Below, piece after piece: positions 1 through 37,104 of a DNA stretch of 37,104 nt. Each line of letters starts with the position of its first letter. The first letter of the stretch is position 1. Source of the stretch: Planctomycetota bacterium (GTDB lineage: Bacteria; Planctomycetota; Planctomycetia; Pirellulales; S012-138); assembly GCA_024279285.1 (NCBI GenBank), contig JAJRRR010000078.1:1-37104 (forward strand), written 5' to 3'. The notes beneath the pieces were generated by a model, which worked only from the letters and a program-made list of their open reading frames with translations, was not told the DNA's origin and searched no databases. The translations under genes and the position numbers were made by a program.

Positions 1-77
1 AAGCCCAAGCCTGGCTCAAAGACCGCTCCCGAGTTTCCCAACCTTAGGTTTCCGGGGAACTCGGGCATAGCCTATGT

Positions 78-968
78 TTGAATGGTCCTGGGCGGAGTGA
101 TGCTGGCGCAGGGGCCCAAGGAGCTTCGCTGCTAAAGAAAGGGTGGTTTCTGGTGCTTGGAGCCAAGAAGTCTTGGTGGAGAGGGTGGAGAGTGTGGGGG
201 GTATGTGTGGTGGGGCTGTGGGTTTTGGCCTCGGTGGCCCTGGCCCAATCCCCCTCTGCCCCCAACCCTGCCCCCGAGCCCTCCTCCGCTTCGGCTTCCG
301 CGGCCGATCCGGCGCGGGAGACCCCTGCTGCCGATTCCTGGCTGAAGATTCTGGCTTCCGGAGGGCCGATAGGGTGGATCATCATAGCTTTGTCGGTGGT
401 GGCGGTGGCTTTGGTCATAGAGCATTCACTTTCCATTCGGGCACGAGTTCTGGCCCCGCCAGGGCTGGCTTCTCAAGTTCGGGAAATGCTTCGCGGAGGG
501 CAGGTGGCCCAGGCCATCCAACAGTGCAAACTTCAGCCTTCGGCGCTGAGCCAGGTGCTGCTGGCCGGATTGGGTGAGCTGGAAGGCCGCTGGAACGCCG
601 TTGAAAAAGCCATGGAAGACGCCCTGGCTCACGAAGCAGCCCGTTTGTATCGCAAAATTGAGTACCTGTCGGTCATCGGGAACATCGCACCCATGCTGGG
701 TCTTTTGGGAACGGTGATCGGCATGATCCAGGCGTTTCGTCAGGTGGCCGCCACGCAGGGGGCAGCTCGGGCAGCCGATCTGGCCCAGGGCATCTATCTG
801 GCTCTGGTCACCACCGTGGAAGGGCTCATCGTGGCCATTCCGGCCCTGGCTGCCTATGCCATCTTTCGCAACCGTGTAGATCAGCTCATGGCCGAGGTAG
901 CTTATACGGCTTTGCATGTGTTCACGCCCTTTAAGCGACGCCGTTCTGCAGGAGCCAACTCCGGATGA
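78..968 (+). CDS. exbB: MotA/TolQ/ExbB proton channel family protein with N-terminal signal-like segment
   Basis: C-terminal core 'YLSVIGNIAPMLGLLGTVIGMIQAFRQVA...GIYLALVTTVEGLIVAIPALAAYAIF' is typical of ExbB/TolQ. It is followed by two exbD genes. ORF start is TTG, so the exact start is uncertain. Confidence 0.9.
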   Translation: MNGPGRSDAGAGAQGASLLKKGWFLVLGAKKSWWRGWRVWGVCVVGLWVLASVALAQSPSAPNPAPEPSSASASAADPARETPAADSWLKILASGGPIGWIIIALSVVAVALVIEHSLSIRARVLAPPGLASQVREMLRGGQVAQAIQQCKLQPSALSQVLLAGLGELEGRWNAVEKAMEDALAHEAARLYRKIEYLSVIGNIAPMLGLLGTVIGMIQAFRQVAATQGAARAADLAQGIYLALVTTVEGLIVAIPALAAYAIFRNRVDQLMAEVAYTALHVFTPFKRRRSAGANSG

Positions 969-1405
969 AACCCCCGCAAGGCCCCCGCTCCGGCTCGCTG
1001 GAGTTCAACATGACTCCAATGATTGATGTGGTATTTTTGCTGATCATTTTCTTTTTGCTCTCCAGCCACCTGGCGCAGCAAGAGACCCAGTGGGAGTTGC
1101 GTTTGCCCGAGGCAACGACCGGGCAGGACCCGCCTGAGCCGGTCCAGCGGCGTGTGGTGGTCAATGTGCTTCCCGAAGGCACGGCGCTGGTGGCAGGGGA
1201 GCCGATTTCGCCTCTACGATTTCAAGCCCTCTTGGTCCAAGAGCGAAGGCGTGCCAACGGGGGGAAAGTGGAAGTGCTTTTCCGCACCGACCGCCAGGTG
1301 CCCTATCGGGTGGTGGAACCTTTGCTGGTGGCTTGTGCCCGGGCCGGCGTGTGGCAAGTGGCCTTTGCCGTGCGCCGCCATGAGCCGTTGCTCCCAGGGA
1401 GGTAA
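965..1405 (+). CDS. exbD: ExbD/TolR family biopolymer transport protein (first copy)
   Basis: 'LEFNMTPMIDVVFLLIIFFLLSSHL' is the ExbD/TolR TM with its conserved Asp. ATGA overlap with the upstream exbB stop. Confidence 0.93.
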   Translation: MKPPQGPRSGSLEFNMTPMIDVVFLLIIFFLLSSHLAQQETQWELRLPEATTGQDPPEPVQRRVVVNVLPEGTALVAGEPISPLRFQALLVQERRRANGGKVEVLFRTDRQVPYRVVEPLLVACARAGVWQVAFAVRRHEPLLPGR

Positions 1406-1409
1406 GGCC

Positions 1410-1859
1410 ATGCGAACTGTCACCCGAGAGCACGAATCCTCCCGACTGCAATTACGCATGACTCCGATGATAGATGTGATCTTCCTGTTGCTGATTTTTT
1501 TTGTCTGCACGGCCAGCTTTGCTCCTCCTGAGCAATGGCTGCCGACGACCTTTTCGCTTCCAGGCAGCGTGAGCCAAGCCCCACCTTTGGAAAGCGAGGT
1601 GGAGGAGTTGGGCCAGGTGGTGGTGCATCTTTTGCCTCCTGGAAGCCAGCCCCGGTGGAAGGTCAATCAGCGTCCCTGTGCCACCTTTGAGCAACTGGTT
1701 CAAACTCTGGTTCAACTTGCCCGAATTGACGCCCGAGTGCCGGTCGTTTTGGACTCAGCGGGCGATGTTCCCATGGGCGAGGTGGTTCGGGTGTACGATG
1801 CCGCTCGGGCTGCTGGATTTGGACGCGTGCAGTTTGCCGCCTCGGCCTCCGGCCACTAG
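1410..1859 (+). CDS. exbD: ExbD/TolR family biopolymer transport protein (second copy)
   Basis: ATG at 1410 in frame with ORF 1152-1859. 'LQLRMTPMIDVIFLLLIFFVCTASF' TM with conserved Asp; C-terminal 'GEVVRVYDAARAAGFGRVQFA' as in ExbD. Confidence 0.92.
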   Translation: MRTVTREHESSRLQLRMTPMIDVIFLLLIFFVCTASFAPPEQWLPTTFSLPGSVSQAPPLESEVEELGQVVVHLLPPGSQPRWKVNQRPCATFEQLVQTLVQLARIDARVPVVLDSAGDVPMGEVVRVYDAARAAGFGRVQFAASASGH

Positions 1860-2006
1860 GTTTGCTCCCCTGCCGCAAGGCACCAAAATCTGGATTCTGG
1901 AAAAAGTTGTCAAATTGGCTTGGGTTTCTTTGGCTGCCGGGCCTACAATGAAGGCGTGTCGTTTACTCGGGGGCCTTGGCCCTGCTCTGGCAACAGGAGT
2001 ATCTTC

Positions 2007-2474
2007 ATGACCCAGTCTGCGTTTGCATCTGCTCAAGAGGCTCTCCATGCGCTGGAGGAAGCCTATCGGTGCAGGGATTTGGAAAAAGCGGTGGCGTGCA
2101 AGGACTTTCGGGCCGAGGCCCGCATCATGCTCCGGCAACTCAATCCCTTGCTGGCCGAAGATCCCGAGGTGCTTGACGAAGCCGCCGAAACCCTGGAGGC
2201 CGCATTTCGCCAGCACTTGCAGTCCGAAGGATTCCCCAACTTTGAAGGCGTGGAAACTCAGATTGTCAAGCTGGAAGAACTCCCGGACGAACCCGGCGTG
2301 TTCGTCGCCACCGAGCTGCAGCAATTGCCCAGTGGGGAAATCCACCTGGAGTACATCCTGATGGCTCAGGACGAATCAGGTTGGCGAGTCATCGTGCCGG
2401 TGTATTTCCAGGATTCCGAAGAAGAAGAGCCGGAGGAGCCCATTGGGGAGTTTGACTTGGGGCCTGGCGGTTAG
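2007..2474 (+). CDS. Hypothetical protein (about 155 aa, alpha+beta, possibly NTF2-like)
   Basis: ATG at 2007 with SD-like 'aggag' upstream, in frame with ORF 1920-2474. No diagnostic motif recognised. Confidence 0.6.
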   Translation: MTQSAFASAQEALHALEEAYRCRDLEKAVACKDFRAEARIMLRQLNPLLAEDPEVLDEAAETLEAAFRQHLQSEGFPNFEGVETQIVKLEELPDEPGVFVATELQQLPSGEIHLEYILMAQDESGWRVIVPVYFQDSEEEEPEEPIGEFDLGPGG

Positions 2475-2722
2475 TCGGAGAAACAGTCCAGCGAGCCAGG
2501 GTGGAGGAGTCGGGCTGATGGAGAGGAAAGTTTTAGTTTCACTTGCGGAGGATGTTCTGTGGGAGATCGCCGTAAGTGCTTGCATGGGCGATAGTAAGGA
2601 GTTGCAGAACCGGTAGAAGTGCTGGGAATGCTGGTCTTGACTTCAAAGCGGGGGTTTGTCATAGTTCGGCCCGACGGTACTGGGAAAACGGAAGTTCGCC
2701 ACGGTCAGGAAAGGAGTCACGC

Positions 2723-3313
2723 ATGCACCACCGATCCCCCGGGTCGTTCCATCAATCGCCGTTCGTGCCTCAGGTCCCTCAGCCTAATCCTCCTTTGGGG
2801 CCTGCTGGAGTAGGTGCTCGTTTGGGCCCGGCCACTCCGCCGGCAGCGCCTCCTCCGGCTCCCGAACCGGTCACCCTTCCCACCACCAAAGTCCAACAAC
2901 GGTGTCACTTCTATCAGTCGCTTCCTCCTGACGAACGAGCCAAGGAAGTGTGCCGCATTGCGGCCGAGTTTTATAAAACCAATCCGGATTGGGTGCTGTT
3001 TTTCCGCGAGGTGTTGGGTTTGCGCGGCATCGTGCGCCAAATCTACAACACTCCCGAAGCTCTGGCCCAGTTTGAACAAACCCCAGAATACGAAGAAATC
3101 CAGCACATGCTGGCCCGATTGCGCGAACGCAGCCACACCAAGCCAGGGTCCCCGCCTCAAGAACCCACCCGGGTGATCACCGTCCGACTGCCTAAGAGCT
3201 TGCACGAAGCCCTCCGGGCCGAGGCTCACGAAAAACGCACCAGCATGAACAAACTGTGCATTTCCAAACTGCTTCAGATGATTGATCAAGACTTGGTCCC
3301 GGCCGAGACCTGA
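2723..3313 (+). CDS. Protein with Pro-rich N-terminus and C-terminal ribbon-helix-helix (HicB-like) motif; putative DNA-binding regulator
   Basis: ATG at 2723 with SD 'aaggag' at 2711-2716. C-terminus 'TRVITVRLPKSLHEALRAEAHEKRTSMNKLCISKLLQ' matches the RHH pattern (beta strand 'ITVRLP' followed by two helices). Confidence 0.7.
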   Translation: MHHRSPGSFHQSPFVPQVPQPNPPLGPAGVGARLGPATPPAAPPPAPEPVTLPTTKVQQRCHFYQSLPPDERAKEVCRIAAEFYKTNPDWVLFFREVLGLRGIVRQIYNTPEALAQFEQTPEYEEIQHMLARLRERSHTKPGSPPQEPTRVITVRLPKSLHEALRAEAHEKRTSMNKLCISKLLQMIDQDLVPAET

Positions 3314-3346
3314 TCCTTTGCCTCTACTCCCCTATCTTGCACCCCC

Positions 3347-3380
3347 AAAGCGAAGCTCCCGAGGGAGCTTCGCTTTTTTT
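3347..3380 (+). terminator. Rho-independent terminator downstream of the RHH-like gene
   Basis: Perfect 14-bp inverted repeat AAAGCGAAGCTCCC / GGGAGCTTCGCTTT (3347-3360 and 3363-3376) followed by a T run ending at 3380. Confidence 0.93.
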
Positions 3381-3431
3381 CTGGACAGGGAGAAGAAGGG
3401 GAAGTTTGGCTCTTTGAGCAGAAGGTAGGAC

Positions 3432-3489
3432 AGCCTTTGTCCAAAATTTCTTTGGTTTTGATTTGCAAGGGGCTTAAAATCAAAAGGCT
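3432..3489. promoter_or_regulatory. Nested inverted repeats upstream of the GTPase operon (possible operator)
   Basis: TTTTGATTT (3456-3464) / AAATCAAAA (3477-3485), and AGCCTTT (3432-3438) / AAAGGCT (3483-3489), between the terminator and the GTPase gene. Confidence 0.35.
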
Positions 3490-3542
3490 GATTGCATTGA
3501 GAAAAGCAAGGGGCCTCTTACCTGCCGGATCAGGGGCGAATT

Positions 3543-4859
3543 ATGGGCAGCGCAGGGAGTGTTTCCAAAGCTCGGGTACTGCGAGCCCGGATAACTTGTC
3601 CACATTGCTGGCATCAGTTTCCTCCTCAGGAAGTGCGTTGGATTGCCAGCCATCCGGAGCTGCGAGGAGACGAGCGGTTGGGCGAGGATGCCCCCAAACG
3701 GTTCCTCCCCACCCGGTTTGACAAAAACTGCCGCGCCTTGGATGCCAAAGGCCAGCCTTGCACCCAATTGGCCTGCCCCCGATGCCATCTGTTCATTCCT
3801 TGGGTTCTGTTGGAAGTCAAGCCGTTGTTGATTTCCATTTTGGGGGCTCCGGGATCGGGAAAGTCCTATTTTTTGGCCGCCTCGGTATGGCGACTGCGGC
3901 AGACCTTGCTGGAGCAGTTCCACTTGCAATTTCTGGACTCCGACCCACGCATCAATCAAGTGCTGTTAGATTACGAGGAGCGACTGTTTCTCAGTGCCCA
4001 TCCTGACGAACTTACCCTGCTCCCCAAAACCGAAACCAAAGGGCACCTTTACGAATCGGTGCGAATTGCCGGGGAACTGGTTTGGTATCCCAAGCCGTTT
4101 GTCTTTACCTTGCAACCGGCTCCTTCCCACCCCAACGCCCGTCACGCCGCACGGTTGACTCGGGCGATGTGCCTTTATGACAACGCTGGAGAACACTTTC
4201 TCCCTGGAGGGGATTCCCCAGAAAGCTCCAGCACTCAACACCTGAGCCATTCTCAAGCTTTGTTGTTTTTGTTTGATCCCACCCAGCATCCCCGTATTCG
4301 GCAACTGTGTTGCAGCAGCAGCAACGATCCCCAACTACACAAATACGGCTGGTCGCATCGGCAAGACTATGTGTTGAGTGAAGCCGCCAATCGGATTCGG
4401 TTGCACAGGGGATTGGGCCAGCGCGAAAAACTGCCCAAGCCTCTGGTCGTGGTGGTGACCAAGTTTGACGCTTGGAAATCCCTGGTGGAGATCGGGGAGC
4501 TGGAGCTGAGTCAAGTGGTGGTTCGCACGCGCAGTGGGATCAGCTATCTGGACCTGGTCCGTCTGGAAAGTACCTCCCGCGTTATTCGTCGCATGTTGGA
4601 GCGCTATGTGCCGGAACTTGTCGCCACATGTTGGGGAGTTTCGGATGATGTGATTTTTATCCCGGTCAGCTCTTTGGGAACTTCCCCCGAGGTGGTCGAC
4701 CAAGGAACTGGACCCATCTTGGCAGTGCGCCCCGGCAAGGTGCGTCCGGCGTGGGCTGAAGTGCCGTTTTTGTATGTGTTGCAGCGAACCCTCCCAGGGG
4801 TGATTCCCGTGCGTAAGCTCAACCCAAACTCTTCCCCCACTCAGGAGAAGACTCCGTGA
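3543..4859 (+). CDS. Zinc-ribbon P-loop GTPase (double-GTPase / TRAFAC-like, DO-GTPase2-type candidate)
   Basis: Cys pairs 'CPHCW...CPRCH'; Walker A 'GAPGSGKS'; switch II-like 'DNAGEHF'; NKxD-like 'VVVVTKFDAW'. Confidence 0.8.
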   Translation: MGSAGSVSKARVLRARITCPHCWHQFPPQEVRWIASHPELRGDERLGEDAPKRFLPTRFDKNCRALDAKGQPCTQLACPRCHLFIPWVLLEVKPLLISILGAPGSGKSYFLAASVWRLRQTLLEQFHLQFLDSDPRINQVLLDYEERLFLSAHPDELTLLPKTETKGHLYESVRIAGELVWYPKPFVFTLQPAPSHPNARHAARLTRAMCLYDNAGEHFLPGGDSPESSSTQHLSHSQALLFLFDPTQHPRIRQLCCSSSNDPQLHKYGWSHRQDYVLSEAANRIRLHRGLGQREKLPKPLVVVVTKFDAWKSLVEIGELELSQVVVRTRSGISYLDLVRLESTSRVIRRMLERYVPELVATCWGVSDDVIFIPVSSLGTSPEVVDQGTGPILAVRPGKVRPAWAEVPFLYVLQRTLPGVIPVRKLNPNSSPTQEKTP

Positions 4860-7468
4860 GCCTGGAACTGGTATATACTTCCGCTCCGCGAGGGCTCAAG
4901 CCTGGTTCGCGGGGCTTTTGCACCGTCTTGTGTACCCGCGGTATGCCCAGCAACCTAGTGGAGTTGCTGGAGTCCTTAAGTGGATATCGGCATCTGTTTC
5001 CGATTCATGACCCGCGGGCAGGACAAAATCCGGTCAACTATTGCCACTGGATCGTCAAAGTGGGAGGGAAGCGCTATCATGTGCTGTCGCGGATCGCCAA
5101 TGCGGGCAAAGACTATTCCGGGCGAAGCAACAAACTGGCTCACCATGTAGTGTTGGAACCTCAGGAGTGTCCCCCAGGGGGGCCGGCTTGGGTCCTGAAA
5201 GACCCTCGGTTCTGCCGCCGAAGCTGGACGGGGGAACCTCGCCAAGTGGCCCAGGGCCCTCGCCCCCGGACCGATCTCCCCCCACAAGCCCCCTGCCGTA
5301 CCTGGGAACAGGTAACCGGAGACGCAGGCTGGGCAGGCCAACTGGCGCAATGGACCGTTCAGGGGAAACTTCCCGTTTACATCATCGTCCCCCTGGGAGT
5401 GGATGTGTTGGATTTGGTTTGCGAAGCCATGAGCTTACTTCCCCCCACGAAGCGTTGGGAAGTCTCCTTCAGCACCTATTTCACCCAAGTGCCAGCCGGA
5501 ATCTCCTGCCTGTGGCGGTTTGTAGTTGAAGGTTCCCCAGAGGCGGACAAAGCACGGCGGGACTTTCGCCTGAATGTGTTGGACTTGTCCAGTCCGCTTT
5601 CTTCTCCTGCGGAGAGCCCTTGGGTTCATGCGGCCCGAACCGGCGAGCCAGTGGTAGATGCCCCACAACCAGCTTCAGCCCAGGTGGTTGATAGCCCCGC
5701 TCCTTTGGTTCCTGCCGCTTCCTCACCTTCTCCCGCCTCGCTGCCTCCAGTGCGCACTTCTGCCCAGGAATCCACCCGCGGGACTCCTTCTCCGCCAGAG
5801 CTGCCTCCCCGTGGAAGACGAAAGGTTTTCCAAAGACCTTTCTGGTCTGGGTGGTCCTTTGTGCTGGGAATGGTGGTGGGTGTGATTCTGGCAGCTCCCG
5901 CTACAGGGGTCCTCACCTGGTGGCTGCTAGGTTCCTCCGGCGGCGTAGTTCAAACCGCCTCTTCCGAGGAGAGCTCTTCCTCTTCAGCCAGCACGACGCA
6001 AGAGCCCCAGAACCCCAATCCCACCCCTGCCAACAATTCCTCCCAGAAACAACCCCATCGTCCTAACTTCCGGCAGTCCGGCAAAAATAAATCGCACCAG
6101 CAGAAATCAATGGCAAACTTTCCCTCTTCTGGACAATCGCAAACAAACAATCGCCCCGAGCGGCCTCAGAAAAAAAGCGGTGGCCCCACACATAAAGCAT
6201 CAAAACTGGCTGCCAAAGGGGGGAAGTCTTCGGCTTCGGCACACTCTCCCTCCGCTTCATCAGCATCTTCAGGAAATCAATCCCCGGGAGCTGATCGCTC
6301 CACAAAAAATTCCCCATCCACTTATGCCGAAGTGTTCCCGACTGTGCCCGAAGAACTTTTAACCGTCAGTTTCTGCGTTCCTTTGATTCTACCTTCCACC
6401 CGAAACACTTGGCAGCCCGTGCGAGTGTGGAAATCAAATCAGCCCCTGAAAATTCGTTCAGAATCTGTTTCCCTAGATATACTTTATGACCGTGAAGTTT
6501 CAAATGGAGAGTGGAAGATAGTGAAAAAGCAAAACACCTGGGTATTAAATCTGCAAACCACCGGACTACCAGATAGAATCGCTGAGTTTAGAGTGAAAGA
6601 TGGCCAACTGGAAATCAATTTGAAAACATCAAGAATTGAGCCTTTGAAAACTTGCATTCTTGTTGTGAAAGCATCCGTGGGAAAACAGTCTTTCAATCGG
6701 CGTTTTGCACTCGTTGTTCCCACAGAAAGCGATCCAATAGATGTGGTCGGCACTGGTAAAAAGTCTATTCCTTTGCCGATTGCGATTGGAAGTAGAAAAG
6801 GGTCACGGCTTTATGTTACCGTGAAGCTCTTTTCCGAAAACAAAAGCTACTTCTTGAAACGAAGGGGACCGGTTAGTCTGAAGAGTAATGATAAACTGAA
6901 GATTGAGCAAGATTCTTTGGTGGATATAGATACTAGCCAGGGATTGTTCCATTTTTGTTTCCTGAACGGAGGCGAGCCCCGTTCTAACTCGGTGTCCGTG
7001 GAATCCCTGCTGGCTATTCTAAGTGTAAAGGTACTCTGCCCGAGGCAGGAAAAAAAGGTGATTGTTTCCGTCGCGCCAAAAATATTTTTAGGAGAGTACC
7101 GGGAACTAGGTAACCAGCCAAGTGTGGAAGAGTTGAAAAATGCCCTGGTTTTTTTCCAGAAAATAAAGAAGTATAGATTCGAGGATATAGAAGGTGTAGT
7201 GAACGATATGGAGGTTCAGGTGAACAAAGCAATAAAAACCTTACAACATAGGAAAGATAAATCAAAAGCTAAAGCAACTAAGAACCAACAAGCAACTAAG
7301 AACCAATTGGAAGTAGAACGAGAAAAGTGGGATAAGGTCGGGATAAGAGTCAAAAATGCGCGTGAATTAATAAATCATATGAAAGACGGTAAAGTAAAAC
7401 TGAAAATCAAGGTGTATTTGCTAGTGGGCGATCAACGCATCCTCTTGCACAAGACAAAAGGCTTTTAG
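4856..7468 (+). CDS. GTPase-associated protein 1 (GAP1)-like membrane protein: conserved N-terminal domain, Pro/Ser/Thr-rich linkers, one TM, divergent C-terminal domain
   Basis: GTG start overlapping the upstream stop (GTGA). N-terminal 'LVYTSAPRGLKPGSRGFCTVLCTRGMP...LSGYRHLFP...VLSRIANAGKDYSGRSNKLAHHVVL' resembles GAP1 N-terminal domains as I recall them. TM 'WSFVLGMVVGVILAAPATGVLTWWLLG' at about 5850-5937. Confidence 0.75.
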   Translation: MSLELVYTSAPRGLKPGSRGFCTVLCTRGMPSNLVELLESLSGYRHLFPIHDPRAGQNPVNYCHWIVKVGGKRYHVLSRIANAGKDYSGRSNKLAHHVVLEPQECPPGGPAWVLKDPRFCRRSWTGEPRQVAQGPRPRTDLPPQAPCRTWEQVTGDAGWAGQLAQWTVQGKLPVYIIVPLGVDVLDLVCEAMSLLPPTKRWEVSFSTYFTQVPAGISCLWRFVVEGSPEADKARRDFRLNVLDLSSPLSSPAESPWVHAARTGEPVVDAPQPASAQVVDSPAPLVPAASSPSPASLPPVRTSAQESTRGTPSPPELPPRGRRKVFQRPFWSGWSFVLGMVVGVILAAPATGVLTWWLLGSSGGVVQTASSEESSSSSASTTQEPQNPNPTPANNSSQKQPHRPNFRQSGKNKSHQQKSMANFPSSGQSQTNNRPERPQKKSGGPTHKASKLAAKGGKSSASAHSPSASSASSGNQSPGADRSTKNSPSTYAEVFPTVPEELLTVSFCVPLILPSTRNTWQPVRVWKSNQPLKIRSESVSLDILYDREVSNGEWKIVKKQNTWVLNLQTTGLPDRIAEFRVKDGQLEINLKTSRIEPLKTCILVVKASVGKQSFNRRFALVVPTESDPIDVVGTGKKSIPLPIAIGSRKGSRLYVTVKLFSENKSYFLKRRGPVSLKSNDKLKIEQDSLVDIDTSQGLFHFCFLNGGEPRSNSVSVESLLAILSVKVLCPRQEKKVIVSVAPKIFLGEYRELGNQPSVEELKNALVFFQKIKKYRFEDIEGVVNDMEVQVNKAIKTLQHRKDKSKAKATKNQQATKNQLEVEREKWDKVGIRVKNARELINHMKDGKVKLKIKVYLLVGDQRILLHKTKGF
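7272..7307 (+). repeat. 18-bp in-frame tandem duplication within the GAP1-like gene
   Basis: AAGCAACTAAGAACCAAC followed directly by AAGCAACTAAGAACCAAT, encoding ATKNQQ-ATKNQL. Confidence 0.85.
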
Positions 7469-7484
7469 GTAGAGTGGCTGACCT

Positions 7485-10445
7485 ATGGATGAGCTTATTC
7501 AATGCATTGACTCCATCCGAGAACTGATCCTTTCTGCAGGCCATCGGGATGTGGCCACGATGGACCGGCTTAACCGCATTTATACCGATGCGGTTAAAAC
7601 GGTCAATCAACGATTGCGCAAATGTGAGCAATTGCTTCGCCAAGGCTTTTTGGCCGAAGCCCTGGAAGAATGTGATCGGGAGCCCCCTTTGCTGGATCTG
7701 GTCACCCTGTTGGACTTTCCGGAAGCGGCGGTTTGGTGCGACATGGTGGCGCACCAGGGCTTGCCCCGCCCCCCGGCTGTGCTGGTAGACATCGCTGCCG
7801 AACTCAACGATGCCTACTTGAAAGCTCAGTCCCTGGAAGAGTTGTTGGTGCGGTTCCGGTTGCTCAATTTGGCCCGCGCCCCTTTGAAAAACCGCTTGGC
7901 CGTACTGTGGCGCATCCGCGAACAAGACCCTCAAGGTGCCCACTGGGAAGAGGATGTCCGACAGTTTGAGCAAGCACGCCTGGAGGAAATGCAATCTGAG
8001 TTCCGGCGAGCTGTAAAAAATAAAGACCTGAATACGCTGGAACAATTAGAGGAAGAGCTCATCCAGGGCACCTGGATTTCAGAAATCCCAGAAAAACTTG
8101 TCCATCAAATCTCCCAGGCCGCTAGCCAATTGCGTGTCAATCAAGCCCGTGACGAACTGGAACAACTGGCCTATCAGCTCAGCGATGCGTTTTCAGCGTT
8201 TGATGTTCCTCGCGCAATGAGCTTGCGACAACGCTGGGACGCCTTAGCGCACCTGGTCCAGCTAGCCCCCGAAGACCCCATCTTCCAACTGGCTATGCCT
8301 GCCCTCCAATGGATTGACGAAGAGCGGAAAAAACAGCAACGATTTGAAGAACACCGCCGCTGGGTGGCCCACCTGGAAACTCTCCTGGATCAAGGTTGTC
8401 GGTCTTTAGAACATCTGCTTCAAGCAGTACGCCGAGCTTCAAGCTCGGAATGGTCATTGCCTTCGGAGCTTCAGGTGCGCCTGCAGCGCCATGTGCAATC
8501 TCTTCAACTGGCTCAAAGCCGCCGTCGCAAACTGTTCATCCTGTTTGTGTGTATGGTCATCGTTCTGGCCGCTGTGGGAAGTTTCTACTTGATCCGCCAT
8601 CAACTTCTTGCTCAGCGCGCAAAATCAGAAGAACAGATCCTCATCTCGTTGATAGAAAAGAATCTGTTGGACCAGGCGGAAGATCGGCTCCATAACCTCA
8701 GATCAGAAAATCCGGAAATCTATAATCTGCCTTCTATCCAAGGTATTCAAGCCGAATTGATAAGGCTGCGTAAAAAAGAAAAGCAGCGACTCGAGAGCAA
8801 AGCTCATCTCATTTCCCAAATAGAACAGATTCTCCTGGGGGCACCCTCGTGGAAGTCCTTGGAGCATGGATTTTCACTCGTGGAGGAAGCTGAAAAACTT
8901 TGCCGAAGTGACTCGGAAAAAGCACAGATCCTGGACCTGAAACGACAACTTCGCCAACAAGAATTAAAACTTCAAGAACAGGAAGATGAAAAATTCGAAG
9001 CAGAAGTCCAGGCACTCATAGCTCAAGGTGGAGCATTGGAGAAGAAAAATCTAGACGAGCTTCAGGCTCTTTTAAAGCAAGCTCAAGCGTTAAGGCAGCG
9101 CCCTCGGGTAAGCACCGAACTCAAGCTGCCAGGCTCTCGGCTTCACGCATTTATTAATCAGTTGGAGCAACAGATCAAACTGGCCAGACGAATTCAACGG
9201 CAACGAGTAGCGGTCCAGAACATCACTCTGGGTGTGGGCAATCCAACCCAATTCGCCAACGCCCTGCGGCAATATTGCCGCCAATTCCCCGATGAACAAC
9301 AAACTTCCGATATGCAGGAACTTTTGACATACCATGTTTCCACCTGGGAGTCTATTTATCTTTGGAATCAATTTGTTAAAAAATGGAACCGAACGGATGT
9401 GATCCTCATGCCCAAGCAAACGATCACCTTGCGCTTGATTGAGGTCAAAGAAATTCAACAACAAGTTGAACAGGCTCCCATACTCCAACTTCTCCTAAAC
9501 GATACCCGGTCCCGTGTGAAATACCTCCAAGTTGCCCTGAATCGCTTTCCACAAGGGGAGCCTCCGCTTGTTGATCAAATATTGAAAATCTGGTTTGAGT
9601 CCCCCCTGCTAAAGAATGCCTATATGGTCCAAACCAAAGATGGCAAACGATACTACTTGCCCGAAGAGCCCCAGATAAAGGGGAACCTTGTGTTCTTTCG
9701 GTATTGGGACAGTGTGTTGCTTCGTGTTGATAACAAAAGGGTACCATTGGAGATGATCAACAATCCTCGTCGGGGAAACGATTGGGACTGGTCCGCTCCG
9801 CAAGTTCAATATAGGCGATATGCGATTCGGACACTTCAGGAGGTTTCCTCACGAGGTTGGGAAGAAAGTTTTTTAGATTTGGTAGAAGCAGCCCGAAAAT
9901 CTTCCATGGACCCGGTGTTGATTCTCCGATTGATACGCGACCTGGTGGATTGGGGCACCCAGGGAAGTTCCATTCTGGCAGACTGCTCTTCCTGGAACCA
10001 GATGGCTCGTCAAATTCACGACTCCGAGCTGGACCTTTCTGTCAATTGGATTGACCCCGAAAACTCTCTGGGGCAAAAACAACGCCAACAGGCAAAGCAA
10101 CTGCTTTCCCAGTTTCCTCCGATGGGACCGATACGCGACGAGGTGAGATGGCAAATTCGCAAACTTCGCGCCCCCCTTGCTTGGTTTCAAGTCCAATGGA
10201 TTGGCTGGCTGATGTTTGATTCTCGACTGGGTTGGGTTGTCCATATCAAAAATCCAAATGCAAAATATCAAGGGACTTTGCTTGTTTTAAGAGGCCATCC
10301 TGGCGAAGCTCCCCAAGAGTGGGTGGAGCTGGGAACCATTCGCGGCACTCATGTGAAAATCCGCCAAAATCCTGAAGTCGTTTTTCTCAGTGGCTCTCCG
10401 GTTTTCCTCAAAGTGCCGTTGGTTTCTTCGGGAGAGACTCCATGA
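7485..10445 (+). CDS. Large coiled-coil, single-TM protein of unknown function with beta-rich C-terminus
   Basis: 986-aa ORF. Heptad-like helical N-terminal half, TM 'LFILFVCMVIVLAAVGSFYLI' (about 8530-8598), further coiled coil, then a beta-rich C-terminus. ATGA overlap with the next gene. Confidence 0.8.
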   Translation: MDELIQCIDSIRELILSAGHRDVATMDRLNRIYTDAVKTVNQRLRKCEQLLRQGFLAEALEECDREPPLLDLVTLLDFPEAAVWCDMVAHQGLPRPPAVLVDIAAELNDAYLKAQSLEELLVRFRLLNLARAPLKNRLAVLWRIREQDPQGAHWEEDVRQFEQARLEEMQSEFRRAVKNKDLNTLEQLEEELIQGTWISEIPEKLVHQISQAASQLRVNQARDELEQLAYQLSDAFSAFDVPRAMSLRQRWDALAHLVQLAPEDPIFQLAMPALQWIDEERKKQQRFEEHRRWVAHLETLLDQGCRSLEHLLQAVRRASSSEWSLPSELQVRLQRHVQSLQLAQSRRRKLFILFVCMVIVLAAVGSFYLIRHQLLAQRAKSEEQILISLIEKNLLDQAEDRLHNLRSENPEIYNLPSIQGIQAELIRLRKKEKQRLESKAHLISQIEQILLGAPSWKSLEHGFSLVEEAEKLCRSDSEKAQILDLKRQLRQQELKLQEQEDEKFEAEVQALIAQGGALEKKNLDELQALLKQAQALRQRPRVSTELKLPGSRLHAFINQLEQQIKLARRIQRQRVAVQNITLGVGNPTQFANALRQYCRQFPDEQQTSDMQELLTYHVSTWESIYLWNQFVKKWNRTDVILMPKQTITLRLIEVKEIQQQVEQAPILQLLLNDTRSRVKYLQVALNRFPQGEPPLVDQILKIWFESPLLKNAYMVQTKDGKRYYLPEEPQIKGNLVFFRYWDSVLLRVDNKRVPLEMINNPRRGNDWDWSAPQVQYRRYAIRTLQEVSSRGWEESFLDLVEAARKSSMDPVLILRLIRDLVDWGTQGSSILADCSSWNQMARQIHDSELDLSVNWIDPENSLGQKQRQQAKQLLSQFPPMGPIRDEVRWQIRKLRAPLAWFQVQWIGWLMFDSRLGWVVHIKNPNAKYQGTLLVLRGHPGEAPQEWVELGTIRGTHVKIRQNPEVVFLSGSPVFLKVPLVSSGETP

Positions 10446-11245
10446 GCGCTGCTGCGTCTGAATCCTTGTATTACATACGAGTGCGGGGCAAGGTGGAAGG
10501 TCCATACAATCTGCCCCAGGCCCAAGCTTTAGTGCGTCGGGGACGCCTAGGACGGCATCATGAAGTTTCTCAAGATCGTGTGAACTGGAAACGGGCTTCG
10601 GAGTTTCCTGAGTTGTTCGCCACCCCCATGCCGCGTCACCCTCAAAATGCCGCCGCTCCTCCCCCACCCGCTGAAAGCTCCGAAGTCCCCTCTGCCACAC
10701 CGCAAAACTGGTACTATGCTCAGGATGGCACCGAGCAAGGACCAGTTTCTTTGGAAGAGCTTCGCCAACTGCTTCATTCGGGAGCCTTAAACGCTGACAC
10801 TTTGGTTTGGACCGAAGGACTCTCTCAATGGACTCCCTGGTTGGAAGTGCCGGAGTTGAATCCGGCTCTTTCGGCTAAGCAGCCACCGCCAACTGCTGTG
10901 GTGGCTACCAGCCCATCTTCTGCCACACCTGCTGCACCGCCTGCCTCTATCTGCCCTCAGTCGGTTGCCAGTTTTGGCTTGAGCATCGCCTTCGTTTCGG
11001 CTTTAGGTGTAACCTGCGCACTGGTACTCTCCTTTTCAGAAAGAATCGCTTTGGCCATTTTAATAACTTCAGGGGCCGGCGGCATGTTCAGTGCGGTGCT
11101 TGGCTACAGCGCGTTGCATAACATTAAAAGGGGATCAATGTTTGGGTCCAAAATGGCTGTGGCCGGCATGGTGCTGGGAGCGTTGGGACTGGTGCTGAGC
11201 ACCGTGTGCCTCATTTTACTTAAGGACAGGCTTTTTCTGATATAA
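10442..11245 (+). CDS. Tandem GYF_2 domain membrane protein with DUF4190-like multi-TM C-terminus
   Basis: Two GYF_2-like copies: 'LYYIRVRGKVEGPYNLPQAQALVRRGRLGRHHEV...W' and 'NWYYAQDGTEQGPVSLEELRQLLHSGALNADTLVWTEGLSQW'. TM-rich C-terminus 'ASFGLSIAFVSALGVTCALVLSF...MAVAGMVLGALGLVLSTVCLIL'. Confidence 0.85.
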   Translation: MSAAASESLYYIRVRGKVEGPYNLPQAQALVRRGRLGRHHEVSQDRVNWKRASEFPELFATPMPRHPQNAAAPPPPAESSEVPSATPQNWYYAQDGTEQGPVSLEELRQLLHSGALNADTLVWTEGLSQWTPWLEVPELNPALSAKQPPPTAVVATSPSSATPAAPPASICPQSVASFGLSIAFVSALGVTCALVLSFSERIALAILITSGAGGMFSAVLGYSALHNIKRGSMFGSKMAVAGMVLGALGLVLSTVCLILLKDRLFLI

Positions 11246-11247
11246 TC

Positions 11248-12108
11248 ATGAATGAAGCCCCAAATGCCCACGAAGTTCCGCTGGATTGGACCCGGCTGGA
11301 TTGGGAACAAAAGCTCGGGTTTCCCGGGGGAAAGTTCACCCATGTGAACAACGCGTTGACTTTTTTGTCTGGAGCTGTGTTGACAGTGTTGTTTTACGGT
11401 GCGTTAAGCTTTTCTCCCCCCTCCTGGTGGAAGGAGATGTTTACCGCTCGGGGAGCCATCCCTTACTTTATAGTCTTCTTTTCTTCCTGGTCTTTGGCCA
11501 TTTTACTTTTTAAATGGCAAAAGCTGCGAGTCCAACGAAGTGCCCTGCAATACCTGGTTGTTCCCGAAGACCCCGACTTTGTTCTTTCCCCCCTGACCGT
11601 AGAACAAGTCACTGAAAAAATCTATGCAACGGTTGATGACCCGAAAAACTTTATCCTGTTCAATCGAATTATGATCGCCTTGGCTAATCTGAAGAACATT
11701 GGAAGGGTAAGTGATGTTGATGAAATCCTGCGATCTCAAGCCGACCAGGATGAGCAATCTGTTGATAACAGCTACAGCTTGATCAGTGGGTTCGTTTGGG
11801 CTATTCCGGTGTTGGGATTCATAGGGACTGTGTTGGGTCTTTCCCAGGCGATAGGGGGATTTAGCGCCGTGTTGAGCGCTGCGGACCAAATGTCTCAAAT
11901 TAAAGATTCGCTACGAGGTGTAACGGCAGGATTGGCCACGGCATTTGAGACCACTTTGCAAGGACTCGTGGCTGCGCTGGCAATCAACATGATGGCCACA
12001 TTTTTGAAGAAAAACGAATATCAGTTTCTGGAGCAATGTTCCGAATATTGTACCCGTTTTATTGTCAACAAACTGAAGGTCACTATTGCCGATCCGGGTG
12101 AACCCTAG
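11248..12108 (+). CDS. MotA/TolQ/ExbB-like proton channel (stator) protein
   Basis: 'SLISGFVWAIPVLGFIGTVLGLSQAIGGFSAVL...LRGVTAGLATAFETTLQGLVAALAINMMATFLKK' is a characteristic MotA/ExbB core. Confidence 0.88.
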   Translation: MNEAPNAHEVPLDWTRLDWEQKLGFPGGKFTHVNNALTFLSGAVLTVLFYGALSFSPPSWWKEMFTARGAIPYFIVFFSSWSLAILLFKWQKLRVQRSALQYLVVPEDPDFVLSPLTVEQVTEKIYATVDDPKNFILFNRIMIALANLKNIGRVSDVDEILRSQADQDEQSVDNSYSLISGFVWAIPVLGFIGTVLGLSQAIGGFSAVLSAADQMSQIKDSLRGVTAGLATAFETTLQGLVAALAINMMATFLKKNEYQFLEQCSEYCTRFIVNKLKVTIADPGEP

Positions 12109-12131
12109 CAGAAACTTATTGGAGAGCGAAA

Positions 12132-13655
12132 ATGTCCAGGTGGTTCATCAAGCAGCAAGGGGTGACGCGCGGGCCCTTTACTTTGGAGGAACTTAAGTTC
12201 CTGGCCAGGCGAGGCGTTCTGCGTCGGGGCAACGCAGTGCGCCCAGAAGGTTCTCAAAACTGGGAGCCAGCAGAAAACATCCCGGCTTTAGCTCCGTTGC
12301 TTCAGGCAAGTCCAGCTAAAAATGCTGAAAGCGCCCAGGTGGAACCACCTGTCCAGGAAAAATTCGCTCGGGAAGTTTCTCCACCAGAACCTTCTTCGGT
12401 CGGGGTATTAGGAGTATTGGCTACAGGGGTGGTTGTGGTTGCCAGTACGATTCTGCTTGCAGGAATCACGCTTGGTCTGGTAGGAGTTGTAAGCTCTTCT
12501 TTTCCGATAAACAGTATTATTGCTTCTATATGGCTTGTTGCTTTTCTGATAATTATCTTATCTGCTGCCTTTGGTGCATCCGAGGAATCTCAACAAAAGC
12601 GTAAGCTGTGCCTTGCCGCGTCAGCCGGGGTATCTGTTTATGCAGCATTGTTTTTGACCGGGGCCCGACTCTGGTTTGGTGCTCAAGCGATACCAGTTTC
12701 TCGGACAGGTTTTGAGAACGCTCGAATAGCTTCTCTTTCTGAAGATGCTGCGCCCGTGCAAGACAGCCCTAGGCAAAGTGCCGAACAAGCGTCTCCTCCG
12801 TCTCCTGCTTCGCCTGATGGTTCACCTCATCAATCTCAAATTGTTCCTGGCGGTGAAGGTTCCAAGCAAGGCGTATCCCGATCTTCACCAGAAAATCAAG
12901 AGAAAAAGGAGGCAGGTTTGCAGTTTCAAAAGTTTCGGCAAGAGGGGCTGGAAAGGAAACAGCTTCGGTTAACAGCCCATACTTTCGTCTGGCGTGACCC
13001 CATGGGAAGGGATTTAAGTGGTGGGAGTGCGGGCGCTCTTTTTCGCCAGGGAGGGAGTTTGATCCTTATAACCAACCGGCATGTAGTGACCAACGGAGAC
13101 GATGTCAATGCAATTGCAGGTACTCTTCTTCTCCAATTGCGCCCGAAAATTATATTTCCTTCCCAAAAAGTTAAGCGTGTGCGGCGCGTTAAACTTGCCC
13201 GGAATAAGGTGGACTTGGCGTTGGTTGAAGTGGATGTCCAGGGATTGAAAGAAGGAGTGGATTATGAATTGCTCCCGTTTCGCAAGCCCGTTCAGAAGCA
13301 ATTAGATGTAGGTGATCCGGTTGTTGCCGTGGGGACTCCTTTGGATTCGGGGCTGTCGGGTACTCACACTTTCGGACGTATCAGTGCGTTGCGCCCGCAG
13401 TTTGTCGTTGCTAATGGTGCGGATTGTATTCAAATAGATGCTGCAATTAATCCTGGAAACAGCGGAGGGCCTTTGTTTGTGGAAAAGGGGACAAAGTATT
13501 TCTGGATAGGCGTGAACACTTTTAGCATCAAAAAAGATGTAGCGGAGAATATTAACTTTGCTATAAGTGCGGAAGCTGCTGTTGAGGTAACTTATACTGA
13601 TTGGTTTCCTGCAACCCCCCGCGGAATTATTAATGCAATAAGGGAAGCACAATGA
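12132..13655 (+). CDS. GYF_2 domain, multi-TM, trypsin-like (HtrA/S1-type) serine protease
   Basis: N-terminal 'RWFIKQQGVTRGPFTLEELKFLARRGVLRRGNAVRPEGSQNWEPA'; about 3 TMs; triad candidates 'TNRHVV', 'NKVDLALVEV', 'INPGNSGGPL'. Confidence 0.9.
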   Translation: MSRWFIKQQGVTRGPFTLEELKFLARRGVLRRGNAVRPEGSQNWEPAENIPALAPLLQASPAKNAESAQVEPPVQEKFAREVSPPEPSSVGVLGVLATGVVVVASTILLAGITLGLVGVVSSSFPINSIIASIWLVAFLIIILSAAFGASEESQQKRKLCLAASAGVSVYAALFLTGARLWFGAQAIPVSRTGFENARIASLSEDAAPVQDSPRQSAEQASPPSPASPDGSPHQSQIVPGGEGSKQGVSRSSPENQEKKEAGLQFQKFRQEGLERKQLRLTAHTFVWRDPMGRDLSGGSAGALFRQGGSLILITNRHVVTNGDDVNAIAGTLLLQLRPKIIFPSQKVKRVRRVKLARNKVDLALVEVDVQGLKEGVDYELLPFRKPVQKQLDVGDPVVAVGTPLDSGLSGTHTFGRISALRPQFVVANGADCIQIDAAINPGNSGGPLFVEKGTKYFWIGVNTFSIKKDVAENINFAISAEAAVEVTYTDWFPATPRGIINAIREAQ

Positions 13656-14812
13656 GTGCTGCTCGTGCAGAAAAGTGGTATTTTCGGTTAGATGGGAAAT
13701 TGCATGGCCCTGTTTCCTTGGAGGAGCTTCAATATTTGTGCTCTCAAGGGACAGTATCGGGCCAGACGCAGGTGCGTGCTTCAGGAACAGGTTGGCTTGC
13801 TGCTTCCCAGGTGCAACAATTGGTGCCGTTTTTGCAGCGGCGGGACGAAAAAAGAGAGCATGTAAGAAGTGTTCCTAAGGCTCCTGCGCGAAGATTCTCC
13901 CGGTCCGAGGAAAGGGAAAACTTTTGGCTTGCCCTGGGTGGTGCGGTGTTGGCTTTGCTTTTGTTGTTGCTCCTTTGTTTGTTCTTGTGGGGGCGGCCTG
14001 GTTCAGGGGGGCAAGGCGGGACCAATTTGGCAGGCAAGGGGCAGGGGGAGGTGTTTTCTCTGGGGCCGCGTCCTGGGCCCACGGCTGCCCCAGTGCCCCA
14101 ACCTGCCCAGGACCTTCAGGTCCGCTCCAGTAATGATCAAGACCATCACGCGCATGTATCCCCTGAGGAGCAAGAAAACGAAGCCTCTTCCAGCGGAGAT
14201 ATTCAGAGCGAATCGGATCCAAGTGCCATGATTGGTCCCGCGGAGCCTTCTGCCGAGCAAGCTCCGGCTCAAAGCCCTCCGCATGCACCCCAGTTTACCG
14301 TGGGAGCCTCTTTCTTTGGCTTGGAAGGAAAAGGAAACAAGTTCGTTTATGTTATTGATTGTTCCTCCAGTATGGCAGGAGTCCGGCTCCAACGAGCAAA
14401 AGAGGAACTGTTGAAGTCTATATACTCTCTTGATGATTTTCAGAAGTTCTATGTGATTTTCTACAATACGGATGCTTATCCTATGTTCTGGCCTGATCGG
14501 CTCATACATACTCTTCTTCCAGTTACCAAGAAAAACCTTGAAACAGTTACCCAATGGGTGGAAGCGTTTTGGAATCCGGGAGGAACAGATCCCTGGCCCG
14601 CTATGCAGATAGCGTTGTCTCTTGAGCCAGATACCATTTTCCTGCTCACCGATGGAGAGTTTGATCTGCAAGTGGCCGACCGAATCCGGCAAGCTAATCG
14701 TTCGGAGACGGTGATCCATACCATTGGATTAGGAAGTGCGATTGGCGAAGCGGTGTTAAGACGAATTGCGAAAGAAAACGGAGGTCAATTCCGTGCCGTT
14801 TCTATTCCATAG
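13652..14812 (+). CDS. GYF_2 domain, single-TM, von Willebrand factor type A domain protein
   Basis: N-terminal 'KWYFRLDGKLHGPVSLEELQYLCSQGTVSGQTQVRASGTGWLAA'; one TM; VWA with intact MIDAS-like motifs 'DCSSSM', 'GGTDPWPA', 'LLTDGEF'. Confidence 0.92.
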   Translation: MSAARAEKWYFRLDGKLHGPVSLEELQYLCSQGTVSGQTQVRASGTGWLAASQVQQLVPFLQRRDEKREHVRSVPKAPARRFSRSEERENFWLALGGAVLALLLLLLLCLFLWGRPGSGGQGGTNLAGKGQGEVFSLGPRPGPTAAPVPQPAQDLQVRSSNDQDHHAHVSPEEQENEASSSGDIQSESDPSAMIGPAEPSAEQAPAQSPPHAPQFTVGASFFGLEGKGNKFVYVIDCSSSMAGVRLQRAKEELLKSIYSLDDFQKFYVIFYNTDAYPMFWPDRLIHTLLPVTKKNLETVTQWVEAFWNPGGTDPWPAMQIALSLEPDTIFLLTDGEFDLQVADRIRQANRSETVIHTIGLGSAIGEAVLRRIAKENGGQFRAVSIP

Positions 14813-14824
14813 ACAGGTGAACAC

Positions 14825-15604
14825 ATGCCCAAAAGATCGTCCTCACCGATGAGCTTATTTGCTTTTCAGGACATCGTAACGGCTGTGACAGGCATTATGA
14901 TATTGTTGACCCTGTTATTATCCTTGGAGATCGTGCACAAGGTGGAAGGCACATCTGGGCAGACCTCAGATGTGTACAGGCAATTGCTGGAGCAAAAGCG
15001 AGAGCTGGAAAGTCGCTTGCAGAGTTTGCAGTCGCAGCTTCGGCGCAGCTCGGAACGAAACCCTAAGCCCCAATCTCCTCCAACTTTCTCCAAGTTGCAA
15101 AGAGAAATTGCCTTGTTGGAACAGCGCATTAAAAGCTACCGCCAACAACTTGCTTTTTTTCAGAAAACTTATCAGTCTCAACGACAGGTGCTGGAGCCCA
15201 AGATCGCAAAAGATGAAAAATATTTAGATCAACAGCTTAGTCAACTGAAAGAAATCCAGCGAAAGATTCGGGACTTGCAGGGCCGGATTATTTATCAGAT
15301 AGAGAGGAAATTCTCTCAGACTCCATGGTTGGTCCAGGTTGCTGAAGGGCGGATTATGGTTGCACCGATGCGGAAAAAGACGCAACCCCAGGTCTTTTCC
15401 ACCGTGGAGCAGTTCATCCAATGGGTGGATCGGCACCGGGATCCCAATGCGGATTATTTTCTGGTAGTGATCAAACCCAAGGGAGTTCAGGTTTATCGTC
15501 ACCTGCGCGAAGAACTTCAAAAGCGAAATTTTAAGATGGGCATAGATTTAATTCCGGAAGATAAGGATGCTATCAGTTTGCAAACGGGAGCTGAAGGACC
15601 ATGA
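14825..15604 (+). CDS. MotB/ExbD-like single-TM coiled-coil protein, paralog A
   Basis: 'SLFAFQDIVTAVTGIMILLTLLLSLEIV' has Asp16 at the TM start, then a coiled coil, then a C-terminal domain similar to that of the following gene. ATGA overlap with the next gene. Confidence 0.7.
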   Translation: MPKRSSSPMSLFAFQDIVTAVTGIMILLTLLLSLEIVHKVEGTSGQTSDVYRQLLEQKRELESRLQSLQSQLRRSSERNPKPQSPPTFSKLQREIALLEQRIKSYRQQLAFFQKTYQSQRQVLEPKIAKDEKYLDQQLSQLKEIQRKIRDLQGRIIYQIERKFSQTPWLVQVAEGRIMVAPMRKKTQPQVFSTVEQFIQWVDRHRDPNADYFLVVIKPKGVQVYRHLREELQKRNFKMGIDLIPEDKDAISLQTGAEGP

Positions 15605-16500
15605 GTCGCAAGGGCTCGCCTGCCGATAGCACGGATTTGTTCCTGGATGCCGTGTGCAATACTTTCGGCAGTATCGTGTTTCTGGCGATTCTGGTGGTTT
15701 TGTTGATCGGTCATCGGGTGCGTACTACGGAATCTCAATCGCGATCCTCTCCAACTCAAGTTCAAATCGTTCAGCTTCGCAATGAGATTCAAGTTTTACA
15801 GTCCCAGATTCGTCGGCTGCAACGGGTGCTTGCTGAAGACGATTTGACCAAGAAAACCCCGACGAGTGATCCTGTTTTGCAACAGCTAATCCGGCAGCGT
15901 GATGAGCTCAGGCAAGTTCACGATCGGTTGAAAGATCAGATTGCGCAGGTTCGTGATCAACTTAAGCAGCTTCGGCATACTTCGGAGAGCCTGCGGACCC
16001 AAATAGCTCAAGTCCATGAGGAGCTTCGTCAGGCTCGGCAAAAGCTAAGTCAAGAGGTTGAAAAAGCCAGGCGGAGTTGGGGATTGCCTCAACTGCAGTA
16101 CAGCAATCTTCGGGAGGCGGCATTTATGATCCGGAACAACACGCTCTACGCGGTTCATCGGCCCGGCAGAACTTCCAACCTTAAATATGAAAGCTCCTTG
16201 AGACTTTCAAACGAATGTGTTCGTCGAACATCGGGCAATGTCGTTTATCTTGAACCCGTGCCAGGTCAAGGAATCAAAATAACAGGTGATCTTCAGTCAC
16301 TTCAAGCGGTGAAGAAAAAGTTTAAGGGGTTTAACCCTCAGACTGAACATTTTACATTTTTCGTCTGGGCAGATTCTTTTCAACACTGGCAAAAAGTGCG
16401 CGAGGTGGTGGAGGAGTTGGGATTCCACTATGCATTGTTTCCCATGCTTCCTGAGGACAAAGTTTCCGTGGGCCGAAGTGGTCCACGATTGGTGCAGTAG
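15601..16500 (+). CDS. MotB/ExbD-like single-TM coiled-coil protein, paralog B
   Basis: 'DLFLDAVCNTFGSIVFLAILVVLLIG' has Asp16 at the TM start, then a coiled coil, then a C-terminal domain ending 'LGFHYALFPMLPEDKVSV'. Confidence 0.7.
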   Translation: MSRKGSPADSTDLFLDAVCNTFGSIVFLAILVVLLIGHRVRTTESQSRSSPTQVQIVQLRNEIQVLQSQIRRLQRVLAEDDLTKKTPTSDPVLQQLIRQRDELRQVHDRLKDQIAQVRDQLKQLRHTSESLRTQIAQVHEELRQARQKLSQEVEKARRSWGLPQLQYSNLREAAFMIRNNTLYAVHRPGRTSNLKYESSLRLSNECVRRTSGNVVYLEPVPGQGIKITGDLQSLQAVKKKFKGFNPQTEHFTFFVWADSFQHWQKVREVVEELGFHYALFPMLPEDKVSVGRSGPRLVQ

Positions 16501-16558
16501 TTTCAGGGGTCGCGCTGGACTTTTGGATTGACTTTTCGCTTGGAATGTTAGGGTTGGA

Positions 16559-18757
16559 CTACACGGACAGGAGTTCGGCAATTTCTTCCACGGCAGGATT
16601 TTCCGGGATCGTGGGAAGGATTTCCTCCTCCAGGTGCTCAAAAACTTGATCCCGAATGTGCCGGTTCAGGTCCGGCTGAAAGGACTCAAAGGAAGATGCC
16701 ATTCCAGCGTTTTCTTGAGGTAAGGGTTTTGAGATTTGTCTCAGCAGAGGGGGAGTTTCTACTTCTGGGGTTTGAGGTTCTTCTTCTGCGGTGTGGGAAG
16801 CCAGCAAGGCCCAGGGAAACGCCGCCGAGGAGTTGGCATCTGTCGCCGCAATTGGCCCTGCCAGCAGCAGTCGGCGGGTCAAATCCCCCGTGGGAATTAC
16901 ATTCCCAGGCAAAACATGCATCCCCTGAATATCATGAGGAGCAAAGCCCAAGGGAGTGAGATTCAACAGAGCCGTGACCAGGTTGGTGGTGGTTCGGAAA
17001 AGCAGCAAATCCTCGTTTTGGGCGTTGAGGCCACCGTAAGTGTATCGTCCGGCTACGGAAAACCCGTATTTGGTGCCACTGGTGTCAATCCAGAGGGCAT
17101 TGAGATTGTTTTGAAATCCGTTCAGTCCCAATGTGGCTCCGTCTTGAAGGAGGGTCCAAGAGCCTTGGGTATCTCCCCAGCCCATAGTGGAAGGCGTAAA
17201 CTGGAGCAGGTCCGCGTTATCAAAAATTTGCACTCCTCCCGACCCATCGGGCAAAGTGGCCACCCCTTGGGTGGAAATGACCAGATCTCCCGAGGGGAGG
17301 AACGCCAAGCCGTCTATGTTTTCTTCAGGACCAAACAGTCCTACATCGCTACCGTCGAAAAACCATTCCCAAGTGCCTTGGGTGGTGCGTCCCAGCTTGG
17401 TCGGGTTGAACTTGATGATGTCGTTGAGTCCCACGACCAAGGGGCCGTAGATAGAGTCCACGAGTCCCTTGTTGGCAAGGGAGAGGTAAAGGTTGCCGTC
17501 GTTATCAATAGTAAAGGCTTGGATCGTTTCTCCGGCCGAGGCGTCCAATCCGACATCGCTTCCATCAAAATAAACTTCCACGGCTTGGAACTGGCCTTGA
17601 TCGTCCAGCACTACGGCCAGAATGTCGGCCCCATCATAAGCCACCAAGGTGCCATCGCTCATGGTCATCACCCCAGGACCACCCGGGGCAACCAAGTAAG
17701 AGGTGTAGGTAGGCTGAGGCGGTGGGGGGCCTTGGCCCCGCATGTCGTTGATCCACTGCACATAGTTGCTCACCCGAATGTCAAACCCCAATTCCCCAAA
17801 GGTGCAATTGGTCACTTCGTCAATGTCGGGACCATTGGCGTCGTTGGTCAACTCGTCGTAGCTGATGGCAAAGGAGAAGATTCCGGCTACATAGAGCTGG
17901 CCTCCACTTTCAATGAGCATGGGGCTGCCTTGGTCTCCCAGGAAGCAAGGGAAGGCTTCGTCGGTGATGGGATCCACCCCGGTGTCGTCCACGCCCAACA
18001 ACGCTCCGGCGGCGTCGTTGTCCTGGTTGCCATTGTCAAAGTCGAACAGGAGCATGCGGTCGTTGGGGATGGGATTGCCAGGCAGCAGGGCGTTGAAGTC
18101 TTCGGCTTTGGCATCGTAGCGGTTTCGGCCGTAGATTTTTCGGGTGGGATCGGAGATTCGGGTGTCGTTTCCGCCTACTCCGTAGGCCCCAAAGCCCACA
18201 CGATAGCCCTCCTGCCCCACCTCGTCGGTGTTTTCGTAAAGCGGATAGCCTTCCACGCCGGGCTCCGTCACCCGTTGGGGCAAAGCCAGCACGGCCAGGT
18301 CCGCTCCGCTGAGCACACCACTGCCGTCGGCTTTGATCCCTTGCCAGTCGGGATGAATGGCAATGCGCGTGGGATCCACCTGGCGATAAATGGACAGTCC
18401 ATCCGGGTGATAGATCCACACCTCCACTTCGCGCACGATGTTGTTGCCGTCCAGGTCTGTGGCACATTGGGCTGCAAACAGGATGTGCTTTTTGTCGTCC
18501 AGCAATACCCCAGTGCAAATGGACTCACTGTAATCTTGGTAGGTGATCCACAAGGCCACCACACCGGTGAATTGATCAGGGTCTGCCAGATGGAAAGCCG
18601 GATTGTCGTAGGTGATCATTCTGGGTTCAATGTCGCCTGCGGCAGCAGCGGCGTCCAACAGACATCGTGATTCTAGAGCTTCCAGAGCCAAGGGACGAGA
18701 GAAGCGATTGCGCATACTCTTACCGACCCGTCCTTTCCAAAAACCAAGCCAAGACAT
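16559..18757 (-). CDS. Secreted trypsin-fold protein, probably catalytically inactive, with repeat-containing C-terminal region
   Basis: N-terminal 'LEALESRCLLDA' resembles the planctomycete LEPR motif. Trypsin-like 'CTGVLLDDKKHILFAAQCATD' and 'CFLGDQGSPMLI'. Repeated 'FDGSDVGL' segments in the C-terminal half. Confidence 0.8.
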   Translation of the reverse strand: MSWLGFWKGRVGKSMRNRFSRPLALEALESRCLLDAAAAAGDIEPRMITYDNPAFHLADPDQFTGVVALWITYQDYSESICTGVLLDDKKHILFAAQCATDLDGNNIVREVEVWIYHPDGLSIYRQVDPTRIAIHPDWQGIKADGSGVLSGADLAVLALPQRVTEPGVEGYPLYENTDEVGQEGYRVGFGAYGVGGNDTRISDPTRKIYGRNRYDAKAEDFNALLPGNPIPNDRMLLFDFDNGNQDNDAAGALLGVDDTGVDPITDEAFPCFLGDQGSPMLIESGGQLYVAGIFSFAISYDELTNDANGPDIDEVTNCTFGELGFDIRVSNYVQWINDMRGQGPPPPQPTYTSYLVAPGGPGVMTMSDGTLVAYDGADILAVVLDDQGQFQAVEVYFDGSDVGLDASAGETIQAFTIDNDGNLYLSLANKGLVDSIYGPLVVGLNDIIKFNPTKLGRTTQGTWEWFFDGSDVGLFGPEENIDGLAFLPSGDLVISTQGVATLPDGSGGVQIFDNADLLQFTPSTMGWGDTQGSWTLLQDGATLGLNGFQNNLNALWIDTSGTKYGFSVAGRYTYGGLNAQNEDLLLFRTTTNLVTALLNLTPLGFAPHDIQGMHVLPGNVIPTGDLTRRLLLAGPIAATDANSSAAFPWALLASHTAEEEPQTPEVETPPLLRQISKPLPQENAGMASSFESFQPDLNRHIRDQVFEHLEEEILPTIPENPAVEEIAELLSV

Positions 18758-18921
18758 GCAGCTACCCCCCGCAACTTCAAAGTTAGGAAAGCTACGAAGA
18801 AAATAAAAACCCGTTTACCATTGCGGCAGTATAATTAGGCACTTTGGGGGGAGCAAGAATTTTCCGAGCAAACTCCTCCGGGCAAGGGGGAGTTGGGGCA
18901 GGTGCGAGGAAGGGCTTGCGG

Positions 18922-19692
18922 TTAGGTTTCTACGGTCCCGTCGGCAGCGGCGATGATTTTCAGGAAATCTTGAGCTTTGAGACTGGCTCCGCCGACCAAG
19001 GCCCCATCCACATTCGGCTGGCTCAGCAGCGAGGCTGCGTTGTCCGGCTTGACGCTTCCACCGTACTGGATGACCAAGGATTGGGCCACTTGAGGGCCGT
19101 GGTGTTCCTGAATAAGTTGGCGAATTTGGGCATGGACTTCTTCTGCCTGTTGGGGAGTGGCCACATGGCCGGTGCCGATGGCCCAAACCGGCTCGTAGGC
19201 CAGCACCACTTGCAGCATCTCCTCGGCACTTAAGTTGGCCAGGGAGCGTTCCACTTGGGAGCGGACGACTTCCCAGGTCTTGCCGCTTTCGCGTTGTGAG
19301 AGCGTCTCTCCCACACACACGATCGGGCGTAGTCCTGCGGCCAAAGCGGCTTTGACCTTGCGATTGATCACTTCGTCGGTTTCGCCAAAGTGTTGTCGGC
19401 GTTCGCTGTGGCCCAGGATCACGAACACACAGCCTAGGTCCACCAGCATGCTTGGGCTCACCTCGCCGGTGAACGCTCCCGAGGTTTCCCAGTGGGCGTT
19501 TTGTCCGCCCAGGGTCACCGGGGAGTTGCGGAGCACTTGGCTGACCACATCCAGATAAACCGCAGGCGGGCACAGAGCCACTTGCACGGCTGGCCAGCGC
19601 GGAGCTTCTTGAGCCACTGCTGCGGCCAGCACGATGGACTCGGTGCGGCTGAGGTTCATCTTCCAGTTGCCGGCAATCAGCGGGCGTTTCAT
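18922..19692 (-). CDS. tpiA: Triosephosphate isomerase
   Basis: '[14 protein letters not shown]', 'VILGHSERR', '[13 protein letters not shown]', '[12 protein letters not shown]'. Confidence 0.98.
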
Positions 19693-20723
19693 TGCACAGG
19701 CTCCAGGGTGGAGATGGTTTTTCCGAGCAGTTGGGCCAGTTGTTTGAGCTGTTGGGCCAGTTCGGCGTATTGTTCAGGCAACAGGGCTTGGGCTCCATCG
19801 GACAGGGCTTTTTCCGGCTGGTGGTGCACTTCCACATGCACTCCGTCGGCTCCGGCCGCCAGCCCGGCCATGGCACAAGCTGGAATCAGGTCCGGACGCC
19901 CCGTGGCATGACTGGGATCCACGATGATCGGCAAGTGAGAAAGCTGGTGCACCAAGGGCACCGCCGCCACATCAAACAAGTTGCGCGTGGCCGGATCAAA
20001 ACCTTTGACTCCTCGTTCGCAAAGCACCACTTGGGAAGTGCCCTCGGAGAGAATGTATTCGGCACTCATCAACAGGTCTTGCACCGTGGCGCTCATGCCG
20101 CGTTTGAGGAGAATGGGTTTTTGGGTTTTGCCCACTTCGCTCAGCAGGGTGAAGTTTTGCATGTTTCGGGCGCCGATTTGGAGCATGTCGGCATATTGGC
20201 TCACCAGCTCCACACGGCGAGGGTCCATCACTTCGGTGACCACGGGCATGCCGAACTGGTCTCCTACGGCCCTTAAGATACGCAACCCTTCCTCGCCCAA
20301 ACCTTGAAAGGAGTAGGGGCTGGTGCGTGGCTTGAAAGCTCCTCCGCGGAGGATAGAGGCACCGGCCCGACGCACCGCCGCGGCGATGGTTTCCATCTGC
20401 TCGTAGCTTTCCACGGCACAAGGACCAGCGATGAGAGCCACATGTCCTCCGCCGATTTTCACTCCGGCCACATCCACCACAGTGGGCAAGGGATGGGCTT
20501 CGCGGCTGGCCAGTTTGTACGGAGGAAGGATAGGGACCACTTCGGCCACACCCGGGATAGCAGCCAACGGCTCGGCCTGAAGTTTGGTCTCGTCCCCAAT
20601 CACTCCGATGATCGTCCGATAGGTGCCGCGGCTCAGGTGGGCCCGAAGCCCCAATGACTCCACCCGCTCTATCACATGTTGAATCTGTTCTTCCGTCACA
20701 TCGGGTTTGAGAACGATGATCAC
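19689..20723 (-). CDS. aroF: 3-deoxy-7-phosphoheptulonate synthase (DAHP synthase)
   Basis: '[10 protein letters not shown]', '[23 protein letters not shown]', '[15 protein letters not shown]'. Confidence 0.96.
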
Positions 20724-20832
20724 CGCCAGTGCTCCTTGCCGCTGTGAAACTCGGCCAAACAGATGCCCTGCAAACTGCCCAGGGAAAAGTGTATTTTGCT
20801 TCTTCCCCCACCAGGGGACAAGAGCCGGGAGG

Positions 20833-21669
20833 CTAACTCCTTCGGCGTTGGGCTTCGGCGAGGGCCTGTTTCATGTAGGAGAAGCTTTCTTGGGCCAGGC
20901 GTTCCGGGCCGGGGGTGTAGTCAAACACTTCCACTGAAACCCAGCCTTGATAGCCGATGTCCAAAAGGGCGTCAAAAATCGGCACGAAGTCCAACTTTCC
21001 AAACCCCGGCCCTTGAAGGTTGGGATCGTTGGCGTGGAAGTGTTCCAGACGCTCCCGATGGCGACGGATCAGTTCCGGGATGGGCTCGCTTTGACTGCTC
21101 ATGGCTTTGCAGTCCAGGTGGAGTCGGCAGTGGGGATGGCCCACCCGGTCAATCAGTTCCTCGGCGGCTTCGGCAGTGGTGAGCAGGTTGTCTTCGCTGG
21201 GAGCCAGCGGCTCGATGGCCAGCACCACCTGGTTTTCTTCCATAGCCGGCATGACGCGGCGGAACACTTCCACGGCCCAATCCAGGGCCTGCTGGTGCGA
21301 GATGCCGGGCAAGACTTTTCGCTGCTGGGGAGAGCCGAACACCAGCACGCGTCCGCCCAGGTCGTTGCACAATCGGGCCAGTTCTTCCAGGTATCGGGCG
21401 GTTTCCAGGCGTACCTGGGGATCAGGACTTGTCAGGTGCAGTCCTTGGGTTTTGGCCAGCAGCCAGTGCAGACCCACCACGGCCAGCCCTTGGGACTCAA
21501 TGCTTCGGCGGATTTGTTCCCGACGCTGTTGTGGCAGCGTGCGGATGTCCTCAGCGAGGGTAAAAGGGGCCAACTCCACCCCTTGGTAGCCGCACTCACG
21601 AGCAAAAGCAAATCCTCGCTCCAGCGGCCAGGAAGCGAAAGTTTCGTTGCATATGGCAAATCGCATCAC
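20833..21669 (-). CDS. Sugar phosphate isomerase/epimerase family (xylose isomerase-like TIM barrel)
   Basis: '[11 protein letters not shown]', '[42 protein letters not shown]', '[13 protein letters not shown]'. Confidence 0.88.
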
Positions 21670-21685
21670 AAACTCCTCTTACCCA

Positions 21686-22615
21686 CTAGGAACTCTCTGC
21701 GGAGGATTCAAACAACAGTCGTTGAGCAGCCGAGGAGGCAGGTCGGGCACCGGTAGGTGGAGCGGAAGCCAGCGGGTTTTCGCTTCCTTGCAAGGGATCC
21801 CCGGGGCGAATGTCGGCCAGGCGACGCTGGATGTGTTGCACATACCGGGGCGAAAGCTCTATGCCCAACCACCGTCGCCCCAGCTTCTTGGCCACCGCCA
21901 GTGTGGTTCCGCTTCCGGCAAAGGGGTCCAACACCAGATCGCCCGGGTTGCTACATGCTCGGATGATCCGTCCCAACAACTGCTCCGGCATCTGACAACT
22001 GTGCCAAGTGGCTCGCTCCTTGAAGGTCCCACACACCCGAGGAAAGTACCAAGTATCCTCCTCGGGGCGAAAGGCCCATGGTGCGTCCTGAGGACGGTAA
22101 ATCCAGGTGTCGTCCGGCACGCGGCCCTGGGGATTGGCCCGGGCATCGTTATAGACCAACTGTCTGGCCGAAGGGATGCGAATGGCCTGATCGTTGAAAG
22201 TGAATCGCTTGGGGTCCTTGACCAGGTAGAACAGGTGGGCATGAGATCGGGAAAACTTGGTTCGGCAGTGCACACCAAAGGTGTAGTACCACACGACCCA
22301 ATTGCGACACACCAGCCCGAGTTCCCGAGTGGCAATCCACTTCAACTCCGCAGCGTATTCGTCCCCAATGGCCAACCAGAAAGTTCCATCCGGGGCCAGC
22401 ACCCGAACCACCTCTTGCATCCACCGGCGGCTCCATTGAAGGTATTCCTCGTCCTGCCGGCGGTCCTGGTAAATGTCGTAGTGATAGCCGATGTTAAACG
22501 GGGGGTCGGCAAACGCCAGATTCACGCACCCGGAGGGCAACCGCCCAAGCAGCTCCACGCAGTCTCCTTGCCAGAGTTGGTCGTAGAAGTCTTCGGGCTG
22601 ACCTGAGAAACTCAT
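21686..22615 (-). CDS. Site-specific DNA methyltransferase (beta-class N6-A/N4-C type)
   Basis: Motif IV 'ADPPFN' precedes motif I '[29 protein letters not shown]'. Confidence 0.92.
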
Positions 22616-22723
22616 CCTTGCCGCCTCCCAATCAGGCTCTTGCCGCCTGCGGATTAGGTTGAAGCTGGGCTCATCCTAGCATATTGCCTCCGAGGAACAA
22701 GCAAGTGCTTTTTCCCACGCACC

Positions 22724-25700
22724 TTATTGCTGCCCAAACAAGAAAGCCAGCAAGTCGGCCATTTGTTCCACGGAGATTTGCTTTTCCAGTCCTTCGGGCA
22801 TGAGCGACATTCCGGTGCTTTGGATAGCTTCGATTTGGCTGCGTAAGATTTGCTCTTGCTGCCCTTCGCCGCGGCGGAGGGTGATGCTTAGAGGGGTTTC
22901 CTGGACGATGATTCCACTGGTGGTGCGACCGTCCTGAAGTAGCACCAGATAGTTGACGAACTCGGGGTCCACTTGACGGTTGGGGTCCAGGATGTCAATC
23001 AGGAGGGCCTGCGGTCCTCGGGCCAGCACGCCTTCCAAGGGAGGAGCCAGGCGGTGGCCTTCGCCGCGGAAGTGGTGACACGCGGCACAATGTCGGCGAA
23101 ACACCACTTGCCCGCGTCGCGGATCGCCTTGGAGACGGAGGGCTTTCTGGTATTGGGCGATCACTTCCTGGCGAGGGCTGGGGGCTTGGAGAAGTTTTTG
23201 GGCCCTTTGGCGAAGTTCCGGCCGAGGATAGCGCAACAATCGGCGCACCTGAAGCGAGGTCAGCTCCCCGGGCCGCAAACGCCCTTGTTCCAGCCCCTGC
23301 AGCAAAGCTTCCACATGAATGGGGCGACTCAGCAGGGTGTCCAGCGCTGCGCGTTTCACTGCCGGGGAAAAGTGCCCAAAGCGCTGAAGAATCCACTGGC
23401 TGACTTCCTTTCGGGCGAAGCGTCCCAAGGCCATCAATGCCGCTTGTTGGAGCTGGGGGAACGCGTGGGCATCGAGGAGTTTTTGCAGCACGGGAGCGGC
23501 TTGAGACCAGGGGCTTTGGCCCACCAGCTCCACGGCTTGCACCCGCAGCGGCCAAGGAGCCTGAGGGTCCAAGGCCACCTGGGCTCCCTGAGCCATGAGT
23601 TGGGCCAAGGCTTGGCTTTCCGGGTCGGTGTTTCCCTGGAGCCGCAACCGCTCCGGCCGGGTCCGACGCACCCCTTCCACCACCCCTTGAGCCAAAGCCA
23701 GGCCCAGGTGAGGCCGGGAGCGACTTACTCGTTGGATCAACTCCACCAGCTCAGACAATTGCTCCGGTGAAGCTGTGGCAGCGGCGGTCTGAGCCAGAGG
23801 ACGCAACCACTCTTTGCACTGAGGGGCCTCCAACCAGGACGGCACAGCGCACAGTTGACGCATCATCTCCCCCGCCCGAGCCACCGAAGAACTCAACACC
23901 GCCACGCGAACCCAAGGATCGGCCACATCCTGCCGGGCAATCTGGACCAGTGCCGCTGTGGCCGCAGGGCTGTTCAGCTCTCCCAAGGCAAATGCCACCC
24001 AGTAGCGCACCTCCACCTGGGGGTGATGGGCCAAAGCGAGCACGGCTTGGGCCACTTGAGGATGGCCCATGTGCTCATAAGCCACTTGGACCGCCTGAGC
24101 ACACACGCGCCAGTGGGCGTCTTGCAACGCCTGCACCAGCACCGCAGGACGAAGCCTCCCGGTGGCCTGAAGCACCCACAAGGCCATCATCCGCCCCAGG
24201 GGCGAGCCTTGACAAACCATTTGTTCCAAAAGCGGCACCATTTGAGGCTCATCCCTTTGCACCAACAAGCGATGGGCGGTGAGACGGTGCCATCCGTTGG
24301 GATGTTCCAGCAAACGGACCAGTTGGGCAGAGGTTTTGTTTCCCAGGGGGACTCGCCCTGAGGGCTGGCGAAATCCCCGAGGCACGATCCGCCACAACCG
24401 GCCCCGATCCCAACCGGAGTTGAGATCAATGACCCTCAGGGCCTCAGGCGGAATGGAGCCGATGTATTCCAGGATCTCCCGGTACATATCGGCCACATAG
24501 ATTACTCCCCAGGGGGAGTTGGTCATCATCACGGGCCGGAACCAGTTTTCGCGTGAGGCGAGCCATTCGCCTTGCCGGTCCACGCGCTTGGCCCGATAAA
24601 GCACCCCCTGCTGAAACAGACTTTTGCGATGGATCAGGTTGCTGGTGGTGTCGCCGATCAGGGCGGTGAGACCGAACCCAGGGTACTGGTCTCCGGTGTA
24701 GATCGTGGCACCGGAGGCGGCGGTGAAGGTGCCCCAAGGGCGTCCTCCGGCTTCCTCGGCTCCGGGCAAGTTGTCCCGAACCCGTCGCAACTGACGCAGC
24801 ACCCGCCAACCCTCGGGAGGACTTTGCCGAAAAATCTCCATGCCCCGCTGAGGGTCAAAAATCGGCACGGCCGGGCGAGGAAAGTCCACATAAGGGTTCC
24901 GCCTGACCATCCGCAACGGATAGGCAATCTGCAACAGCGGAGAGTTGTTGTTGGCACAAGTGAACCAATGGCCCCAAGAGTCCATGCTCAGCCCAAATTG
25001 GCCCCCTCCGCTTTCCACCCGAAGGTCGCCGGTGCGTGGGTCAAAGCTGAAGTGGTGATACATGGGCAGGTGGATTTGGTGTTTTGCACCGGGCCGGGAG
25101 GGCCACATCAGGGCTTGGACTTGGCCGCCACTTCGGGCCACGCCATAAATACGGCCATCCAGCCCCCAACGCAAACACCCCACCGGATGCGTGGAATACA
25201 ACACCCGAAAGCCCGTCAACGCCTTGCGCCGCAGGTCGGCTCGCCCGTCCCCGTTGGTATCTTCCATGTACCAAATGTGCGGGGAAGCTGCGACGAACAC
25301 CCCGCGTTTGTAGCGACACACGGAGACGGGAAACGCCAGCTTGTCGGCAAATACCCAAGAGCAATCCATTCGCCCATCTCCGTCCCGATCCTCCAGCACG
25401 CGAATTCGGCACAGGCGTTCTTTTTGCCGTAAAGGCCAACTGCGCATCTCACATACCCACAGCCGCCCTTGTTCGTCAAAGGTCAAGTCCACGGGGTCGT
25501 AGACCAGGGGTTCGGCGGCCACCAGTTGGACTTCAAACCCTGGGGCCACCACCAGAGCTTTTTGCGACTCTTGGGGCTCAAGCGGCAGGGTGCGACGCAG
25601 CAGCTTGGATTGAGCTTGTTCCAACTGGTCCAGTCGAGGCAGGTTGGACACTTGGGCCGACAAAGAGCCTGCGACCCCAAGCACAAGCACCCATCCTGCT

Positions 25701-25789
25701 GTCCAGACTTTAACCAGGCTTGCGACTGGGAAGCTTTTTCCCACGCGGCTTGAAACCAGCATGATCCAGCAGTTGGCGAGCGTTTTCAT
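22724..25789 (-). CDS. PVC-type membrane-bound dehydrogenase-like protein: beta-propeller, HEAT-like repeats, cytochrome c
   Basis: N-terminal signal-like segment; 'APGFEVQLVAAEPLVYDPVDLTFDEQGRLWVCEM'; HEAT-like middle; C-terminal 'VVFRRHCAACHHFRGEG' (CxxCH). Start uncertain; it overlaps the upstream gene. Confidence 0.92.
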   Translation of the reverse strand: MKTLANCWIMLVSSRVGKSFPVASLVKVWTAGWVLVLGVAGSLSAQVSNLPRLDQLEQAQSKLLRRTLPLEPQESQKALVVAPGFEVQLVAAEPLVYDPVDLTFDEQGRLWVCEMRSWPLRQKERLCRIRVLEDRDGDGRMDCSWVFADKLAFPVSVCRYKRGVFVAASPHIWYMEDTNGDGRADLRRKALTGFRVLYSTHPVGCLRWGLDGRIYGVARSGGQVQALMWPSRPGAKHQIHLPMYHHFSFDPRTGDLRVESGGGQFGLSMDSWGHWFTCANNNSPLLQIAYPLRMVRRNPYVDFPRPAVPIFDPQRGMEIFRQSPPEGWRVLRQLRRVRDNLPGAEEAGGRPWGTFTAASGATIYTGDQYPGFGLTALIGDTTSNLIHRKSLFQQGVLYRAKRVDRQGEWLASRENWFRPVMMTNSPWGVIYVADMYREILEYIGSIPPEALRVIDLNSGWDRGRLWRIVPRGFRQPSGRVPLGNKTSAQLVRLLEHPNGWHRLTAHRLLVQRDEPQMVPLLEQMVCQGSPLGRMMALWVLQATGRLRPAVLVQALQDAHWRVCAQAVQVAYEHMGHPQVAQAVLALAHHPQVEVRYWVAFALGELNSPAATAALVQIARQDVADPWVRVAVLSSSVARAGEMMRQLCAVPSWLEAPQCKEWLRPLAQTAAATASPEQLSELVELIQRVSRSRPHLGLALAQGVVEGVRRTRPERLRLQGNTDPESQALAQLMAQGAQVALDPQAPWPLRVQAVELVGQSPWSQAAPVLQKLLDAHAFPQLQQAALMALGRFARKEVSQWILQRFGHFSPAVKRAALDTLLSRPIHVEALLQGLEQGRLRPGELTSLQVRRLLRYPRPELRQRAQKLLQAPSPRQEVIAQYQKALRLQGDPRRGQVVFRRHCAACHHFRGEGHRLAPPLEGVLARGPQALLIDILDPNRQVDPEFVNYLVLLQDGRTTSGIIVQETPLSITLRRGEGQQEQILRSQIEAIQSTGMSLMPEGLEKQISVEQMADLLAFLFGQQ

Positions 25790-26525
25790 GGCACAAGGCT
25801 TTTTGAACCCTAGGGGGCAAGGCGGCTTCGGTTAGTTTTAACACGGCGGCCTCGGGCACAAACAGGGGGGCATGTGTGCCAAACAACACCCTGGCGGGGG
25901 AAAAATCCTCCATCAGCCGCTCCAAAGCACCCAAACCTTCCAGCATGGAGTGTTCCACATACACCAGGCCCCAATTGCGCATGCTACGCAACATCCGAGG
26001 GGAAACACTGCGCATCGCTCCCAGGAGCACCACCGGCACTTCAGGGAAGGCTCGCAGCCGTGCTTGCAAGGGGGCAAGATTCACATCCGGCACACGCACC
26101 AAGGGATGCTGCGTGCGGGGGTCTTCCATGCGCACCACCACTTGCAGCACCACCCGGGCCTTGGCCGCAGCGGCAAACATCTGGCCCACCCGGGGATGGT
26201 CCAACTGATAGCCGTGGTAGCCCGGATATAACCTCACCACCGGCATCTTCCACCGGTGGACGCAGCGTTGGAAAGTGGTTTGCCAATCGGGAGCCAGCGG
26301 GTTGACCACGCCCACAGGAACCAGCGTTTCGGGAAACGGAGCGGTGCGTTGGACCGTGCGCTGGTTGACCGCGTCCAGGTCCCGGTGCAACAAACCTTCC
26401 AGCGAGGCCACCCAGGCTTGTCCGATCCCACTGGCCCCAAGCCGCTTGACCAGTGCCTTGGGCCGGGAAAGCTCTAAAAACCCAAAAGGCCACTGGCCCA
26501 CATGGGCATTCACATCCACGATCAC
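25710..26525 (-). CDS. Amidohydrolase-family (metal-dependent hydrolase) protein
   Basis: GTG start at 26525 overlapping the upstream stop (GTGA). 'MIVDVNAHVGQWPF', 'VRLYPGYHGYQLDHP', 'RVLFGTHAPLF'. Confidence 0.8.
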   Translation of the reverse strand: MIVDVNAHVGQWPFGFLELSRPKALVKRLGASGIGQAWVASLEGLLHRDLDAVNQRTVQRTAPFPETLVPVGVVNPLAPDWQTTFQRCVHRWKMPVVRLYPGYHGYQLDHPRVGQMFAAAAKARVVLQVVVRMEDPRTQHPLVRVPDVNLAPLQARLRAFPEVPVVLLGAMRSVSPRMLRSMRNWGLVYVEHSMLEGLGALERLMEDFSPARVLFGTHAPLFVPEAAVLKLTEAALPPRVQKALCHENARQLLDHAGFKPRGKKLPSRKPG

Positions 26526-27481
26526 GGCTGCACCTTTTCTCCTTTGGTTTGGAGCACAGGAGCCAAGAGCCTGCGCAGATTGGCTCCCAGGATCATAAAC
26601 TTTTCTTGTTCCGACACGCTGGCTCCCAACACTTTGGCCACCTGGGAGGCGAAGGTCCGTCCAGGTGTGTCGCTTCCAAACAGCACCCGCCGGGCACCCA
26701 GCTCGCGGACGGCCATTTCCACCATTCCGGCTTGCGGGTCGGTGCCGCCCAGTCCGGCCCAAATGTTCCGATGCCGCCGAATGGCTGCTATGCCCCAAGC
26801 CCATTGCCCCCCTGTGTGTCCGGCGATGAGTTGGGCCTGAGGACACGCTTGGGCCAATTGGGCCAGATCCTCCGGGGTGCTTTCCCCGGGCAAGTTGCCG
26901 GTGGTTTTGTACCAGGTGTGCTGAAACACTGGCACGCCCAGTCGGGCTGCTTCGCGCACCACTTGGAGCACTCGCGGATCTTGGGCCCGAAGGGCCACCC
27001 AAAGCTTCACGCCCACCAACGGACCGTCCCGAACGCAACGATGCAATTCCCTAATGCTTTCCTCGGGAAACTTGGGATTCAGATACACAAACCCCAACGC
27101 AGCTCCCCGGCTGGCTTCCACCGCACGCATCAGGTCATCGTTATCCTTGCGGAACTGCGCCGGGGTGGGATCGTAGCGAAACCGCATGCCCATGAAAAAC
27201 ACCACACGCTCCACTCCCAAACGACGCCCATACCGCAGCACCCAAGCCACACGCTCTTGGGCCGAGAGGCCCTGACCGGTCAGATGGGCATGCAGGTCCC
27301 AGATGCGATACCGCCGCAACTGCTGCTGCCAAGAGCTGGTTTTGGCAAAGGAGCTTCTTTCCCAGGAAAGCCACAATCCAGTTGCAGCGGTTGACTGCAA
27401 AAACCTGCGTCGGGAAAAGTGTGCCCGAGGCAGTGAATGCGTCTTTGGGGAAATCCTGGGGCGGTCGCGTCGTGATGCCAT
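26522..27481 (-). CDS. Amidohydrolase-family protein with Tat-like signal
   Basis: ATG at 27481 with GGAGG upstream. 'SRRRFLQSTAATG', 'IWDLHAHLTGQGLSA', 'LIAGHTGG', 'RVLFGSDTPG'. Confidence 0.87.
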   Translation of the reverse strand: MASRRDRPRISPKTHSLPRAHFSRRRFLQSTAATGLWLSWERSSFAKTSSWQQQLRRYRIWDLHAHLTGQGLSAQERVAWVLRYGRRLGVERVVFFMGMRFRYDPTPAQFRKDNDDLMRAVEASRGAALGFVYLNPKFPEESIRELHRCVRDGPLVGVKLWVALRAQDPRVLQVVREAARLGVPVFQHTWYKTTGNLPGESTPEDLAQLAQACPQAQLIAGHTGGQWAWGIAAIRRHRNIWAGLGGTDPQAGMVEMAVRELGARRVLFGSDTPGRTFASQVAKVLGASVSEQEKFMILGANLRRLLAPVLQTKGEKVQP

Positions 27482-27673
27482 CCTGTCCTCCTTAAAAACT
27501 GGTGGCGGTTCCAGTGTGCTTGTTGTTCGTTCTAGAGTCAAAAGAAAGAGCCAAAACCACCGAGGCGTGAAACCACAAAGAACAGCAAGTTTTGGATGGA
27601 AAAAACGGAACGCTTCATCCCGGCAGGTGCAAGCCGCAGGGTGTCGAAGCAAGCGGCAGGCGGTCCGTGGAGA

Positions 27674-28432
27674 TTAGCAGTTCTCGTCAGGGACGAGCAG
27701 AGCTTTTAACTGTTCCAAGTGGGCAATTCTTACACAACCCGGCTTTTCCTGCACAGGATCTGTACAAAGCCACAAGGCTTGCCACCCGGCGGCCAAAGCC
27801 GGCAAAACATCGGCTCGCAAAGTGTCGCCCACCATGAGACACTCCTGCGGAGCCAAGCCCAAATGGTCGGCTATGCGACGGAAAAACTCCACCGAGGGCT
27901 TGCGCACCCCCAACCGGGTGCAGACGAACACCCACCGGGCCAGGTCCAACGGAGGCTTGTGGCGGCAGATCGCCTCCAGGCGACGATCAAAGTTAGAGGC
28001 CACCGCCAGCAGATAGCCTTGCTCATGGAGCCACGGCCAAAGTCCTTCCACGCCTGGGCACAAGCGCCAGTGCCGAGCCTGGGCAAAGTGATTCCAAAGC
28101 CGTTCAAAAAGCTCCTCCAGCTTCACCGGCTGGTCGCCAAAGACATCCTGCACCACTTGGCGCCACAGCCGTCGTTCGGTTTGCTCCGAACAAGGTTCCA
28201 CAGCAGCAGAGCCGAAGCACCGGGCAAATGCTGCATGAAACCGCTCCTGGACTTCCTGCACCGACAAACGGCTTCCCAGCACTCGGCCGTGTTGGAAGTA
28301 GGCTTGGGCCAAAGGGGGCTGGGGCTCCAGGAGCGTCCCCACGGCGTCAAACACCACTGCCCGAACCGCCTCCGCCGCCGGGAGCTTCGCCGCAGGCGAG
28401 GTGTACAAGTCCCTGTCGCAATGCTCCGGCAT
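27674..28432 (-). CDS. HAD superfamily hydrolase (subfamily IA-like)
   Basis: 'AVVFDAVGTLLEP', 'VASNFDRRL', 'RKPSVEFF', 'CLMVGDTLRADV'. First motif is DxVGT, as is usual for this branch. Confidence 0.9.
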   Translation of the reverse strand: MPEHCDRDLYTSPAAKLPAAEAVRAVVFDAVGTLLEPQPPLAQAYFQHGRVLGSRLSVQEVQERFHAAFARCFGSAAVEPCSEQTERRLWRQVVQDVFGDQPVKLEELFERLWNHFAQARHWRLCPGVEGLWPWLHEQGYLLAVASNFDRRLEAICRHKPPLDLARWVFVCTRLGVRKPSVEFFRRIADHLGLAPQECLMVGDTLRADVLPALAAGWQALWLCTDPVQEKPGCVRIAHLEQLKALLVPDENC

Positions 28433-28436
28433 GGCC

Positions 28437-30497
28437 CTATTCCATCAGCCGAGAGATGTCCATCATCGTCACCACCAAAATCAATCCCAACAGGAACAAG
28501 AAGCCAAGCAAGGTGATGGCGATGTAAACGCGAGGGCTGACTGGTTTGCCCCGAATGGCTTCATAGAGCAGAAAGACAAAGTGCCCACCGTCCAGCACGG
28601 GGATGGGCAAGGCGTTGAGCACGGCCAAGTTGGCACTGAGCAGGGCCAAGAACAGGATGAAATCCACAAATCCTTGCTGCACATGCATGGCGGCCTGACG
28701 GAAGATGGTGATGGGCCCACCGATCTGGCCTCCTAGGCGACGGATGTTTTGCAAAAACCGCACTACCACGGTGAGCTGTTCTCCGGTTTCTCGGGCACCC
28801 AGCCGCAAGGCTTCCCCCCAGGATTGGGCTTTTCGCACATAGCGCAACGGGCGGAACAGGAACCCTCGTTGGTAGAAGTTCCATCGGGCCGATTCTTCAA
28901 TGGTCAGTTCCACCGGCTCGTCCCGACCTTGCAAATAGACCAGCATTCGGGCTCCCGGCAGACTGTTTTGCATGGCCAAAAACACTTGGGGCCAGTTGGG
29001 ATGATCCTTGCCCAAACGGATGGTTAGTTCCGGCTGGGGCATCCAGGGGCTGTCTTGCAGTTCCTCGGGCAAAGGGGGTTGGAGAATCTTCACCTGGGTA
29101 ATCTCGCCGGTAAAGCTACCCTCCTGGGGTACAAACGCTCCGCTTCGCTGAGCCGGAGAGTCCGGCAAGACGCGCTGCACGCGGTTAATGATCCGATAAC
29201 AAATTCCTAACCCTGGTGCCCCGATCGGAGTGCCTGGGGTGTAACTCAAATCCACCCATTGAGGTTCCTCCAACAAAATGTGCGGAAACTCCAGCCGCAA
29301 GTTGCCCTGGCGACGCACCACCACCGTGATGCTCTTTCCGGCCAGGCGACGCAGTTGTTCTGGCAAAGTCACGGGGTCCAGGTCCAGCGGGCGCTGGTCT
29401 TCCTCGGAGCGGATTTCCAGGATCAGATCGCCCACTTGGAGCCCTGGTGGGGTGTCCTTGGGAGCGTTGGCGGCTTGGGCCAAAGCGGCCGGAGAGCCCT
29501 GTCGCACAGCCACAATCTCGCCCATGGCCATCACCAGTCCCACCCGACGCATGGGATTGGGAGCCAGTTTGATCTCCAACGGTTCCTGCTGCCCCGGACG
29601 ATCCACGCGCACCCGAATCGTCTCGTCCGTGTGTCGCACCAAGGCAGCCAGCAGTTGAGCGTGGTTTTGAATTTCCTGGTCGGCGATGGCCACGATGCGG
29701 TCCCCGGCCTGAAACTCCGGAGTGGCGTCGGCGGCCGGAGTGCCGGGCAACACCGGCACCGAAGCCAGCACCACATCCTGAGCCGAAGTGATGCCCAAGA
29801 TAGGAATGGGAGCTGCGGCGATGGGCTTGGGCCGCAGTCGCATGTGAATGGGCTTGGCTTCGCCCGGGCGGCGAATCGTCAGCTCCACCCCTTGCTCCGG
29901 ATCGCCAAAAGCTACCGCATGGAGCAAATCCCGAAACTGAGGTTGGCGAACCTGGTCCACTTGAACGATTTCGTCCCCGGGCCGCAGTCCTTGTTCCCAG
30001 GCGGCTCCCCCGGGGGTCAACTGGCCCACCACCGCAGGAGGGTAGGGCACTCCCAACCAATACGCCCAGGAAGACAACACAAACGCCAACACCACATTCA
30101 TCACCACGCCGGCGGAGATGATGACCATTCGGGCCCCGACCGGCTTGGCCAGATAGCTTCTGGGATCCAGTCCCCCGGGGTGTTGGGAATCTTGGGCTCG
30201 TTGCAGCTCTTCCTGGATCCGATAGGGATTGTCTTCCTGGCCCAGCATCTTGACATATCCGCCCAAGGGAAGCACTCCCACCCCATACTCCGTCTCTCCC
30301 CAGCGCCAGGAGAGTTTCAGCCCGGCGATGTCAAAGCCGATCATGAACTTTTCCACTTTCACCCCGCAGGCTTTGGCCGCCAGGAAGTGCCCCAGCTCGT
30401 GCACAAAGATCACCACTCCCAAGCCCACGGCCACCCACAACGCCGTGAGCCAACTCTCCAGGCTCCACCACGCAGCTAACACGACGAGCACTTCCAC
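28437..30497 (-). CDS. rseP: Site-2 zinc metalloprotease RseP-type (M50) with PDZ domains
   Basis: 'IFVHELGHFLAAKACGVKVEKFMIGF' (HExxH), PDZ-like segments, C-terminal 'NLAVLNALPIPVLDGGHFVFLL'. Strong SD AGGAGGTG lies before the GTG at 30497, inside the end of dxr. Confidence 0.95.
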   Translation of the reverse strand: MEVLVVLAAWWSLESWLTALWVAVGLGVVIFVHELGHFLAAKACGVKVEKFMIGFDIAGLKLSWRWGETEYGVGVLPLGGYVKMLGQEDNPYRIQEELQRAQDSQHPGGLDPRSYLAKPVGARMVIISAGVVMNVVLAFVLSSWAYWLGVPYPPAVVGQLTPGGAAWEQGLRPGDEIVQVDQVRQPQFRDLLHAVAFGDPEQGVELTIRRPGEAKPIHMRLRPKPIAAAPIPILGITSAQDVVLASVPVLPGTPAADATPEFQAGDRIVAIADQEIQNHAQLLAALVRHTDETIRVRVDRPGQQEPLEIKLAPNPMRRVGLVMAMGEIVAVRQGSPAALAQAANAPKDTPPGLQVGDLILEIRSEEDQRPLDLDPVTLPEQLRRLAGKSITVVVRRQGNLRLEFPHILLEEPQWVDLSYTPGTPIGAPGLGICYRIINRVQRVLPDSPAQRSGAFVPQEGSFTGEITQVKILQPPLPEELQDSPWMPQPELTIRLGKDHPNWPQVFLAMQNSLPGARMLVYLQGRDEPVELTIEESARWNFYQRGFLFRPLRYVRKAQSWGEALRLGARETGEQLTVVVRFLQNIRRLGGQIGGPITIFRQAAMHVQQGFVDFILFLALLSANLAVLNALPIPVLDGGHFVFLLYEAIRGKPVSPRVYIAITLLGFLFLLGLILVVTMMDISRLME

Positions 30498-31654
30498 TTT
30501 TGCACCTCCTGCCGGGCCCAACGGTCCAATTGCAAGATGGTTTCCAAGCTGGGCTGGGGATCAAAAGGGTGTTTTTCTAACACAGCCTCGCACACCGGCA
30601 CAATATCCGTGAAGCGAATCTGACGCTTCAAAAACCGTTCCACGGCCGCTTCGTTGGCGGCATTGAGCACCGCTCCGGCGGTGCCACCTTGGGCAGCTAC
30701 TTGGTAGCCAAGCGACAAAGCCGGAAAACGCTTCCGGTCCGGAGGCTCCAGTTGCCACTGCCACACTCGGGACCAGTCCACCGGGGCAGCAGGACCTGGT
30801 ACCCGATGAGGATAGTAGAGGGCATACTGAATCGGCAATTTCATATCCGGGCAAGAGACTTGAGCCACCACCGACCCGTCCACAAACTCCACCAAAGCGT
30901 GAATCATCGATTGCGGGTGGATCAGCACCTGGATTTTTTCCCCGGGCATATCAAACAGCCACCGGGCTTCAATGATCTCCAAGGCCTTGTTCATCATGGT
31001 GGCCGAGTCCACGGTGATCTTGGGACCCATTTGCCAAGTGGGATGTTGGAGGGCTTCTTGGGGGGTCACTTGGGACAGTTCTTCCAGGGGACGGCGCAGG
31101 AAAGGGCCTCCGCTGGCGGTGAGGATCAATCGGCGTACTTCCTGGGGGCGACCGGCTTTCAGGGCCTGAAACAGCCCGCTGTGTTCGCTGTCGACGGGCA
31201 ACAGCGTGGCATGGGAGTGTCGGGCCAATTGGGTGATCAGTTCTCCGGCGGCCACGAGGGTTTCTTTGTTGGCCAGTGCGACCACTTTTCCGGCCCGAAC
31301 GGCTTCCCAGGTGCCCTTGAGGCCGGCTGCTCCCACCACGGCCGAAAGCACCACATCTACCTCGGAGGCCTGAACCATTTCGGCCCCCCCCGCCGGACCG
31401 CTGAGCACTCGTGTGCCTGCTGGGAACTGCCGAAGCAAGGAAGGCGAAACCCTTCCCGGATCTGTCAACACCACAAAGCGAGGGCGGAATCGCTGGGCTT
31501 GTTCCAGCACCAGTTCCACTTGGGTATGGGCGCTCAAGCCCACACATTCCAACCGCCCCCGGGAAGCCGCAATCACTTCCAAAGCATTCTGGCCGATGCT
31601 TCCGGTGGACCCAAGTACCACCACCCGACGCACACTGGGACCCTGGTCCGTCAT
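30476..31654 (-). CDS. dxr: 1-deoxy-D-xylulose-5-phosphate reductoisomerase
   Basis: 'RRVVVLGSTGSIGQNALEVI', 'ALANKETLVAAGE', 'LLPVDSEHSGLFQAL', 'LTASGGPF', 'IDSATMMNKALEIIEA'-like segment. ATG at 31654. Confidence 0.97.
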   Translation of the reverse strand: MTDQGPSVRRVVVLGSTGSIGQNALEVIAASRGRLECVGLSAHTQVELVLEQAQRFRPRFVVLTDPGRVSPSLLRQFPAGTRVLSGPAGGAEMVQASEVDVVLSAVVGAAGLKGTWEAVRAGKVVALANKETLVAAGELITQLARHSHATLLPVDSEHSGLFQALKAGRPQEVRRLILTASGGPFLRRPLEELSQVTPQEALQHPTWQMGPKITVDSATMMNKALEIIEARWLFDMPGEKIQVLIHPQSMIHALVEFVDGSVVAQVSCPDMKLPIQYALYYPHRVPGPAAPVDWSRVWQWQLEPPDRKRFPALSLGYQVAAQGGTAGAVLNAANEAAVERFLKRQIRFTDIVPVCEAVLEKHPFDPQPSLETILQLDRWARQEVQKWKCSSC

Positions 31655-31937
31655 GCAGCTTGCCAGTCCAAGCAGGAACCCTCGTCGCCCAAAAAGCTCT
31701 TTGCTCAAGTCTAAATGGAACCACAAGCGGTGGCGATAGGTTCCCTGGAGCTTCTCCACTTTGCAAGAAGATTCGCGGCGTTGAGGGAACCAACTCCCAA
31801 AACAAGCAGCTTCTGGCGGTAAATATTGCTAAGCTGGAAAGGACCCGATGCACGGGTTTTGTCCGAACCGTTGATCGGGTTCGTGCGTACACCAGGGCAG
31901 GTTCTCTGTGGCTCTTTTCGAGACAAGGAGCAGGAAC

Positions 31938-33158
31938 ATGAATAAGTCGCCCCGTGGGCAAGATTCCCCAGTGCCAGAGATGACTTCGGAATTGGGTGTC
32001 CCGGCTCCGGATGTGGAACAAGCGGTCCGGCAGCGATATGCCAAAGCTTCCCAGGAAGTAGAACCCGGACTGTGTTGCCCCACGCAATATGATCCTAAGT
32101 ATCTGAAACTCATCCCCGACGAAATCCTGCAAAAAGACTACGGCTGTGGGGACCCTTCGCGGCACTTGCGTGTTGGGGAGGTGGTGTTGGACTTGGGCAG
32201 TGGAGCCGGGAAAGGTTGCTACATCGCCGCTCAGGTGGTTGGTCCCCAGGGGCGGGTCATCGGCGTTGACTTCAATGAGGCCATGCTCCAACTGGCCCGA
32301 CGCTACCTGGAGTTGATGGCCCAACGGCTCGGATACGCCAATGTGGAGTTCCGCAAGGGAAAAATCCAAGACTTACGGCTGGACCTGGAAGCCTTTGAAA
32401 AGTACCTGGAACAACACCCTGTGAGAACTTGGGAAGATTGGGAACAAGCTCAAGCCTACGCCGAGCATCTGCGTCGCACCTCCCCTCTGGTACCTGACGA
32501 AGCGGTAGATGTAGTCATTTCCAACTGTGTGCTGAACCTGGTCCGGCCGGAGGATCGGCAGCAGCTTTTTGCGGAGATGTATCGGGTGCTCCGGCCCGGG
32601 GGGCGCGTAGTTATCAGCGACATCACCTCCGACGAACCGGTGCCCGGATGGATGAAACAAGATGTGCAACTGTGGAGCGGATGCATTGCCGGAGCGTTTC
32701 AGGAGCAGGAGTTTTTGCAGGCGTTTGAACAGGCGGGCTTTCAGGCCATTCGGATTCTGGAGCGTCAGCACCAGCCGTGGCGTGAGATTGAAGGGATTCA
32801 GTTTCGCAGCATGACGGTGGAGGCGTTCAAAATGCCCCCAGGGCCTTGCTTGGACCACGGGGATGCGGTGATTTATCGGGGCCCATGGCGCAGCGTGACC
32901 GACGATGCCGGACACACCTTTCGCCGCGGAGAGCGCACGGCGGTGTGTCGGAAAACTTTCCAGATGCTGACTCAGCCCCCCTACGCCCAGGACATTATCC
33001 CTGTGCCTGCCTTGCACGAAGTTGCGGAAGATCAAGCTCCGGAGTTTGAATGCCGCCGTCCGCGGGTGCGCCACCCTCGGGAGACCAAAGGGCAGGGCTA
33101 TCGCCGCACCAGCTCTGCGGATTTGGATTGTTGTGGGCCGGGGCAGCCGTGTTGTTGA
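31938..33158 (+). CDS. arsM: Arsenite methyltransferase-like SAM methyltransferase with Cys-rich C-terminus
   Basis: ATG at 31938 after 'aaggag'. 'YDPKYLKLIPDEILQKDYGCGDPSRHLRVGEVVLDLGSGAGKGCYIAAQ', 'VISNCVLNLV', 'LWSGCIAGAF', C-terminal 'CCGPGQPCC'. Confidence 0.8.
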   Translation: MNKSPRGQDSPVPEMTSELGVPAPDVEQAVRQRYAKASQEVEPGLCCPTQYDPKYLKLIPDEILQKDYGCGDPSRHLRVGEVVLDLGSGAGKGCYIAAQVVGPQGRVIGVDFNEAMLQLARRYLELMAQRLGYANVEFRKGKIQDLRLDLEAFEKYLEQHPVRTWEDWEQAQAYAEHLRRTSPLVPDEAVDVVISNCVLNLVRPEDRQQLFAEMYRVLRPGGRVVISDITSDEPVPGWMKQDVQLWSGCIAGAFQEQEFLQAFEQAGFQAIRILERQHQPWREIEGIQFRSMTVEAFKMPPGPCLDHGDAVIYRGPWRSVTDDAGHTFRRGERTAVCRKTFQMLTQPPYAQDIIPVPALHEVAEDQAPEFECRRPRVRHPRETKGQGYRRTSSADLDCCGPGQPCC

Positions 33159-33161
33159 AGC

Positions 33162-34445
33162 TTAGGAGCCGTTGCCGTTTTTGAGCACTTCAATCCTGAG
33201 CCGCTGAATGCGGCGAGGAGTGGCTTCCAGCACGGTGATCCGCACATTGTCTCGCTGGAGTTGCTCCCCGGGTGTGGGCACCCGACCCAAAGCCGTGAAC
33301 ACATAGCCCCCGATGGTGTCAAAATCGCCGTTTTCTTCCAACTGAATGCCCAGCCGCTGGTTCAGCTCGTCCACATGGACTTTGGCCAGCACTTCCACCG
33401 TGTGGTCGTCAATTTGGCGAATTTCCTCCACCGGCTGACGGTCGTACTCGTCGGTGATCTCGCCGACGATTTCTTCCAGCACATCTTCAATAGTGACCAG
33501 TCCTGAAACCCCCCCGTATTCGTCCAACACGATGGCCAAGTGGGTTCGTTTGCGTTGGAACTCCTGAAGCAGATCGTCCACGCGTTTGGTCTCCGGCACA
33601 AACAAGGGGTTTCTCAACAGGGGTTCAATGGGCTGCTGGTGGGCCTTTTGGGGATCGGTGGCCAGCACGCGCAACAGGTCCTTGGCATAAAGCACGCCGA
33701 TGATTTCGTCTCGGGTGCCCCGATAAACCGGAATGCGCGTGAACCCATGTTCCAGGATCGCCTGCAAAGCCTCGCCCACACTGGTTTGGACCGGCAAGCA
33801 AAACATTTCGGTGCGGGGGGTCATGATTTCGGCCACATCCACATCGTGCAGATGGAGCACCCCTTCGATCATCTCGCGGTAGTCTTCTTCCAGCACGCCT
33901 TCACGATGTCCTCGGGTGACCAGGGTGCGGATTTCTTCTTCGTAGGTGTCTTCGGAGACTTGGGGGAGAGGTTTGCCCATCAAACGATGCAAAATCACAT
34001 CTACCGCTTGGCCCAGAGCCACCAGAGGAAGCATCAAGCGATGTACGGCCCAAAGCAAGCTCCAAAAGTGATAAACAAACCAAGCGGCCCCCAATCGGGC
34101 CAGAGTGCGTGGCAACCACAGTTCGGCTACCAGAAACACCAACACCACCATGCAGAAAACAGTGGCTGCCGTACTCCAGCTCAAAGGCTGTCCCTGCTGC
34201 TGGGCCCAGCCCAGGAAAAGCAGAATCCAAGCCACCGTGGCCAACGCCTGAAGACTCTCCACGCCCAAGGCCACCTGATCGTCGTGGGCCAGGATTTCCC
34301 GAAAACGCTGTTGATCCTCATTTCGCCGGGAAATTTCTTCCAACTGGCGTCGGGAAAACAACTGCAAGGCCCGACGCCCCCAGGCTGCCAAAAACGCCAA
34401 CAGCAGCCCGACCCCAGAAAGGGCCAAATAACCTGTACCGTTCAT
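33162..34445 (-). CDS. Hemolysin/CorC-family protein (DUF21 plus CBS pair plus CorC_HlyC domain)
   Basis: '[22 protein letters not shown]', '[24 protein letters not shown]', '[28 protein letters not shown]'. ATG at 34445 overlapping the ybeY stop. Confidence 0.95.
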
Positions 34446-34933
34446 GATTCGTTTTTCCCAGCACAAGAGGTGCCTTTCCCCGAAGCAAACCGACACAAGT
34501 ATTCCTGCTCCTTGCAGCGCATCCGTTGGCGTTGCGATCCGGTGGTGTCGTCATATCCGACCAGATGCAACGCTCCGTGAATGGCGTACAACAGGACTTC
34601 TTGCTCTGGAGGGGTGCCGTACTCCTGAGCCTGACGAATGGCGGTTTGGGTGCTGATGACCACTTCGGCTTCCAGGGCTTCGGGGGAAGTTTCCAAAGGG
34701 AAAGTGATCACATCGGTGGGCCAATCGTGTTGAAGAAACCGGCGGTTCAGATCCCAAATTGTGGCATCGTCCACCAACACCACGCGCACTTGGGCCCGTT
34801 GAATTCCGTGATCGGCCAAGACGGTGCGCACAGCTTGGGCCAACAAGTGGAGGTCCACTTTCAGGTGCGGTTGTTTGTCCAGCACCTGGATGTGCCAGCC
34901 TGTGGGGGTCTCGGACTCCGGCTGCGTGTTCAT
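34442..34933 (-). CDS. ybeY: YbeY-type endoribonuclease / rRNA maturation factor
   Basis: 'LNRRFLQHDWPTDVITFPL', 'LLYAIHGALHLVGYDDTT'; neighbours CorC and 7TM-HD genes as expected. Confidence 0.92.
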   Translation of the reverse strand: MNTQPESETPTGWHIQVLDKQPHLKVDLHLLAQAVRTVLADHGIQRAQVRVVLVDDATIWDLNRRFLQHDWPTDVITFPLETSPEALEAEVVISTQTAIRQAQEYGTPPEQEVLLYAIHGALHLVGYDDTTGSQRQRMRCKEQEYLCRFASGKGTSCAGKNES

Positions 34934-37104
34934 GGCTTCTCACTTCGCAGAAGTGCCCCAGTCTCCGCAGGGGCGGCGGAAGATGACCCTGCCCTCTGGG
35001 CCGGCGCTGAAGCCGCCGAGGCTGAAGGCTTGGCCGGGGAAGTGAAGCTCTGACCTGGATACTGAATCCGACCGTGGTACATCGCCACCAGCGCCTTGAC
35101 CAAAGCCAACTTGGCCTGGGTCAGCTCGTGCATGGTCAAGGGGCACTCGTCAAACTGGCCATCTTGCAGTTTTTCTTGGGCGATGGCATCCACCAGGTTG
35201 GCCAATTGGGCGGGCGTGGGATCTTTGAGCGTGCGGCTGGCGCTTTCCACTGCATCGGCCAGCATCAGCACGGCGGCTTCTTTGGTTTGGGGCTTGGGCC
35301 CAGGGTAGCGATACTCCTCCTCCGACACGGTCTCGTCTTCCCGTGCCCGACGACACGCCCGATCGTAGAAAAACCGCACCAAAGTCGTGCCGTGATGCTG
35401 TTCTATCAGGTCAATCAACGGCTTGGGCAATCCGTGCTCCTGAGCCAGCAGCACTCCGTCCCGCACATGAGCCACAATGGCCAAAGTGCTCACCTTGGGT
35501 GAAAGGGTGTCGTGGCAGTTGGGTGTGCCGTGTTCCTGGTTTTCGATGAAGTACTTAGGCTCTACCATCTTGCCGATGTCGTGGAAGTAGGCTCCCACGC
35601 GCACTAGCAGTCCTCGGGCTCCGATGGCTTCGGCGGCCGCTTCGGCCAACGCGGCCACATGGATGGAGTGGTTGTAAGTGCCAGGTGCACGGCGGATCAA
35701 CTGCTGAAGCAGCGGATGCGAATTATCGCCCAGCTCCAGCAGCTTCAGATCTGTCAGCACATGGAAAGCCCTTTCAATGACCGGCAGCAATCCGGTGAGC
35801 AGAAATCCGGCTGCCAAGGGGGCCAATGCTGCATAAAGAATCCGATGCACCAGCCACCGGTCCCAGGGAGCAAACTCCGCCAAGGCCACCAGAGCTGTGA
35901 TGCCTGCGGCCACCAGTGACGCCATCGCCGTGATCTGGAGCAGCCGGATGCGACTTCGCACCTGACCCATCAGCAAAGCCACCGTGCTGCTCACTCCCAC
36001 CAGCAGCAGAAACTCGCCCATTGAAGCCGAAAGAGCCAAAGTGAGCAAGGCACTCAGCCCCAAAACCACCACGATGCCAAACTGGCGTCCGAAAGCCAGC
36101 GAGGTGATCACCACGACTACAAGCACCGGAACCAGTTCAGCGCGCCACGGATCGGCATAGAAGAACACGGCGGCCACGGTCGCAAGGACCAAACAGATCA
36201 GAAAGGCCAGGTATCGGGCATAGTTTTCCCACAGCCCGGAACAACGGCGCACAGCATAGGCAGCACACAGGGCCATCACTCCCAGGACGCATCCCAACAG
36301 CCCCCACACCCGGGGCCAAAGTTGGCCTTGGTTCCATAGCCGTGCGATCCAGGCCCGGTGTTCAGCCCGAAGCACTTCCAGCGTCTGCTCATCTAGAGGT
36401 ACTCCAGCCGGAGCGAGCACTTGGCCAGGCTGGAAGTGGACGAACTTGGCCGGGACCGCCTGAGCGGCCAAATGCTCACGCCGCACCGTTTCGGCCCGAT
36501 CCCAGTGTAAAGTCTCCGGCAACCGATGACGCAAGTAGGCAAACACTGCATCGGCCACAGGAGCCAGACGGGGATGTTTTTGAAGCTGGCGATGGAGCCA
36601 GGAGCCTTCTTGGCTTTGTCGGGCCAGCAGCACGCGCTGCACGGGCACGCGCAGCTCTTGAGAGCTTGCCCCCCCGAGCACGATCAACTCCGTGCGATTG
36701 CCATTTTGGTGTTGCAGGCTCTGGAGCAATCCTTGGCGGATCAGGGGTTCCAAGGCTTCTCGCACAGCCTGCTCCAGCCCTCCGGGACCGGAAGCCACTT
36801 CTAGCAGTCGCTGTCGGAAATGTTCAAAGCGTTCTTCTTGCTGTTCCCGGGTGAGTTGTTGGTGTTGGGAGGGATGCAGTTGCAGTTCGCGCCACAGGGC
36901 CGCATCCACTTCTTCCCAAGAGTTGACATCCAGAAGTTGTTGCAAAGCCTCCAGGAGTTCCTGGCGCAGTTGAAGGAGTTTTTCTGGGGAGTTGCGATAG
37001 ACTCTTGGGGTGGCGAGTCGTGCTTGGCTTTGAGCCAACTGGGTACCGCGAGGATCGGGGACTTGGAAGGAGACCCGAGCCACCAGATCCCTCAGCGGAA
37101 CATC
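34930..37104 (-). CDS. 7TM-HD (PgpH-type) HD phosphohydrolase, 5' end cut by the window
   Basis: Multi-TM region followed by 'YNHSIHVAALAEAAAEAIGARGLLVRVGAYFHDIGKMVEPKYFIENQ' and 'MLADAVESASRTL'. Reading frame stays open to the window end. Confidence 0.93.
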   Translation of the reverse strand, partial: DVPLRDLVARVSFQVPDPRGTQLAQSQARLATPRVYRNSPEKLLQLRQELLEALQQLLDVNSWEEVDAALWRELQLHPSQHQQLTREQQEERFEHFRQRLLEVASGPGGLEQAVREALEPLIRQGLLQSLQHQNGNRTELIVLGGASSQELRVPVQRVLLARQSQEGSWLHRQLQKHPRLAPVADAVFAYLRHRLPETLHWDRAETVRREHLAAQAVPAKFVHFQPGQVLAPAGVPLDEQTLEVLRAEHRAWIARLWNQGQLWPRVWGLLGCVLGVMALCAAYAVRRCSGLWENYARYLAFLICLVLATVAAVFFYADPWRAELVPVLVVVVITSLAFGRQFGIVVVLGLSALLTLALSASMGEFLLLVGVSSTVALLMGQVRSRIRLLQITAMASLVAAGITALVALAEFAPWDRWLVHRILYAALAPLAAGFLLTGLLPVIERAFHVLTDLKLLELGDNSHPLLQQLIRRAPGTYNHSIHVAALAEAAAEAIGARGLLVRVGAYFHDIGKMVEPKYFIENQEHGTPNCHDTLSPKVSTLAIVAHVRDGVLLAQEHGLPKPLIDLIEQHHGTTLVRFFYDRACRRAREDETVSEEEYRYPGPKPQTKEAAVLMLADAVESASRTLKDPTPAQLANLVDAIAQEKLQDGQFDECPLTMHELTQAKLALVKALVAMYHGRIQYPGQSFTSPAKPSASAASAPAQRAGSSSAAPAETGALLRSEKP

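Follow-up and report, generated by a model that had tools for sequence, protein, structure and literature searches.

The locus analysed here raises the question of whether two consecutive genes, each encoding a protein with a single transmembrane (TM) segment and an Asp residue at its entrance, supply the moving part of a membrane motor, and what such a motor would be doing beside a GTPase. The window, that is, the whole stretch of 37,104 nucleotides from a Planctomycetota bacterium, was examined together with homologous loci. The two proteins are referred to here as axle 1 and axle 2.

Organization of the gene cluster

The axle genes were the final two of a cluster of nine genes (3543-16500), all on the + strand, with intergenic spacings of -4, 16, -4, 2, 23, -4, 12, and -4 nt. 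A strong terminator-like hairpin was detected at 3347-3376, 5' of the operon, and a promoter scan gave no excess over the shuffled expectation. The first gene (3543-4859) encoded a DO-GTPase2 (PF19993, 1e-8), in which CxxC pairs resembling a zinc ribbon were present and the GTPase motifs were intact (GAPGSGKS at 101, DNAG at 213, and TKFD at 306), followed by an 870-aa GAP1-N2/GAP1-M protein (4856-7468; PF20013, 7e-27; PF20014, 4e-14). The third product was a conserved 986-aa protein (7485-10445), seen in 71 loci, with a single TM preceded by RRRK; it probably has an N-in orientation with a periplasmic part of about 600 aa, and contained no known domain, nothing scoring above the Pfam cut-off. 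Next came an adaptor-like protein with two GYF_2 domains and three TMs (10442-11245; PF14237, 5e-31), which also matched the GltJ model NF033761 weakly (2.6e-10), and a 286-aa pore subunit of the MotA/ExbB/TolQ fold (11248-12108; PF01618, 48.2 bits against a cut-off of 22.9). Two genes in a variable slot, encoding a protein with GYF, TMs, and a trypsin/HtrA-like protease (12132-13655; PF13365, PF14237) and one with GYF, TM, and vWA (13652-14812; PF13768, PF14237), preceded axle 1 (14825-15604, 259 aa) and axle 2 (15601-16500, 299 aa), whose ORFs share an overlap of 4 nt.

The combination of a DO-GTPase with GAP1-N2 defines one type of predicted GTPase-centric conflict systems, the planctomycete versions of which have GYF domains fused to trypsin or to a TM-rich region (Kaur et al. 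2020, PMC7159879). Both the DO-GTPase and GAP1-N2 adjacency (PF19993, PF20013, PF20014) and the planctomycete GYF-trypsin component (PF14237 with PF13365) were present in the window operon. By its domain content, the operon belongs to the GAP1-N2 GTPase-centric systems, which are predicted conflict systems. It shares with the published systems the DO-GTPase and GAP1-N2 core, the planctomycete GYF-trypsin or GYF-TM proteins, and the variable membrane-linked components (PMC7159879). The FNIII component of the published systems gave no match in a domain search of this operon; such repeats are fast-evolving, and no fold has been assigned to the 986-aa protein. A putative motor is present here and none is named there, the words MotA, ExbB, MotB, and proton being absent from the text of Kaur et al. 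2020 (PMC7159879).

Two further features were observed in the window. A classical ExbB gene and, after it, a tandem pair of ExbD genes (965-1405 and about 1440-1844), each of the pair with the Asp of a TPMID motif, were located at 78-1844; this set is like the published 'tolQ + heterologous tolR pair' of the PVC group and distinct from the axle finding. A large trypsin-domain protein, with paralogues in same-genus genomes, was encoded at 16559-18757 on the - strand, convergent to the operon.

Conserved Asp residue and paralogy of the axle proteins

Each axle protein had one strong N-terminal TM (residues 16-34 in axle 1 and 18-36 in axle 2). The AlphaFold single-chain models were confident (pLDDT 88.9 and 85.5, respectively) and consisted, past the TM, of long helices and then an alpha/beta C-domain, agreeing with the long coiled coils expected in the first-pass annotation. 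The Asp codons were located exactly as that annotation had placed them, at 14870-14872 in axle 1 (in the motif FQD) and at 15646-15648 in axle 2 (in LLDT.CNTFGG). The annotation had also proposed an acidic residue at the TM entrance and had made its reading dependent on conservation of this Asp; the residue proved to be near-invariant. Asp was found in 92 of 93 loci for axle 1, with Ser in L093, and in 82 of 83 loci for axle 2, with Ser in L069, where the sequence after it appears frame-shifted. The non-redundant alignments retained Asp in 66/67 axle 1 and 55/55 axle 2 sequences. The homologues were mostly 17-32% identical to the window's axles and the mean column identity of the alignments was just 21-26%; D16 ranked tied second among 246 scorable columns in axle 1 and tied first among 288 in axle 2. 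At the level of the alignments, the conservation of the Asp is a real signal, beyond chance. The consensus motifs were SLFSFQDIITSV.GI for axle 1 and LELLLDTICNTFGGI for axle 2. The earlier statement that Asp occupies exactly residue 16 in both proteins was true in the window, but the number was coincidental, as it varied in the homologues and was mostly 17-19; the conserved feature is the position of the Asp relative to the TM, not the residue number.

Profile-profile comparison of axle 1 with axle 2 gave a probability of 91% where the TM ends were aligned (controls <=7%) and of 97% where the C-domains were, and a tighter 34-residue block compared directly gave 15% only. On these profiles, axle 1 and axle 2 are true paralogues, at the TM end as well as at the C-terminal end, which bears out the relationship and the similar C-terminal domains proposed earlier.

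Pore subunit and relationship of the axles to known families

In the 11248-12108 protein, P187, G190, G193, T194, V195, G197, T235, and T236 were invariant among 17 sequences including classical ExbB, and these residues show the Thr ring that lines the pore to be intact. The equivalent of the axle Asp in ZorAB is packed against a ring made of Ser/Thr (PMC11890865). The MotA_ExbB domain above cut-off and the location of the axle genes downstream supported the earlier idea that the axles are partners of this product.

Searches of the axles against Pfam, NCBIfam, and PADLOC returned coiled-coil noise only and no family match. The PDB profile search detected coiled coils only for axle 1 and no match for the MotA alignment. 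The axle TM profiles scored at or below controls against those of ExbD and MotB, in a comparison where the ExbD and MotB profiles matched each other at 25-49%. The C-domain of axle 2 matched the ExbD C-domain at 54.7% (controls <=1.2%), whereas axle 1 reached 3% against it; Foldseek against PDB gave no match below 0.001 for either axle model, with TolR (5by4) appearing among non-specific alpha/beta matches at non-significant E values of 0.02 and 0.28 (rank 21 and rank 7, respectively). A TolR/ExbD-like C-domain in the axles is only hinted at. An OmpA-like peptidoglycan-binding domain, as in MotB and ZorB, was not matched in the axles by domain searches, consistent with the earlier remark that no such motif was visible. 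In their position and topology, their Asp, and their partner, the axles resemble ExbD/MotB, but sequence comparison did not place them in the ExbD/TolR or MotB families; the term 'MotB-like' is accordingly kept as a working analogy, but not as a statement of TM sequence relationship to MotB or ExbD, none of which was detected.

The axle TMs without a detectable ExbD/MotB relationship, and the fold search of PDB without a match below 0.001, would suit a reading in which the locus encodes no motor: the paralogues would act as tethers by their coiled coils, next to a MotA-like channel under regulation, and the Asp would help the helices to pack. Such tethers seem very unlikely to us, given that the TM-entrance Asp is among the most conserved positions of diverging proteins and stands beside a subunit with an intact Thr ring.

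Distribution of homologous loci

A genome scan with the MotA alignment yielded 80 named loci, and a second scan covered 395 genomes of the phylum, in which the MotA type was called at E <= about 2e-64. About 90 homologous loci were found in Planctomycetota, Verrucomicrobiota, Lentisphaerota, and Desulfobacterota, with a recurring core order of GTPase-GAP1-986aa-(GYF)-MotA-axle1-axle2; Botrimarina colliarenosi (L056) is a carrier that has been cultured. Axle 1 directly followed MotA in 56 of 72 loci, and axle 1 and axle 2 were adjacent on the same strand in 59 of 66. Upstream sequence of 9 kb or more was available for 36 named loci, of which 31 contained GAP1, 32 the 986-aa protein, and 27 the GTPase. 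The interval between MotA and axle 1 varied, holding no gene, GYF-trypsin, GYF-vWA, vWA, GYF with a terpene-cyclase-like toroid, or unknown TM proteins. Two loci (L050 and L102) had axle 1 with no recognisable axle 2. The second scan detected the MotA type in 20 of the 395 genomes, the other matches being more distant and many of them in the sister group. GAP1-N2 was located 4-8 kb upstream on the same strand in 14 of these 20 genomes and on another contig in two, and was not found in four. Tandem GAP1-N2 genes, about 4.2-4.3 kb apart, were observed upstream of the motor genes in three genomes (G441, G238, and G407).

Axle 1 was absent from G001-G004, the four genomes searched from the same genus (two) and from elsewhere in the family (two), indicating that the system is accessory. 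An empty-site comparison with the same-genus genomes gave nothing, the upstream flank gene being in a different context there. The MotA tree grouped by phylum, with 6 changes against a minimum of 4 and one Syntrophus-titled MAG within Victivallales, and we make no firm claim of horizontal transfer of the system from it.

These results bear on the possibility that the same motor is an envelope force machine of the Tol-Pal or Agl-Glt type, switched by the GTPase and not itself acting as a conflict effector. The switching would be comparable to the way in which MglA controls gliding in Myxococcus, and the gliding motor AglRQS has a GYF partner, as does the window operon. AglRQS likewise consists of one TolQ/MotA-like and two MotB/TolR-like proteins (PMC9389320), the GYF protein of the window weakly matches the gliding protein GltJ, and PVC clusters of tolQ, a heterologous tolR pair, and vWA have been read as force transducers (PMC12204202). 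However, the occurrence described above is patchy, both among the four genomes of the same genus or family and in the phylum as a whole, the variable slot of GYF-protease, GYF-vWA, or GYF-cyclase-like proteins suits the constant-core/variable-effector pattern of Kaur et al., and an outer-membrane partner was not seen. A force machine of this kind is rather unlikely in our estimation.

Sister clade and the composition of the axle

The more distant MotA proteins of other planctomycetes were followed by a protein A' (SLFPFLSILACVIG...) without an acidic residue in its TM, and by B' (LDSLLDTMTNVVGIL...), which keeps the Asp. Profile orthology over the 34-residue block linked axle 1 to A' at 95% and axle 2 to B' at 96%; Pfam and NCBIfam had no name for A' or B'. 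The MotA-A'-B' trio was found at L135, L137, L021, L202-L203, and L212-L219, and no B' was seen beside A' at L136. B' was present in 12 of 12 genomes searched, being unlinked to A' in nine, all of one genus, and direct reading showed the Asp in 11 of the 13 B' loci, the remaining two not being recovered. An exception to the trio was L138, where a MotA-like gene was followed by just one axle, which had the Asp and, at its C-terminus, an Ig-like (He_PIG) domain (L138:6349-8570), constituting a one-axle variant.

As A' lacks a proton site, a homodimer of A' could carry no proton. The near-strict tandem pairing, together with the Asp-less A' beside the Asp-bearing B', indirectly favours a heterodimeric axle, which the sister clade suggests to be obligate; the A'/B' pair is the best available evidence for such a heterodimer. 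Two alternative homodimeric motors, in which one pentamer would take either two axle-1 or two axle-2 chains with two outputs, would agree with the homodimeric axles of the solved 5:2 motors (PMC9389320, PMC11890865), with AglQ and AglS, which are not known to pair with each other (PMC9389320), with the possession of an Asp by each axle, and with the presence of axle 1 alone in L050 and L102. We nevertheless regard this arrangement as unlikely in view of A', the sister-clade orthologue of axle 1 that has no Asp, and of the tandem axles at nearly all loci.

Proposed mechanism and comparison with known motors

A proton-driven pentamer:dimer motor built into a GAP1-N2 GTPase-centric system is, in our judgement, a reasonably probable reading of the locus. 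It is supported by the MotA_ExbB domain above cut-off and pore residues invariant even against classical ExbB, by the Asp conserved in both axles, and by the synteny, intact GTPase motifs, and tight gene spacing. It is weakened by the axle TMs without ExbD/MotB profile similarity above controls, by the loci without a recognisable axle 2 (L050, L102) or with Ser for the axle-1 Asp (L093), by the 4/20 MotA genomes without GAP1-N2, and by the FNIII component not being found. The observations themselves comprise the genes present, their synteny, the conserved Asp and Thr residues, the paralogy, and the topology predicted for single chains. The scheme that we infer from them extends to the complex and its 1:1 stoichiometry, to ion flow and rotation, to control by the GTPase, and to a conflict role. 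In it, five copies of the 11248-12108 protein would form the pore, with a single TM helix from each axle protein inside it as a 1:1 heterodimeric axle. The conserved Asp of each helix would become protonated, in alternation, against the Thr ring (T194, T235/T236), proton flow would turn the axle, and the paired coiled coils would pass the motion on to the periplasmic C-terminal domains. Engagement of the motor would be under the control of the DO-GTPase/GAP1 pair, acting together with the GYF adaptor and the 986-aa TM protein, and the GYF-tethered protease and vWA proteins of the variable slot would be likely outputs or accessories.

ZorAB of Zorya similarly joins a MotA-fold pentamer, which is putative in our case, with an Asp-bearing single-TM partner in a defence system (PMC11890865). 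Unlike Zorya, the present operon had no ZorC/D/E match, no long ZorA tail, and no OmpA-like domain, and carried two unlike axle genes; only the MotA core region matched a Zorya model (ZorA, <=27 bits), the axles and other genes showing no Zorya-specific match. AglRQS resembles the operon in its one MotA/TolQ-like and two MotB/TolR-like proteins (PMC9389320) and in its GTPase partner, whereas the axles here were unrecognisable as TolR/ExbD by sequence and the GTPase belongs to another family. The PVC tolQ clusters have in common with the operon a pair of unlike axle-type genes following a tolQ-like gene, a nearby vWA gene, and the same phyla, but are reported beside a TPR gene rather than DO-GTPase/GAP1 (PMC12204202), and the SHLS motif of their transducer was not visible in the TM of the window vWA protein. 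Heterologous tolR-like pairs after tolQ have already been published for the PVC group (PMC12204202), with AglQ/AglS as an older case (PMC9389320). What appears to be new is that a putative motor of this kind is linked to DO-GTPase/GAP1, that its axles belong to families without a name, and that the sister clade has an orthologue lacking the Asp.

The full proposal, a GTPase-switched rotary motor acting in biological conflict with an obligate heterodimeric axle, and with the sister-clade motor running on a single Asp, is put forward tentatively, as one that we would sooner doubt than assert. It would bring an ion-driven motor to the DO-GTPase/GAP1 systems. Motor-bearing conflict systems have so far been represented by Zorya, and the loci of Planctomycetota, Verrucomicrobiota, and Desulfobacterota would, if the proposal is true, be a second and separate route. 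The single-Asp motor of the sister clade would in that case be unforeseen by the present model of 5:2 motors, in which two Asps alternate, and heteromeric axles with two Asps and with one would be natural variants for asking whether 5:2 motors need both Asps.
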